Positions 1-58,049 of a stretch of 58,049 nt of DNA are shown here, in pieces. How positions within the stretch are numbered: the stretch's first letter is position 1; each line of letters opens with the position of its first letter. The notes below the pieces were generated by a model, which saw only the letters and a list, made by a program, of their open reading frames with translations, searched no databases and was not told the DNA's origin. This stretch comes from Chitinophaga pinensis (GTDB lineage Bacteria; Bacteroidota; Bacteroidia; AKYH767-A; OLB10): the NCBI GenBank assembly GCA_943332105.1, contig CALQOD010000005.1, positions 1 to 58,049 on the forward strand. The letters are read 5' to 3'. The translations under genes and the position numbers were made by a program.

Positions 1-2588
1 GAAACTATGAATTAAAAAATGTTCCCTATGGCAAGTACACATTAACAATCGACATGGATGGATTCAACCAGACGATTCTAAACGTGGATATAAATCAACC
101 AATGGTGGAGATACCTGTTGTCAATATGAATCACCTTGATATTGGCGATGAAAACATTCCAACAGTATCAATGGGCGACGACCAGGTAAAAGAAAGCTCT
201 AACTCTAATGTGAGTGGAGTTTTAACTTCAAGCAGAGACCCATTTGAATCAGCTAGCATGTTTACGTTTAGTTCAGCTCGCTTTCGTCCTCGTGGATACC
301 AATACGAAGACCAGACTTATATGAATGGCTTATTAATGGAAGATTTAGTTAATAGCCGTGGCTTATACAGTTCTTGGAGCGGATTGAATGATGTTGTAAG
401 AAGTCGTGAAAGTACTTACGGATTAAATCCTGCGACTTACGGTTATGGTGGACTTAATGGCTCAAGTAATATCGATGCTAAAGCGAGTCGCCAGCGTAAG
501 CAATTACAGGTTTCTTATGCATTATCTAATAGGACTTATGATAACCGATTAATGGCTACTTACGGAACAGGCATTATGAAAGGAGGATGGTCATTTGCAG
601 CATCAATAGGCAGAAGATGGGCGAATGAAGGTTATGTTCAAGGAACATTTTATAATGGAATTTCTTGGTTTGCAAGTATTGAAAAAAGATTTGGAACTAA
701 TCATAGCATAAGCTTAACGCAATTTGGTGCTAACACGGTTAATGGAAGAGCAACTGCAGCAGTGCAAGAAGTATATGATCTTGCAGGAAGTAATTATTAC
801 AATCCAAGCTGGGGGTATCAAAATGGCGAGAAAAGAAGTGCTAATGTAGGAAGACAAGAAAGTCCGCTGACAATTTTAGCCCACGAATGGAAAATTGACA
901 ATAAATCAGATTTAAAAACATCATTCGGATATCAGTTTGGTTCATATAGCGTAACTGGATTAGATTGGTTTAACGCTCCTGACCCTCGTCCTGATTTTTA
1001 TCGTCGACTTCCAAGTTATATTGAAGACCCAACGATGGCTGCTCAAGCAACTTCTTTATGGCAAAACGATGACTCGTATCGTCAAATCAACTGGGAGAAT
1101 CTATACGAAGTAAATATGAATAACTACGAAACCATTGACAGTGCAAATGGTATTGCAGGAAATTCTGTTTCTGGAAAAAGAAGCCGCTACATCATGAGTG
1201 AGCGAGTTCAGGACACTAAGCGTTACTCTATATCATCAACATACAACAGTACTATAAGCGATCATGTAATTGTAACCGCAGGTTTGAATATTCAGCATCA
1301 GGAAACAGAATATTACAGACGAGTAAATGATTTGTTAGGTGGTGATTTTTATGTCGACTTAAATCAATTTGCTGAGTTAGCTTATCCAGATAGCTTTCAA
1401 GTATTACAAAACAACTTAGATATCCCGAATAGAATTCTTCAAGTCGGTGATAAATATGGTTACGATTATAAAGCAACTGTTAATAGAAAAGGATTCTGGA
1501 TTCAACCACAATTTAAATTTAATCGTGTGGATGGATTCGTAGGAGTTCAAATAATGAACACCTCTTATTACCGTACTGGATATTATCGTAGTGGTGTATT
1601 CCAAAATAATTCAATTGGAGAGTCGACTACTGAAACATTCAGCAATTATGGATTTAAAGCTGGCGCAACTTATAAGATTAATGGAAGGAATTATGTATTC
1701 CTAAATGCTTCAAAAGAAACGAGAGCTCCACTATTTGAGGACGTATTTATTTCTCCTCGCACTCGTGACATTACAAACCCGAATGCTACAAATGAAAAAA
1801 TTACAGCTATCGAAGCTGGGTATTTACTAAGAGCTCCTAAGACGAAAATAAGAGCTACTGCTTACTACACGCAAATGAATGATGGCATTAACAATTTAAC
1901 TTTCTATCACGAAGATTATAGAACACTTGTTAACTATTCATTGAGCAACATGGATAGAAGACATATTGGAATTGAGTTTGGCGCTGAACAGAATTTAGGT
2001 CAAGGATTTTTTGCATCAACAGCAATTGCTATCGGTCAATATTACTATACAGACCGCATGAATGCAATCGTTACTGCCGATAACTCTGCAGGACTATTAG
2101 CCGATAACGAAACAATTTATTCTAAGAACTTTTATGTTGCAGGCGGACCACAATCGGCATACACCTTAGGATTAAAATATAGAGCTAAGAAATACTGGAA
2201 TGCGTACTTAAATCTGAATTATTTCGACAAAATCTGGTATGATTTCAATCCTGCACGACGCACGATATCAGGCGTAGCGCCTTATAGTGAAGGAGCAATT
2301 CGTGAAGCAATTATTGATCAGTTACAGGCAAGCGGACAGTTTACGATGGATATCTCCTTTGGTAAATCATGGAAGCTGAACAACTACTTCCCTGCGATGA
2401 AAAATCAAACCTTCTTCTTAGTAAACATCGGAGTGAATAATGTTTTAAATAACACTAACATTATCACTAACGGTTACGAACAGCTGCGATTTGATTTTGC
2501 AGAAAAAAATATCAACAAGTTTGCTCCCAAATCATATTATGGATTCGGAACTAACTATTTCATAAACTTTACACTTCGTTTCAACTAA
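1..2588 (+). CDS. TonB-dependent receptor, 5' end cut by window edge
   Basis: Outer-membrane receptor that would take up a ligand using TonB energy. The reading frame is open from base 3 without a start, so the gene begins upstream; about 861 residues are visible. The first ~40 residues, with the stretch YELKNVPYGKYTLTI, are the end of a carboxypeptidase-regulatory-like beta-sandwich common at the N terminus of Bacteroidota receptors. A plug-like region follows, then a long barrel of alternating aromatic strands, ending in the strand NYFINFTLRFN with a terminal aromatic-x-N, as usual for outer-membrane barrels. An internal ATG at 54 is not the true start because the beta-sandwich runs through it. 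A DUF5689 lipoprotein gene follows after 31 bases and is probably co-transcribed. The ligand cannot be told; no SusD partner is seen. Confidence 0.88.
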   Translation, partial: NYELKNVPYGKYTLTIDMDGFNQTILNVDINQPMVEIPVVNMNHLDIGDENIPTVSMGDDQVKESSNSNVSGVLTSSRDPFESASMFTFSSARFRPRGYQYEDQTYMNGLLMEDLVNSRGLYSSWSGLNDVVRSRESTYGLNPATYGYGGLNGSSNIDAKASRQRKQLQVSYALSNRTYDNRLMATYGTGIMKGGWSFAASIGRRWANEGYVQGTFYNGISWFASIEKRFGTNHSISLTQFGANTVNGRATAAVQEVYDLAGSNYYNPSWGYQNGEKRSANVGRQESPLTILAHEWKIDNKSDLKTSFGYQFGSYSVTGLDWFNAPDPRPDFYRRLPSYIEDPTMAAQATSLWQNDDSYRQINWENLYEVNMNNYETIDSANGIAGNSVSGKRSRYIMSERVQDTKRYSISSTYNSTISDHVIVTAGLNIQHQETEYYRRVNDLLGGDFYVDLNQFAELAYPDSFQVLQNNLDIPNRILQVGDKYGYDYKATVNRKGFWIQPQFKFNRVDGFVGVQIMNTSYYRTGYYRSGVFQNNSIGESTTETFSNYGFKAGATYKINGRNYVFLNASKETRAPLFEDVFISPRTRDITNPNATNEKITAIEAGYLLRAPKTKIRATAYYTQMNDGINNLTFYHEDYRTLVNYSLSNMDRRHIGIEFGAEQNLGQGFFASTAIAIGQYYYTDRMNAIVTADNSAGLLADNETIYSKNFYVAGGPQSAYTLGLKYRAKKYWNAYLNLNYFDKIWYDFNPARRTISGVAPYSEGAIREAIIDQLQASGQFTMDISFGKSWKLNNYFPAMKNQTFFLVNIGVNNVLNNTNIITNGYEQLRFDFAEKNINKFAPKSYYGFGTNYFINFTLRFN

Positions 2589-2619
2589 ACAAAACAATAA
2601 ACAGATAAACATCAATTCT

Positions 2620-4158
2620 ATGATACTTATTAAAAAAATTAAATTTAATGCTTGGTTAATCTTAGCTGCGTTAACAATTGCATTTAGTTTTAACGCTTGT
2701 CGCGATGACCAATTCGATGAGCCACCAATTACTGGTGAAGACCCAGGTTTAACTGTAAACATGACTTTAGATTCATTAAAGACAATTTACAAATCACAAT
2801 TGACGAACTATTCGGCAATTCCGTATATTAAAATTGATAACGACTGGACGGTTAAAGCAACCGTTATTGGTGATGACAAAAGTGGTAACCTATACAAAAC
2901 AATGGTTATTGATGATGGTACTGCTGGAATCGCGATTAAATTAGACCTTTCTAATTTTTACACTGATTATCCTGTTGGTCGTGAGGTGTACGTTAAATTA
3001 AAAGGATTAACATTAAGCTACTACGGAGGATTAGTTCAAATCGGTGGTTTTAAAGATACCGTAAATGCTTCTCCAAGCTTAGCATCTATTCCTGCTGGAT
3101 TAGTACGTAATTACATTATTGGTGGCACATGGGGACATACAGTGACTCCTTTCACGTTAAACTTTGCAGACTTAGGGTCGGATGGAAAAAGTGCTGCAGC
3201 ATATAAATGGCAAAGTCGTTTGATTAAAATTGAGAAAGTTCAGTTTCAGTCGGCAGATGCTGGTCAAGTTTGGGCTAACCAACCTGCATTAGGTTCTGTT
3301 AATCGATATTTAGAATGTTGCTATTCATTTTCTTCTTCTATAGGTGGTATTATCGTAAGATCAAGTGGTTATTCTGATTTCGCAAACGATTTAACTCCGA
3401 CTACTTCAGGTTCTATCATTGGCATTTACAGTGTTTATAATACAGATAAACAATTAACATTAAGAGACCCTTCTGATTGCTTAATGGATACAGCTCGCTT
3501 TACATCTGGCGCATGTGGTTCTGCACCAGTACCTCCTCCACCAGCTGCTACAATGACATCTATTGCAAACATTCGTTCACAGTATACAGGTTCTGCAACA
3601 ACAGTTTCTGGAAGTTATAAAATTACGGGTGTAGTTATTTCTGATGCAACATTCCAAAATTTAAATAGTCAAAATGTAGTGATACAAGATGCTACAGGTG
3701 GTATTGTAGTTCGTTTTGATGCTACACATTCATTTGCATTAGGTGATTCAATAGTTGTGAATGTAACTGGCCAATCATTATCAGAATACAATGGCTTATT
3801 ACAAGTTGGTGGAACATCTCCATCTATACCAATCGCCTACGGAACTAAAGTAGGAACTGGTACCATTACTCCGAGAGTTGTTACTGCTGCTGACTTAATC
3901 GCAAATATGGCAGGAACTCAAAGCTGGGAATCAACATTAATTAAAATCAATAATGTTACTTTCTCTACAACTACTTTCACAGCTACAACAAATGTTGTTG
4001 ACCCTACGGGTACTGTTCTTTTATACACCGATTGTTCAGGAACTTTCCAAGCGACATTTGCAAATGCAGCTATTCCTGCTGGAACCTCTGTTACAGCTAT
4101 TGTATCAGAATTTAACGGACTTCAATTAAATGTTCGTTCTCCTGGTGATGTAAACTAA
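2620..4158 (+). CDS. DUF5689 domain lipoprotein
   Basis: A 512-residue surface or periplasmic lipoprotein of unknown function. The N terminus is lysine-rich, then hydrophobic, and ends at Cys27 followed by RDD, which fits a signal peptidase II site although the lipobox (FNAC) is not ideal. Two related beta-rich halves are visible: residues ~50-290 and ~310-512, each with a 'TVKATVIGDD' or 'KITGVVISDA' start, a 'DDGTAGIAIKL' or 'DATGGIVVRF' strand and a 'LSYYGGLVQIGG' or 'LSEYNGLLQVGG' segment, the OB-like DUF5689 pattern. A proline-rich linker (APVPPPPAA) joins them. It sits just after a TonB-dependent receptor, a pairing common in Bacteroidota, which suggests a shared role at the outer membrane; this is inference. 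A strong terminator follows. Confidence 0.82.
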   Translation: MILIKKIKFNAWLILAALTIAFSFNACRDDQFDEPPITGEDPGLTVNMTLDSLKTIYKSQLTNYSAIPYIKIDNDWTVKATVIGDDKSGNLYKTMVIDDGTAGIAIKLDLSNFYTDYPVGREVYVKLKGLTLSYYGGLVQIGGFKDTVNASPSLASIPAGLVRNYIIGGTWGHTVTPFTLNFADLGSDGKSAAAYKWQSRLIKIEKVQFQSADAGQVWANQPALGSVNRYLECCYSFSSSIGGIIVRSSGYSDFANDLTPTTSGSIIGIYSVYNTDKQLTLRDPSDCLMDTARFTSGACGSAPVPPPPAATMTSIANIRSQYTGSATTVSGSYKITGVVISDATFQNLNSQNVVIQDATGGIVVRFDATHSFALGDSIVVNVTGQSLSEYNGLLQVGGTSPSIPIAYGTKVGTGTITPRVVTAADLIANMAGTQSWESTLIKINNVTFSTTTFTATTNVVDPTGTVLLYTDCSGTFQATFANAAIPAGTSVTAIVSEFNGLQLNVRSPGDVN

Positions 4159-4176
4159 TTAGATTAAATATTTAGC

Positions 4177-4207
4177 AAAAGCTGCCTTTCGAGGCAGCTT
4201 TTTTTTT
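4177..4207 (+). terminator. Rho-independent terminator after the DUF5689 gene
   Basis: A perfect nine-base-pair stem, AAGCTGCCT and AGGCAGCTT, closes a TTCG tetraloop and is followed by seven further T residues. It lies 18 bases after the stop codon and separates the receptor operon from purH. Confidence 0.93.
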
Positions 4208-4252
4208 GAATTTATTTATTGGATAATTATCAGATGTGATTGGATTGAATAC

Positions 4253-4260
4253 TACTTTTG
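4253..4260 (+). promoter_or_regulatory. Putative -7 box for purH
   Basis: TACTTTTG matches the Bacteroidota -7 consensus TAnnTTTG and lies 31 bases before the purH start, just after the upstream terminator. No TTG is found at the proper distance upstream, so the -33 part is missing or degenerate. Confidence 0.55.
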
Positions 4261-4291
4261 CAAGATCTATTTCCCAAATCATTGTATTAAT

Positions 4292-5779
4292 ATGAATAAG
4301 ACGATAAAATCGGCATTGCTATCTGTTTTTCACAAAGATGGCCTAGATAAATTGGTGCTTTCTCTGCATAAAAACAATGTTCATCTCTATGCTACTGGTG
4401 GTACATTCGATTTTATTCAAGCGATGAATATACCAGTAACTCCAGTGGAGGACATTACAGGATATCCTTCCATTTTAGATGGCCGCGTAAAGACCTTACA
4501 CCCTGCCGTTTTTGGGGGTATTTTAGCTATTCGTGATAATGAAGAACATAAGGCGCAGATGGAAAAATATCAGCTTCCATTTATCGATTTAGTGGTAGTT
4601 GATTTATACCCTTTTGAGAAAACAGTTAGCACCGGAGCAAGCGAAGAAGATATCATTGAGAAAATTGATATTGGTGGAATTTCACTAATCAGAGGAGCGG
4701 CAAAGAACTTTAATGATGTTGTTATTATTCCTTCAGTAAACGACTATACTACATTGCAAAAAATCCTTGATCATAATTCAGCTACCACAACATTAGAAGA
4801 AAGAAAAAATCTTGCAATGCGTGCGTTTGAAGTGAGTAGTGGTTACGATGGTGCTATCCACGCATGGTTCAGTAAAAAGCAAAATACAGTTCTACGTTAC
4901 GGAGAAAATCCACATCAGCAAGCTTCATTTTCGGGCGATTTAAGTGCTTTGTTCGAACAATTGAATGGAAAAGAATTATCCTACAATAATTTACTTGATG
5001 TAGATGCAGCGATGGGATTACTACAAGAGTTTATTGAACCTACTGTTGCCATCATCAAGCATAATAATGCATGTGGAATTGCATCTGGAAAAGATATAAA
5101 AAATGCGTGGGACCGTGCATTAGCAGGCGACCCTGTTTCGGCATTTGGAGGGGTGATTGCTGCAAATCAACCGATCGATAAAAATACTGCTGAAGAAATC
5201 AATAAATTATTCTTTGAAATTCTTATTACACCAAGCTTTTCTGCGGAAGCATTAGAAATATTAAAAACGAAAAAAAACAGAATCATACTCCAATCGAAGC
5301 CATTTGAATTTCCGAAAACTAACAAGAGAAGTATTTTAAATGGAGAATTAATACAAGAGAGAGATCATCATTCAGAAAAAGAAGCTGATTTCAAAATAGT
5401 GACTGAAAAAAATCCGAGCAAACAAGAAATTGCTGATTTAATTTTCGCCGCAAAGGTGGTAAAACACACAAAGAGTAATGCTATTGTATTGATTAAAAAT
5501 GGACAACTATGTGGGAGTGGTACAGGACAAACATCAAGAATTGATGCACTACAACAAGCAATTGCCAAGGCAAATCATTTTGAATTCAATTTAGAGGGAG
5601 CGGTAATGGCTTCAGATGCCTTCTTCCCCTTCCCGGATTGTGTTGAAATTGCAGCGGCGGCAGGTATTACGGCTATTGTACAACCTGGAGGTTCGGTAAA
5701 GGACCAGGATTCGGTCGATAAATGCAACGAATTAAAAATTTCGATGGTCATTACAGGATTTCGTCATTTTAAACATTAA
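4292..5779 (+). CDS. purH: Bifunctional AICAR transformylase / IMP cyclohydrolase
   Basis: Carries out the last two steps of purine synthesis in the cytoplasm: formyl transfer from 10-formyl-tetrahydrofolate to AICAR, then ring closure to IMP. The 495 residues begin with a methylglyoxal-synthase-like cyclohydrolase domain (ATGGT near 34, GYPSILDGRVKTLHP near 67-81) and continue with the transformylase domain (RYGENPHQ near 203, the lysine-histidine pair in IIKHNNACG near 256). The C terminus FRHFKH is typical of the family. Length is slightly below the ~510-530 of many homologues but both domains are complete. It starts at an ATG 31 bases after a -7 box. mreB follows after 132 bases; the two may be partly co-transcribed, as no terminator is seen between them. 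Confidence 0.97.
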   Translation: MNKTIKSALLSVFHKDGLDKLVLSLHKNNVHLYATGGTFDFIQAMNIPVTPVEDITGYPSILDGRVKTLHPAVFGGILAIRDNEEHKAQMEKYQLPFIDLVVVDLYPFEKTVSTGASEEDIIEKIDIGGISLIRGAAKNFNDVVIIPSVNDYTTLQKILDHNSATTTLEERKNLAMRAFEVSSGYDGAIHAWFSKKQNTVLRYGENPHQQASFSGDLSALFEQLNGKELSYNNLLDVDAAMGLLQEFIEPTVAIIKHNNACGIASGKDIKNAWDRALAGDPVSAFGGVIAANQPIDKNTAEEINKLFFEILITPSFSAEALEILKTKKNRIILQSKPFEFPKTNKRSILNGELIQERDHHSEKEADFKIVTEKNPSKQEIADLIFAAKVVKHTKSNAIVLIKNGQLCGSGTGQTSRIDALQQAIAKANHFEFNLEGAVMASDAFFPFPDCVEIAAAAGITAIVQPGGSVKDQDSVDKCNELKISMVITGFRHFKH

Positions 5780-5911
5780 GATTAAAAAAAAATCAATAAT
5801 TTCATCCTCTTTTGCGTTATTAAAAATTATTTTAATAATTGCATTCATTAAACATCAAACAAAACCAGTAAATCAGACAAGTAAACTTGTCGTAAAAACA
5901 GAATAGCAGGT

Positions 5912-6934
5912 ATGGGAATTTTTGACTTACTCACACAAGAGATAGCAATCGACTTAGGGACTGCCAACACACTTATCATTCACAATGATAAAGTAGTTGT
6001 TGACGAGCCTTCAATTGTAGCGATAGATAGAACGACAGGGAAAGTAATCGCTGTTGGAAAGTCTGCCATGTTAATGCATGGTAAAACGCATGAGAATATT
6101 AAAACTATACGCCCTTTGAAAGACGGTGTGATTGCTGACTTTGAAGCTGCGGAGCATATGATTAAAGGCATGATTCGCATGATCAACACAGGGAACAGAT
6201 TATTTTCGCCATCCCTTAGAATGGTAATTTGTATTCCTTCTGGAATTACGGAAGTGGAGAAACGAGCGGTTCGTGACTCTGCTGAACATGCAGGTGCTAA
6301 AGAAGTTTATTTAATTCATGAGCCAATGGCAGCAGCGATCGGTATCGGTATCGATGTAGAAGAGCCAATGGGAAATATGATCATTGATATTGGCGGAGGA
6401 ACATCTGAGATTGCGGTAATTGCTCTTGGAGGTATTGTTTGTGATGAGAGTATTCGTATGGCGGGTGATGGTTTCACAACTGATATCTGGGATTATATGC
6501 GTCGCCAGCACAACATTCTGATAGGTGAAAGAACTGCAGAACGAATTAAAATTGAAGTAGGATCTGCATTACCTGAATTAGAAAATCCTCCGGCAGATTT
6601 CGCTGTTCACGGTCGTGATTTAATGACAGGCATTCCTAAAGAAATTATTGTTAGCTACCCAGAAATAGCACATGCATTAGATAAATCTATTAGTAGTATT
6701 GAAGAGTCTATTTTGAAAGCTTTAGAAGACACCCCTCCTGAATTAGCTGCTGATATCTTCCGTACAGGAATTTACTTAACTGGTGGTGGTGCGCTACTTC
6801 GTGGATTAGACAAGCGTATTTCAATGAAAACTAAATTACCTGTTCATGTTGCTGAAGACCCACTTCGTGCAGTTGTTCGTGGTACTGGAATAGCGTTGAA
6901 GAATATCCACCGTTTTAAATTTTTACAGCATTAA
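5912..6934 (+). CDS. mreB: Rod shape-determining protein MreB
   Basis: Bacterial actin homologue that forms membrane-bound filaments and steers the cell-wall elongation machinery. The 340 residues match full family length. Visible nucleotide-binding motifs are IDLGTANTLI near residue 14 (phosphate 1), IIDIGGGTSEIAVI near 158 (phosphate 2) and TGGGALLRGLD near 290 (adenosine). An N-terminal short amphipathic stretch (MGIFDLLTQ) may bind membrane. It is the first gene of the elongasome operon mreB-mreC-mreD-mrdA-rodA. No clear -7 box was found in the 132-base leader, where purH read-through is possible. Confidence 0.97.
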   Translation: MGIFDLLTQEIAIDLGTANTLIIHNDKVVVDEPSIVAIDRTTGKVIAVGKSAMLMHGKTHENIKTIRPLKDGVIADFEAAEHMIKGMIRMINTGNRLFSPSLRMVICIPSGITEVEKRAVRDSAEHAGAKEVYLIHEPMAAAIGIGIDVEEPMGNMIIDIGGGTSEIAVIALGGIVCDESIRMAGDGFTTDIWDYMRRQHNILIGERTAERIKIEVGSALPELENPPADFAVHGRDLMTGIPKEIIVSYPEIAHALDKSISSIEESILKALEDTPPELAADIFRTGIYLTGGGALLRGLDKRISMKTKLPVHVAEDPLRAVVRGTGIALKNIHRFKFLQH

Positions 6935-6972
6935 TTATCACTCGCAATTACTAACAAAGGAATAAAGAAAGG

Positions 6973-7815
6973 ATGAGGACGCTTTTTGATTTGTTATGGC
7001 GCAATCACTTTGTATTGTTATTTGTTGCCATACAATCATTCTGCGTATATCTTATCGTTCAAAATAATCGTTACCAGCATGCTTCTTTTTTTAATTCGTC
7101 GAATGCTGCAGTAGCTAAAATTAATGAAGGTGTTACTTACTTTAAAGAATACATCCACCTGCGCGAAAACAACCAATTACTGGCTGAAGAAAATGCGAGG
7201 TTGCGTAACACCTTAAGCTTAATTACAAATCCAAAAGACACAATAAGACCATTTGTATCTGACACATTACAAAGGCAACAATACACATATGTAACAGCTA
7301 AAGTTGTAAATAGCTCCACTACACTCCCCAATAATTTTTTGACGATTGATAAAGGCAGTGCAGATGGTATTAAGCCAGAGATGGGTGTAATATGCGGTTC
7401 CGGTGTGGTTGGAATTGTTCAGCAAGTATCGGAACATTATAGCACTGTTATGACTTTACTTCACTCTAAATCAAAAGTAAGTGCGAAAATTAATTCGAAT
7501 GGCTTTTTTGGTTCATTGGTCTGGGGGGATGACTTAAATGCTCATGAATCAATTTTAAAAGACATCGACAAAACAGTTCCAGTAAAAAAAGGCGATACCG
7601 TTTCAACTACTGAATTTTCCGCCTTGTTCCCATCTGGAATAATGATAGGAAAAGTAATAGAAAGCAAGCTAAACCCTGGATCTAATTTTAATGCGATCAA
7701 AGTTGGACTAAGTACCAATTTCGAAAATCTCAGTTACTTGTATGTAATTAATAATTTAAAGAAAAACGAGCAACGAAAGCTTGAAGAAGAAACTCAAAAA
7801 GCTAACGAACAATGA
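6973..7815 (+). CDS. mreC: Rod shape-determining protein MreC
   Basis: Inner-membrane protein with a periplasmic domain that links MreB to PBP2 and RodA and activates them. One membrane segment is seen at residues ~12-30. A coiled-coil region follows (~58-85, NQLLAEENARLRN), then the beta-rich periplasmic core with the family stretch NFLTIDKGSADGIKPEMGV. A charged glutamate- and lysine-rich tail closes the 280 residues. It lies 38 bases after mreB, and its stop overlaps the mreD start in an ATGA arrangement, which indicates translational coupling. Confidence 0.93.
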   Translation: MRTLFDLLWRNHFVLLFVAIQSFCVYLIVQNNRYQHASFFNSSNAAVAKINEGVTYFKEYIHLRENNQLLAEENARLRNTLSLITNPKDTIRPFVSDTLQRQQYTYVTAKVVNSSTTLPNNFLTIDKGSADGIKPEMGVICGSGVVGIVQQVSEHYSTVMTLLHSKSKVSAKINSNGFFGSLVWGDDLNAHESILKDIDKTVPVKKGDTVSTTEFSALFPSGIMIGKVIESKLNPGSNFNAIKVGLSTNFENLSYLYVINNLKKNEQRKLEEETQKANEQ

Positions 7816-8324
7816 TAATTAACATCTTACAAATAATATTAAGATTTATTGTACTTGTAGCAATACAGGTATTTATTCTTAATAATATTCAATTAGGAGG
7901 TGTTATTAATCCTTACTTATATATTCTTTTCTTATTAACCCTGCCGGTTCAGACGCCAAGGTTACTACTTCTTTTAATTGGCTTTGCTTTAGGAATCAGC
8001 ATCGATATGTTTCAAAACTCAACAGGCATACATGCATTCGCATGCGTTTTAATCGCATTTTTTCGGCCTGCCTGGCTAAAACTTGTTGCACCTCGCGACG
8101 GATTTGAGCCAGATGAATCGCCCGGAATTAAAAAATTCGGGTTTCGTTGGTTTTTAGTATATGCGTCAGTGTTAGTACTTGCTCATCATATTATAATTTT
8201 CAATCTTGAAATTTTCAGATTCAGTGATTTCTGGTCGACCCAGCTAAGAGCTTTATACAGCAGCATTTTTACTATTGTATTAATTATTATTTCACAGTAC
8301 CTGATGCACCGTCCACAAAAATAA
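7812..8324 (+). CDS. mreD: Rod shape-determining protein MreD
   Basis: Small polytopic inner-membrane protein of the elongasome. Its 170 residues are almost wholly hydrophobic, with about five membrane segments, and include the loop GISIDMFQNSTGIHAFA typical of MreD (a conserved aspartate in a hydrophobic helix). The start overlaps the mreC stop by four bases. A gap of 101 bases, with a possible promoter, separates it from the PBP2 gene. Confidence 0.92.
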   Translation: MIINILQIILRFIVLVAIQVFILNNIQLGGVINPYLYILFLLTLPVQTPRLLLLLIGFALGISIDMFQNSTGIHAFACVLIAFFRPAWLKLVAPRDGFEPDESPGIKKFGFRWFLVYASVLVLAHHIIIFNLEIFRFSDFWSTQLRALYSSIFTIVLIIISQYLMHRPQK

Positions 8325-8410
8325 TTTGCTTGCGCAGCTTATTAAACATTATTGCTTTTTTCAACTCAGAAATATTTTTAAAATAATAGCCATTTATTTA
8401 AAATCTAAAT

Positions 8411-8418
8411 TAGATTTG
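8411..8418 (+). promoter_or_regulatory. Putative internal -7 box before mrdA
   Basis: TAGATTTG matches TAnnTTTG exactly and ends seven bases before the PBP2 start codon. No TTG lies 17-23 bases upstream. It could give PBP2 and RodA a supply separate from mreBCD, from a nearly leaderless transcript. Confidence 0.4.
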
Positions 8419-8425
8419 TATTAAC

Positions 8426-10477
8426 ATGAGTAACACTTCAGGAAGGAATCAGCAGGTAGTTGTAGCAGGTATTTTTACTGCACTAATTATTATTTTTATA
8501 ATTCGCCTTTTTTTCGTCCAACTAATTGAAGACTCCTACACTGTATCTGCGAATAACAATGTATTGCGTTACATGACAGACTACCCAGCACGTGGGATGG
8601 TGTATGACAGAAACGGAAAAATATTAGCATACAACCAAGCGGTATATGATTTAATGGTTATTCCGCGCCAGGTTAAAGAAATCGATACAATTGATTTTTG
8701 CCAATTACTAGATTTAACAAAAGAAGACTTTTTAGATAAAATAAAAAAGGCTAAAAACTATTCTCGAATTCGTCCTTCCATTTTTGAAAAGCAGATATCC
8801 GCAGAGACCTATGCAACCCTTCAAGAAAAGCTTTTTAAGTTCAAAGGCTTTTATGTACAACCTCGTACAATTCGAAAATATCCAAATAACACAGCATCTC
8901 ATGTTTTAGGGTATATTGGCGAGGTAAACGATAAACTAATAGAGAAGAATCCTTACTACCGACAAGGTGATTACATCGGTACGAGTGGGATTGAACAAAG
9001 CTATGAAGAAGAACTAAGAGGCATTCGAGGTGTTCGTATCGTAATGGTAGATGTATTCAATCGTGAAAAGGGTAGCTATAAAAATGGAGTTTATGATACA
9101 GTTGCCATTGCAGGAGCTAATCTGGTTGCAACATTAGACGCTGACTTACAGGCATACGGAGAGAAGTTAATGGCTAATAAAATAGGAGCATTGGTAGCCA
9201 TTGAGCCAAAAACGGGAGAAATATTAGCGATGATTTCGAGTCCTTCTTACGACCCTAATTTATTAGTTGGCAGGGCACGATCAAAAAATTATGGATACTT
9301 GTTAAAAGAACCTTCAAAGCCATTATTCAACAGAGCAATGCAGGCCTACTATCCGCCAGGATCAACATTTAAATTAACGAATGCACTAGCTGCATTACAA
9401 GAGGGAATTATAAATCCTATGACAACCTTCCCTCATAGTTTTGTTGTAGGATCTAAAAGTGTTCATTGTCATGGTCACCCTCCTATTGCATTAGAAGGCG
9501 CGATACAATATTCTTGTAACCCTTATTTCTGTAATACCTTCAGGGTGTTTGTTGACAACAACAAATTCACAGATAGCGAAACAGGATACAATACATGGAG
9601 AACTTATCAGGAAAGTTTTGGCATTGGAAATAAAATTGGAGTGGATTTGCCGCATGAATTAAAAGGATTGTTGCCAACAACAACTTTATACGATAAATTT
9701 TATGGTCGTCATCATTGGAAAGCATCAACCATTTACTCGTTAGGTATTGGTCAGGGAGAGTTAGGAATTACGCCCTTACAGATGGCCAATGTAATGTGCG
9801 TCATTGCCAATAAAGGATATTATTATATTCCACATATAATTAAAAAAATTGCCGGGAAAACAAACAATACTAGAAATCTTACAGCCAAGCATTTTACAAA
9901 AATTTCAGAATCAAATTTTAAAGTTGTTCAGGGCGGAATGCAAAAAGTTGTAGAGGCGGGAACTGCAAGAGTAGCTCAATTCAGAGAAGTAGTTATTTGC
10001 GGAAAAACTGGAACTGCACAAAACCCACATGGCAAAGACCACTCACTATTTGTAGGATTTGCCCCTAGAGAAAATCCGCGCATAGCCATTGCCGTTATGG
10101 TTGAGAATGCAGGATTTGGTGCCGAATGGGCAGCACCTATTGCGAGTTTAATGATGGAAAAATTTATGTACGATTCAATTTCGCGTCCTGACTTAGAAGA
10201 AAGAATGATGAAAGGAAATCTGATTCATATTATTAACAACACCTTAGAGAAAAAGTCAGATGATGTAGACGCACAAATCATTGGACCTTCATTACACGAG
10301 TTACTTCCAGAATTAAATATTAATGATTGGAATTTAAATCAATTCGAATTTCATGCGCTAATTACAACAAATAAAAAAACGTGTCCTGAAAATAAAGAAA
10401 AGAAAACACCAGTTTGTTTAATTTATAATAATTTTAACTGGATTTACAAAATAGAAAAAAACGAATACTTCATATAA
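8426..10477 (+). CDS. mrdA: Penicillin-binding protein 2 (elongation D,D-transpeptidase)
   Basis: Class B penicillin-binding protein that cross-links new peptidoglycan during side-wall growth, working with RodA. One N-terminal membrane helix (~10-32) precedes the pedestal domain (with RGMVYDRNGKILA near 55) and the transpeptidase domain. The catalytic motifs are Ser313-Thr-Phe-Lys316, Ser363-Cys-Asn365 and Lys527-Thr-Gly529. The total of 683 residues is longer than the ~630 common elsewhere because of a C-terminal tail after ~595 that ends in an aromatic- and lysine-rich stretch with no resemblance I recognise. The rodA gene follows after four bases. Confidence 0.96.
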   Translation: MSNTSGRNQQVVVAGIFTALIIIFIIRLFFVQLIEDSYTVSANNNVLRYMTDYPARGMVYDRNGKILAYNQAVYDLMVIPRQVKEIDTIDFCQLLDLTKEDFLDKIKKAKNYSRIRPSIFEKQISAETYATLQEKLFKFKGFYVQPRTIRKYPNNTASHVLGYIGEVNDKLIEKNPYYRQGDYIGTSGIEQSYEEELRGIRGVRIVMVDVFNREKGSYKNGVYDTVAIAGANLVATLDADLQAYGEKLMANKIGALVAIEPKTGEILAMISSPSYDPNLLVGRARSKNYGYLLKEPSKPLFNRAMQAYYPPGSTFKLTNALAALQEGIINPMTTFPHSFVVGSKSVHCHGHPPIALEGAIQYSCNPYFCNTFRVFVDNNKFTDSETGYNTWRTYQESFGIGNKIGVDLPHELKGLLPTTTLYDKFYGRHHWKASTIYSLGIGQGELGITPLQMANVMCVIANKGYYYIPHIIKKIAGKTNNTRNLTAKHFTKISESNFKVVQGGMQKVVEAGTARVAQFREVVICGKTGTAQNPHGKDHSLFVGFAPRENPRIAIAVMVENAGFGAEWAAPIASLMMEKFMYDSISRPDLEERMMKGNLIHIINNTLEKKSDDVDAQIIGPSLHELLPELNINDWNLNQFEFHALITTNKKTCPENKEKKTPVCLIYNNFNWIYKIEKNEYFI

Positions 10478-10481
10478 TAGC

Positions 10482-11744
10482 GTGAGGCAACAAAAAAACA
10501 TATTTGAAAACATCGACTGGCTCTTGGTAATTTTCTACCTAGGCTTTGTATTAATTGGCTGGATGAATATTTACGCAGCTGTTTATAATGAAGAGCACAG
10601 TAATATCTTTGACATGAGTCAGAATTACGGAAAACAATTAATGTGGATTGGTACTTCTATATTGATTGCTATGGCCATATTAATTATTGACGGAAAATTC
10701 TTTGCTTCGTTTTCTTATCCCATTTATGGTACTATTTTATTACTGTTATTGGTTGTTCTCGCTGTTGCAAAAAATGTTCAAGGTGCGAGATCATGGATTG
10801 AAATTGGATCATTTAAACTTCAACCATCTGAGTTTGCAAAATTTGCAACTAGCATGGCACTTGCCAAATATCTAAGCACCTTAAACATACGAATGCAGGA
10901 TACTAAAACAAAGCTTACTGCAGGTGCTTTAATATTAATCCCAATGGCGTTTGTCCTGCTACAAAATGATACCGGTTCTGCATTGGTATTTTGTGCATTC
11001 ATTTTCGTTTTATTCCGTGAAGGCTTATCACAGAACTTTTTAATTTTCGGATTTCTTGGTGGAGTATTATTCGTACTCGCCTTAATGGTTCCAGCAATAA
11101 TTTTAATCAGCGTTATTGGAAGCATTGGATTGTTGTCTTACATATTGATGCGCAAAACAAAAAAGAATTTTATTACGATTGCCTTAATTACCAGCCTTTG
11201 TTGTGGTGCCATTTTCTCTGTTGATTATGCATACAACCATATATTACAAGCGCATCAGCGCGAACGGATAGAAGTATTGCTAGGAAAAAAATCTGACTTA
11301 AAAGGTGCGGGCTATAATGTAAATCAATCATTAATAGCAATAGGTTCAGGAGGGTTTTTTGGCAAAGGATTTTTACAAGGAACCCAAACAAAATATGATT
11401 TTGTGCCTGAGCAAAGTACCGATTTTATTTTCTGTACTGTAGGAGAAGAATGGGGGTTTTTGGGCACTACAGTTGTACTCTTGATGTTTCTCGCTTTATT
11501 ATACCGAATCCTATTTATTGCTGAACGACAGCGTTCAACCTATACACGAATTTATGCATATGGCGTTGCCTCAATTATATTTTTCCATGTGATGGTTAAT
11601 GTAGGAATGGCCATTGGACTAGCTCCTGTAATTGGCATTCCACTTCCATTTTTTAGTTATGGAGGTTCCTCATTATGGAGCTTTACGATATTACTTTTCG
11701 TATTAATAAAGCTCGATAGTTATCGAATGTATGTACTTCGTTAA
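10482..11744 (+). CDS. rodA: Rod shape-determining protein RodA (peptidoglycan glycosyltransferase)
   Basis: SEDS-family lipid II polymerase of the elongasome, partner of PBP2. The 420 residues show about ten membrane segments and the SEDS signatures ARSWIEIGSFKLQPSEFAK (near 105-123, with the W-x-x-x-G and Q-P-S-E motifs), the TDFIFCTVGEEWGF loop and the final FFSYGGSS motif. Translation starts at a GTG (10482) four bases after the PBP2 stop; no better start is near. The last base of its stop codon is directly followed by the last base of waaA on the other strand, so the two genes converge with no spacer. Confidence 0.95.
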   Translation: MRQQKNIFENIDWLLVIFYLGFVLIGWMNIYAAVYNEEHSNIFDMSQNYGKQLMWIGTSILIAMAILIIDGKFFASFSYPIYGTILLLLLVVLAVAKNVQGARSWIEIGSFKLQPSEFAKFATSMALAKYLSTLNIRMQDTKTKLTAGALILIPMAFVLLQNDTGSALVFCAFIFVLFREGLSQNFLIFGFLGGVLFVLALMVPAIILISVIGSIGLLSYILMRKTKKNFITIALITSLCCGAIFSVDYAYNHILQAHQRERIEVLLGKKSDLKGAGYNVNQSLIAIGSGGFFGKGFLQGTQTKYDFVPEQSTDFIFCTVGEEWGFLGTTVVLLMFLALLYRILFIAERQRSTYTRIYAYGVASIIFFHVMVNVGMAIGLAPVIGIPLPFFSYGGSSLWSFTILLFVLIKLDSYRMYVLR

Positions 11745-12995
11745 TCAAGAAATTAAATTGAACTGCAAATAATCAATTACTAATTTTGTTGCGCCCTTGC
11801 GACTTTCAACATATTTTTTATTTGTTTCTGCGCAATGATTATACGTTTGTAAATCTTTTTCTAATCTATTAAAAATACTCAGTAATTCATTAGCATCATT
11901 TACAGAAAAAGCACTTTCACTTTTTACTAGCTCAACCGCTTCTTTAAACTTTTTATAATTGGGGCCAAAGAAAACTGGCATACCAAAAACTGCCGCTTCA
12001 AGTATATTATGTATACCTGCACCAAAACCTCCTCCTATAAATGTATAATCTGCGAATTTATAAATTCGAGAAAGCAATCCTACATTATCAATAATTAAAA
12101 TTTTAAAAATACCTGTTGGGTTTTTTATCCAATCAGAATAGCGTATAGCCTTACCGTTATAATTACGCTCCATTTTTAAAATTCCGTCTTCCTTAATCTC
12201 ATGCGGGGCAATTATAAATTTAACATTGGAATCTGTATTTTCTATCAAATAATCAACAAGCTTAATATCTGGTTCCCATGCTGAACCTAGTACAACCAAC
12301 TTATTGTCTAATTTAAACTTCTTGATCTCTGAAAGGCCATTATGACCATCCGCTATTTTACAAACAGCATCAAAACGAGTGTCGCCAGTAACAGTAACCT
12401 TTGAAATGGAATGTTTATACAGCAACTTCAGCGATGCCTGATCCTGAACAAAAACATGAGTGAAACGAAGAAGCATTTGCCTAAAAAACCCTCCGTACCA
12501 TTTAAAGAAAATTTGATTTTCTCTAAAAATAGCCGACACACAAAAGAAAGGTATTTTCTTTTGTGACAAATACTTTCCATAGAAATACCAAAATTCATAC
12601 TTCACAAAGAAAACCATCTTCGGGTTTATTGCATTAATAAAATTTCTTGAAGCAGACGGACCATCCAATGGCATATAAAAAACATAATCTGCCACAGGAG
12701 TATTTTTTCTAATCTGATATCCTGAAGGAGAAAAAAAAGTTAGAACAATTTTATAGTTTGGATAAGCGACACGCAAATCTTCCATTAGCGGCTTGCCTTG
12801 CTCAAACTCACCCAAAGAAGCGCAATGAACCCATATCCTTTGCTCTGGAAGATCCTTCAATTTTTTCCAGACAGGAGCAAGCTCTCTACGGCCATAAAAC
12901 CAATCATGCGCCTTATCATTAAAGCCAGCTGAAAACCTAATAATTAGCTTGTAAAGTTGAATTGCTAAGTAATAAAATGGCCACATTATATCCAT
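11745..12995 (-). CDS. waaA: 3-deoxy-D-manno-octulosonic acid (Kdo) transferase
   Basis: Transfers Kdo from CMP-Kdo to lipid A precursors at the inner face of the inner membrane, the first step of LPS core assembly. An N-terminal membrane-anchor segment (DIMWPFYYLAIQLYKLIIRF) is followed by the glycosyltransferase-B halves: HCASLGEFEQGKPL near 58, and GGGFGAGIHNILEAAVFGMPVFFGP near 320-345, the family donor-binding motif. About 416 residues, close to the usual 425. The ATG at 12995 overlaps the TGA of the upstream barrel gene by one base; a TTG one codon earlier is less likely. Confidence 0.94.
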   Translation of the reverse strand: MDIMWPFYYLAIQLYKLIIRFSAGFNDKAHDWFYGRRELAPVWKKLKDLPEQRIWVHCASLGEFEQGKPLMEDLRVAYPNYKIVLTFFSPSGYQIRKNTPVADYVFYMPLDGPSASRNFINAINPKMVFFVKYEFWYFYGKYLSQKKIPFFCVSAIFRENQIFFKWYGGFFRQMLLRFTHVFVQDQASLKLLYKHSISKVTVTGDTRFDAVCKIADGHNGLSEIKKFKLDNKLVVLGSAWEPDIKLVDYLIENTDSNVKFIIAPHEIKEDGILKMERNYNGKAIRYSDWIKNPTGIFKILIIDNVGLLSRIYKFADYTFIGGGFGAGIHNILEAAVFGMPVFFGPNYKKFKEAVELVKSESAFSVNDANELLSIFNRLEKDLQTYNHCAETNKKYVESRKGATKLVIDYLQFNLIS

Positions 12996-13750
12996 CAATA
13001 TGTATAGAATTTTTCAGGTGCTTGTTTATAAAAAGGCATAATCCACCCGAGCTTTATACCCATAAAAAAATCAAATCGCTTTCCACTATCTGGTAGCCCT
13101 GTACTAAAATTAAAATCTCTTTTCCCCTCTGTAAATCCTTCCACAAATTCAAATCCTCCATAAAAATTAATGAGGCGCTTATTACCCAAATAACAATAAC
13201 CAATAAATTGCTTAGCAGCTAATCCATTTGTTAAACGATCATAACCTTTCAAATAATCATTTTGAATAGCTGGAACCGAATTTTTTTTGTCTTCAATTCT
13301 AATTTTATGTTGTAAAAAGCCTAGACCTGCTTGAAAATAGATTCCACAATTTAAATTAGGTCCTTTATAGGGGAATATTTTACCCGCAGTGGCAAACACT
13401 GTATACCCTCTTTCATAAGCTCGAATATCAGCATATAGACCATCACTTCCTATAATATAACCACCAACAACTGTTAGCCCTGAAAAGATAGATGTCTCTT
13501 TAACTTTAGAGCCAAATATAAAATTTCCTTCCAATGAGAAAGTCCAGTTTTTCTTGTTTTTTATACCCGCAGAGAGTCCAACCGTTGAATTGCTTCCAAA
13601 TCGATTTGCCAGATCTCCTTCTGGGATTTGAATCGAAAAAGAAGGTGAAATCAGTACACAATTTATGATAGAATCTTTAATACTTGATTGTGCTTTCGCC
13701 TCAAAAGAGACAAAATAACACAACAACACAGCAAATACTAGCTTTTTCAT
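12995..13750 (-). CDS. Outer-membrane beta-barrel protein of unknown role
   Basis: A 251-residue secreted protein with a clear signal peptide (MKKLVFAVLLCYFVSFEAKA, cleavage near 21). The mature part is made of alternating strands, such as WTFSLEGNFIFGSKV and FFMGIKLGWIMPFY, that suggest an eight-to-ten-strand barrel. I do not recognise a specific family. It is the first gene of a two-gene operon with waaA (TGATG overlap), so a role in LPS or envelope assembly is possible, but this is only context. A perfect -7 box lies four bases before its ATG. Confidence 0.75.
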   Translation of the reverse strand: MKKLVFAVLLCYFVSFEAKAQSSIKDSIINCVLISPSFSIQIPEGDLANRFGSNSTVGLSAGIKNKKNWTFSLEGNFIFGSKVKETSIFSGLTVVGGYIIGSDGLYADIRAYERGYTVFATAGKIFPYKGPNLNCGIYFQAGLGFLQHKIRIEDKKNSVPAIQNDYLKGYDRLTNGLAAKQFIGYCYLGNKRLINFYGGFEFVEGFTEGKRDFNFSTGLPDSGKRFDFFMGIKLGWIMPFYKQAPEKFYTY

Positions 13751-13754
13751 TGCT

Positions 13755-13762
13755 CAAAATTA
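13755..13762 (-). promoter_or_regulatory. -7 box four bases before the barrel-protein start
   Basis: Reading on the minus strand, TAATTTTG at 13762-13755 matches TAnnTTTG; only AGCA separates it from the ATG. A TTG lies 25 bases further upstream, slightly too far. It would give a leaderless transcript for the barrel protein and waaA. Confidence 0.5.
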
Positions 13763-13870
13763 CTAAAAATCGTTATATGAATGGACGCAATTTTAAGAGG
13801 AAAATACTATATTCGCAAGGTTATTTTAAAGGGTATACTTTCCCCATCAAAAATCATTAATTAATTTAAA

Positions 13871-15022
13871 ATGGAAGCAGTAAAAAAAATGCAGATGGTT
13901 GACTTACTAAGTCAGTATCATAAAATTAAAGAAGACATTGATCAGGCAATATTGAATGTGGTAACATCTTCAGCGTATATAAACGGACCCGAGGTTAAAA
14001 CTTTTGCTAAAGAGCTAGAAGATTATTTAGGAGTTAAGCATGTAATTCCATGTGCAAACGGAACCGATGCATTGCAAATAGCAATGATGGCGTTAAACTT
14101 AAAACCAGGAGATGAAGTTATTACTGCAAGTTTTACCTATGTTGCTACTGCGGAAGTGATTGCTTTGCTCCAATTAAAACCTGTATTGGTTGATGTTTAC
14201 AGCGATGATTTCACTATCGATTGTGCAGCAATTGAAAAAGCGATTACCCCTAAAACAAAAGCAATTGTTCCTGTTCATTTATTCGGACAATGTGCGGATA
14301 TGCAAAAAGTTATGGAAATTGCAAAGAAGCACAACTTGTATATTATAGAAGATACAGCTCAGGCAATTGGTGCCGATTATACGATGGCTGATGGAAGTGT
14401 ACATAAAGCAGGTACAATTGGTACAATTGGTACAACATCTTTTTTCCCTTCTAAAAACTTAGGATGTATGGGAGATGGTGGAGCAATCTTTACAAATGAT
14501 GATCAGTTAGCTACCCGCCTTAGAATGATAGCCAATCACGGCCAGTCGGTGCAATATGTACATGACGATATTGGTGTAAACTCGCGCCTTGACAGTATGC
14601 AGGCTGCTATTTTAAGAGTTAAGCTTCCGCATCTAAATGAATATTGCGCTGCCCGTGAAAAGGCTGCCGCTTTTTACGATAATGCATTTGCAAATCATCC
14701 AAACGTTAAAACGCCTGCTCGTCAAAAAAACTCTACCCATGTTTTTCATCAATACACCTTGGTGCTTAACGGAGTTGACAGAGTAGAATTGAGAAACTTC
14801 CTTGAATCCAAAGGAGTTCCAAGTATGATTTACTACCCAATTCCCCTTCACATGCAAAAAGCTTATACAGACACACGCTATAAGGAAGGCGACTTTCCAA
14901 TTACAGAGCATTTATGCGCGAATGTAATTTCACTTCCAATGCATACAGAAATGTCGACTGATGATTTGCAATACATCACCGAATCAGTACTTGAATTCTT
15001 AAACAAAGAGTGTTTTATTTAA
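13871..15022 (+). CDS. DegT/DnrJ/EryC1 aminotransferase, WbpE-like (nucleotide-sugar 3-aminotransferase)
   Basis: PLP enzyme that would aminate the 3-keto group of a UDP-N-acetyl-glucuronate derivative to give the 3-amino sugar. Family signs over 383 residues are PCANGTDALQIAM near 58, IEDTAQAIGA near 160 and TSFFPSKNLGCMGDGG, in which Lys195 is the PLP lysine. A nine-base unit coding Thr-Ile-Gly is repeated just before this lysine (14411-14436), as is usual in this family. The partner enzymes for a WbpA-B-E-D pathway to UDP-2,3-diacetamido-glucuronate are all present downstream (17387-20301), which is the basis for the WbpE assignment. It opens the sugar cassette and is divergent from the barrel-waaA pair. 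Confidence 0.87.
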   Translation: MEAVKKMQMVDLLSQYHKIKEDIDQAILNVVTSSAYINGPEVKTFAKELEDYLGVKHVIPCANGTDALQIAMMALNLKPGDEVITASFTYVATAEVIALLQLKPVLVDVYSDDFTIDCAAIEKAITPKTKAIVPVHLFGQCADMQKVMEIAKKHNLYIIEDTAQAIGADYTMADGSVHKAGTIGTIGTTSFFPSKNLGCMGDGGAIFTNDDQLATRLRMIANHGQSVQYVHDDIGVNSRLDSMQAAILRVKLPHLNEYCAAREKAAAFYDNAFANHPNVKTPARQKNSTHVFHQYTLVLNGVDRVELRNFLESKGVPSMIYYPIPLHMQKAYTDTRYKEGDFPITEHLCANVISLPMHTEMSTDDLQYITESVLEFLNKECFI

Positions 15023-15079
15023 CATTAAACAATTAATCATTTAGTCAGGGAAAGATGACTTTTTTAAAATAATATAAAA

Positions 15080-16396
15080 ATGAAAATAGCAGTAGTAGGA
15101 ACAGGATACGTAGGATTAGTTACAGGAACATGCTTTGCAGAAAATGGAAATCATGTTACTTGCGTGGATATTGATGCAAACAAAGTTGAGAAAATGAAAA
15201 ACGGAATCATTCCGATTTACGAACCTCACTTAGATGTATTATTCGAGCGCAATATCAAGCAAAACAGATTAGTTTTTACCACGAACCTTGAAGATGCGAT
15301 TAAAGATGCAACTATTATTTTTCTAGCATTACCAACACCTCCTGGCGAAGATGGGTCAGCTGACTTGTCGTATGTTTTAGGAGTGGCAAAACAATTAGGC
15401 AAAATAATCAACGAGTATAAAATCATAATCAATAAAAGTACAGTCCCTGTTGGCACAGCAGAAAAAGTTCGAGCTGCAGTTGCTGAAAATGCAATATGTG
15501 AATTTGATGTAATTTCTAATCCAGAGTTCCTAAGAGAAGGTTTTGCTGTAGATGATTTTATGAAACCAGATCGTGTGGTGATTGGAACAAGCAGTGATAG
15601 AGCAAAGAAAATGATGAGTGATTTATATGCTCCTTTTGTTCGTCAGGGTAATCCGATTTACTTTATGGATGAGCGTTCGGCTGAGTTAACAAAGTATGCA
15701 GCTAACGCATTCCTTGCAACTAAAATTACATTCATGAATGAGATTGCTAATCTGTGCGAGCGCGTAGGTGCAAACGTAGACTCAGTACGAATTGGAATTG
15801 GATCAGATGAAAGAATTGGAAAACGATTTTTGTTTGCTGGAATTGGATACGGCGGAAGCTGTTTTCCGAAAGATGTACAAGCGTTAGCAAAGACCTCTAG
15901 CGAATATAACTACGATTTTCAGATTTTAAATTCGGTAATGACTGTTAACGAAAAACAAAAAGTTACTATCGTAGAAAAAATAAAATCTTTTTATAATAAT
16001 CAAATTGAAGGGAAGAAATTCGCTTTGTGGGGATTGGCATTTAAACCTGATACTGATGATATTCGTGAAGCGCCAGCCCTATATATCATTCGTGAATTAT
16101 TAGAAGCAGGAGCAACTGTTTCTTCATTCGATCCAGAAGCAATGGATAATGTCAAAAAAATAATGGGCGATAAAATTGAATTTGCAAATAATCAATATGA
16201 AGCATTAAATGGGGTGGATGCATTAATCATTGCAACAGAATGGTCGGTATTTAGAACACCTGATTTTGATAAAGTGGATGGGTTGATGAAATCGAAAGTA
16301 ATTTTTGATGGAAGAAATTTATACGACTTACAACGAATGAATGAACTTGGATACTACTACAACAGTGTAGGAAGGCATGTGGTAAAATCAAACTAA
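15080..16396 (+). CDS. ugd: UDP-glucose 6-dehydrogenase
   Basis: Oxidises UDP-glucose to UDP-glucuronate with two NAD+. The 438 residues show the Rossmann motif [12 protein letters not shown] at 4-15, the [10 protein letters not shown] stretch near 153, and the catalytic Cys261 in [10 protein letters not shown]. The C-terminal nucleotide-binding domain has the [16 protein letters not shown] motif. The next gene, six bases later, is a UDP-glucuronate decarboxylase that uses its product, which supports the UDP-glucose specificity over that of the second dehydrogenase at 19012. Confidence 0.95.
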
Positions 16397-16401
16397 TTAC
16401 A

Positions 16402-17376
16402 ATGGAAAAGAAAAGAGTTTTAATTACAGGGGCTGCGGGGTTTTTAGGATCACATTTATGTGATAGATTTATTAGCGAAGGATATGATGTAGTTGGTATG
16501 GATAATTTAATTACTGGCGACTTGAAAAATATTGAACATCTTTTCAAGATAAAGGAATTTGAATTCTATCATCATGATGTAAGTAAATTTGTTCATGTAC
16601 CTGGAAGAATAGATTATATTTTACACTTCGCTTCTCCGGCTAGTCCTATTGATTATTTAAAAATTCCTATTCAAACTTTAAAAGTAGGGTCATTGGGAAC
16701 ACATAATTTATTAGGGTTTGCTAAAGTGAAAAAAGCAAGAATCTTAGTAGCATCTACGAGTGAAGTTTATGGAGATCCAACGGTACATCCACAAACTGAA
16801 GACTATTGGGGGAATGTAAATCCGATTGGTCCTCGTGGAGTGTACGATGAAGCAAAACGTTTTCAAGAGGCAATCACAATGGCTTACCACACCTACCACA
16901 ACCTTGAAACAAGAATTGTAAGGATCTTTAATACTTATGGTCCTCGTATGCGTCTGAATGACGGACGTGTGTTACCTGCATTTATCGGACAAGCATTACG
17001 CGGAGAAGATTTAACTGTATTCGGTGATGGATCACAAACACGTTCTTTTTGTTATGTTGATGATTTGATAGAAGGGATTTATCGTTTGTTGATGAGTGAT
17101 TATGTTTATCCTGTTAACATTGGTAATCCGCAAGAAATTACCATCCGTGAATTTGGTGAAGAGATCATCAAACTGACAGGAACAAAACAACAATTAATTA
17201 CGAAGCCATTGCCTCAGGATGATCCGAAGCAACGGAAACCCGATATATCAAGAGCAATAGAAATTTTAGGATGGGGGCCAAAGGTAAGTAGAGAAGAAGG
17301 CTTACGAATCACCTATGAATATTTCAAAAATCTACCTCCTGATGAATTAAATAAAACTGCTCATCGTTTCGCTTAA
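16402..17376 (+). CDS. UDP-glucuronate decarboxylase (UDP-xylose synthase)
   Basis: Short-chain dehydrogenase-type enzyme that turns UDP-glucuronate into UDP-xylose. Over 324 residues it has GAAGFLGSH at 10-18, the substrate loop [10 protein letters not shown] near 75, the TSEVYGDP motif near 118, catalytic YDEAK near 150 and [10 protein letters not shown], all typical of the UXS family. It follows ugd by five untranslated bases, so the two make a compact module from UDP-glucose to UDP-xylose. A UDP-4-keto-pentose release activity (ArnA-like) is less likely given the close match to UXS. Confidence 0.93.
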
Positions 17377-17386
17377 AAAAAATAAA

Positions 17387-17956
17387 ATGGATTATTCAGT
17401 TCACCCTTCTGCAATAGTTGATGAAGGATGTAAAATAGGAAAAGGCACAAAAATCTGGCACTTCTCGCACATCATGCCTAATTGTGAAATTGGAGAGAAT
17501 TGCAATATCGGACAAAATGTTGTTATATCGCCGCAAGTGATTTTAGGAAACAATGTAAAAGTTCAGAATAATGTTTCTATTTACACTGGAGTTATTTGTG
17601 AAGACGATGTTTTTTTAGGACCAAGCATGGTATTTACGAATGTAATTAATCCGCGTAGCGCTGTTAATCGCCGCGATCAATATTTAAAAACAACTGTTAA
17701 AATCGGTGCATCTATTGGTGCTAATGCAACAATTGTTTGTGGACATGATATAGGTGCATTTGCATTTATCGGTGCGGGCGCTGTTGTAACGAAGGATGTT
17801 CCCGATTATGCATTAGTAATTGGCAACCCTGCACGACAAACTGGCTGGATGAGTGAATACGGACATAAATTAAAATTTGATGCTGATGGAATGGCTGTTT
17901 GTGAAGAGAGCAACGAAAAATACCAACTAAAAAATAATTTAGTAACTAAGTTGTAA
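17387..17956 (+). CDS. Left-handed beta-helix N-acetyltransferase, WbpD-like
   Basis: Would add an acetyl group from acetyl-CoA to the 3-amino group of the UDP-sugar made by the DegT enzyme. The 189 residues contain many hexapeptide turns (for example [21 protein letters not shown] and [30 protein letters not shown]), giving a left-handed helix, with the [21 protein letters not shown] loop characteristic of WbpD-type enzymes. The gene lies ten bases after the decarboxylase and one base before the oxidoreductase, supporting membership of the diacetamido-uronate pathway. Confidence 0.88.
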
Positions 17957-17957
17957 A

Positions 17958-19019
17958 ATGAGAGATTATCATAATAGCAAAATAAAGTTTGCAGTAATTG
18001 GTTGCGGACATATTGGTAAACGTCATGCCGAAATGATTCGCCGTAATGAGGAAGGTGACTTAGTTGCGATGTGCGATGTGCGCTCAAAAGAAGACTGTGG
18101 ATTAGAAAATTTCGAAGGCGTTTCTTTTTATCAATCTGCTGATGAGATGTTAAGACACCATCCAGAAATTGATGTAGTGAACATTTGCTCTCCAAATGGA
18201 TTGCATGCTGAACACTCATTAAAAGCCTTAGAATTTCAGAAGCATGTTGTTTGTGAAAAACCAATGGCTATTAATAAGGCAGATTGCGAAAAAGTAATTT
18301 ATAAAGCACTTCAGGTTTCAAGAAATGTATTTGGGGTAATGCAGAACCGGTACTCTCCTCCTTCGGCTTGGTTGAAAGATATAATTTCAAATAATCGCTT
18401 AGGAGAAATTTATATGGTACAACTAAATTGCTTCTGGAATCGTGATGATCGTTATTACACAGGAAAAAATTGGAAAGGCTCAAGTGATTTAGATGGCGGC
18501 ACCTTGTTTACTCAGTTTTCACACTTCATAGATATTATGTATTGGTTATTTGGCGATATCACTGATATCAACGGAGTATTTGCAGATTTTAATCACGAGC
18601 ATTCAACTTCATTTGAAGATTCAGGAATTGTGAATTTTAAATTTGTAAATGGAGGCATGGGATGTATCAACTATTCTACTTCTATATGGGATAAAAATTT
18701 AGAAAGCAGCATTACTGTTATTGGCAGTAATGGAAGTGTTAAAGTAGGCGGACAGTATATGAATGAAGTGGAATACTGTCATCTCAAAGATTATGTAATG
18801 CCTGAATTACCTCCTGCCAACCCTGCAAATGATTACGGTCATTATAAAGGATCTGCATCGAATCATCATTACATCATCGAGAATGTAATCGACACATTGA
18901 AAGAAAGAAACACAATGACTACAAATGCTCTTGAAGGTTTGAAAGTTGTTGAAATAATCGAGCGTATTTACGCATTAAGAAAAATCGCTAAAAAAGAAAT
19001 CCGTTTCAATAATGTATAA
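17958..19019 (+). CDS. Gfo/Idh/MocA oxidoreductase, WbpB-like UDP-sugar 3-dehydrogenase
   Basis: NAD-dependent enzyme that would oxidise C3 of UDP-N-acetyl-glucosaminuronate before transamination. Over 353 residues it has the N-terminal Rossmann motif VIGCGHIGKRH near 12-22, the EKPMAI motif near 99 with the catalytic lysine, and a C-terminal domain with DGGTLFTQFSHFIDIMYW carrying the catalytic histidine. Its last eight bases, ATGTATAA, contain the start of the next dehydrogenase, so the two are translationally coupled. Named by context with neighbouring WbpD- and WbpE-like genes. Confidence 0.87.
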   Translation: MRDYHNSKIKFAVIGCGHIGKRHAEMIRRNEEGDLVAMCDVRSKEDCGLENFEGVSFYQSADEMLRHHPEIDVVNICSPNGLHAEHSLKALEFQKHVVCEKPMAINKADCEKVIYKALQVSRNVFGVMQNRYSPPSAWLKDIISNNRLGEIYMVQLNCFWNRDDRYYTGKNWKGSSDLDGGTLFTQFSHFIDIMYWLFGDITDINGVFADFNHEHSTSFEDSGIVNFKFVNGGMGCINYSTSIWDKNLESSITVIGSNGSVKVGGQYMNEVEYCHLKDYVMPELPPANPANDYGHYKGSASNHHYIIENVIDTLKERNTMTTNALEGLKVVEIIERIYALRKIAKKEIRFNNV

Positions 19020-20301
19020 CGAGTTAATCAAAAAAGAAAAAAAACTTGCAGTAATCGGATTAGGTTATGTAGGATTACCTATTGCAATAGAATTCGCTAA
19101 AAAAATTTCGGTGATAGGTTTTGACATCAATGCACAACGCATTGAAATGATGCGTAAAAAGATTGACCCATCAGGAGAATTAGAAAGCAGTGCATTCGAT
19201 AATTGTGATATTCAATTTACCGATTCATTGGATGTATTGAGAGAAGCAAACTTTTTTATTGTTGCCGTGCCTACTCCTATTGATGATCATAACTTGCCAG
19301 ATTTGAAACCGTTGTTAGGTGCGAGTAAGTCAATTGCTGCTGCACTTAAAAAAGGTGACTATGTTGTGTATGAATCGACCGTTTACCCTGGATGTACCGA
19401 AGATGATTGTATTCCTATATTAGAAGATATTACTGGATTGAAATATATAACCGATTTTAAAGTTGGTTATTCACCAGAACGTATTAACCCAGGCGATAAA
19501 GAACATACACTAGCAAAAATTACGAAGGTTGTATCTGGTTGCGATGCTGAATCTGTTGAAGAAATTGCAAAAGTTTATGAAATAGTGGTAGAAGCGGGAG
19601 TGCATAAAGCAAGTTCTATTAAAGTAGCAGAAGCTGCAAAAATTATTGAGAACACGCAACGCGATGTAAACATTGCTTTGATGAATGAGCTTTCTATCAT
19701 CTTCAATAAAATGGGAATTAATACCTATGAAGTATTAGAAGCTGCAGGGACTAAATGGAACTTTTTAAAATTTATGCCGGGCTTAGTTGGTGGACATTGT
19801 ATTGGTGTTGATCCTTATTACTTAACTTATAAAGCACAAGAGTTAGGTTATCACGCTCAAATAATAAATTCAGGCCGTTATGTCAACGACTCGATGGGCT
19901 TTTATGTTGCGAAACAAACAGTTAAGAAATTAATTGCATTAGGAGTTGATATAAATAAAAGTCGCGTATTAGTTATGGGTGCAACATTTAAAGAAGATGT
20001 TGAAGACATTCGAAATTCGAAAGTGGTAGATGTAATTAATGAATTTAAATCGTACGGCGTAGCTGTTGATGTTATTGACCCTCGTGCAAGCAGTGAAGAA
20101 TTAAAACATGAATACGGTTTTGAATTAGTAGCTAAAGCTGGAACAGGATATGATGCTATTGTAGTAGCAGTTAATCACAAAGAATATAAAAACTTTACAG
20201 AAGCTGATTTCAAAAAAATGTGTTCTGAAAAAGCAATCATTGTCGACTTAAAAGGAATTTTAAGAGGCAAGATTAAAGATTTAAATTACTGGAGTTTATA
20301 A
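19012..20301 (+). CDS. Nucleotide-sugar dehydrogenase (WbpA / WbpO-TviB type)
   Basis: Oxidises C6 of a UDP-N-acetyl-hexosamine to the uronic acid. The 429 residues have VIGLGYVGLPIAIEFA at the N terminus, VPTPIDDHNLPDL near 85, the SPERINPGDKEH motif specific to the UDP-HexNAc branch, and catalytic Cys in GGHCIGVDPYYLTY near 259. The sequence resembles TviB/WbpO (UDP-GalNAc) at least as much as WbpA (UDP-GlcNAc). The neighbour at 22437 is a TviC/WbpP-type epimerase, arguing for UDP-GalNAcA; the WbpB, D and E neighbours argue for UDP-GlcNAcA. Which substrate is used cannot be decided here. It overlaps the preceding gene by eight bases. Confidence 0.9.
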   Translation: MYNELIKKEKKLAVIGLGYVGLPIAIEFAKKISVIGFDINAQRIEMMRKKIDPSGELESSAFDNCDIQFTDSLDVLREANFFIVAVPTPIDDHNLPDLKPLLGASKSIAAALKKGDYVVYESTVYPGCTEDDCIPILEDITGLKYITDFKVGYSPERINPGDKEHTLAKITKVVSGCDAESVEEIAKVYEIVVEAGVHKASSIKVAEAAKIIENTQRDVNIALMNELSIIFNKMGINTYEVLEAAGTKWNFLKFMPGLVGGHCIGVDPYYLTYKAQELGYHAQIINSGRYVNDSMGFYVAKQTVKKLIALGVDINKSRVLVMGATFKEDVEDIRNSKVVDVINEFKSYGVAVDVIDPRASSEELKHEYGFELVAKAGTGYDAIVVAVNHKEYKNFTEADFKKMCSEKAIIVDLKGILRGKIKDLNYWSL

Positions 20302-20308
20302 TTAATTG

Positions 20309-21361
20309 ATGAGTAATAAGCAACGCATATTAATCACAGGAGGAGCCGGCTATATTGGTTCGCATACTGCTGTGGAGTTAATCCAGAAAGATTACGAGGT
20401 GCTTATTATAGATAATCTTTCTAACTCTTACGAAGAAGTGATTAATTCAATTGAAAAGATTACAGGAAAAAAACCGGTATTTTTTAAAATTGATTTGAAT
20501 AATAAAGAAGCCTTAGATTTATTCTTTAAACAAAATACAATTGATGCAGTTATTCATTTTGCGGCTTATAAATCGGTTGGCGAAAGTGTAGCTCACCCTT
20601 CAATGTATTATCGCAACAACATTAACGCGTTGTTAAATGTAGCCGATGCGTGCAATGAAAACGGTATAACAAAATTTGTTTATTCATCATCCTGCTCTGT
20701 TTACGGTGAGCCGGATACGTTACCTATTAATGAGAACGCTGTTATTAAAATAGCTGAGAGTCCGTATGCCAATACTAAAAAAATTGGAGAGGATATCCTT
20801 CGTGATATTTCAAAAAGCACTGCGTTAAATACAATTGCATTGCGTTATTTTAATCCTGTTGGAGCACACGAAAGTGCTTTGATTGGAGAATATCCTGTTG
20901 GGACTCCATTAAATTTATTTCCGGTTATTACTCAATCGGCTATTGGTAAACGCGGACCAATTACTGTTTTTGGAATTGATTATAATACCATCGACGGAAG
21001 TTGTGTTCGAGATTATATACATGTAGTTGATATTGCTCGTGCACATGTAATAGCAATCGAACGATTGCTTAGCAATAATACATCCGACAACTTTGAAATT
21101 TTCAACCTTGGAACTGGGAATGGATTGACTGTTTTAGAAGTCATTCATGCCTTTGAGAAGCACAGCGGTTTGAAACTAGATTATACTATTGGCGAAAGAA
21201 GAGCAGGTGATGTAGAAAAAGTATTTGCTGATACCAAAAAAGCAAATGAAGTATTGGGATGGAAAGCAACACATGATTTAGAAGCGATGATAAAATCATC
21301 ATGGGAATGGGAAAAAAAATTAAAATCTACAGGTACTAATTTTTCAAAAGTCACAGTATAA
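20309..21361 (+). CDS. galE: UDP-glucose 4-epimerase
   Basis: Interconverts UDP-glucose and UDP-galactose. From the ATG at 20309 the 350 residues show GGAGYIGSH near 9-17, HFAAYKSVGES near 81, the YSSSCSVYG motif, catalytic YANTKK near 149 and the RYFNPVGAHESALIGE substrate loop that is specific to GalE. A TTG one codon upstream is the only alternative start. It lies seven bases after the dehydrogenase gene and two bases before rfbB, within the sugar cassette. Confidence 0.95.
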   Translation: MSNKQRILITGGAGYIGSHTAVELIQKDYEVLIIDNLSNSYEEVINSIEKITGKKPVFFKIDLNNKEALDLFFKQNTIDAVIHFAAYKSVGESVAHPSMYYRNNINALLNVADACNENGITKFVYSSSCSVYGEPDTLPINENAVIKIAESPYANTKKIGEDILRDISKSTALNTIALRYFNPVGAHESALIGEYPVGTPLNLFPVITQSAIGKRGPITVFGIDYNTIDGSCVRDYIHVVDIARAHVIAIERLLSNNTSDNFEIFNLGTGNGLTVLEVIHAFEKHSGLKLDYTIGERRAGDVEKVFADTKKANEVLGWKATHDLEAMIKSSWEWEKKLKSTGTNFSKVTV

Positions 21362-21363
21362 CA

Positions 21364-22419
21364 ATGAGTAAAAAAATATTAATCACAGGCGGTGCAGGAT
21401 TTATAGGATCACATGTAGTAAGGCGTTTTGTAAATAACTATCCATCCTACCATATCTATAACCTTGATGCATTAACGTATGCAGGAAATCTTTCTAACTT
21501 AAGAGATATCGAGAGTGCATCCAACTACACTTTTATTAAAGGAGATATTACAGATAGTAGTTTAGTACAAGCGCTATTTACCGAATACAACTTTGATGGT
21601 GTTATTCATCTTGCTGCAGAGTCGCATGTTGACAGAAGTATTGCAAATCCAATGTCGTTTGTTACAACTAATATTATTGGAACAGTTGTGTTACTTAATG
21701 CAGCCAAATCAACATGGCAGGGCAACTTCGATAATAAATTGTTTTATCATATTAGTACTGATGAGGTGTATGGTAGTTTAGGTGAAGAAGGATTTTTTAC
21801 TGAAGAAACAAAGTATGATCCGCATAGCCCTTATTCTGCATCCAAAGCAAGTTCTGATCATTTAGTAAGAGCTTATCACGATACCTATCAATTACCAATT
21901 GTAATTTCTAATTGCTCCAACAACTATGGATCATTTCAATTTCCAGAAAAATTAATTCCGCTTGCTATAAATAATATCATCAACAATAAACCAATTCCTG
22001 TTTATGGCAAAGGTGATAACATTCGCGATTGGTTATTTGTAGAAGATCATGCAAGTGCAATTGATGTAATTTATCATAATGGCTTGCTCGGCTCAACCTA
22101 TAATATTGGCGGACATAATGAATGGAAGAATATTGATTTGATTCATTTGCTTTGTCGTATTATGGATAAGAAATTAGGAAAAGAAGAAGGAAGCACAAGC
22201 AAGCTAATCACCTTTGTGAAAGATCGTGCTGGTCACGATTTGCGATATGCAATTGATGCTACGAAACTTAAAAACGAATTAGGATGGATGCCTTCATTGC
22301 AATTTGAAGAAGGATTAGAAAAAACTGTCGACTGGTACTTAGCAAATGAAGAATGGATTCGACAGGTTACCAGTGGAGAGTACCAAAACTTTTACGAAAA
22401 ACAATATCATCAGCGTTAA
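21364..22419 (+). CDS. rfbB: dTDP-glucose 4,6-dehydratase
   Basis: Converts dTDP-glucose to dTDP-4-keto-6-deoxyglucose, the entry to dTDP-rhamnose and related sugars. Over 351 residues it has GGAGFIGSHVVRRF at 7-20, HLAAESHVDRSI near 81, the HISTDEVYGSLG motif, YSASKASSDHLVRAYHDTY with the catalytic Tyr-x-x-x-Lys, and SNNYGSFQFPEKLIPL. These match RmlB closely. The companions rfbA, rfbC and rfbD are absent from the window, so the pathway must be completed elsewhere or feed another deoxysugar. Confidence 0.95.
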   Translation: MSKKILITGGAGFIGSHVVRRFVNNYPSYHIYNLDALTYAGNLSNLRDIESASNYTFIKGDITDSSLVQALFTEYNFDGVIHLAAESHVDRSIANPMSFVTTNIIGTVVLLNAAKSTWQGNFDNKLFYHISTDEVYGSLGEEGFFTEETKYDPHSPYSASKASSDHLVRAYHDTYQLPIVISNCSNNYGSFQFPEKLIPLAINNIINNKPIPVYGKGDNIRDWLFVEDHASAIDVIYHNGLLGSTYNIGGHNEWKNIDLIHLLCRIMDKKLGKEEGSTSKLITFVKDRAGHDLRYAIDATKLKNELGWMPSLQFEEGLEKTVDWYLANEEWIRQVTSGEYQNFYEKQYHQR

Positions 22420-22436
22420 GAAATAAAATAAGTATT

Positions 22437-23447
22437 ATGTCAGAATTTAAAATGTACGATACACCATTTCACGAATCATCATTAGCAAATACATCGGTAT
22501 TGGTTACTGGAGGTGCTGGATTTATTGGATCAAACATTGTTACTTATTTACTTGCACATGGTATAAAGAAAGTTCGGGTATTAGATAATCTAAGTAATGG
22601 CTTTTTAAGAAACCTTGAAGCTTTTAAAAATAATCCTGCCTTCGAATTTATGGAAGGTGATATGACGGTATTGGCTGACTGCAATAAGGCGTGTGAAGGA
22701 ATAGATCTGGTAACACATCAAGCAGCTTTAGGCTCTGTGCCGCGTTCAATAAAGAATCCGTTAGCAACCAGTGATGCAAATACAACAGGATTTTTAAATA
22801 TGTTACTGGCAGCAAGAGATGCAGGCGTAAAACGATTTGTATATGCCAGCTCAAGTTCAGTTTACGGCGATAGTACTGCATCACCTAAGAAAGAAGAGAA
22901 CTTAGGGATTCCATTATCTCCATACGCAGTTTCTAAACTTACAAATGAACTTTATGCACGAGTGTTTTCTATGCATTACGGGATTGAAACAATTGGCTTA
23001 AGATACTTTAATGTATTTGGACCTAATCAAGATCCTAACGGACCGTATGCAGCAGCAATTCCTTTATTCATGAACGCATTGTTGTTTGGAAAAGATGCAG
23101 TGATTTATGGTGATGGTGAGCAGACAAGAGATTTCACATTTGTTGAGAATGCAGTGCAGGCAAATATTCGCGCATTGTTTACAACAAATAATGAAGCTTT
23201 AAATCGAGTTTATAATGTTGCTGTTTCAGAAGCAGTATCAGTAAACGATTTATATCAAACAATTGCAACAATTGCAGGCAACAACAAGCAGCCGGAATAT
23301 GTAGCAGAGCGAAAAGGAGATATTAAAAATTCATTGGCTGATATTTCATTGGCAATAAAGTATCTTGGCTATGCTCCGCGATATAAGCACAAAGATGGAT
23401 TATCAATTACAGTAAACTGGTTTAAAAATAATTATAACAATGCTTAA
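22437..23447 (+). CDS. UDP-N-acetylglucosamine 4-epimerase, WbpP/TviC type
   Basis: Extended short-chain dehydrogenase that interconverts UDP-GlcNAc and UDP-GalNAc, or their uronic acids. From ATG 22437 the protein has 336 residues with GGAGFIGSNIVTYLL near 22-36, HQAALGSVPRSI near 99, YASSSSVYGDS near 143, catalytic YAVSKLTNE near 169 and RYFNVFGPNQDPNGPYAAAIPLF, the last being typical of WbpP and TviC. An in-frame start 84 bases upstream would lie inside rfbB and is rejected. Its stop overlaps the next start in the eight-base string ATGCTTAA. Confidence 0.9.
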   Translation: MSEFKMYDTPFHESSLANTSVLVTGGAGFIGSNIVTYLLAHGIKKVRVLDNLSNGFLRNLEAFKNNPAFEFMEGDMTVLADCNKACEGIDLVTHQAALGSVPRSIKNPLATSDANTTGFLNMLLAARDAGVKRFVYASSSSVYGDSTASPKKEENLGIPLSPYAVSKLTNELYARVFSMHYGIETIGLRYFNVFGPNQDPNGPYAAAIPLFMNALLFGKDAVIYGDGEQTRDFTFVENAVQANIRALFTTNNEALNRVYNVAVSEAVSVNDLYQTIATIAGNNKQPEYVAERKGDIKNSLADISLAIKYLGYAPRYKHKDGLSITVNWFKNNYNNA

Positions 23448-24192
23448 ATCTTTTTTTAATTTGTTCTCGTCAAAAAAAGAAGACAGCTCAATTGAAACTG
23501 ATTTCACATCAATTGGTACAGACATGCACTCACATCTAATTCCAGGAATTGATGATGGTGCTAAAACACTTGAAGATAGTATTGAACTAATACGATTTTT
23601 ACATGCAAAGGGCTACTCAAAGATTATTACTACGCCGCATATTATGAGTGACTATTTCAGGAATACACCTGAAATTATTCTTAGTGGATTGGAAGAAGTG
23701 AGAGCTGCTGTTAAAGAAAATAATATTCCAGTTACAATTGATGCGGCGGCAGAATATTATATTGACGATGGGTTTATAAGAAAGCTTGAGGAAGAAAAAC
23801 TGCTAACCTTAGGAGATAATTATTTACTTATGGAGGTTTCGTATATTAATCCCCCAGAGAATATTAAGGAAGTTTTTTTCCGAGCACAAATTTTAGGATA
23901 TAAACCTATTCTAGCGCATCCTGAACGCTATCCATTTTGGTACAGAAATTTAGATGAGTACAAACATTTTTATGATATGGGTGTAGTTCTTCAATTGAAT
24001 TTGAATTCGCTTTGTGGTTACTACGGACCAGAGGCTAAAAAAATTGGAGAGAAGCTAATTGATATGCAAATTATTGGTGCGCTAGGTAGTGATATGCATC
24101 ACATAAAACATGCTATGGCTTTGGACAAAGTGACGCGAGAAAAATATTTACAAAAGGTATTTGAACTGCCATTAATCAATCGTTATTTGTAA
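23440..24192 (+). CDS. PHP-family tyrosine phosphatase (CpsB/YwqE type)
   Basis: Metal-dependent phosphotyrosine phosphatase that in Gram-positive and Bacteroidota polysaccharide loci reverses phosphorylation of the chain-length tyrosine kinase. The 250 residues show the PHP metal motifs DMHSHLIPGIDDG near 27-39, TTPHIM near 67, AHPERY near 164 and GSDMHH near 220. It is the last gene of the sugar cassette and overlaps the epimerase gene by eight bases. No Wzc-type kinase is present in the window, so its target would be encoded elsewhere. Confidence 0.9.
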   Translation: MLKSFFNLFSSKKEDSSIETDFTSIGTDMHSHLIPGIDDGAKTLEDSIELIRFLHAKGYSKIITTPHIMSDYFRNTPEIILSGLEEVRAAVKENNIPVTIDAAAEYYIDDGFIRKLEEEKLLTLGDNYLLMEVSYINPPENIKEVFFRAQILGYKPILAHPERYPFWYRNLDEYKHFYDMGVVLQLNLNSLCGYYGPEAKKIGEKLIDMQIIGALGSDMHHIKHAMALDKVTREKYLQKVFELPLINRYL

Positions 24193-24320
24193 TTAGCATT
24201 CACAATTAACTTATTTTTTTCGATTTGTAAGAAACACTGTAAGGTTTTTCGATTTTTGCTCCCTTCTGTTTTTAAAATGATTGCATCTTGCCACGGACAA
24301 ATCATTAAACACATCTATTT

Positions 24321-24569
24321 ATGCAACAGTTTGAAATTGAACAGCACTTAAACGTAACCGCAAAGTTTGAATTGGTTAACGGATCAACGAAGTATGGCTT
24401 TATTAACAAACAGATTGATGGAGAAAAAATCAGAAATGATTACTACTTCATTTCTCTTCAAAACGTAAAGAATTTTCAGAAGGCCATAAGCTCGCGTAAT
24501 TACCAATTCTGCAAAGCTTTAATGGAGAGAATCAATATCAAGTTTATTAAATCGATTCAACCCATTTAA
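24321..24569 (+). CDS. Unrecognised 82-residue protein
   Basis: I do not recognise a family. The protein is small, soluble and without a signal peptide; the first half (FEIEQHLNVTAKFELVNGSTKYGFI) reads as beta strands with a turn, the second half as a strand plus a helix (AISSRNYQFCKALMERINIKFI). It could be a small beta-barrel fold that binds a partner. It ends next to the 3' end of trpS on the other strand, with no spacer. Codon use and composition match the neighbours, which favours a real gene; there is no perfect promoter box upstream. Confidence 0.6.
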   Translation: MQQFEIEQHLNVTAKFELVNGSTKYGFINKQIDGEKIRNDYYFISLQNVKNFQKAISSRNYQFCKALMERINIKFIKSIQPI

Positions 24570-25565
24570 CTAGCGGTATTGAATACCCATTAGTTCGCGC
24601 ACTTCTTTTACTGTCTTAGAAGAAGATGTGTGGGCTTTTTCTTTACCCATTTCTAATACCTTGTTTAAGTATTGATCATCGGCAGCAATTTCCTCTATTT
24701 TCGTGCGTATTGGAGCCACAAAAATTTCCATATCCTCTGCTAATTGTTTTTTCAAATCGCCATAACGTATAGAACAATTATTATAGGCTTCTTCAAAAAA
24801 GTTAAATGTTTCAGATTTCGATACTACACTTAGTAAAGTAAATAAATTCTTTATCGACTCTGGCTTTGCCGAGTTTGGCTCTGTTGGACCACTATCAGAA
24901 ATGGAGCGCATTATTTTCTTCTTTAATATATCTGGTTTATCAGCCAGAAAAATAGCATTACCCTCTCCTTCTGATTTACCCATTTTGCCGGTACCATCTA
25001 ATCCTGGGATTTTCACTAGTTGTTCTCCAAAATTATAAGCAACAGGCTCCGGAAAAAAATCAACATTATACATTCGATTAAATCGATTTCCAAACTGTCG
25101 AGTCATTTCAAGGTGTTGTTCTTGGTCTTTCCCTACTGGAACTTTTGAAGCTTTGTGAATTAATATATCGGCCGCCATTAATACAGGATAAGTTAATAGT
25201 CCTGCGTTTATATTGTCTGGTTGTTTTCTTGCTTTTTCTTTAAAAGTGGTTGCTCTTTCAAGCTCTCCTAAATAAGCATGCATATTTAAAAGCAAATATA
25301 ATTCGGCCGTTTCTGGAATATCACTCTGAACATAAATAGTGCTTTTCTCTGGGTCTAGTCCGCAGGCTAAATATTCTGCTAATACCTGACGAACATTTTT
25401 CTTTAAAAGTGAAGCATCGGGATGCGTAGTTAATGAATGGTAATCTGCAATAAAGAAGAAGCAATTATTTATCTCCTGCATGCGAATAAAATTTTTAACC
25501 GCACCAAAATAATTACCTAGGTGTAGATTTCCCGTACTGCGAATGCCGCTTACAACTGTTTCCAT
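24570..25565 (-). CDS. trpS: Tryptophanyl-tRNA synthetase
   Basis: Class I enzyme that charges tRNA-Trp. The 331 residues carry the HIGH-type motif His15-Leu-Gly-Asn18 in STGNLHLGNYFGA, the KMSKS-type motif KMGKS at 194-198, and the family stretch TYPVLMAADIL near 125-135. Length and end are normal. The start ATG at 25565 is preceded, six bases away, by TATCTTCG, a one-mismatch -7 box. The gene converges with the 82-residue unknown. Confidence 0.97.
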   Translation of the reverse strand: METVVSGIRSTGNLHLGNYFGAVKNFIRMQEINNCFFFIADYHSLTTHPDASLLKKNVRQVLAEYLACGLDPEKSTIYVQSDIPETAELYLLLNMHAYLGELERATTFKEKARKQPDNINAGLLTYPVLMAADILIHKASKVPVGKDQEQHLEMTRQFGNRFNRMYNVDFFPEPVAYNFGEQLVKIPGLDGTGKMGKSEGEGNAIFLADKPDILKKKIMRSISDSGPTEPNSAKPESIKNLFTLLSVVSKSETFNFFEEAYNNCSIRYGDLKKQLAEDMEIFVAPIRTKIEEIAADDQYLNKVLEMGKEKAHTSSSKTVKEVRELMGIQYR

Positions 25566-25600
25566 AGATTGCGAAGATAATAAAGGTTTGGGATTGTTAA

Positions 25601-25640
25601 TTTGACAGTTTGAGAATTTGATGATTTGATGATTTGAAAA
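25601..25640. repeat. Five-copy octamer tandem repeat (TTTGAnnn)
   Basis: TTTGA recurs at 25601, 25609, 25617, 25625 and 25633, exactly every eight bases; the units are TTTGACAG, TTTGAGAA, TTTGATGA, TTTGATGA and TTTGAAAA. It lies 36 bases upstream of the trpS start, outside any gene. Confidence 0.85.
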
Positions 25641-25704
25641 TGTGACTCGTCCTAAAAAAGTTTACAACCATATGCGTTGAAATATACTACATTGTCCCAA
25701 AAAA

Positions 25705-25750
25705 CCTGGGGGCCTCCAGCCCCACCGAATCCCGAGAATACCTCGGGACC
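25705..25750. repeat. Paired GC-rich hairpins, possible dispersed intergenic element
   Basis: Two short inverted repeats lie side by side: GGGGC-(CTCCA)-GCCCC at 25709-25723 and TCCCGAG-(AATAC)-CTCGGGA at 25730-25748, both with five-base loops. GC content is far above the surroundings. There is no T-run, so it is not a simple terminator. It resembles an extragenic palindrome unit, but only one copy is seen in the window. Confidence 0.55.
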
Positions 25751-25923
25751 GCTTTAAAAATAATTGAATAAAAAATTACTCGCAAATTTTATCCAATCTT
25801 AAATATTTGTTGTCGGATATTTCGATTTACTCGCTCAAATTAAGCCATTTAATTTTTTAACAAATCAAATAAGTAGAAAAAACAATCCCAGTACCAACTC
25901 CGATTTTCATTCTTGTTATTCAC

Positions 25924-25931
25924 TATATTTG
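25924..25931 (+). promoter_or_regulatory. -7 box four bases before plsC
   Basis: TATATTTG matches the consensus exactly; AACT separates it from the GTG start. No TTG is seen 17-23 bases upstream, only a TTTTC run. Transcription would start at about the start codon. Confidence 0.5.
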
Positions 25932-25935
25932 AACT

Positions 25936-26718
25936 GTGGATTCATTGAAATTTATTGCAAAACGAATTTGGTGCTGTTGGTTTTTTCTGACCGGATTTTT
26001 GTTTTTTATTCCGCTCTACCCGATTTTCTTAATCCTATTAAGTAAAGAAAAATGGTTCCCCTATGCTTTTCGATTAAAAAAAGTTTGGGCTCATTGGATC
26101 ATTATCACTTCAGGAATTTCTTATAAAATAACTTATGAGAAACTACTTGATAAAAAACAAGCCTATGTCATTACCCCTAACCATTCTTCGTACCTCGATA
26201 TTGTTTTAGCAAATATTGCAATTCCCAATTATTTTCATTTCATGGGAAAGGCCGAACTGAAAAGAGTACCGCTCTTCAGAATATTCTTTAGAAGGATGAA
26301 TATCTCCGTTGATAGAAGTAGCCGCAAGGATTCATTAAAAGCCTTCAAGCGTGCGAACAAAGACATAGCTAAAAATATCAGCATTACCATATTTCCGGAA
26401 GCAACCATTCCTGCCTGTAGTCCTGAACTTGGGCGATTTAAAAGTGGGGCATTTCGTCTCGCTATTCAAAATCAAATTCCAATTGTGCCAGTTGTATTTC
26501 TTGATAACTGGAAAATATTTCCTGATAGTGGTAAAAGAAGATTTCTAGTTCAGCCTGGACTATCAAGAATTTTAGTTTTAAAGCCTATACCCACCATTGG
26601 CTTAACAGAAAATGATGTGGCGGAATTAGAAAGAAACGTTTTTCACCTTATTGAAGAGAAACTTATAGCAAATAAGGTAATTCCAACAAAGCAGCCACAA
26701 CAAAAGAACCCTGACTAA
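25936..26718 (+). CDS. plsC: 1-acyl-sn-glycerol-3-phosphate acyltransferase
   Basis: Membrane enzyme that makes phosphatidic acid from lysophosphatidic acid and an acyl donor. Of 260 residues, 1-35 form a hydrophobic anchor. The acyltransferase motifs are NHSSYLD with His83 and Asp88 (H-x4-D), the substrate block VDRSSRKDS near 125-133 and FPEAT at 153-157. A GTG start at 25936 is chosen because the anchor begins there and no ATG lies nearby; the -7 box four bases before it implies a leaderless message. The stop codon lies inside the stem-loop of a terminator shared with the gene on the other strand. Confidence 0.9.
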   Translation: MDSLKFIAKRIWCCWFFLTGFLFFIPLYPIFLILLSKEKWFPYAFRLKKVWAHWIIITSGISYKITYEKLLDKKQAYVITPNHSSYLDIVLANIAIPNYFHFMGKAELKRVPLFRIFFRRMNISVDRSSRKDSLKAFKRANKDIAKNISITIFPEATIPACSPELGRFKSGAFRLAIQNQIPIVPVVFLDNWKIFPDSGKRRFLVQPGLSRILVLKPIPTIGLTENDVAELERNVFHLIEEKLIANKVIPTKQPQQKNPD

Positions 26719-26736
26719 ACAGCCAGGGTTCTTTTT
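26703..26736. terminator. Bidirectional terminator between plsC and the bacilliredoxin gene
   Basis: An 11-base-pair perfect stem, AAAGAACCCTG and CAGGGTTCTTT, with a ten-base loop; T-runs on both strands. The plsC stop codon (26716-26718) lies within the loop, so the left arm is the end of the coding region. Confidence 0.9.
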
Positions 26737-26752
26737 AGCTTTGAACTTTAAA

Positions 26753-27187
26753 TTAAGATTTAACAGTACTACAGTTATCTTCAAAAGCCGCCATAAGATT
26801 TTCTGCAATCATTTCTGCTGAATGTCCTTCGATATGATGGCGTTCAATAAAATGAATTAACTGACCGTCTTTGAATAAGGCAATACATGGAGATGATGGA
26901 GGGTAAGGCAATGTGTATTTTCTTGCTTGCGCAACCGCGTCTAAATCCTGACCAGCAAATACAGTGTATAAATGGTCTGGCTTAATTTCACTTCTTTGCA
27001 AAGCTAATTTAACTCCTGGACGAGCAGCACCTGCAGCACACCCGCAAACAGAATTCAATACTAATAATAAAGTCCCTTTGCTATTAGGAATAGCATCATC
27101 AACCTGCTGTGCATCTCTTAACTCTGTAAACCCTACACCGGTAAGTTCTAAACGCATCGGTGCACATAATTGCTCTGGATATGGCAT
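26753..27187 (-). CDS. BrxA/BrxB-family bacilliredoxin (YphP/YqiW type)
   Basis: Small thioredoxin-fold protein thought to remove low-molecular-weight thiols from proteins. The 144 residues begin at MPYPEQL and carry the family active site Cys48-Gly-Cys50 in SVCGCAAGAARPGV. Later motifs, FAGQDLDAVAQAR and YPPSSPCIALFKDG, fit the family. The ATG at 27187 is chosen over a start nine codons upstream because that one falls in the -7 box. Which thiol is used in this organism is not known from the sequence; bacillithiol occurs in some Bacteroidota. Confidence 0.92.
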   Translation of the reverse strand: MPYPEQLCAPMRLELTGVGFTELRDAQQVDDAIPNSKGTLLLVLNSVCGCAAGAARPGVKLALQRSEIKPDHLYTVFAGQDLDAVAQARKYTLPYPPSSPCIALFKDGQLIHFIERHHIEGHSAEMIAENLMAAFEDNCSTVKS

Positions 27188-27211
27188 AATTTGAAATTTT
27201 AATTTGTTCAG

Positions 27212-27243
27212 CAAAGTTATGAAAGCATAATTTATAAATGCAA
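27212..27243 (-). promoter_or_regulatory. Promoter of the bacilliredoxin gene
   Basis: On the minus strand TTG (27243-27241), 21 bases, then TAACTTTG (27219-27212), a full match to the Bacteroidota consensus. The box ends 24 bases before the ATG, giving a short leader. Confidence 0.75.
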
Positions 27244-27302
27244 GATTCCTGTAATGAATTACCTCTTTTTTTTAAATACCTCCTATTCGGTAGCGGTAAT
27301 AT

Positions 27303-27318
27303 TGTATTATAAAATACA
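27303..27318. promoter_or_regulatory. Inverted repeat just before the PAS-like gene
   Basis: TGTATT-(ATAA)-AATACA is a perfect six-base dyad that ends five bases before the ATG at 27324. It could be an operator or a small hairpin at the ribosome entry region. In AT-rich DNA a chance match is possible. Confidence 0.3.
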
Positions 27319-27323
27319 GAATT

Positions 27324-27647
27324 ATGACTACTTCGTCTTCACTACCTATTATCAAAATCAATTATAATCATCAGATTATTGATGCTAATCTTAATGCATT
27401 ACCAATTCTGGCAAACTGGTGTTGCACAAAGGGATCAACTATTCCTGATACCATTATTGAGAAACTCACTTCATTGGAAATTGCCATGAAAACAAATACC
27501 GAAAGGGAATGCAAGTTAAAATTTGGTGATACAATAATATCATTTGACATTATTCCGTTTATGGAAGGAGGTTATATTGGATTATATGGCTACAATGCAG
27601 AGCAAATTGCAGTAGCCAATTATAAAAGTCTTCGTGTAGCAGTTTAA
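27324..27647 (+). CDS. Free-standing PAS-like protein, 107 residues
   Basis: No named family is recognised with certainty. The pattern IIKINYNHQIIDANLNALPIL, then LKFGDTIISFDIIPFMEGGYIGLYGYN, resembles the first and last strands of a PAS domain as found in Bacteroidota sensor kinases, but no kinase, cyclase or DNA-binding domain is attached. Two adjacent cysteines (WCC) lie near residue 33 and could hold a metal or sense redox state. No signal peptide or membrane segment. A single-domain response regulator lies ~200 bases downstream in the same direction, beyond a possible terminator. The bacilliredoxin gene is divergent upstream. Confidence 0.65.
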   Translation: MTTSSSLPIIKINYNHQIIDANLNALPILANWCCTKGSTIPDTIIEKLTSLEIAMKTNTERECKLKFGDTIISFDIIPFMEGGYIGLYGYNAEQIAVANYKSLRVAV

Positions 27648-27673
27648 CTGTTAGGCGTTAGGTTGGTTTGAAG

Positions 27674-27706
27674 AGAACAGCCGGCATTTTGCTGGTTGTT
27701 CTTAGT
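27674..27706 (+). terminator. Possible terminator after the PAS-like gene
   Basis: A 12-base-pair stem with two G-T pairs, AGAACAGCCGGC and GCTGGTTGTTCT, around a five-base ATTTT loop. The following T-run is poor (TAGTTTAT), so efficiency is uncertain. Confidence 0.5.
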
Positions 27707-27749
27707 TTATACTCAAGCCAAAACATGTAAGATTGCTGTAAGAAAATCA

Positions 27750-27757
27750 TAGTTTTG
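27750..27757 (+). promoter_or_regulatory. Putative -7 box for the response-regulator gene
   Basis: TAGTTTTG matches TAnnTTTG. A TTG at 27733 is 14 bases upstream, shorter than the usual 17-23. It lies about 93 bases before the chosen ATG. Confidence 0.35.
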
Positions 27758-27850
27758 TTTAAAACAGTTGTGCTTATTAAGCGTAATACACCCTTGTTAA
27801 CTTGGGAAACCTATATTCTTAGAAAGCTAAATTGTACAAAAACTGATTTT

Positions 27851-28288
27851 ATGAATTCGACAAATACGATGCAAAAGGGAGAAAAGAATCAAGATATTCC
27901 CAACGAGCGCTATAATAAAGTAATGCTAATTGATGATAACTCTATAGATTTATTCATCAATAAATCGCTGTTAGAGACCAGTGGCTTCTCGTCTAAAATT
28001 CAAACATTTGATTCTGCGCAAAATGCTTTAGTTCAACTAAGCGTTTGCCCATTAGATGAATTACCGAATGTAATATTTCTTGATATAATGATGCCTGTTA
28101 TGGATGGATTTCAATTCCTTGTTGAATTTGAAAAACTTCCATCGCAAGTGAAAAATCACTGCAAAGTAATTATGCTTTCTACTTCTGAGAGTTTTAAAGA
28201 TTTAAACAAAGCCAATAGCAATCGCTTCGTCAAGAAATTTCTAAACAAACCATTGCGTCAAGAAATTATTGATGCAATCAATGTTTAA
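27851..28288 (+). CDS. Single-domain response regulator (receiver only)
   Basis: Phosphorylation-switched signalling protein without an output domain. From ATG 27851 it has 145 residues: a ~20-residue polar leader, the acidic pair in VMLIDDNSID, phospho-acceptor Asp78 in VIFLDIMMPVMDGF, the switch residue in VIMLSTSES and the conserved lysine in FLNKPLRQE. An in-frame TTG start 96 bases earlier overlaps a -7 box and would add a tail with no family match, so it is rejected. No histidine kinase is encoded nearby; the PAS-like gene upstream is a possible partner by context only. Confidence 0.87.
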   Translation: MNSTNTMQKGEKNQDIPNERYNKVMLIDDNSIDLFINKSLLETSGFSSKIQTFDSAQNALVQLSVCPLDELPNVIFLDIMMPVMDGFQFLVEFEKLPSQVKNHCKVIMLSTSESFKDLNKANSNRFVKKFLNKPLRQEIIDAINV

Positions 28289-28723
28289 CTATCGCTTACC
28301 TCGGAAATAATTAACCAGTTTTTGACTGCATTCGTCGCTCAATACTCCTTGTAAATATTCTGTTTGAGGATGAAGTTTTATTCCTCGCGATAAAAAACCT
28401 CTTTTTTCATCTTTTGCTCCGACTACAATCCTATCAATTTGCGTCCAGTAAGAAGCACCGCTGCACATTACACAAGGTTCAAGTGTAACATACATGGTAC
28501 AACCTTTCAAGTATTTCCCACCTAATGCTTCTGCCGCTGCAGTAAAAGCAATCATTTCAGCATGTGCCGTCACATCATTTAAGCGCTCAACCATATTATG
28601 AGCCTTTGCAATAATTTTCCCATTTGCAACAATGATTGCCCCAATTGGAACCTCATCCGCGGCTAACGCCTTTTCGGCCTCAGCCAATGCATAGCGCATA
28701 AAATATTCATCATCTAAAATCAT
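28289..28723 (-). CDS. tadA: tRNA-adenosine(34) deaminase-type nucleoside deaminase
   Basis: Zinc enzyme that converts A34 to inosine in tRNA-Arg. The 144 residues show His54-Ala-Glu56 and Pro83-Cys84-x-x-Cys87 (EPCVMCSGA), the zinc and proton-shuttle motifs of the cytidine deaminase superfamily, and VPIGAIIVANGKIIA near 25-39. A guanine deaminase relative has similar motifs, so TadA is the probable but not certain role. Four bases before the ATG lies TAAATTTA, a one-mismatch -7 box. The gene converges with the response regulator with no spacer. Confidence 0.88.
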   Translation of the reverse strand: MILDDEYFMRYALAEAEKALAADEVPIGAIIVANGKIIAKAHNMVERLNDVTAHAEMIAFTAAAEALGGKYLKGCTMYVTLEPCVMCSGASYWTQIDRIVVGAKDEKRGFLSRGIKLHPQTEYLQGVLSDECSQKLVNYFRGKR

Positions 28724-28826
28724 CGCGTAAATTTATCAAAATTTGTCTTTTGAAGTTCTAAACAATCCCTATTGAAAAACATTATTTTTTAGTGTTAAAA
28801 TAAGGCGATTAATTAGCAGTTTAAAT

Positions 28827-28834
28827 TATTTTTG
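28827..28834 (+). promoter_or_regulatory. -7 box five bases before the IPExxxVDY-pyk operon
   Basis: TATTTTTG matches the consensus and ends five bases before the ATG at 28840. No TTG 17-23 bases upstream was found. A transcript from it would be leaderless or nearly so. Confidence 0.5.
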
Positions 28835-28839
28835 TATCA

Positions 28840-29301
28840 ATGGCAAAAAAGGTTGTACAGGTTTTAGATTTTGTAACAGAATATGATTTCCTGCTTTTAG
28901 GAATTTATTGCGCCTACCGCGATTATAAATTATGCTTTGAGTTAAACAAAGTATTAGAATTGTCTTTTGAAAAGAAAGAGGATTTTGAAATGAAACTTGA
29001 AAAGAAAGGGTCTGCAGGACAGTTTCCTGTTTTTTTTGCAGAAAATACCGATGAAGAAGAATATTTTGTAATTGGAAACAAGGGCAGCAATGGCTTATTG
29101 ATTCCTGAATTAAAACAGGTTGATTATTTCGTTCTTGTCCGAAACAACACTCGCTATACCACAACAGATAGTCTGATAGAGGATATTAAACCAATAAAAA
29201 TTATTAGCAGCGTTGTAAAGTACAACCCTGAAGAATTAAAATCTGGCGACTCATTTTTATACATCGAAAAAAAAGCTGAGAAAAAAATTACACATTCATG
29301 A
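28840..29301 (+). CDS. IPExxxVDY-family protein
   Basis: A 153-residue soluble protein of a Bacteroidota family named for its motif, here IPELKQVDYFVLV near residues 87-99. Function is unknown. It is rich in charged residues, begins with a strand-helix segment (VVQVLDFVTEYDFLLLG) and ends in a lysine-rich tail. Its TGA overlaps the ATG of pyk in an ATGA arrangement, so both are made together; a role in control of pyruvate kinase or of glycolysis is an inference from this coupling only. Confidence 0.88.
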   Translation: MAKKVVQVLDFVTEYDFLLLGIYCAYRDYKLCFELNKVLELSFEKKEDFEMKLEKKGSAGQFPVFFAENTDEEEYFVIGNKGSNGLLIPELKQVDYFVLVRNNTRYTTTDSLIEDIKPIKIISSVVKYNPEELKSGDSFLYIEKKAEKKITHS

Positions 29302-30728
29302 ATAAAGAACCGAACAAAACAAAGATTGTGGCTACTATTGGACCCGCGTGCATGGACCTTTTCACACTTGAAAGAATGATTCTCTCAGGAGTTAATATTT
29401 GTAGATTAAATGGATCACATGGCGACCATGCCATGATGCAAAAAATAATAAATAATGTAAGAGAATTAAATAAAAAGCTGAATACTCATATCGCTATATT
29501 ATTTGATTTGCAAGGCCCTAAAATACGTATTGGAGATATTAAAGAAGGTAGCTTTGACTTGAATAATGGAAGTGAATTAATATTAACGCCAAACCAAGTA
29601 GATGGTAATGCAGAACAAGTATATATAAAATATCCTCAATTTCATAAAGATGTTAAAGTTGGCGACTTTGTTTTAATTGATGATGGCAAACTTGAATTAA
29701 GAATAGAAGAAATATTAGCTGATGAACGAGTTAGAACAAAAGTTATTCATGGCGGTAAACTATCTTCACGCAAAGGAGTAAATCTACCAAATACCGAAAT
29801 ATCACTTCCTAGTTTAACAGAAAAAGACAAAGCAGATTTATTGTTTGCATTAGAGAATAATGTTGAGTGGATAGGACTTTCATTTGTACGTAAACCGCAG
29901 GATGTTATTGAGCTAAAAGAAATAATTAAATCGCACAACGGCATATCAAAGGTTATAGCAAAAATTGAAAAGCCAACAGCAGTTGATTTTATTGATGAGA
30001 TCATCGAGGTATCTGATGGAATTATGGTTGCGCGGGGAGATTTAGGAGTAGAAATGGCAATGGAGAAATTGCCAATGATTCAAAAGATGATTGTGCAAAA
30101 AGCAAATAAGAAAGCAAAGCCAGTTATCATCGCAACGCAAATGATGGAAAGTATGATTTCTAATTATCGTCCTACACGAGCTGAAGCTAATGATGTTGCT
30201 AATGCAGTATATGATGGGGCAGATGCATTAATGTTGAGTGGTGAAACATCAGTAGGTAATTTCCCTATTGAAACAGTTCAAGCTATGTATAAAATTATTA
30301 GCGAAGTTGAGAAAAATGATTCTATCTATTTTAAGTCTTCACCAGTGAATAAAAAGTCTTTAAATTTTATTCCAGAATCAATTTGCTTAAATGCTTGCGA
30401 AATGGCTCGTCATGCTGAAGCCAAAGCGATTATTACTATGACGCATAGCGGTATGACTGCATTTAGAATTTCATCACATCGACCAAAATCTAATATTTAT
30501 ATTTTTACAGATAACAAATCGATTTTAAATACTCTCAGTTTATTGTGGGGTGTTCAAGGATTTTTCTATGATAAGTATGAAAGTACAGATAACACAGTTC
30601 AAGAAATAAAAGATTATTTAAAGTCGAAAAAATTAATAGAAGTAGGGGATTATATTATCAATGTTGCAAGTACTCCCCTTCATGCCAGAGCAACAGCCAA
30701 TACTATTAAACTTACTTGTATAGAATAA
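29298..30728 (+). CDS. pyk: Pyruvate kinase
   Basis: Last step of glycolysis, phosphoenolpyruvate plus ADP to pyruvate plus ATP. The 476 residues show TKIVATIGPAC at 8-18, FDLQGPKIRIG near 68-78, the metal and catalytic block KIEKPTAVDFIDEII near 222 followed by VARGDLGVEM, and NYRPTRAEANDVANAVYDGADALMLSGETS. The C-terminal allosteric domain is complete (AIITMTHSGMTAF to the end). The start overlaps the IPExxxVDY gene by four bases. The aminopeptidase gene follows after one base. Confidence 0.97.
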   Translation: MNKEPNKTKIVATIGPACMDLFTLERMILSGVNICRLNGSHGDHAMMQKIINNVRELNKKLNTHIAILFDLQGPKIRIGDIKEGSFDLNNGSELILTPNQVDGNAEQVYIKYPQFHKDVKVGDFVLIDDGKLELRIEEILADERVRTKVIHGGKLSSRKGVNLPNTEISLPSLTEKDKADLLFALENNVEWIGLSFVRKPQDVIELKEIIKSHNGISKVIAKIEKPTAVDFIDEIIEVSDGIMVARGDLGVEMAMEKLPMIQKMIVQKANKKAKPVIIATQMMESMISNYRPTRAEANDVANAVYDGADALMLSGETSVGNFPIETVQAMYKIISEVEKNDSIYFKSSPVNKKSLNFIPESICLNACEMARHAEAKAIITMTHSGMTAFRISSHRPKSNIYIFTDNKSILNTLSLLWGVQGFFYDKYESTDNTVQEIKDYLKSKKLIEVGDYIINVASTPLHARATANTIKLTCIE

Positions 30729-30729
30729 T

Positions 30730-31785
30730 ATGAATATTGAATCATTAAAAAAGATTTGTGAAATTCCTGGCGCACCAGGTCATGAACATAGAATTCGCGA
30801 CTACATAATTACTGAGTTAAAAAAATTAAATGTCGAAATCTCCATTGATAAAATGGGTAATGTTACTGCGCTCATTAAAGGCAAAGAATCTAAACGCGTA
30901 ATGGCTGCAGCTCATATGGACGAAATCGGCTTTATAGTAACTCATATAGATGAGAAAGGATTTGTTCGATTTAATACACTTGGTGGATTTGACCCTAAAA
31001 CATTAACAGCACAACGAGTAATTGTACACGGCAAAAAAGATATTATTGGTGTGATGGGGTCAAAGCCTATTCACATTATGACGCCAGAAGAAAAAACTAA
31101 AACTGCTCAGCTCACAGATTTCTTTATTGATTTAGGATTACCAAAAGAAGAAGTAGATAAGCATATTAGTATAGGCGATGCCGTTACTCGTCAAAGAGAA
31201 TTGATTGAGATGGGCAATTGCGTCAACTGCAAATCGATTGACAACCGTATTTCTGTTTATATTTTATTGGAGACATTAAAGCAATTAGATAACACTATTC
31301 CTTACGACTTCTATGCTGCATTTACTGTGCAGGAAGAAGTAGGGATTCGTGGAGCATCAGTTGCTGCACATCATATTGAACCTGACTTTGCATTTGGATT
31401 AGATACTACCATTGCATTTGATACTCCAGGTGCAAGACCTCATGAAATGGTAACCGAATTAGGCAAGGGAGCTGCAATAAAAATAATGGACTCAAGTACA
31501 ATTTGCGATACAAGAATGATTGCGTTTTTGAAAAAAACTGCCGACAAACACTCTATTAAATGGCAACCAGAAATTCTTTCTGCAGGAGGTACTGATACCG
31601 CAGCACTTCAACGCAACGGCAAAACAGGGGCTATCGCAGGAGCTATTTCTATTCCTACGCGACATATTCATCAGGTAATTGAAATGGCCGATAAAACAGA
31701 TATTCAAAACTGCATCGACCTACTAACAAAAGCCATTCAAGAACTTGACAAACATGATTGGGGATTGATTGGAAGAATAAATTAA
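30730..31785 (+). CDS. M42-family metallo-aminopeptidase
   Basis: Cytoplasmic two-metal aminopeptidase of the glutamyl aminopeptidase/TET type, or endoglucanase M as older annotation. Metal ligands and catalytic residues over 351 residues are His62 and Asp64 in AAHMDEIGF, Asp171 in CKSIDNR, Glu202-Glu203 in VQEEVGIRGA, Asp225 in GLDTTIAF and a C-terminal His in PTRHIHQVIEM. TET enzymes form large dodecamers, which is known for the family, not visible here. It is the third gene after the IPExxxVDY-pyk pair and ends in a strong bidirectional terminator. Confidence 0.93.
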   Translation: MNIESLKKICEIPGAPGHEHRIRDYIITELKKLNVEISIDKMGNVTALIKGKESKRVMAAAHMDEIGFIVTHIDEKGFVRFNTLGGFDPKTLTAQRVIVHGKKDIIGVMGSKPIHIMTPEEKTKTAQLTDFFIDLGLPKEEVDKHISIGDAVTRQRELIEMGNCVNCKSIDNRISVYILLETLKQLDNTIPYDFYAAFTVQEEVGIRGASVAAHHIEPDFAFGLDTTIAFDTPGARPHEMVTELGKGAAIKIMDSSTICDTRMIAFLKKTADKHSIKWQPEILSAGGTDTAALQRNGKTGAIAGAISIPTRHIHQVIEMADKTDIQNCIDLLTKAIQELDKHDWGLIGRIN

Positions 31786-31788
31786 AAC

Positions 31789-31820
31789 AAAAAAGGGTTG
31801 AAAATTTTCAACCCTTTTTT
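31789..31820. terminator. Bidirectional terminator
   Basis: GGGTTGAAAA directly followed by TTTTCAACCC (31795-31814) forms a perfect stem, flanked by A-run and T-run on the two sides. It serves both the M42 peptidase gene and the converging permease gene. Confidence 0.93.
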
Positions 31821-31821
31821 G

Positions 31822-33072
31822 TTAACTGTTAGACCTAATAGCTTCTACCGGATCTAATCGCGATGCTTGATAAGCAGGAACCAATCCTGAAATAACACCA
31901 ACTATAACGGATACGGATACCCCCAATATAATATTAGATAAACTTAATGGTAAATTTAATCCAGCATACTTACCAGCTACTGTTCCTAAATAAACCAGCA
32001 ACAAACCAATTAGTCCACCTAATAAACAAAGAAATACCGATTCTGCTAGAAACTGAAAAAGAATAAAAAAGTTTTTTGCACCAAGTGATTTTTGAATTCC
32101 GATAATGCTTGTTCTTTCTTTCACTGATACAAACATAATATTGGCAATCCCAAATCCTCCAACCAAAATACTAAAACTACCGATAATCCAACCTGCTTTT
32201 GTAAGCATCGCAAATAAACTATTCAACTGATTAGAAATTAATTTTGTCTCATTCAAAGCAAAGTTATCTTCTTCTGCAGGGCGCAAGCGCCGAATAGCGC
32301 GAAGATTCCCTCTTAATTCGTCAATAAGCTGACTGTTGGGAATGCCTGCTTTGCCTTTCACCATAATTCGTGGTTCTAGGTTATCACTGCTGATATCTAA
32401 AAACCTTCTTGCAAAATTTACTGGCACCATCACAGATTTATCTTTTGAATTCCCCAACATGCTTTCCCCCTCTTTAACGAAAACGCCAATCACAATAAAC
32501 TTTCTTCCTTTTACCGTGATACTCTTTCCGATAGGATCTACAATCGGAATTAAAGTAGAGGCTACATCAGAACCAATGATAGCAACAGGAGAACCTGCTG
32601 ATGATTCATTCTCGGTAAAATATCTTCCATCTGATAAATTAATTGTATACAACCTTTCATAATCATGAGAGACCATATTGACCGTTGCGCTTTCAACAGC
32701 GCTTTTTCCAGACTTAACAGTTACACCGTCGGCAGTTGCACTAAAGGCAAAGCTTTCACCAATAGCACTTCGCTGCTTCAGTAATTCCATTTCTTTGTAG
32801 CTCGCTGTAGGGCGTACCCAGTATTTCCACCACGGAAAATCTTTCCCAAATTCCCACGGCCATTTCTCAACAAACACCACATTACTTCCCATTTCATTTA
32901 CGCTGCTTCGGATTTTATTTTCTAATCCATCCACAGCAGTAAAAACAGCAATGATGGCAAAAATTCCGATGGTTACACCTAAGAGTGAAAGAATAGTACG
33001 CAGCTTATTCACCACCAATGCATGAATAGCCATAAGTACGCTTTCTCTTAAAAGACGCAGGTAAATTTTCAT
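31822..33072 (-). CDS. ABC transporter permease, MacB/FtsX type
   Basis: Inner-membrane subunit of a type VII ABC exporter or mechanotransmission system. Of 416 residues, one helix lies at ~20-45 (LRTILSLLGVTIGIFAIIAVF), a large periplasmic MacB-like domain at ~50-280 and three helices after ~290, with GGFGIANIMFVSVKERTSIIGIQKSLGA, the motif of the FtsX family. No ATPase gene is adjacent, so its partner must be elsewhere; the substrate is unknown. A consensus promoter lies five bases before the ATG. Confidence 0.92.
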   Translation of the reverse strand: MKIYLRLLRESVLMAIHALVVNKLRTILSLLGVTIGIFAIIAVFTAVDGLENKIRSSVNEMGSNVVFVEKWPWEFGKDFPWWKYWVRPTASYKEMELLKQRSAIGESFAFSATADGVTVKSGKSAVESATVNMVSHDYERLYTINLSDGRYFTENESSAGSPVAIIGSDVASTLIPIVDPIGKSITVKGRKFIVIGVFVKEGESMLGNSKDKSVMVPVNFARRFLDISSDNLEPRIMVKGKAGIPNSQLIDELRGNLRAIRRLRPAEEDNFALNETKLISNQLNSLFAMLTKAGWIIGSFSILVGGFGIANIMFVSVKERTSIIGIQKSLGAKNFFILFQFLAESVFLCLLGGLIGLLLVYLGTVAGKYAGLNLPLSLSNIILGVSVSVIVGVISGLVPAYQASRLDPVEAIRSNS

Positions 33073-33077
33073 TGTGT

Positions 33078-33110
33078 CAAAGGTACGATAGTTTGAGTAC
33101 TAAATAACAA
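33078..33110 (-). promoter_or_regulatory. Promoter five bases before the ABC permease gene
   Basis: On the minus strand TTG (33110-33108), 22 bases, then TACCTTTG (33085-33078), both consensus. Five bases separate the box from the ATG at 33072, so the message should be leaderless. Confidence 0.7.
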
Positions 33111-33130
33111 GAATCATTTATATACCATAC

Positions 33131-33161
33131 AAAAAAATCCCCGCTCTCGCAGGGATTTTTT
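33131..33161 (-). terminator. Terminator after the SPFH gene
   Basis: An AAAAAATCCC arm and a GGGATTTTTT arm surround a GC-rich ten-base loop; on the minus strand a T-run follows. It lies about 25 bases after the SPFH stop and likely ends the ssb-gldD-SPFH transcript. Confidence 0.82.
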
Positions 33162-33185
33162 ATTTACTCGATAAAATTATTTTTT

Positions 33186-34133
33186 TTATTTCTTGTCTTC
33201 CGACATTAACGAATCCATGCCCATCATCTGACGCATGGTTTTTTGCATGCCATCAGGAGAACCATCTAAGAATAATACATTTCCTTTTCCATACTCTGCG
33301 AAGTTCTTAATAGCTTCTGTCCACATAGAGAACATAATCATCGATGTATCCAAATTAGCTTGTTGCATTTCACGAGCTGCATTCTGCATACCCTTAGCTA
33401 CCTCTTCTCTAAACAACGCCACTCCTTGTCCGCGTAATTGCGCCGCTTCTCGTTCTGCTTGCGCTGCTATTTTAATTGCGTTACCGTCTGCTTCTGCTGC
33501 TTTTGTTTTTGTAATTAATAAAGCTTGTCCTTCGTTTTCTGCAGCTGCTTTTAAATTGTTTGATGCCACCACTCTACTCATCGATACCATTACTGCTTCA
33601 TCAAAAGTAATGTCATTGATTTGCAAATCTTGCAAATGATAACCCCATTCTTCAATCACATTATCAATTTGCTCTTTCACATGAACAACAATTTCACGAC
33701 GAAGGCCTAATACTTCCGATTGCTTTTTAGTAGCAACGAAAGCACGAATATTTCCTTCAATAGTTCTGATTAATGCTTGCATTAAATTTTTCTCATCGAT
33801 GAATTTAAAAGCAACCTTTTTAATGGTCTCTTCTTCACTATCAATAACTGAAAATAAAATCATCGACTTAAAATAAACATTCGCTTGATCAATAGTTACA
33901 GCTTGAAACTCTAATTCTACTGAGCGATTTTGAGTAGAGATTCTTTTGAAAACAGTTTCAACGAAAGGAATGATGAAATTTAAACCTGGACGAGTTAGGC
34001 GCCGGTATTTTCCGAAGATGGTAATTACAGAAACATTTCCTTGTTGGACTGTTCTCAAGCCCATAAATAGAATCACTACGATTCCAATAATAATTGCTGT
34101 TGACATATTTATAAAAGTTAAAATTAATTCCAT
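33186..34133 (-). CDS. SPFH/Band 7-domain membrane protein (slipin or prohibitin-like)
   Basis: Membrane scaffold of the stomatin-prohibitin-flotillin-HflK/C group. An N-terminal helix (STAIIIGIVVILFMG) is followed by the SPFH core (GNVSVITIFGKYRRLTRPGLNFIIPFVETVFKRISTQNRS) and a long alanine-, glutamate- and lysine-rich coiled coil (~185-260, AAENEGQALLITKTKAAEADGNAI, written here as the region start). About 315 residues. The upstream ATG at 34133 overlaps gldD by ten bases; an ATG at 34106 would start just before the helix and is equally plausible. Its place after gldD suggests co-transcription. Confidence 0.9.
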   Translation of the reverse strand: MELILTFINMSTAIIIGIVVILFMGLRTVQQGNVSVITIFGKYRRLTRPGLNFIIPFVETVFKRISTQNRSVELEFQAVTIDQANVYFKSMILFSVIDSEEETIKKVAFKFIDEKNLMQALIRTIEGNIRAFVATKKQSEVLGLRREIVVHVKEQIDNVIEEWGYHLQDLQINDITFDEAVMVSMSRVVASNNLKAAAENEGQALLITKTKAAEADGNAIKIAAQAEREAAQLRGQGVALFREEVAKGMQNAAREMQQANLDTSMIMFSMWTEAIKNFAEYGKGNVLFLDGSPDGMQKTMRQMMGMDSLMSEDKK

Positions 34134-34705
34134 TTTAGTGTTGTAATCATTTTCATGATATCTTCTTTTGCATATTTAATGGCAGGTGCTAAACTATCAG
34201 CATTAGGTGCTGAATTAAAATAAAGTGCGCCTCTTAAAAAATGATTAGCACTATCCGTTACAAAAAACTGAATGGGTGATGCTGCATCACCACCGATTTC
34301 ATAAAGAATCCCACCAACATTTTCATTTACTTTTAAGACACTTTCATTAATTGAGCTTGCGCGTGATGTATGTTTGTATACTAGCGTGCGAGTATCTTCA
34401 GCATACTTTGCAAAATCACCATTTAATTTTTTATAAGTAATATAAATTTCGCCATTTAATTTAGGCATTACAATATAATACCAAAATGGCTCAGACAAAT
34501 CATTTGAGTCTAAAATTGCTACTGCGTTTTCAGAAATATTAAATGAATATGGACAATTTGCGGGTTTAAATTCTTTGTAAGCATGAGCAGGAAAAGAAAT
34601 TCGATAATAGCCTTTTGGCTTTGGGATACTAGCGTCATCATTACCCTTACACGAAATCAGAACAATCAATAAAAAAAAAATTACAACGATTTGTTTAAAC
34701 TTCAT
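34124..34705 (-). CDS. gldD: Gliding motility lipoprotein GldD
   Basis: Lipoprotein needed for gliding in Flavobacterium and linked to the type IX secretion apparatus. From ATG 34705 it has 193 residues: a signal with lipobox LISC (Cys19), then PKPKGYYRISFPAHAYKEF, the start of the GldD domain, and the later stretch GGILYEIGGDAASPIQFFVTDS. An in-frame ATG five codons upstream would put extra polar residues before the signal and is rejected. Before the ATG, at four bases, lies CATCTTTG, a one-mismatch -7 box. It sits 60 bases after ssb on the same strand. No gldE gene lies between ssb and gldD. Confidence 0.9.
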   Translation of the reverse strand: MKFKQIVVIFFLLIVLISCKGNDDASIPKPKGYYRISFPAHAYKEFKPANCPYSFNISENAVAILDSNDLSEPFWYYIVMPKLNGEIYITYKKLNGDFAKYAEDTRTLVYKHTSRASSINESVLKVNENVGGILYEIGGDAASPIQFFVTDSANHFLRGALYFNSAPNADSLAPAIKYAKEDIMKMITTLKWN

Positions 34706-34765
34706 GCCGCAAAGATGCAAAAAGAACTCAACAAAAAAGGCATCCTTAGATGTCTTAATTAATAA

Positions 34766-35182
34766 TTAAAATGGTTCTGCGGATCCTTGATCATTTGTTG
34801 GAGGAGCTTCCATCCCATTATCTGTATCGTTATTATGATTAGGTTCATTTTCCCGCTTACTCAACATAGTCATGTTTTCAGCTACTACTTCTGTAGCATA
34901 TTTTTTTACTCCATCTTTTTCCCAGCTGCGGGTACGCAATTTACCTTCAATAAAAATCATATGCCCTTTACGTAATTTCAGCTTTTCGGCTGCTTCGGCT
35001 AAACCACGCCATAGCACAATGTTATGCCACTCGGTTTGGTCCTGTCGCAGTCCCTCTTTATTCTTAAAATATTCGGTGGTTGCTAATGGAAACTTAGCTA
35101 CCATGATACCACCTTCCATGTGTCTGAACTCAGGATCTTTTCCTAAGTTTCCAATTAAAAATACTTTGTTTACTCCCGACAT
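34766..35182 (-). CDS. ssb: Single-stranded DNA-binding protein
   Basis: Binds and protects single-stranded DNA at forks and repair sites. The 138 residues start with the OB fold (VNKVFLIGNLGKDPEF, FPLATTEYFKNKEG, TEWHNIVLWRGLAEAAEKL, GHMIFIEGKLRTRSWEKDG) and end in a flexible asparagine-rich tail that closes with Ala-Glu-Pro-Phe; the last Pro-Phe is kept, although the usual acidic DDDI before it is absent. It has its own promoter 57 bases upstream. Confidence 0.96.
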   Translation of the reverse strand: MSGVNKVFLIGNLGKDPEFRHMEGGIMVAKFPLATTEYFKNKEGLRQDQTEWHNIVLWRGLAEAAEKLKLRKGHMIFIEGKLRTRSWEKDGVKKYATEVVAENMTMLSKRENEPNHNNDTDNGMEAPPTNDQGSAEPF

Positions 35183-35238
35183 AATATTATTAGTTTGATG
35201 AATTTCTAAGTTACTATGTTTGGCTTGGCTGTGTATAG

Positions 35239-35268
35239 CAAATATAATTAATTTGATCTGATATCAAA
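35239..35268 (-). promoter_or_regulatory. Promoter of ssb
   Basis: On the minus strand TTTG (35268-35265), 18 bases, then TATATTTG (35246-35239). Both elements match the Bacteroidota consensus. The box ends 56 bases before the ATG, so this gene has a true 5' leader. Confidence 0.8.
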
Positions 35269-35295
35269 AGGCATGGCAACAACTATTATAAATTA

Positions 35296-35311
35296 TTGCA
35301 ATTAATTGCAA
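35296..35311. promoter_or_regulatory. 16-base perfect palindrome upstream of the ssb promoter
   Basis: TTGCAATTAATTGCAA is a perfect dyad with no loop, 27 bases upstream of the ssb -33 element and 7 bases beyond the mutY stop. It has the shape of a dimer-binding operator, but no regulator is identified. Confidence 0.35.
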
Positions 35312-35318
35312 GCCCCTA

Positions 35319-36371
35319 TTAATTAGATTCGGTTTCTAGGTATTTAACTATCAATTGAGGCATACCAAAATTATCCATCATTTGCCAAGGTACTTTTATA
35401 AGTCCATTAATATTTACTTCCAAAAGATCCTCTGTTTTTATCCACCAAAACTTTGCATATAAAATCTGGTGCGATAGAACATGTTTTAAAACGCTACTAT
35501 TTTTAACGAGCTGCGCATTCTCAATTTTCAAGTAATTACTAAGGTCAGGAATTATTAGATTCCAATCTGATTTATTCACAGTAGCAGATTCGATAAGAGG
35601 GAATTGATAAAGGCCTTCCCAAATATCTTTATCACTTCTTCTTTCTATCAAAACATTTTTTTCATCAGTAAAAATCAGAAAATCAAAATATCGGTTGCGC
35701 GTTTTAGTTTTCTTAGCTTTATAGGGAAAATTCTGAATACTTTTATTCTTTAAGGCTATACAGTAATCAGAAAAAGGGCAATTATTACAAACAGGGTTGG
35801 CAGGCTTACACTGCATAGCTCCAAACTCCATTATTGCCTGATTAAACAATCCAGGTTGATTTTTATCTAAAAGCTCATTTGCTAAAACGGCAAACTCTTT
35901 TTTACCTTTTGATGAATCAATGGCTGTATCGATTCCATACAAACGTGATAAAAAACGGTAAACATTGCCATCTACAACGGCATGATTTAAATTAAAAGCA
36001 ATTGAACCAATAGCAGCAGCAGTATAATCACCTACGCCCTTCAATGCCCTTATTTGATCATATCCTTTTGGAAAAACACCTTGATATTTATCCCTTATTG
36101 ATTGGGCTGCGGCTTGTAAATTCCTTGCTCTAGAATAATATCCGAGCCCTTGCCACAATCGAAGAACTTCCATTTCATCAGCATTTGCAAGATCTAAAAC
36201 TGAGGGAAAAGCTGCCATGAATTTATGCCAATAGGGCATACCTTGCTCGACACGAGTTTGTTGCAAAATAACTTCAGAAAGCCAAATTAAATAAGGGTCG
36301 CTGGTATGCCTCCAGGGCAAATCGCGGTGATTATGCTGGTACCAATTCATTAGAATTTGACTGAAATCCAT
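35319..36371 (-). CDS. mutY: A/G-specific adenine glycosylase MutY
   Basis: Removes adenine mispaired with 8-oxoguanine. The 350 residues contain Glu33 in SEVILQQTRV, the helix-hairpin-helix LKGVGDYTAAAIGS, catalytic Asp134 in VVDGNV, and the iron-sulphur ligands Cys188, Cys195, Cys198 and Cys204. The C-terminal half (from ~225) is the NUDIX-like domain that reads 8-oxoguanine. It is divergent from HU, and the ssb gene follows downstream on the same strand but with its own promoter. Confidence 0.96.
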   Translation of the reverse strand: MDFSQILMNWYQHNHRDLPWRHTSDPYLIWLSEVILQQTRVEQGMPYWHKFMAAFPSVLDLANADEMEVLRLWQGLGYYSRARNLQAAAQSIRDKYQGVFPKGYDQIRALKGVGDYTAAAIGSIAFNLNHAVVDGNVYRFLSRLYGIDTAIDSSKGKKEFAVLANELLDKNQPGLFNQAIMEFGAMQCKPANPVCNNCPFSDYCIALKNKSIQNFPYKAKKTKTRNRYFDFLIFTDEKNVLIERRSDKDIWEGLYQFPLIESATVNKSDWNLIIPDLSNYLKIENAQLVKNSSVLKHVLSHQILYAKFWWIKTEDLLEVNINGLIKVPWQMMDNFGMPQLIVKYLETESN

Positions 36372-36391
36372 TATTTAAGTTGTAAGGGGCT

Positions 36392-36399
36392 CAAAAATA
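36392..36399 (-). promoter_or_regulatory. Putative -7 box for mutY
   Basis: TATTTTTG on the minus strand ends 20 bases before the mutY ATG. No TTG at the right distance. It lies back to back with the HU promoter. Confidence 0.4.
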
Positions 36400-36411
36400 A
36401 AGAATTAATAT

Positions 36412-36441
36412 TTTGTATTTGAATAAGAAAGCCTATCTTTG
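36412..36441 (+). promoter_or_regulatory. Promoter of the HU gene
   Basis: TTTG (36412-36415), 18 bases, TATCTTTG (36434-36441): both elements match the Bacteroidota consensus. The box ends 43 bases before the HU ATG, leaving a leader of about 37 bases. Confidence 0.85.
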
Positions 36442-36484
36442 CAGCCCCCTAAGAAGATATTAACAACTTAAACATATTGTCATT

Positions 36485-36784
36485 ATGACTAAAGCAGAAC
36501 TAGTAAACGAAATTTCAACAAAAACCGGCATTGAAAAAGTTGCGGTTCAACAAACAATTGAATCAATGATGAAAGTAGTGCGCAACTCATTAATTAACGA
36601 TGAAAATGTATACTTACGAGGATTTGGTAGTTTTATCGTTAAAAAGCGCGCAAAAAAGACTGGGCGTATTATTACTAAAAATGCAACAATTATCATCCCG
36701 GAGCACTATATCCCGGCTTTCAAACCAGCTAAAACTTTCACAGAGCGAGTAAAAACTGCACATGTGAAAAAAACAGAAGGATAA
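36485..36784 (+). CDS. HU/IHF-family DNA-binding protein
   Basis: Small nucleoid protein that bends DNA. The 99 residues match the family: helices with TKAELVNEISTKTGIEKVAVQQ, then RGFGSFIVKKRAKKTGRI (the G-F-G-x-F motif and beta arm) and IPAFKPAKTF, where most homologues have VPAFKPGK. One promoter with good elements lies upstream. A TPR protein follows five bases later in the same operon. Confidence 0.95.
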   Translation: MTKAELVNEISTKTGIEKVAVQQTIESMMKVVRNSLINDENVYLRGFGSFIVKKRAKKTGRIITKNATIIIPEHYIPAFKPAKTFTERVKTAHVKKTEG

Positions 36785-36789
36785 TTTAG

Positions 36790-37632
36790 ATGAAAGGAAA
36801 ACATTTGCAAATACTGATTGTAGGTGCAGCTTTAATTATAACCGGAGTGATTTACACAATGCCTTCACAGGTAAATGTAAAGGGAGACGATAAAGAAGGT
36901 CCTGCCAAAACAGATGCAAATGGCTTCAGTGAAATTGAAATATTAAATCAAGCGAAAGCTTTACTGGACAGTAACCAGTCGAAAAAACTAGCGTTCTTTG
37001 AGACAGCAATAAAAAATAATGGAGAAAGGGATACAGCGGTGCTGGATCAGATGGGAAGATTTTGGGATCAGGCTGGATTACCTGCAGCAGCAGCGATTTG
37101 GTTTGAAAAGAAATCGACAGTTCTTAAATCTGAACAAGGCTATCTGGAAGCTGCCTACCGTTATTTTGATGCATTTAAAATGACAGACGATTCGTTATTT
37201 AGAACATTGATGGTAAAGAAAGCAATGGACAACTATCAATTTGTTTTAGATAAAAACCCTTCTAACTTAAATGCAAAAACAGATTTAGGAGTTTGTTATG
37301 CCGAGGGATCTTCGGAGCCGATGAAAGGAATCATGTTACTTCGTGAAGTAGTTACAGCAGATCCCAACCATGAAATGGCCCAGTTCAATTTAGCCAAGTT
37401 ATCGGTTAAATCAGGTCAGCTGGATAAAGCTATTGATAGGTTAACAACGGTTTTAAAGATTAACCCGAAGCGAATCGACATTTATTATTATCTTGGGCAA
37501 GTTTATTCGTCAAAAGGAGATAATGCAAAAGCGATTGAAAGCTACAACAACTTCGTCACTAAAACCGACGACCCTAACGCTGCTGCTGAAGTAAAAAAAA
37601 TGATTAAAGAGCTTGAAAAAAGCCCTGCTTAA
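36790..37632 (+). CDS. TPR-repeat protein with N-terminal membrane anchor
   Basis: Scaffold-type protein of unknown partner. Its 280 residues begin with a membrane anchor (LQILIVGAALIITGVIYTM), so the rest lies in the periplasm or on the cytoplasmic side. At least three tetratricopeptide repeats follow, including AKTDLGVCYAEGSSEPMKGIMLLREVV (shown in part), AQFNLAKLSVKSGQLDKAI and IYYYLGQVYSSKGDNAKAI. It is placed between HU and RNase G, an arrangement often kept in Bacteroidota, but the function of this protein is not known to me. Confidence 0.87.
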   Translation: MKGKHLQILIVGAALIITGVIYTMPSQVNVKGDDKEGPAKTDANGFSEIEILNQAKALLDSNQSKKLAFFETAIKNNGERDTAVLDQMGRFWDQAGLPAAAAIWFEKKSTVLKSEQGYLEAAYRYFDAFKMTDDSLFRTLMVKKAMDNYQFVLDKNPSNLNAKTDLGVCYAEGSSEPMKGIMLLREVVTADPNHEMAQFNLAKLSVKSGQLDKAIDRLTTVLKINPKRIDIYYYLGQVYSSKGDNAKAIESYNNFVTKTDDPNAAAEVKKMIKELEKSPA

Positions 37633-37675
37633 CAAAAAATAAGTTATATTTCTAACCGAATAAAAAAATATTATT

Positions 37676-37768
37676 ATGCCTTCAGGTAAAAAACGTAAGC
37701 GCCATAAAATGGCAACCCACAAACGTAAAAAGCGTCTTAGAAAAAATCGTCATAAAAAGAAGAAATAA
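37676..37768 (+). CDS. 30-residue AURKAIP1/COX24-domain basic protein
   Basis: A tiny, highly basic protein (20 of 30 residues are Lys, Arg or His), starting MPSGKKRKRHK and ending in RHKKKK. I recognise the pattern as the AURKAIP1/COX24 domain annotated in Bacteroidota; the mitochondrial relative AURKAIP1 is the small-subunit ribosomal protein mS38. A ribosomal role is therefore an inference from homology. It is 43 bases after the TPR gene, upstream of RNase G and in the same direction. Confidence 0.8.
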   Translation: MPSGKKRKRHKMATHKRKKRLRKNRHKKKK

Positions 37769-37801
37769 TCTGTTTAACAGGTTATTTCAACTAACAGATT
37801 G

Positions 37802-37825
37802 CTCTCTAATTTTTTTAGGGAGTTT
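37802..37825 (+). terminator. Weak possible terminator after the basic-protein gene
   Basis: CTCTCTAA, loop TTTTT, TTAGGGAG (37802-37822), an eight-base stem with one T-G pair, followed by TTT. It could stop part of the HU operon transcript before RNase G. Confidence 0.4.
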
Positions 37826-37908
37826 CTGCTTTGTATAACTATTGAATTTCATTTTAATGATGTTTGATTGTTATGCGTTTATTCTAAATTTTAACAAGCT
37901 TTTTCTGA

Positions 37909-39471
37909 TTGAACAGTGAATTAATTATTGATTCATCTTTAACCGAAGTAACAATTGCTTTAGTTGAGGAAAAACGTCTCGTAGAGCTCAACAAAGAGAA
38001 AAAAGAAAACAATTTTTCTGTTGCTGATATCTACCTGGGACGTGTTAAGAAACTAATGCCTTCTTTGAACGCTGCTTTTGTTGACATTGGCTATGAAAAA
38101 GATGCATTTCTTCATTATTTAGACCTTGGCCCTCAAGTACAATCGTTAATAAAGTTTCTTAAAAGCACCGTAAATGGTAGCCAACCGCAATCTCTTTTAA
38201 ATAATTTTGAATTAGAAGCAGATATCAATAAAGCTGGCAAAATCGGACAAATGCTATCGCCAAACATGAACATCATTGTTCAAATTGCGAAAGAACCGAT
38301 TTCAACAAAAGGTCCACGTATTTCTTCTGAAATTTCTCTTGCAGGAAGGTTTGTAGTATTGGTGCCTTTTTCGGATGTTGTTTCAATATCTCAAAAAATT
38401 AAAAGCAGCACCGAACGCCAGCGTCTAAAGCGCTTAGCAATGTCGATTAAGCCGCGCAACTTTGGGATTATTGTTAGAACTGTTGCGGAAGGAAAAAAAG
38501 TAGCTGATTTAGACGCAGATATTCAAGACCTGTGTGCTCGATGGCAATCGATGCATGAACAATTAAAAACAGTGCATGCTCCAGTAAAAATTCTGGGTGA
38601 AATGAATAGAACTTCAACTATTCTGCGCGACTTATTAAATCCGAACTTTAATAGTATTCAGGTTAACGATGCTGCTCTTGCAGAAGAAATAAAAAGTTAC
38701 ATCCGTAGCATCGCCCCCGACCAGGTAGATATTGTAAAACTTTACAAAGGCAAGGTTCCGATTTTTGAAAACTTTGGAGTAGACAAACAAATAAAAGGAC
38801 TATTTGGTAAAACAGTAACGCTTAGTGGCGGCTCTTATTTAGTAATTGAACATACTGAAGCATTGCATGTAATTGATGTGAATTCGGGTGGAAGAAATAA
38901 AGGTGCTCAAGACAATCAGGAATCAAGCGCATTGGCAGTTAACATTGCAGCAGCAAAAGAGATTGCTCGTCAGCTTCGACTTCGAGATATGGGGGGTATT
39001 GTTGTAATCGATTTTATCGATTTAAAAAATACACTTCATCGAAAAGAGTTGTTTGATACTTTACGCGATGAAATGAAACTAGATCGTGCAAGGCATACTA
39101 TTCTCCCCGCAAGCAAATTCGGATTGATTCAATTAACGCGTGAACGCGTGCGACCTGTAACAAATATCATTACAGTAGAAAAATGTCCTACTTGCGATGG
39201 CACAGGAGAAATAAAAGCTTCTATTCTACTTATTGACGATATCGAAAATAATATTCGCTACTTATGTCAAGAGCAAAATGAGAAATCACTTGCGCTACAC
39301 GTACATCCATACCTGGCAGCATATTTAAAGCAAGGTAAATATATTTTAAAATCTTATCAGTGGAAGTGGTTTAAGAAATATAAGAGGTGGATTACTATTG
39401 ACCCTATATCAGCACTTCATTTTATGGAGTTCCATTTTTATAATAATCAAGGTGAAGAGATTAAACTCTAG
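37909..39471 (+). CDS. rng: Ribonuclease G/E family endoribonuclease
   Basis: Cuts single-stranded RNA in rRNA maturation and mRNA decay. The 520 residues have the S1 RNA-binding domain near 35-120 (FSVADIYLGRVKKLMPSLNAAF, first part of the domain), the catalytic domain with HVIDVNSGGRNKG (metal-binding aspartate) and GGIVVIDFIDL (second aspartate), and the zinc-link motif KCPTCDGTG. There is no long C-terminal degradosome scaffold, so it is nearer RNase G than RNase E. The start is a TTG at 37909, the start that best fits the family N terminus. Its TAG interlocks with the TAG of the converging gene in CTAG. Confidence 0.94.
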   Translation: MNSELIIDSSLTEVTIALVEEKRLVELNKEKKENNFSVADIYLGRVKKLMPSLNAAFVDIGYEKDAFLHYLDLGPQVQSLIKFLKSTVNGSQPQSLLNNFELEADINKAGKIGQMLSPNMNIIVQIAKEPISTKGPRISSEISLAGRFVVLVPFSDVVSISQKIKSSTERQRLKRLAMSIKPRNFGIIVRTVAEGKKVADLDADIQDLCARWQSMHEQLKTVHAPVKILGEMNRTSTILRDLLNPNFNSIQVNDAALAEEIKSYIRSIAPDQVDIVKLYKGKVPIFENFGVDKQIKGLFGKTVTLSGGSYLVIEHTEALHVIDVNSGGRNKGAQDNQESSALAVNIAAAKEIARQLRLRDMGGIVVIDFIDLKNTLHRKELFDTLRDEMKLDRARHTILPASKFGLIQLTRERVRPVTNIITVEKCPTCDGTGEIKASILLIDDIENNIRYLCQEQNEKSLALHVHPYLAAYLKQGKYILKSYQWKWFKKYKRWITIDPISALHFMEFHFYNNQGEEIKL

Positions 39472-42068
39472 CGCTTGCTCTCAGCTATAACAATAGGCAT
39501 TTTTACGATCTTCACATTACCACTTTCATTTACAATCTCTGCAAAAAGTATATAGATTCCTGAAGCTAGTAACTGTTTGTTTTTATTAGTACCATCCCAA
39601 ATAAATTTATTATGCGTTCCTATTAATTCAGAATTTAATAATTCACGCACTTTATTGCCATTAGAATCCATTATAATTAAGGACCCCCATAATGCGGCGT
39701 TTGAATTATTGATTTCAATTAGTGTATTGTCATCAAACCCATCACCATCAGGTGAAATAACAGAAGGTGTAATAATAACCGCTTCGGCTGTTTCTCCCTG
39801 ATTTATTGCTTGCGAATTTTTTTCTGTTGGCGTACCGTAACCCACTGAAAAGGAAGCGCTTTTCCAATTATCATAATCATTAGTAGAAACATTAAAACAA
39901 ACCCTTTCAAGCGAAACACCTTCGACATTAGTTAACAATTGGCTATGTTGTTTAGCGGAGTAATAAAGTTCGTCAATGATTAATACATTACCATCTAATA
40001 ACACTAATTTTCCCTCATCATCATTCATTGTTGGTAGCAAATAATTGATAGTGAATTGTTTTTTTATTTTAGGATAACATTGTTTCACATCAAACTCCTC
40101 ATTGATTAGCACACAATACGCATGAGGCATTATTGTTAAATCTTTGGATGTAATCTTTCCATTATATTCAATTTGATTCGTAATCGAATTTCTTCTACTG
40201 CAACATAAATTTTTTAATGAAATGATTTTATCAGATTCATTATAAACTTCTATAAAATCGCCGCAATTTATCGTAGGATTAAATAGCACTTCATTAAAAA
40301 TCAAATCTCCTTTTATTGGACTTACCCCTACTCCAAAATTATATTCGAAATCACCAAGCAATAAATTACCATTGCAATCAAAAATTGAGTTTGTAATTTT
40401 CAATGTATGTTTTTCATTAGTAAGAAAGCTTAGATTGAATTTTAGAATTACCTGATTGGTGAAAGTTTTTTCTAACCAAATAGTATCAGGGGAAATCGAA
40501 TTATCAATAACAAAATTATTCACATTAAAATTAGCAGTATTAATTTCTTCGGTGAAAACAATTGATAAATGATTACTATCTACAACATACATCGAACGAA
40601 TTTCAGGGAGTTCGTTATCAATCAATATATCGTTATTGCAATTTAGCAAACCAGGACTTCCACCTCGCACGTCACAGGAAGCCCTCCAGTTTTTAGTGTT
40701 AGCACATAAATAATCAGGCTGTATTTTTTCAATTGACCAGCCCCCTTGGTTTTTAAAATCATCATTATAATATGAGTTATTATAATTAACCTCATCGATA
40801 ATTTTTAAAGAGTCCTTTAACTGGATTAAATCTCCATCATTATTCAATGTTGGAAAATTAGTGATTGCAATAGCGTTTATTCCAGATGACTGCAAAAGTG
40901 ATTTTCCTGTTGACGAAGAATATACTTTATATTCATGAGGGCAGATTGTATCATCTCCTAAAACACCAGTTGTAGAAAAATCAGTTATGAATAAATTATT
41001 AGTAGCTATAAACTTATTCGAATTATTAAACACTTCAATATATTCTGCATTTGGAAGATTATTTGCTCCTGATGGATTACACATGATTTCATTGATTACA
41101 AGATCACCAGGATAAGCATATTCGCATTTTATAAAAGTCAAACTGATTGTGATGGTGTCTGATAAATTAAAAAACAAATCTGCTACATTAAATAATTTCA
41201 CCTGAATAACTTCTCCAATATTTACATGCTGATGAAGTTTAAATTCAAACATAGATGAATCAGAATTAAAAAAAACTGAATCAACGCTATTAGTAGCGGA
41301 AATTAACTGCAGTTGATTGCTTGGTGTAAAGCCAGAGGTTGATTCATTAAATCCAATTTTAAATATTGAATCATTGATAAATGCAGCATCAACAACAGCT
41401 GGAGGAATTGTATCCTTTATGATAGGACCTACATAAATATTATCCAGATAAAATGATGTTGCATTAGAAATAGTATAATTACAGCGCCACCCTAAATAAC
41501 CTTGGTGTACATTAAAATTATCTAATGCATAAAACTCCAGTTGGTAGTTATTTCCTCCCGTATAATCAGTTAAAATTTCGAATACGCCTGATGGGTAATA
41601 TATTACTTTTATTGTAACACCGAATGCTGATGCTATTTTTCCACTCAATCCTTTACCAATTAAAATAGAATTAGCTCCTGATTGCTTATAAAACGAGATT
41701 GCATCGTTGGTTCCTGATTCGCCGAACTGAAGATAATAACCGCTTAATGTAGAATTAAGGTTTGACTGGTCTGCTATCAAATAAAATCGAGAATAATTTT
41801 GAGATGAAGGGGCAAATGATTGTTCAATATATAAGTCCCACTCAATTGTATCAATTCCTGTTATGCTTAGTGCAGTTGTAAGACTTGAAGTAGATGCGGA
41901 TGAAGAATTAAGCTGTAGTTGATTTTGAGTGTTAATCTTAAATGCTGTAGAGTCTCCAGCCCAGGTTGGGTTACTATAAAAATCTCCATCAGAAAAACTG
42001 TCCGCAAATTGTGCGAATGAAAATTGAAAGTAAAGGATACAAACAAAAAATAATAAAGACTTTCTCAT
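39468..42068 (-). CDS. Secreted lamin-tail-domain protein with C-terminal sorting-type domain
   Basis: A large surface or secreted protein of 866 residues from ATG 42068 (signal MRKSLLFFVCILYFQFSFAQ). The N-terminal part (~30-220) looks like a lectin-type jelly roll (WAGDSTAFKINTQNQLQL, FYLIADQSN). Then come Ig-like segments (IPPAVVDAAFINDSIFKIGF; ELPEIRSMYVVDSNHLSIVF) alternating with two lamin-tail domains (GDLVINEIMCNPSGANNLP; KGDLIFNEVLFNPTINCGD). The C-terminal ~95 residues (SPDGDGFDDNTLIEI; GIYILFAEI) resemble gliding-motility-associated or FlgD-like sorting domains that type IX secretion uses. Upstream alternative starts would lengthen the protein before the signal and are rejected. 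Role in adhesion or surface is inferred. Confidence 0.85.
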   Translation of the reverse strand: MRKSLLFFVCILYFQFSFAQFADSFSDGDFYSNPTWAGDSTAFKINTQNQLQLNSSSASTSSLTTALSITGIDTIEWDLYIEQSFAPSSQNYSRFYLIADQSNLNSTLSGYYLQFGESGTNDAISFYKQSGANSILIGKGLSGKIASAFGVTIKVIYYPSGVFEILTDYTGGNNYQLEFYALDNFNVHQGYLGWRCNYTISNATSFYLDNIYVGPIIKDTIPPAVVDAAFINDSIFKIGFNESTSGFTPSNQLQLISATNSVDSVFFNSDSSMFEFKLHQHVNIGEVIQVKLFNVADLFFNLSDTITISLTFIKCEYAYPGDLVINEIMCNPSGANNLPNAEYIEVFNNSNKFIATNNLFITDFSTTGVLGDDTICPHEYKVYSSSTGKSLLQSSGINAIAITNFPTLNNDGDLIQLKDSLKIIDEVNYNNSYYNDDFKNQGGWSIEKIQPDYLCANTKNWRASCDVRGGSPGLLNCNNDILIDNELPEIRSMYVVDSNHLSIVFTEEINTANFNVNNFVIDNSISPDTIWLEKTFTNQVILKFNLSFLTNEKHTLKITNSIFDCNGNLLLGDFEYNFGVGVSPIKGDLIFNEVLFNPTINCGDFIEVYNESDKIISLKNLCCSRRNSITNQIEYNGKITSKDLTIMPHAYCVLINEEFDVKQCYPKIKKQFTINYLLPTMNDDEGKLVLLDGNVLIIDELYYSAKQHSQLLTNVEGVSLERVCFNVSTNDYDNWKSASFSVGYGTPTEKNSQAINQGETAEAVIITPSVISPDGDGFDDNTLIEINNSNAALWGSLIIMDSNGNKVRELLNSELIGTHNKFIWDGTNKNKQLLASGIYILFAEIVNESGNVKIVKMPIVIAESKR

Positions 42069-42079
42069 GTTTTTTTGTG

Positions 42080-42087
42080 CAAAGTTA
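42080..42087 (-). promoter_or_regulatory. -7 box for the lamin-tail protein gene
   Basis: TAACTTTG on the minus strand matches the consensus and ends 11 bases before the ATG. A TTTTG is 13 bases upstream, shorter than expected, so the -33 element is uncertain. Confidence 0.5.
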
Positions 42088-42216
42088 TATGCATGTCGCG
42101 CAAAACACCTCATGATAACCATTTACAAACGATTAATTTAAAATCAAAGAGAAACTAATTAAAACAAATTCCTGAAAATGAATTAATATTTTATCTTCGT
42201 AAATGAATTAAAAGAA

Positions 42217-42321
42217 ATGTTATTAAAGAAATCGGTTGGAATAAAGCCATTAATGCAGGCAATAGGTTTATGGATTTTAATTAGTGTTATTTCATTAGAC
42301 TCTGTTTTATACTTTGCATAA
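42217..42321 (+). CDS. Possible 34-residue membrane peptide
   Basis: An ATG frame coding a short basic start (MLLKKSVGIK) and then one hydrophobic helix (LMQAIGLWILISVISL) is the layout of a small membrane protein. TATCTTCG, a one-mismatch -7 box, lies 17 bases upstream. No known family. It may be a chance frame in AT-rich DNA. Confidence 0.25.
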   Translation: MLLKKSVGIKPLMQAIGLWILISVISLDSVLYFA

Positions 42322-42371
42322 ATTATTAAGAAGTTGAAAACAAATTGTTCAAAATATATTTTCATGCTCAA

Positions 42372-42399
42372 TTGCATTAGATCCTTATAAATAGTTTTG
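42372..42399 (+). promoter_or_regulatory. Promoter five bases before asd
   Basis: TTG (42372-42374), 17 bases, TAGTTTTG (42392-42399), then five bases to the asd ATG. Both elements fit; the message should be leaderless or start with only a few bases. Confidence 0.7.
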
Positions 42400-42404
42400 C
42401 CTAT

Positions 42405-43394
42405 ATGAAAATAGCTGTTGTAGGTGCCACCGGATTAGTAGGCACAAAAATGATTGAAATTCTTTTGGAAAGAAATTTTCCTGTAAGTGAACTAATTCCT
42501 GTAGCCTCCGAAAAATCGGTAGGCAAAGAAATTCTTTATAATGGCCGAACATACCAAGTAGTTAGCATGCAAGACTGCATCTCTATGAGGCCTGCTATTG
42601 CTTTATTTTCAGCAGGAAGAAATGCTTCAATAGAATGGGCGCCTAAATTTGTCGAAGCCGGAATCACAGTAATTGATAACTCGTCGGCATGGAGAATGGA
42701 CCCAACAAAAAAGTTAGTGGTTCCTGAAATCAACGCAGATGTATTAACAAAAGAAGATAAAATAATTGCTAATCCCAATTGCTCCACTATCCAAATGGTA
42801 TTGCCTTTATCGCCATTACACAATGCATATAGAATTAAAAGAATCGTTGTGTCAACGTATCAATCTGTTAGTGGCACAGGGGCCAAAGCAGTACAGCAAT
42901 TAATGAACGAGCGTCAGGGCATCAACGGTGAAATGGCGTATGCTTACCCAATCGATTTAAATGTAATTCCTCAGATTGACTCATTTCTTGAAAATGGGAG
43001 TACTAAAGAAGAAATGAAAATGATTAATGAAACCCGTAAGATTTTAAGAGATGAATCCATCAAAGTTTCCGCAACAACAATTCGTGTTCCCGTTAAAGGC
43101 GGACATAGTGAAAGTGTAAATATTGAATTTGCAAATGATTTCGATTTAAATGAAGTAAAAAAGCTTATTGCGGATATGCCTGGCGTTATACTACAAGATG
43201 ATGTATCAAAACAAATTTATCCAATGCCAATTTATGCTGAAGGGAAAGATGATGTTTTTGTAGGAAGAATCAGAAGAGACGATTCACAACCTAATACTCT
43301 TAATATGTGGATAGTTGCTGACAATCTAAGAAAAGGTGCTGCTACTAACGCGATACAAATAGCGGAGTATTTATTGAAATACAAGCTGGCTTAA
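42405..43394 (+). CDS. asd: Aspartate-semialdehyde dehydrogenase
   Basis: Reduces beta-aspartyl phosphate to aspartate semialdehyde for lysine, diaminopimelate, threonine and methionine. The 329 residues carry the NADP motif VVGATGLVGTKMIEIL at 4-19, catalytic Cys126 in NPNCSTIQM, and the acid-base histidine in VPVKGGHSESV. Its product feeds peptidoglycan diaminopimelate, which fits the envelope theme. It converges with the DUF3108 gene after two bases. Confidence 0.97.
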   Translation: MKIAVVGATGLVGTKMIEILLERNFPVSELIPVASEKSVGKEILYNGRTYQVVSMQDCISMRPAIALFSAGRNASIEWAPKFVEAGITVIDNSSAWRMDPTKKLVVPEINADVLTKEDKIIANPNCSTIQMVLPLSPLHNAYRIKRIVVSTYQSVSGTGAKAVQQLMNERQGINGEMAYAYPIDLNVIPQIDSFLENGSTKEEMKMINETRKILRDESIKVSATTIRVPVKGGHSESVNIEFANDFDLNEVKKLIADMPGVILQDDVSKQIYPMPIYAEGKDDVFVGRIRRDDSQPNTLNMWIVADNLRKGAATNAIQIAEYLLKYKLA

Positions 43395-43396
43395 TT

Positions 43397-44176
43397 TTAT
43401 TTTATTAATGCAAGCGGATGGGCCACTCCTGTATATTCTTGCAAATCCATTTTTATTGCTCCTACCATTAAGCTAGCCTCTGCGCGAATTGGAACGCGGC
43501 TCTTATCATCACTAATCCAAAGCGTCATTCCCTCTTGCTCTTTAAACACGCGACCTTCCATTACATAAGGCTTAAACTTTACACAACGAAACTTCCCTTT
43601 ATCAGTAGTTAAAACTACTTTACCGACATACTTAATCATCATCGGAAAAGTTTCATCATCCAGATATGTGTGAATTAAAAATGTATCTCCAACCGCTGCA
43701 TTGCTTAAGTCAATTGTACGAGCAAAATAAAAAGCAGATAACAAATCCTGAACATGCTTAGGTGTTTTGATAGCTTTTTTCTCGCTGGTAGCAATACAAT
43801 TTACCTGATCGAACTTTACTTTTTGATTTACTTTATATCCTCCCTCTCTTACATCTCTCACAAAATACAAGGGCAGCATCGCATCTTTATCAATATAACT
43901 TTCATAGCGATCACGAACCTTAAAAAACCAATCAAATGCGCCTACCGACCTACCTTCACCTACTACCTGATAACAGGTTTTACCCATTACGGTTTTTAGT
44001 GTAGGCGAAACCGTTAGTGTTGCTTCGCCAGCATCCATAAATCCATAATGTACCCTATACTTTAATTGTTCACCAGGAAAAAACGCTTCTTGATTAATCT
44101 TTCGTAATTCTTGACTATAACTGTCAGATACAAAAAATACAAGAATCAGGACTGATAAAGTTTTTATTATTTTCAT
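43397..44176 (-). CDS. DUF3108-domain periplasmic protein
   Basis: A 259-residue exported protein; the signal MKIIKTLSVLILVFFVSDSYSQ runs to ~22. The body has beta strands typical of DUF3108, such as FPGEQLKYRVHYGFMDAGEA and RVPIRAEASLMVGAIKMDL. Function unknown; the fold is a beta-barrel-like structure. The ATG at 44176 overlaps the scpB stop in an ATGA string; an earlier ATG at 44200 would sit inside scpB and add residues before the signal peptide, so it is rejected. Confidence 0.87.
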   Translation of the reverse strand: MKIIKTLSVLILVFFVSDSYSQELRKINQEAFFPGEQLKYRVHYGFMDAGEATLTVSPTLKTVMGKTCYQVVGEGRSVGAFDWFFKVRDRYESYIDKDAMLPLYFVRDVREGGYKVNQKVKFDQVNCIATSEKKAIKTPKHVQDLLSAFYFARTIDLSNAAVGDTFLIHTYLDDETFPMMIKYVGKVVLTTDKGKFRCVKFKPYVMEGRVFKEQEGMTLWISDDKSRVPIRAEASLMVGAIKMDLQEYTGVAHPLALIK

Positions 44177-44859
44177 TGTGCGTAAGGATCGATATTCCAT
44201 TCGTCAGTAGACAAATTATCGAGACTTTCATTTTCGCTGCTAAAATTCAGGGATTCAAAACCTGGAGGCAAATCAACTGGAATATCCATTTGATCAACTA
44301 AATCAAAAGGTGTTCCAATTTCATTATCGAGGATATGTAAATCTTTCAGCTTTGGCAAGTCTTTTACCGACTTCAATCCAAAATGATCCATAAAACTCTT
44401 GCTTGTTGCGTATAGCAGAGGCCTTCCTGGTCCATCGCCTTTTCCATTAATTACAATCAACTCTTTTTCCAATAGTTTTTGAATCGAATAATCACAGTTA
44501 ACTCCGCGAATATGTTCAATCTCTGATTTGGATAACGGCTGTTTATAGGCAATTATTGCAAGTGTTTCCAAAGCTGCAGTGGATAGTCGGCGTTTTGCTT
44601 TGATTTGTAGCAGAGTATTTACAGCAGAATGATATTCTTTTTTAGATAAAAACTGATATCCTTCAGCTATTTCGACTAACTCAAATGAATAGATTTCGTC
44701 TTTGTATTTATATTTTAATCGCTCTACGATTTCTTTTAGTTCATCTTTTTTCAATTCCCAGCCATAAGTTGTATTCAAACAACTAATAATATCATCAGCA
44801 GCTACCGAAGATTCAGCTGTAAATATTAATGCTTCAATATGTTGTTCTAGTAATTGCAT
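44173..44859 (-). CDS. scpB: Segregation and condensation protein B
   Basis: Winged-helix partner of ScpA and SMC in chromosome organisation. The 228 residues have LLEQHIEALIFTAESSVAADDI at the start and the second winged-helix block RLSTAALETLAIIAYKQPLSKSEIEHIRGVNCDYSIQ (given as start of the region), both typical. An acidic tail of about 40 residues is more variable. It is preceded by leuS and coupled by a four-base overlap to the DUF3108 gene. Confidence 0.95.
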   Translation of the reverse strand: MQLLEQHIEALIFTAESSVAADDIISCLNTTYGWELKKDELKEIVERLKYKYKDEIYSFELVEIAEGYQFLSKKEYHSAVNTLLQIKAKRRLSTAALETLAIIAYKQPLSKSEIEHIRGVNCDYSIQKLLEKELIVINGKGDGPGRPLLYATSKSFMDHFGLKSVKDLPKLKDLHILDNEIGTPFDLVDQMDIPVDLPPGFESLNFSSENESLDNLSTDEWNIDPYAQ

Positions 44860-44876
44860 TTCTAAATTTAGTTAAA

Positions 44877-47693
44877 TTAAATTACAATGTTTACTATTCT
44901 TCCAGGAACAATAATAATTTTTTTTGGAGTTCCATTAAATAATTTATTCGTATCAGGCGCTGCTAAAACAGCTTTTTCTATTTCTTCTTTAGATAAGTGT
45001 AGAGAAAGTTTTATTTTTGATTTTACTTTTCCGTTAATAGAAATAGGATATTCAAATTCATCCTCCACTAAAAATATTTCATTATATATTGGGAATTCCG
45101 CCAGCGTAACGCTGTTGTTATTTCCTAATTTCTCCCACAACTCTTCCGTAAAATGCGGAGCATAAGGAGATAATATTATTAAAAGTGGTTCAAGTATCGC
45201 GCGCTTATTACACTTAGCATCAGTCAATTCATTTACACAAATCATGAACGAACTTACCGTTGTGTTAAAAGAAAATCTATCTACATCATCCTCCACTTTC
45301 TTAATTGTTTTGTGAAGTGTTTTTAACTCTGCTTTTGAAGGATCTTCATCTGAAACAAAGAACACATTTTCCTTTCCATGAAACAATCGCCATAATCTTC
45401 TCAAGAAATTATGTACTCCACTTATACCTTGCGTACTCCAAGGTTTACTTTGTTCTAATGGACCCAAAAACATTTCATATAAACGAAGCGTATCGGCACC
45501 ATATTGAAGAATAATATCATCTGGCGTTACCACATTGTATTTACTCTTCGACATTTTTTCTACTTCACTTCCGCAGATATATTTTCCTTCTTCCAAAATA
45601 AATTCAGCATCAGCAAAATCTTCTCTCCATTTTTTAAATGCTTCAAGATCTAATTCATGATTTGGGGCGATTGCCACATCAACATGAAGTGCACTTGTAT
45701 TATAATCTTTACGCAATCCTGCTGAAACAAATTTATTTGTACCTGCAATACGATAAACAAAAGCGCTTAAACCTTGAATCATTCCCTGATTAATTAATTT
45801 CTGAGCGGGCTCATTAATAGGAATCAATCCAATATCAAATAAGAACTTTGTCCAGAACCGAACATACAATAAATGTCCTGTTGCATGCTCTGCACCACCT
45901 AAATAAAAATCAACATTTTTCCAGTACCCAACTGCTTCTTTAGAAACTAACTCATTAGCATTATTAGCATCCATATATCGTAAGTAGTACCAGCTTGAAC
46001 CAGCCCATCCAGGCATGGTTGTCGTTTCGTATTCATACTCGCCTTTATATTTCCAATTGTTTGCACGGGCCAGCGGAGGCTCGCCTGTTTCAGTAGGATG
46101 AAACTTATCAATTTCAGGAAGTATCAAAGGCAAATCAGATTCATCTAACGGTTGTGGAATACCGTTTTTATAGTATATAGGAATAGGCTCGCCCCAATAA
46201 CGCTGGCGACCAAAAGCTGCATCTCTTAAACGATAATTTGTGCGACCTTTTCCACAACTATTAGCTTCTATTTTTTCGATGGAGACTTTGATTGCCTCTT
46301 TTACTTCTAATCCATTTAAGAAATCAGAATTAAGAATAGCTCCTATTTTTTCATCGTAAGATTCTGCTACTAATCCGGCATGGCCTTTTGGTAATTCAAC
46401 AACCTGCAAAATCGGAGAACGACCAAGTTGTTCTGAAAGTTCCTCCATGAAATGATTTGCAAAAGCGTAGTCACGACTATCATGTGCAGGCACAGCCATT
46501 ACTGCACCAGTACCATATCCTGCAAGTACGTAATCACCTACCCATACTGGAATTTTATTTCCAGTAAACGGATGTAGGACATAAGCCCCGGTGAACTGAC
46601 CACTTATCTTTTTTACATCGGCCATGCGCTCACGCTCGCTCCTATTTTTGGCCATCAACACATAATTATCAACCTGTAACCGATAATCTTGCGTTGTTAT
46701 TTTTTGTACTAACTCATGCTCTGGTGCAAGTGTTACAAATGAAACTCCAAAAATAGTATCAGGTCGTGTTGTAAAAACTTCAATTACTGCCTTGCTATTT
46801 TCAAGATTAAATATTATTGATGTCCCTTCACTTTTGCCAATCCAGTTGCGTTGTGCTTCTTTCATTGATTCTGACCAATCTAATGAATCGAGATCTGACA
46901 ACAAACGATCTGCATATGCAGTAATACGCAAACTCCATTGAGGCATTTGCTTTCTTTCCACTTGGTAACCTCCCCGTTCACTTACTCCATCTTTTACTTC
47001 ATCGTTTGCTAATACACTACCTAAAGCGGGACACCAGTTAACCCAGGCCTCACTCAAATAAGCCAATCGGAAGCAAAGTGAAATTTCAGACTTTCTTTCT
47101 TCACTAAAAGATATCCATTCGTCAGCTGAAAACGGATTTAACTCTTGTTCAATGCCGCCAGTCAAAACAACAGGTTCTTTTTGACCCCAACCTTGTGTTT
47201 CAAAAATTGCATGCAACGTGTTTATTGACTCTGCCTTATTTGAGTTCGGATTATACCATGAATTAAAAAGCTGAATAAATATCCATTGTGTCCACTTATA
47301 ATATTCAGGTTCACACGTTCTGATTTCACGAGACCAGTCATAACAAAAACCCATTTTATCTAACTGTTCGCGATACCGCGCTATGTTTTTATCGGTTGTT
47401 AACTTTGGATGCTGGCCCGTTTGAATAGCATATTGTTCAGCTGGTAATCCAAAGGCGTCATAACCCATGGGATGTAAAACATTAAAGCCTTTTAGATTTT
47501 TATAACGCGCAACAATATCTGAAGCAATGTAGCCTAAAGGGTGTCCTACATGCAACCCAGCACCTGAAGGATAGGGGAACATATCTAAAACATAATACTT
47601 AGGTTTTGTGTGATTAATACCTGTTTTGTAGGTTTCACGCTTTTTCCATTCGCCTTGCCATTTAGATTCTATATCCCTAAAATTGTATTCCAT
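44877..47693 (-). CDS. leuS: Leucyl-tRNA synthetase
   Basis: Class I enzyme that charges tRNA-Leu and edits mischarged products. The 938 residues begin with the HIGH-type block [15 protein letters not shown] near 42-56 and carry KMSKS at 713-717. The CP1 editing domain lies near 230-440 (with the T-rich [20 protein letters not shown]). Two insertions, near 175-205 and 630-690, make it longer than the E. coli enzyme (~860), as is usual in Bacteroidota. The C-terminal anticodon domain ends in the short [13 protein letters not shown]. Confidence 0.97.
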
Positions 47694-47857
47694 TTAATAA
47701 TAAAATAAGGGTCACGAAGTTAGCAAAAAGCCTTTGTTTTAGGGCCTCACGTGTCAAATTTCTATGTATTATTTAAATTGAAAATCAAGAAAACAGCTTT
47801 CGGGTAGCCATTTTCCTATATTGGCTAGATAAAATAGGTAAATTTGATTTGGCTGAT

Positions 47858-47865
47858 TACATTTG
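47858..47865 (+). promoter_or_regulatory. -7 box for the ftsX operon
   Basis: TACATTTG matches the consensus and lies 27 bases before the chosen ftsX ATG. A TTTG is only 11 bases upstream. The box overlaps the alternative TTG start at 47863, which argues against that start. Confidence 0.55.
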
Positions 47866-47892
47866 CGACTTATTAAAAATTGCGATTTGAAA

Positions 47893-48741
47893 ATGAAGAG
47901 TCTGAAGAATCCTTCAAGAATTTCCAATATTATTAGCATCACATTGGTGTTAATTGTATTAGGAACACTGGGATTAATCCTTTCAAGCGCTCAAAAAATA
48001 TCTAATCATTTAAAGGAAAATGTGGAGGTGGCTCTTACACTTCGTTCAGATTCTGATACAATTGCGATAAAACAACTAGTACAACAATTAAAAGGAGCTG
48101 AATTTTCAAAAAGTGTTGTCTATATTTCAAAAGAAAAAGCTGCAGAAAAACTTCAAAAAGATTTAGGTGAAAACTTCGTTGACTTTTTAGGATATAACCC
48201 ATTAAAACCTTCGATTATCATTACGTTTAAATCTAATTTTACAGAGAAAATAATTTTAAAAAATACCATCAACCGAATTGCATCCAACAATTTAATTGAA
48301 GATATTCAATATCAAGAATCATTGATTTCGGAGTTGAACGACAATTTAAAAACTATTTCAATTACTTTACTTGGCTTTAGTTTTTTATTAATAATTGTTG
48401 CAATTGGATTAATCAATAATACAATAAGAATTGCTTTATATTCTCAACGACAATTAATTCGCAGTATGCTTTTAGTGGGGGCCAAAAAGAATTTTATAAG
48501 GAAGCCTTTTCTTGCTGACAGTATCCGCAATGGAATTTGGGGAGGCATTATTTCAATAGCGCTTTTGCTAGGATGCATTTATTTTACAGAACAAAAAGCT
48601 CCTGATTTGAAACTATTATTAGATAACAATACAATTACATTTATCAGTAGTGGAATATTAGTTTGCGGAATTCTTTTATCATTTACTTGTACATTGATTT
48701 CAGTTAACAGACATTTAAAATACCGAACAACATTATTATAA
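47893..48741 (+). CDS. ftsX: Cell division protein FtsX
   Basis: Permease-like membrane protein that with FtsE controls peptidoglycan hydrolases at the septum. From ATG 47893 it has 282 residues: one helix at ~12-33 (ISITLVLIVLGTLGLIL), a periplasmic domain (~35-150) and three helices (from ~158) in the FtsX arrangement, including IGLINNTIRIALYSQRQLIRSMLLVGA. No ftsE gene is nearby. It leads the operon ftsX-DUF3098-uppP-truB; the gene order is common in Bacteroidota. Confidence 0.93.
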   Translation: MKSLKNPSRISNIISITLVLIVLGTLGLILSSAQKISNHLKENVEVALTLRSDSDTIAIKQLVQQLKGAEFSKSVVYISKEKAAEKLQKDLGENFVDFLGYNPLKPSIIITFKSNFTEKIILKNTINRIASNNLIEDIQYQESLISELNDNLKTISITLLGFSFLLIIVAIGLINNTIRIALYSQRQLIRSMLLVGAKKNFIRKPFLADSIRNGIWGGIISIALLLGCIYFTEQKAPDLKLLLDNNTITFISSGILVCGILLSFTCTLISVNRHLKYRTTLL

Positions 48742-48747
48742 TTATTT

Positions 48748-49032
48748 ATGGCTAAGAACGACCTTAAAAAACCAAGCATCCCTGAAAAATCAGCGCCAGT
48801 ATCAAAAGATGGCTTTGTATTCTCTAAGATTAATTTCCAGTTATTTATTGTTAGTGTAATTACAATTATCATTGGATATGCTTTAATGGCAGGCGGAAAA
48901 TCAGACGATCCTAATCGTTTTAGTGAAGACATATTTAATTTTCAACGAATCACTTTGGCACCTATAATTATCCTTGCAGGATATGCTCTTGGAATTTATT
49001 CCATCTTGAAAAAAACCAAAGAAACAGAATGA
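48748..49032 (+). CDS. DUF3098-domain small membrane protein
   Basis: A 94-residue protein with two membrane segments (VSVITIIIGYALMAGG near 36-51 and ITLAPIIILAGYALGIYSIL near 69-88) and a basic, polar N terminus. The family has no known function but is regularly located between ftsX and uppP. Its stop overlaps the uppP start in an ATGA string. Confidence 0.85.
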   Translation: MAKNDLKKPSIPEKSAPVSKDGFVFSKINFQLFIVSVITIIIGYALMAGGKSDDPNRFSEDIFNFQRITLAPIIILAGYALGIYSILKKTKETE

Positions 49033-49829
49033 ATATTTTCCAATCAATAGTATTGGCAATTATTGAAGGTATCACTGAGTTTTTGCCTATTTCATCAACT
49101 GGCCATATGATTATTGCATCATCTGTAATGGGCATTGCCAATGATGATTTTACTAAAACATTTATTGTTGCTATTCAATTTGGTGCTATTCTATCTGTTT
49201 TGGTTTTATACTTCAAACGATTTTTCCAGACTATAAATTTTTATTTTAAATTATTAGCAGGATTTATTCCGGCTGTTGTTTTAGGTTTAATATTCAATGA
49301 TTATATTGATGCACTTTTAGGAAATGTATTAGTTGTTGGTTATAGCTTGCTGTTGGGCGGTGTCTTTCTTATTTTCTTAGAAGACCTTTTAAAACACAAA
49401 GAGAAAAATGATTCAACTGATGATATTACGTACACAAACGCATTTATAATTGGGCTATTTCAATGCTTAGCAATGATACCAGGGGTGTCCAGATCAGCCT
49501 CAACTATAATAGGGGGCATGTCACAAAATTTGAGCAGAAAAACAGCGGCTGAATTTTCTTTTTTCTTAGCACTACCAACAATGTTTAGTGCTACCGTACT
49601 TAAGGTTTACAAATTTTATAAATCAATGAATGAAAAAGGAATTTCATTTTCAGGAAACGAAAAAATGCTTCTAATAGTAGGCAATATTGTTGCCTTTGCT
49701 GTAGCAATAATTGCGATTAAAGCATTCATTAAATATTTGACTAAACACGGATTTAAAGCTTTTGGTTACTATCGTATTATCATGGGTTTGATTATTATGA
49801 TTATTTACATTTTAGATTACGATATTTAA
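49029..49829 (+). CDS. uppP: Undecaprenyl-diphosphatase (bacitracin resistance)
   Basis: Membrane phosphatase that recycles the undecaprenyl carrier for peptidoglycan, O-antigen and capsule. The 266 residues hold [17 protein letters not shown] at 11-27 (catalytic glutamate-rich region) and [15 protein letters not shown] near 156 (the P-G-x-S-R-S motif), with about eight helices. It is coupled to the DUF3098 gene and is followed by truB after eight bases. It serves the lipid carrier that the polysaccharide sugars in this window would use. Confidence 0.95.
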
Positions 49830-49837
49830 CTAATTTA

Positions 49838-50509
49838 ATGGCAGAGAATTTTATTGATGAATCAGTTGGACAAGTTCTTTTGATCAACAAACCGTTAACA
49901 TGGACATCGACTGATGTTGTTAGGAAGTTAAAAGGGATTTTAAAAGTTAAAAAAATTGGACATGCTGGAACGCTTGATCCATTAGCAACTGGCCTTTTAA
50001 TAATTTGTACTGGGAAAAAAACGAAGACCATTCCTTTTATTCAGGAAGAAGAAAAAGAATATACAGGGACTTTTTATTTAGGTGCTACTACACCATCTTT
50101 CGACAAAGAAACGGAGCACGATTCAACTTTTGATATTTCATGTATTACACCTGAACAAATTATTAATATCGTTGAAAAGCTTAAAGGGCCTCAGATGCAA
50201 ACTCCTCCGATGTTTTCCGCTGTAAAAGTTAACGGCAAAAGAGCCTATACGATTGCTAGAAAAGGGGAAACCGTGGAATTGAAGTCGAAGCAAATTGAAA
50301 TTAAAGAATTTGAAATTGTACGCATCGAATTACCAGAAATAGATTTTAGGATAGTTTGTACAAAAGGAACCTACATTCGATCAATTGCTCGCGATTTAGG
50401 CCTGCTTTTAAATAATGGAGCCTATTTAATAAAGCTCTGCAGAACGCGTATTGGCCAATACGTTCTAACGGAATCATCTGAAATTGAGGACTTTAAAGTT
50501 GTCAAATAG
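49838..50509 (+). CDS. truB: tRNA pseudouridine(55) synthase
   Basis: Makes pseudouridine 55 in the T-loop of tRNAs. The 223 residues show [19 protein letters not shown] at 14-32, the catalytic Asp47 in [13 protein letters not shown], and [15 protein letters not shown] near 178. It lacks a C-terminal PUA domain, as in short bacterial forms. It is last in the ftsX-DUF3098-uppP-truB operon; 221 bases follow before queA. Confidence 0.95.
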
Positions 50510-50608
50510 CTAATATCCGTTTAAATAAGCGTTTGTTTTTAATAACTTGCAATTCAATAACTTGCAGTGAATGAAAGTTTTTAGTTACTGACTATCATAT
50601 ACTTAAAA

Positions 50609-50630
50609 GCCTGTGACATACAAAACAGGC
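50609..50630 (+). other. Small hairpin before the queA promoter box
   Basis: GCCTG, a 12-base loop and CAGGC form a five-base stem at 50609-50630 with no T-run. It lies 11 bases before the queA -7 box. Too short to call a terminator with confidence. Confidence 0.25.
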
Positions 50631-50641
50631 AATTCGTACCC

Positions 50642-50649
50642 TATCTTTG
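50642..50649 (+). promoter_or_regulatory. -7 box for the queA-ispD operon
   Basis: TATCTTTG matches the consensus; the leader to the queA ATG is about 75 bases and holds a 21-codon open frame. No clear TTG at the -33 position. Confidence 0.5.
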
Positions 50650-50658
50650 GCCTCCCAA

Positions 50659-50724
50659 ATGACTTGGCTTTTCATCCAGTTTTTTGATATTATTATTTAC
50701 TTAACCTTTAAAAGAAGCCCGTAA
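50659..50724 (+). CDS. Possible leader peptide of queA, 21 residues
   Basis: An ATG nine bases after the -7 box opens a 21-codon frame (start MTWLFIQFFDIIIYL) that ends in TAA six bases before the queA ATG. The peptide is hydrophobic with a basic end. Its position directly ahead of queA is the only support; a chance frame is possible. Confidence 0.25.
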   Translation: MTWLFIQFFDIIIYLTFKRSP

Positions 50725-50730
50725 GCTAAA

Positions 50731-51783
50731 ATGAAACTATCCCAATTTAAATTTCCTTTCAACGAAAAATTATTAGCCAATCACCCTACCTTAAACAGAG
50801 ATGAGTCTCGTTTGATGGTTATTCATCGCAGCACAGGCAAAATAGAACATAAAATATTTAAAGATGTACTTGACTATTTTGATGATGGTGATGTATTAGC
50901 ATTAAACAACACAAAAGTTTTCCCTGCGCGACTTTATGGAAATAAAGAAAAGACAGGAGCAAAGATTGAAGTATTTTTACTTCGTGAGTTAAATGCAGAG
51001 AGCAAACTTTGGGATGTTTTAGTAGATCCAGCTCGTAAAATAAGAATTGGCAATAAGTTATATTTTGGTGATGACGATATGTTAGTTGCTGAAGTAATTG
51101 ACAATACTACATCAAGAGGAAGAACATTGAGATTTTTATTTGATGGTACTTCTGAAGAGTTTCGTGATGTAATTGAGCAATTAGGGAACACTCCCTTACC
51201 AAAATACATTAAGCGAAAAGCAGAACCGGCTGATAAAGATCGTTATCAAACAGTTTTTGCGAAGAATGAAGGAGCAGTTGCTGCACCTACTGCGGGGCTA
51301 CATTTTAGTCGAGAATTATTAAAACGACTTGAGCTTAAAGGTTGCAACTTAGCAGAAGTAACATTACATGTTGGACTAGGAACATTCCGTCCAGTAGAAG
51401 TAGAAGACTTAACAAAGCACAAGATGGAATCAGAACAATTTTTTATTCCTCAGGATGCCGTAAATACTATCAATAAGGCGAAGGCTAACAAGAAGAATAT
51501 TTGCGCTGTTGGTACAACCACAATGCGTTGCCTAGAAACATCGGTTTCTACAATGGGTGAATTAAAGCCGAATGAAGGTTGGACGAATAAATTTATATTT
51601 CCTCCATACGATTTCAGTATTGCCAATATGATGATTACTAATTTCCATATGCCAGAGTCGACATTATTAATGATGACCACAGCATTTGGAGGATATGATT
51701 TAATTATGGAAGCGTACCGTTTAGCTCAAAAAGAGAAGTATCGTTTTTATAGCTATGGGGATGCAATGTTGATTCTTGATTAA
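50731..51783 (+). CDS. queA: S-adenosylmethionine:tRNA ribosyltransferase-isomerase
   Basis: Forms epoxyqueuosine from preQ1 at position 34 of tRNAs. The 350 residues have the family N terminus [37 protein letters not shown] near 23-40, [12 protein letters not shown] near 59-70, [13 protein letters not shown] near 186-198 and [17 protein letters not shown] near 210-226. The stop codon overlaps the ispD start in TAATG. A possible leader peptide precedes it. Confidence 0.95.
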
Positions 51784-52439
51784 TGAAAAAAGCTGCAATA
51801 ATTGTTGCTGGTGGAAGCGGAAGCAGAATGAATGCTCCTCTTCCTAAGCAGTTTTTAAATATTGCAAACGAGCCAATTTTATTTCATACACTTCGAAAGT
51901 TTGAAGACATTGCAGACCAGATTATTTTGGTTATGCACCCCGAATGGATTTCATTCTGGAACAAGATTATCTCGGATAGTGATTTTAAAGTAAAACATTC
52001 GTTAGTTGCAGGAGGAAACAATCGGGCGCAATCCGTTTTAAATGGACTAAATTTGATTGAAGAGCTTTGTTTGGTTGCAGTTCACGATGCAGCACGTCCT
52101 TTAGTTAGCAAAAAATTAATTGTCTCCACCTACGAGAACGCATTACTACATGATGCTTGTATTCCTGTTGTTGAATTAAAAGAAAGTATACGCCAGGTTT
52201 TAGAAGATAGTACTAGCTTAGCTGTAGATAGGTCAAAATTTAGAGTTGTTCAAACACCTCAAACTTTTAAATCTTCAGTTTTGAAAACGGCTTTTCAAAC
52301 TAATGAATTCGAAAAGTATACCGATGAAGCCTCTCTTGTTGAAGCTTCAGGGAAGAAGATTTTTTTAATAGAAGGCGAGGTGACTAATTTTAAAATAACC
52401 AGTCCTGAAGATTTAACTTTAGCCCAAAACTTAATTTAA
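51783..52439 (+). CDS. ispD: 2-C-methyl-D-erythritol 4-phosphate cytidylyltransferase
   Basis: Third step of the non-mevalonate isoprenoid pathway; supplies the isoprenoid units of undecaprenyl. The 218 residues show IIVAGGSGSRMNAPLPKQFL at 6-25 (CTP site), VHDAARPLVSKKLI near 100-113 and the dimer and substrate loop RFRVVQTPQTFK type near 158 (here SKFRVVQTPQTFKSS). It shares one base with the queA stop, so translation is coupled. Confidence 0.94.
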   Translation: MKKAAIIVAGGSGSRMNAPLPKQFLNIANEPILFHTLRKFEDIADQIILVMHPEWISFWNKIISDSDFKVKHSLVAGGNNRAQSVLNGLNLIEELCLVAVHDAARPLVSKKLIVSTYENALLHDACIPVVELKESIRQVLEDSTSLAVDRSKFRVVQTPQTFKSSVLKTAFQTNEFEKYTDEASLVEASGKKIFLIEGEVTNFKITSPEDLTLAQNLI

Positions 52440-52563
52440 TTTTCTTAAAATAAATTAAGTTAAAAGCCGTTTTTTTCATGCCCCCTCAATTAACACTCTA
52501 TTGTGTAAATTGAATTTAACACGATGTAAATATCGTCGATTATTCTACTATAATTGTAAAAGC

Positions 52564-54159
52564 ATGAAAAACAGTAAAAATATTTTCCACTCATTCAACA
52601 ACTTATTAATGTTGCTGATTTGCTTTTTGTTTCTATTTCATTCTGCATCTGCTACCAATCGTGACTCACTAAAAACGCCCTCCTTTAAAAATGCAATTAT
52701 AAACGGATTGGTGAGTGATGAGGAACAAATAAGAGCTGGGCTGCTTTACGATGTAACAAGAGATGAAATAGTGTGGGATAAAAAAGGAGACCAGATTTTT
52801 CCTATTGCTTCTTTGACAAAAATGATGGTTGGTTTATTAGCGATTGAGGATATCGAAGCTGGTAAAATATCGATGTCCGATATTATTACGAAAACTGAAA
52901 GTTATAGAAAAAAAATACGTAGAAGAAAGTGGGCTACGTATACAGTTGCATACAATTATTCATTCGAAGATGTTTTAAAAATGGCTATGGTAGCTTCTCA
53001 TAATGAAAGCACCATTTGGATTGCCAAACATTGTTCTGCATCTGTAGAGGAATTTGTTACGAGAATGAACGCAAAGGCAGCTGAACTAGGTCTTAACTCA
53101 ACAAAGTACTATAACACTTCGGGATTACCAGGATATGGCCCTATGCCAGATAACTGTTCTACACCAAGCGACTTGCTACAACTAGGCATGGAAATCACAA
53201 AGCATCCTTTGTTGATGAAAATTACTTCTATTCCATATGCAACCGTAAACAACGGAAAATTCAAAACTACTTACCGCAATCACAACGGACTTGTAATTAA
53301 TTACAATGAAGAAGTAGATGGAATTAAAACTGGTTATACAAAAGCTGCTGGATTTTGTTTGGTATCTACTTGTAGCCGCGGTGGACATAAATTGATGGGA
53401 GTTATTTTAGGCTGCCAGAGTGCTGTTGTGCGCAATGGGCTAGTAGCATCGATGGTAAACAATTACTTTGATGCAATTAAGCTAGGTCGTTTAGGAGAAG
53501 GACCTATAGATGGCTTTGAGTCAAAACTGTTCCTAGATAGTGTAGACCGTAGACTTGCAACAATAACTCCAACTATCGACACAACGACTAGGGTGGCTCC
53601 TGATATAAAGTATGCCTATACTTACAAGACTATTTATGAAAAAGTAAAAACAACGCATACTGTTAAGAGAGGTGAAAACCTAAGTAAAATTGCAGATAAG
53701 TATAATGTAGCACTTAGCGATTTGAAAAAATGGAATAGAATTAAAAAGAATTCTATTCAATCCGGACAAAAGCTTGCACTCTATAAAACAGTAAAGAAGA
53801 AAATACAAATTAAGATTGTTGTTGATCCTGATGAAGAGAAGGAGGATTTGGCCTGTAATAATGTAGATTTAAAATGTACTGAAGAAGAGACAAACGTGTT
53901 AGCAAATTCAAAAACCGATACTAAAACTCAAGTTAAAGAAGGTCCTAAAACTATAATTGTAAAAAATAGTGCTACTGCTAACGCATTTACAAAAAGAGTT
54001 AAACCTGTTTTTATTTACCATACTGTTCAGTCTGGTGATACACTTTGGAGAATATCACAACGTTATCAGTTAAACATTGATGAAATTAAAAAGGCAAATA
54101 ATATTTCCGGTAACACTTTGAAAAAAGGTGTTAAAATCAAAATACCTGTTAAAGGTTAA
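52564..54159 (+). CDS. S11 D-alanyl-D-alanine carboxypeptidase with two LysM domains
   Basis: Periplasmic penicillin-binding enzyme that trims the terminal D-alanine of peptidoglycan stems. From ATG 52564 it has 531 residues: a signal (MKNSKNIFHSFNNLLMLLIC, to ~33), the peptidase domain with Ser83-x-x-Lys86 (ASLTKM), Ser145-x-Asn147 and Lys255-Thr-Gly257. After ~360 come a LysM domain (HTVKRGENLSKIADKYNV), a charged linker with two Cys, and a second LysM at the C terminus (HTVQSGDTLWRISQRYQL). The peptidoglycan-binding LysM pair in place of the usual PBP5-type amphipathic tail is notable. An in-frame start 63 bases upstream would spoil the signal peptide and is rejected. Confidence 0.92.
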   Translation: MKNSKNIFHSFNNLLMLLICFLFLFHSASATNRDSLKTPSFKNAIINGLVSDEEQIRAGLLYDVTRDEIVWDKKGDQIFPIASLTKMMVGLLAIEDIEAGKISMSDIITKTESYRKKIRRRKWATYTVAYNYSFEDVLKMAMVASHNESTIWIAKHCSASVEEFVTRMNAKAAELGLNSTKYYNTSGLPGYGPMPDNCSTPSDLLQLGMEITKHPLLMKITSIPYATVNNGKFKTTYRNHNGLVINYNEEVDGIKTGYTKAAGFCLVSTCSRGGHKLMGVILGCQSAVVRNGLVASMVNNYFDAIKLGRLGEGPIDGFESKLFLDSVDRRLATITPTIDTTTRVAPDIKYAYTYKTIYEKVKTTHTVKRGENLSKIADKYNVALSDLKKWNRIKKNSIQSGQKLALYKTVKKKIQIKIVVDPDEEKEDLACNNVDLKCTEEETNVLANSKTDTKTQVKEGPKTIIVKNSATANAFTKRVKPVFIYHTVQSGDTLWRISQRYQLNIDEIKKANNISGNTLKKGVKIKIPVKG

Positions 54160-54173
54160 TTCCTCATCACTTT

Positions 54174-54731
54174 ATGAAAAACGTATTCTTGACTTTTTTG
54201 TCAGTTATCATTGGCAATTTATGCTTGGCACAAACAGTAAAAAGCACTGTAAAACTTCCTATTGATGAAACATCAAAACTGATCACTTATACTAAAGTTA
54301 TTGATGCTACTAATCAAATGAAAGATATTTTATTTGACAGGGCGCTGGCATGGGCTCATGGTTATTATAAAAATCCTGCCGATGTAATCAGAGAGCAAAA
54401 TAAAGAAGAAGGGAAAATAGTTTGCAAGGGACGTTATAAATTTTCTAATCCTGCGGATAAAAAAGGTTTTGCTACCGATGCCGGATTAATTCAATATACA
54501 TTAACCTTGCTGTTTAAAGATGGGAAAATAAAATACACCTTATCTGAGACAAATTGGAAACAAACTTCCTACTATGCTTGTGAAAAATGGATGGACGCCA
54601 GCAGTCAGTATTACAAAACAGAATTTGAATTTTATTTACAGCAACTTGATTCAAACTCAAAAGAGATTTTAAAATCGCTCGAAAAAGAATGTCTTAATCC
54701 AAAGACAGAAAAAGCAAAAGATAATTGGTAA
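54174..54731 (+). CDS. DUF4468-domain secreted protein
   Basis: A 185-residue exported protein with signal MKNVFLTFLSVIIGNLCLA (cleavage near 19). The body contains the DUF4468 pattern of a TBP-like fold: LITYTKVIDATNQMKDILFD, then IVCKGRYKF and LIQYTLTLLFKDGKIKYTLSE. Function unknown. It lies 14 bases after the LysM peptidase gene, so the two may be co-transcribed. Confidence 0.85.
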   Translation: MKNVFLTFLSVIIGNLCLAQTVKSTVKLPIDETSKLITYTKVIDATNQMKDILFDRALAWAHGYYKNPADVIREQNKEEGKIVCKGRYKFSNPADKKGFATDAGLIQYTLTLLFKDGKIKYTLSETNWKQTSYYACEKWMDASSQYYKTEFEFYLQQLDSNSKEILKSLEKECLNPKTEKAKDNW

Positions 54732-54737
54732 TTAGCT

Positions 54738-55919
54738 TTAAATTTTCCGAGCTGTTGAATTGGAAGTAACAATCGGATTTTCAAAATTTATATTTGCTAC
54801 TTGCACTAAACCTGGAGCATATCCGGGTTTTATTTTTCCAATTGAATTATCCAGCTGTAATGATCTTGCACCGTTAATTGTAGCCCATTTTATCAGACGC
54901 TCAAAAGGAATTTGATTATTTAATTGACTTATCGTTTTTAACTCCTCCCAAACAGATAACTGATAATTACTAGCTAAGCTATCAGTACCTATCACAACAT
55001 TTATTGAATCGTTATTAAAAACATTTAGATCTGGCGTTTCACCTGTGATATACTGGTTTGCATTGACACACAAACACCAAAATAAGTTTTTATTAATACG
55101 ATTTGTCGCTGAAATTTCTTCAGGTGTTGTCTTTACATTGTGTACTAAAATAAAAGGCAAAGCATTGGTCAATTGATTAACAAAGTCTATCAAAACGGAT
55201 TCAATCGTAAGATTATCAAAATCCTGAACAGGTAAATTGTATTTTTCAAATACCTCTTTCAATGGGCCCGACTTGCTTTTACAGAATACAAGTTCATCAT
55301 TGCTCTCATTGATATGAATAGATGTTGTAGAATTATTTTTTAAATGCGCATTAACTAGCTCAACTAATTTTCTACTGATTGAATAAGGTGCATGTAAAGC
55401 CAATGAAGAATTTGTCAGACTGTTTTCTATAAACTCATTCAATAAATGAACACCATTATCGAAACGACTTTGTGCACTTGCAGGTGACATTCCCATCACT
55501 TCAACGAAGGTATGATAATGAATAGGGCTATTCTTTTTAACATCGATTGATATGGAGGAATTAGAAATGTCTCCGACAGCAACTACTCCTTCTTCAAACA
55601 TTTTTTTATCTTGAAGCAACATCGCATTGGTGCATTCTTGAACATTTGACTTATCTCTCCATGAAAATATCTGATCAATAAATCCTGCCATTCCGTTATG
55701 ACGAGGAGTTATCTTATTTTCTAAATGCGAAAGCTCGAGATGACAATGCGCATTTACTAGTCCTGGAATGAGAATACCCTCTACGAATTGATAATCCTGA
55801 AAATTGTCGTCTTGAAAAACGGAAATTATAAGTCCATCCTCATTTAATTCAACAATTCCCTCTCGTAAAGGAGGGCCATCGTTGGTAATGATTAATTCGG
55901 ACTTATAGAAGATTGACAT
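54738..55919 (-). CDS. Amidohydrolase-family deaminase, TRZ/ATZ or aminodeoxyfutalosine-deaminase type
   Basis: Metal-dependent hydrolase with a composite domain at both ends and a TIM barrel. Of 393 residues, the N-terminal strands are STFY-like (SIFYKSELIITNDGPP), followed by the metal motif NAHCHLELSHLENK, later ALHAPYSIS, a conserved His in FILVHNVKT, and the aspartate in VIGTDSLASN near 315. The likely substrate is an aminated purine nucleoside (S-adenosylhomocysteine, methylthioadenosine or aminodeoxyfutalosine); which one is unclear. The ATG at 55919 lies five bases after a full promoter; an upstream TTG (55937) overlaps the -7 box and is rejected. Confidence 0.85.
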   Translation of the reverse strand: MSIFYKSELIITNDGPPLREGIVELNEDGLIISVFQDDNFQDYQFVEGILIPGLVNAHCHLELSHLENKITPRHNGMAGFIDQIFSWRDKSNVQECTNAMLLQDKKMFEEGVVAVGDISNSSISIDVKKNSPIHYHTFVEVMGMSPASAQSRFDNGVHLLNEFIENSLTNSSLALHAPYSISRKLVELVNAHLKNNSTTSIHINESNDELVFCKSKSGPLKEVFEKYNLPVQDFDNLTIESVLIDFVNQLTNALPFILVHNVKTTPEEISATNRINKNLFWCLCVNANQYITGETPDLNVFNNDSINVVIGTDSLASNYQLSVWEELKTISQLNNQIPFERLIKWATINGARSLQLDNSIGKIKPGYAPGLVQVANINFENPIVTSNSTARKI

Positions 55920-55924
55920 GGTCC

Positions 55925-55954
55925 CAAAATTAATCAATTAGCTGTTGCTATCAA
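55925..55954 (-). promoter_or_regulatory. Promoter five bases before the amidohydrolase gene
   Basis: On the minus strand TTG (55954-55952), 19 bases, TAATTTTG (55932-55925), both consensus; five bases to the ATG. It overlaps the divergent rlmN promoter. Confidence 0.75.
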
Positions 55955-55975
55955 TCATGAGTGATAGTATCTTTA
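55945..55975 (+). promoter_or_regulatory. Promoter four bases before rlmN
   Basis: TTG (55945-55947), 20 bases, TATCTTTA (55968-55975), a one-mismatch -7 box (A for G at the last base). Four bases later is the rlmN ATG. Confidence 0.6.
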
Positions 55976-55979
55976 TGCC

Positions 55980-57023
55980 ATGGAAAAACCCAATCTACGA
56001 CATTTGAATTTAGATCAGATGAAAGCTTATTTTGTTGAGATTGGCGAAAAACCATTCAGAGCAAAACAGGTTTACGAATGGCTTTGGAAGAAGTCGGCCC
56101 GTACTTTTAATCAAATGACGAATTTGTCGATTGAAACACGATTGAAACTAGAAGAGAAATTTTCGATTAATCCTGTCTCCGTTCAGAATTATCAGAAGAG
56201 TAACGACAGAACCATAAAGAATGCATTTCAGCTTCACGATGGTTTAGTAGTAGAGGGAGTGCTTATTCCTACAGACACACGCATGACTGCTTGCGTATCG
56301 TCGCAAGTTGGATGTAGTTTAACCTGTAAGTTTTGTGCTACTGGTAAATTAGACCGCGTACGTAATTTACACTTTGATGAGATTTATGATCAGGTCGCAA
56401 TTATTCGTGAGCAGGCAATGGAAAATTATAATATCCAGCTTTCCAATATTGTTTACATGGGCATGGGAGAACCGCTGTTGAATTATGCTAATGTTTTAAA
56501 AAGCATAGAGCGTATTACAGCTTCTGATGGACTAAACATGTCGCACAACCGAATTACTGTTTCTACAGCCGGCGTTGCGAAGATGATTAAAAAGCTTGGC
56601 GATGACGAAGTGAAATTTAATCTTGCTTTATCATTACACGCTGCGAATGACGTGAAGAGAAGTCAGATAATGCCGATTAATGAATCGAATTCATTAGAAG
56701 TATTAGAAGAAGCGCTGAAATATTTTTACGATAAAACAGGAACTCGTATAACGTTAGAGTATATCGTATTTAAAGACTTCAACGATTCACTTCAAGATGC
56801 GAAAGAGCTAGCTTTATTTGCGAGAAAAGTACCTTCAAAAATTAATTTGATTGAATATAACTCGATTGGCGACTCGATGTTTAATAATACTTCCGAAGAA
56901 AAATTAAATAAGTTTTTCCAGTACCTTGCTAAAGAAGGTCTAATTGTTAATTTGAGAAGAAGTCGAGGAAAAGATATTGATGCTGCCTGCGGACAATTAG
57001 CAAATAAGAGTGCAGTAAAATAA
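55980..57023 (+). CDS. rlmN: 23S rRNA (adenine2503-C2)/tRNA methyltransferase RlmN
   Basis: Radical SAM enzyme that methylates A2503 of 23S rRNA and A37 of some tRNAs. The 347 residues have the 4Fe-4S ligands Cys112, Cys116 and Cys119 (CSLTCKFCATGK), the catalytic Cys337 in AACGQLA and the SAM-binding MGMGEPLLNY. All residues for function are present. It is divergent from the amidohydrolase gene with overlapping promoters and converges with ribE after one base. Confidence 0.97.
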   Translation: MEKPNLRHLNLDQMKAYFVEIGEKPFRAKQVYEWLWKKSARTFNQMTNLSIETRLKLEEKFSINPVSVQNYQKSNDRTIKNAFQLHDGLVVEGVLIPTDTRMTACVSSQVGCSLTCKFCATGKLDRVRNLHFDEIYDQVAIIREQAMENYNIQLSNIVYMGMGEPLLNYANVLKSIERITASDGLNMSHNRITVSTAGVAKMIKKLGDDEVKFNLALSLHAANDVKRSQIMPINESNSLEVLEEALKYFYDKTGTRITLEYIVFKDFNDSLQDAKELALFARKVPSKINLIEYNSIGDSMFNNTSEEKLNKFFQYLAKEGLIVNLRRSRGKDIDAACGQLANKSAVK

Positions 57024-57024
57024 A

Positions 57025-57621
57025 TTATTGCTCCGTAATATTTTTCATGTATTGCGCAACATACTTTCCAAGAATATCAAATTCGAGATTGACAATATCT
57101 CCTACTTTCAGATACTGAAAAATTGTATGCTCATAGGTATAAGGAATAATAGCTACCGAAAAACTTCCTTTCGATGATTCTACCACCGTTAGGCTAACAC
57201 CATTCACACAAATAGATCCTTTTGTTACAGTGTAATGCTGACTATTTTTATCAAACTGAAAATAAAAAATCCAGCTACCATCCATCTCATCAATTTGTGC
57301 CAGCGTTGCTGTTTCATCTACGTGCCCTTGTACAATATGTCCATCGAGACGAGAACCCGCCACCATACAACGTTCGATGTTTACTTTAGCACCCACTTGC
57401 AACAAACCTAGATTTGTTTTTGAAAGTGTTTCTGCTATTGCTGTCACGTAATAAGTATCGTCAGTTATATCTACAACAGTTAGGCAAACGCCATTGTGTG
57501 CTACACTTTGATCTATTTTAAGTTCATGGGTGAATGCACATTTAAATCCGAAGGTAATATTGCTTTGCGACTGCTTTATTTCTACCACTTCTGCAATCGA
57601 CTCGATGATTCCTGTAAACAT
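57025..57621 (-). CDS. ribE: Riboflavin synthase, alpha subunit
   Basis: Dismutates two lumazine molecules to riboflavin. The 198 residues are two related lumazine-binding halves, MFTGIIESIAEVVEI with VAHNGVCLTVVDI in the first and LDGHIVQGHVDETATL with GSICVNGVSLTVVES in the second. Length is normal. The ATG at 57621 is four bases after TATCTTTA, a one-mismatch -7 box. Confidence 0.95.
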   Translation of the reverse strand: MFTGIIESIAEVVEIKQSQSNITFGFKCAFTHELKIDQSVAHNGVCLTVVDITDDTYYVTAIAETLSKTNLGLLQVGAKVNIERCMVAGSRLDGHIVQGHVDETATLAQIDEMDGSWIFYFQFDKNSQHYTVTKGSICVNGVSLTVVESSKGSFSVAIIPYTYEHTIFQYLKVGDIVNLEFDILGKYVAQYMKNITEQ

Positions 57622-58049
57622 GTTGTAAAGATAGGAAAGGGATGAAAAGGAATGAAAATGAATGAACTTTTTTTGATTTTATACAATCTGAATTCAACTT
57701 TTATCAAAATTTTCTTTTTAGCTTAAGCGATGAAATTATTCAATCTAATGCTGTTGAATACTAATCGTAGTTATCTATTAGATTTTAAAATCATTATTAA
57801 TGATAGAGCAAAATGGATTATAAACAAAAATAATTTTATAATGCCCATTTGCCTAAATATTATATAATCTAGTGGCAAGTAAAATCTGACGTTTTTTTGA
57901 AGCTCTTTGAAAATTTCAAAACGATGAACTTTTGATTGATTGAACAAAAATTGTAATTATTTGAGTCTGTTAACAATTGATTATTAATGTAATAAGTAAT
58001 AATCGAAAGGCGATATTTGCCACTTTATATTTGAGCACCAAAAATCTTA
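57622..58049. other. 428-base AT-rich end region without a clear gene
   Basis: No convincing coding sequence. A 45-codon frame at 57730-57867 has no family match and no promoter box. Near the right edge TATATTTG (58026-58033) is a -7-like box that could serve a gene just outside the window, without a TTG at the right distance. An imperfect inverted repeat (TTTGAAA, one base, TTTCAAA) lies near 57910. Confidence 0.5.
57626..57633 (-). promoter_or_regulatory. One-mismatch -7 box four bases before ribE
   Basis: TATCTTTA on the minus strand, the same form as the rlmN box, with GTTG (plus-strand reading) between it and the start codon. No TTG at the -33 distance. Confidence 0.35.

Follow-up and report, generated by a model that had tools for sequence, protein, structure and literature searches.

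The closest described relatives of the gene analysed here encode ribosomal protein bS22, an ordinary protein already known from solved ribosome structures of related bacteria. In Borrelia, bS22 occupies a pocket formed by helices h2, h27, h44 and h45 of the 16S rRNA, contacts helix H68 of the 23S rRNA, and is closer to the bS22 of Flavobacterium johnsoniae than to the mycobacterial one; its gene begins with a GUG start codon and its lysine and arginine content is 61%, as reported in PMC10618245. According to a second structural study, the F. johnsoniae protein superposes on the bS22 of C. acnes within the 30S subunit, with 37% identity between the two, and the contacts of bS22 with 23S helix H67 constitute an additional intersubunit bridge (PMC10085706). 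Yeast that has lost the mitochondrial protein mS38 is reported to show disturbances both in initiation on certain mRNAs and in the biogenesis of the mitoribosome (PMC6582356).

We analysed a stretch of 58,049 nucleotides from Chitinophaga pinensis, a member of the class Bacteroidia; this entire stretch is referred to below as the window. It contains a 30-codon open reading frame that almost certainly encodes bS22, and this identification, including a role in the 30S pocket, is the best explanation of the observations as a whole. The features of the locus are as follows:

35319-36371, minus strand: MutY-like gene, upstream, named from its translation only
36412..36441, plus strand: perfect match to the promoter pattern TTTG-N18-TATCTTTG, 43 bases before the HU start codon
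36485..36784, plus strand: HU-family DNA-binding protein, 99 aa (PF00216, 88.6 bits against a cut-off of 22.4)
36790..37632, plus strand: TPR-repeat protein, 280 aa, between HU and bS22 (several Pfam TPR models above cut-off)
37676..37768, plus strand: bS22 gene, ATG to TAA, 30 aa, MPSGKKRKRHKMATHKRKKRLRKNRHKKKK
37769..37908, plus strand: structured spacer between bS22 and rng (folding z = -5.25 against shuffles for 37766-37915)
37801-37823, plus strand: terminator-like hairpin in the spacer (terminator-site scan)
about 37833-37876, plus strand: longer spacer hairpin, 18 pairs (hairpin scan)
37909..39471, plus strand: RNase G (Rne/Rng family), 520 aa, TTG start (TIGR00757, 425.5 against 325.95 bits; PF10150, 316.8 bits)

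The downstream gene belongs to the RNase E/G family, with TIGR00757 above its cut-off. A preliminary description of this DNA had placed the small gene between HU and RNase G; RNase G is indeed directly next to it, whereas the gene for the 280-aa TPR protein separates it from HU. The same description had called two thirds of the residues basic. With 12 lysines, 6 arginines and 3 histidines, this holds when histidine is counted (70%), whereas lysine and arginine alone make up 60%. Both the length of 30 residues and this 60% agree with the size and basicity of bS22 proteins (about 28–35 residues, about 60% lysine plus arginine). The computed mass is 3.8 kDa, and the computed isoelectric point of 12.0 is taken as the upper limit of the program.

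The identity of the protein emerges from a search of the PDB with the window protein alone, which retrieved chain 9i5v_10, "AURKAIP1/COX24 domain-containing protein" (E 1.2e-10, 28/30 residues identical over the full length), chain 7jil_5, "30S ribosomal protein S22 | 50S ribosomal protein L38" (E 3.8e-10, 27/30 identical over the full length), and chain 8fmw_V, "30S ribosomal protein bS22" (E 1.1e-5, aligned over 28 residues). Full-length similarity to structurally identified bS22 therefore spans E-values of 1.2e-10 to 1.1e-5. A profile of 21 aligned sequences gave E-values of 2.8e-13, 2.1e-14 and 6.3e-13 for the same three chains, all of which are themselves rows of that profile. The earlier proposal of a small Bacteroidota ribosomal protein is supported by the ribosomal-protein names on near-identical PDB chains, and on the published side by the F. 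johnsoniae protein, which is described as occupying the bS22 pocket and is called analogous to mS38 (PMC10618245). The suggestion that the protein be sought in ribosomes is largely answered, for close orthologues, by existing cryo-EM structures. That the gene is easily missed by gene callers is true only in part, as the label "AURKAIP1/COX24 domain-containing protein" has been given to one PDB chain.

Across the class Bacteroidia, bS22 keeps a constant place just before rng, which is a modest new observation. A search with the window protein gave matches in 138 of 149 class genomes (E up to 0.001), and RNase G was found in 148 of the 149 (E up to 1e-20). In every one of the 138 genomes with a direct match, bS22 precedes rng by no more than 1 kb, with both genes on one contig and in the same orientation; these include one genome (G382) whose match has an in-frame stop and one (G406) where the linked rng, lying at the edge of its contig, is represented by its N-terminal part. 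From match to match the distance is 21 to 773 bases (median 139.5), and individual gaps may hold other small genes. All eight genomes that lack a direct match but retain a complete region upstream of rng carry a diverged bS22 at this position, for example MPCGRKRKLRKIKRHKLKKRRRLNRHKKKLR (loci L108–L115, in genomes G311, G332, G349, G365, G380, G395, G408 and G422), and the RNase G of these genomes is equally diverged, at 33–42% identity. The gap is 18–21 bases in four of them (G332, G365, G395 and G422). Three of the 149 are untestable: G358 and G387, where a fragment of rng runs to the contig end, and G401, which is 65% complete and has no rng match. The pair is present in 146/146 testable Bacteroidia genomes, i.e. 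146 of the 149 sampled, and the neighbourhood of rng offers a route to bS22 genes too diverged for a direct search (8/8).

A second collection shows the same order. Among the best 80 of 259 confirmed loci, at least one of which (L140) apparently comes from the same genome as another locus (L005), rng is next in 74 of the 77 with enough downstream sequence, and HU is found upstream in 78/80, MutY in 50/80 and a relative of the TPR protein in 26/80. The three loci lacking rng belong to MAG records titled Bacteroidetes, Armatimonadetes and Chlorobiota. Searching open-licence papers, we found no literature on a link between bS22 and RNase G, and the main text of a study reporting that ribosomes of this class fail at Shine-Dalgarno recognition mentions neither bS22, bL38 nor RNase G (PMC9976891).

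The adjacency also bears on whether bS22 is a resident of the ribosome or a factor that binds during 30S maturation, near the site of 5′ trimming by RNase G, and then leaves. Helix h2 of the 16S rRNA is situated near the 5′ end of the molecule. A transient role would suit the near-invariant pairing with rng in Bacteroidia, the inclusion of h2 in the published bS22 pocket (PMC10618245) and the role of E. coli RNase G in finishing the 16S 5′ end (PMC3985665). Against it, PDB chains of near-identical sequence bear ribosomal-protein names, and bS22 is built into the 70S ribosome in both the Borrelia and the C. acnes papers (PMC10618245, PMC10085706), making a departing assembly factor very improbable. 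For bS22 as a resident ribosomal protein, the pairing with rng could still represent a functional unit, in which docking of bS22 at h44/h45 and h2 would serve as a signal or structural precondition for the finishing of the 16S 5′ end by RNase G; we offer this tentatively and hold it to be rather unlikely. If true, only 30S particles carrying bS22 would be matured, amounting to a checkpoint. Our direct results are that the gene exists, to which family it belongs, that it is conserved and almost invariably precedes rng, and that the spacer is structured; any link between bS22 and the maturation of 16S rRNA by RNase G would, like the arrangement of transcription, be an inference. The bS22–rng pair provides a concrete, testable lead on how 30S maturation might be organised in Bacteroidia.

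Names in this family invite confusion. The E. coli protein S22/SRA (RpsV) has the historical number 22 in common with bS22 and is presumably a different protein, so that only the names clash. A second label would move the window protein to the large subunit as bL38, since the sequence of the group formed by 7jil and 9oz9 is also called "50S ribosomal protein L38". That very sequence also bears the name "30S ribosomal protein S22", a direct match connects the window protein with Borrelia bS22, and the Borrelia paper keeps the bS22 and bL38 of F. johnsoniae apart, in different subunits, with bL38 described as having β-strands and lying beside uL6, uL14 and H95 (PMC10618245). Because the published bL38 is a separate 50S protein, the "50S L38" label is probably a naming slip, and we consider it very improbable that the window protein is bL38. 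The assignment of bS22 to the 30S subunit rests on the Borrelia and C. acnes papers (PMC10618245, PMC10085706).

Conservation of the coding sequence is pronounced. In a search of the phylum with the window protein, 288 of 296 sampled genomes gave matches (E up to 0.01). The first 29 residues are identical across 91 loci, the window locus included, some of which may be the same genome from two collections, and these are encoded by 88 DNA versions. Over these 29 codons, the mean pairwise differences at codon positions 1, 2 and 3 are 2.56, 0.09 and 12.23, respectively. Substitution is therefore near-wholly synonymous, which marks strong selection on the bS22 protein, and the conserved residues together with differences concentrated at third codon positions establish the reading frame as a real gene. 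A chance low-complexity lysine/arginine frame in AT-rich DNA, as its shortness, biased composition and lack of an NCBIfam match might suggest, is refuted by residue-by-residue conservation across the phylum with synonymous drift and by a gene order that is fixed in the class, leaving it a negligible probability. The genome from which the window derives has a single bS22 match, and the gene is also found in a genome of only ~0.5 Mb (G317). One reported bS22 match, G382:C64:87040-87126, has an in-frame TAA inside it.

Outside the class, none of the 24 loci with inspected neighbours showed RNase G downstream of bS22, and a match to HU lies upstream in 29 of 46 loci without rng, counting L050 and L051, which are the same place. 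Eight of the 296 phylum genomes had no direct bS22 match, and searching these eight again with a profile yielded one match, at E 5.67. This partial match, in G227, overlaps a 323-aa open reading frame in another frame, looks like chance and was rejected. Near-complete genomes without a credible bS22 even by profile are G147, G195 and G199 (genus g97, other class) as well as G227, G274 and G286 (genus g77); three other sampled g77 genomes (G081, G151 and G250) do have the gene. Given the eight genomes without a direct match, from which the profile recovered only the match at E 5.67, parts of the phylum may be able to do without bS22. Separately, a record titled as an Armatimonadetes MAG (L163, JADZEY010000010.1) carries a bS22 of the Bacteroidota type and is perhaps mislabelled or mis-binned.

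The spacer between bS22 and rng is unusually structured in the majority of spacers measured across the class. For this comparison we used 57 distinct spacers, obtained from 68 rng-linked loci by removing duplicates and lengths outside 40–420 bases. Their mean folding z is -3.42, with 45/57 below -2, compared with -0.87 (10/57 below -2) for control segments of equal length upstream of bS22 and -1.38 (19/57) for segments of rng coding sequence. Of the 57 spacers, 16 have a terminator-like site on the plus strand and 4 on the minus strand, against 2.75 (sd 1.97) in shuffles. A 3.4-kb part of the window contains 4 such sites, where shuffles contain 1.9 (sd 1.5), which makes one site alone a weak indication. 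In a larger set, the 126 of 142 distinct spacers that fall within the length range, a hairpin of at least 10 pairs is present in 110 (shuffled mean 86.4), and a T-tailed hairpin is present in 48 (shuffled mean 14.6, maximum 18 across 8 shuffles) and absent from 78. Some spacers have no excess structure, e.g. that of L032 (z -0.81), and none was detected in the four spacers of the diverged lineage that were long enough to fold (z -0.37 to 1.53). At gathering scores, the window gave no Rfam match.

T-tailed hairpins are similarly over-represented behind bS22 genes that rng does not follow (12/47 loci, the spurious locus L198 included, against 3.9 in shuffles), and we therefore rejected the hairpin as a control element specific to RNase G. 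An ordinary terminator fits this distribution better, and the simplest reading suggested by the data is that part of the class has a terminator or attenuator downstream of bS22. A promoter within the spacer found no support as a feature of the class: the window spacer has one match at 9 of 10 positions, at 37863, and 5/57 class spacers have such a match, against 5.0 in shuffles. A promoter scan of 3.1 kb of the window returned four rows scoring 9 or 10, against 1.0 in single-base shuffles; two of these represent a single site read in two registers, and the site at 36412..36441, before HU, is the only one scoring 10 of 10. It follows TTTG-N18-TATCTTTG, which we take to be the Bacteroidota promoter consensus, and is possibly the head of the transcription unit. 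HU, the TPR gene and bS22 could then be carried on one transcript, perhaps initiated before HU, with partial readthrough into rng. RNase G would be expressed by such readthrough or from a local start, and the hairpin after bS22 may let the ribosomal protein outnumber RNase G.

The preliminary description had called the protein AURKAIP1/COX24-type and a relative of mitochondrial mS38, a view that published structures uphold at the level of analogy and that sequence comparison does not. With the Pfam model COX24_C (PF08213), the window protein scores 12.1 bits, below the curated cut-off of 23 bits; among 21 aligned relatives, matches at E up to 10 were obtained for 10, the best with E 0.019 (15.3 bits), and none passes, whereas M. 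smegmatis bS22 scores 46.2 bits. No NCBIfam model matched the window protein. Given the score below cut-off and the lack of a match, membership in Pfam or NCBIfam families was dropped as a test of identity. The Pfam family model misses bS22, a gene carried by nearly all sampled genomes of the phylum. When the 21-row profile was compared with the PDB, mS38 appeared at E 1.8 only. At E up to 10, the mycobacterial bS22 listed actinobacterial bS22 and mS38 in the PDB and no Bacteroidota chain, and the window protein in turn matched no actinobacterial bS22. An hhalign comparison of Bacteroidota with actinobacterial bS22 aligned 5 columns at a probability of 3.1% and was non-discriminating, as the unrelated basic protein bL34, used as a control, reached 25.9% with the same actinobacterial alignment.

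By analogy with the published structures of relatives, from which both the binding site and the bridge are taken, the window bS22 is most likely a bent basic helix that would fill the 30S pocket of h2, h27, h44 and h45 of the 16S rRNA. It would most likely steady h44 at its top, next to the decoding centre, and probably also touch H67/H68 of the 23S rRNA, forming an extra intersubunit bridge. No 16S rRNA gene, and hence no set of pocket residues, was found in the assembly of this genome (96% complete, 147 contigs).

Compared with known systems, the window protein is nearest to two PDB chains that, like it, have 30 residues with the same start and end. It differs from chain 10 of 9i5v by two substitutions (S3N and R22K), and from bS22, chain 5 of 7jil, which we take to be the F. 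johnsoniae ribosome, by three (M12V, L21A and K23A). The bS22 of Borrelia burgdorferi (8fmw_V) has the MPxGxKRK...HKRKK...NRHKK pattern in common with it, but belongs to another phylum and has 28 residues in the chain. The actinobacterial bS22 proteins of M. smegmatis and C. acnes are of similar size and basicity and, according to PMC10085706, occupy the same 30S pocket as the Bacteroidota type. The mitochondrial mS38/AURKAIP1/COX24, mostly longer than the window bS22, and the cytosolic eL41 sit in the corresponding pocket by h44 and have been published as analogues (PMC10618245, PMC10085706, PMC6582356). On the strength of these structures, the window bS22 would function like mS38 and mycobacterial bS22, and common descent with mS38 is plausible.
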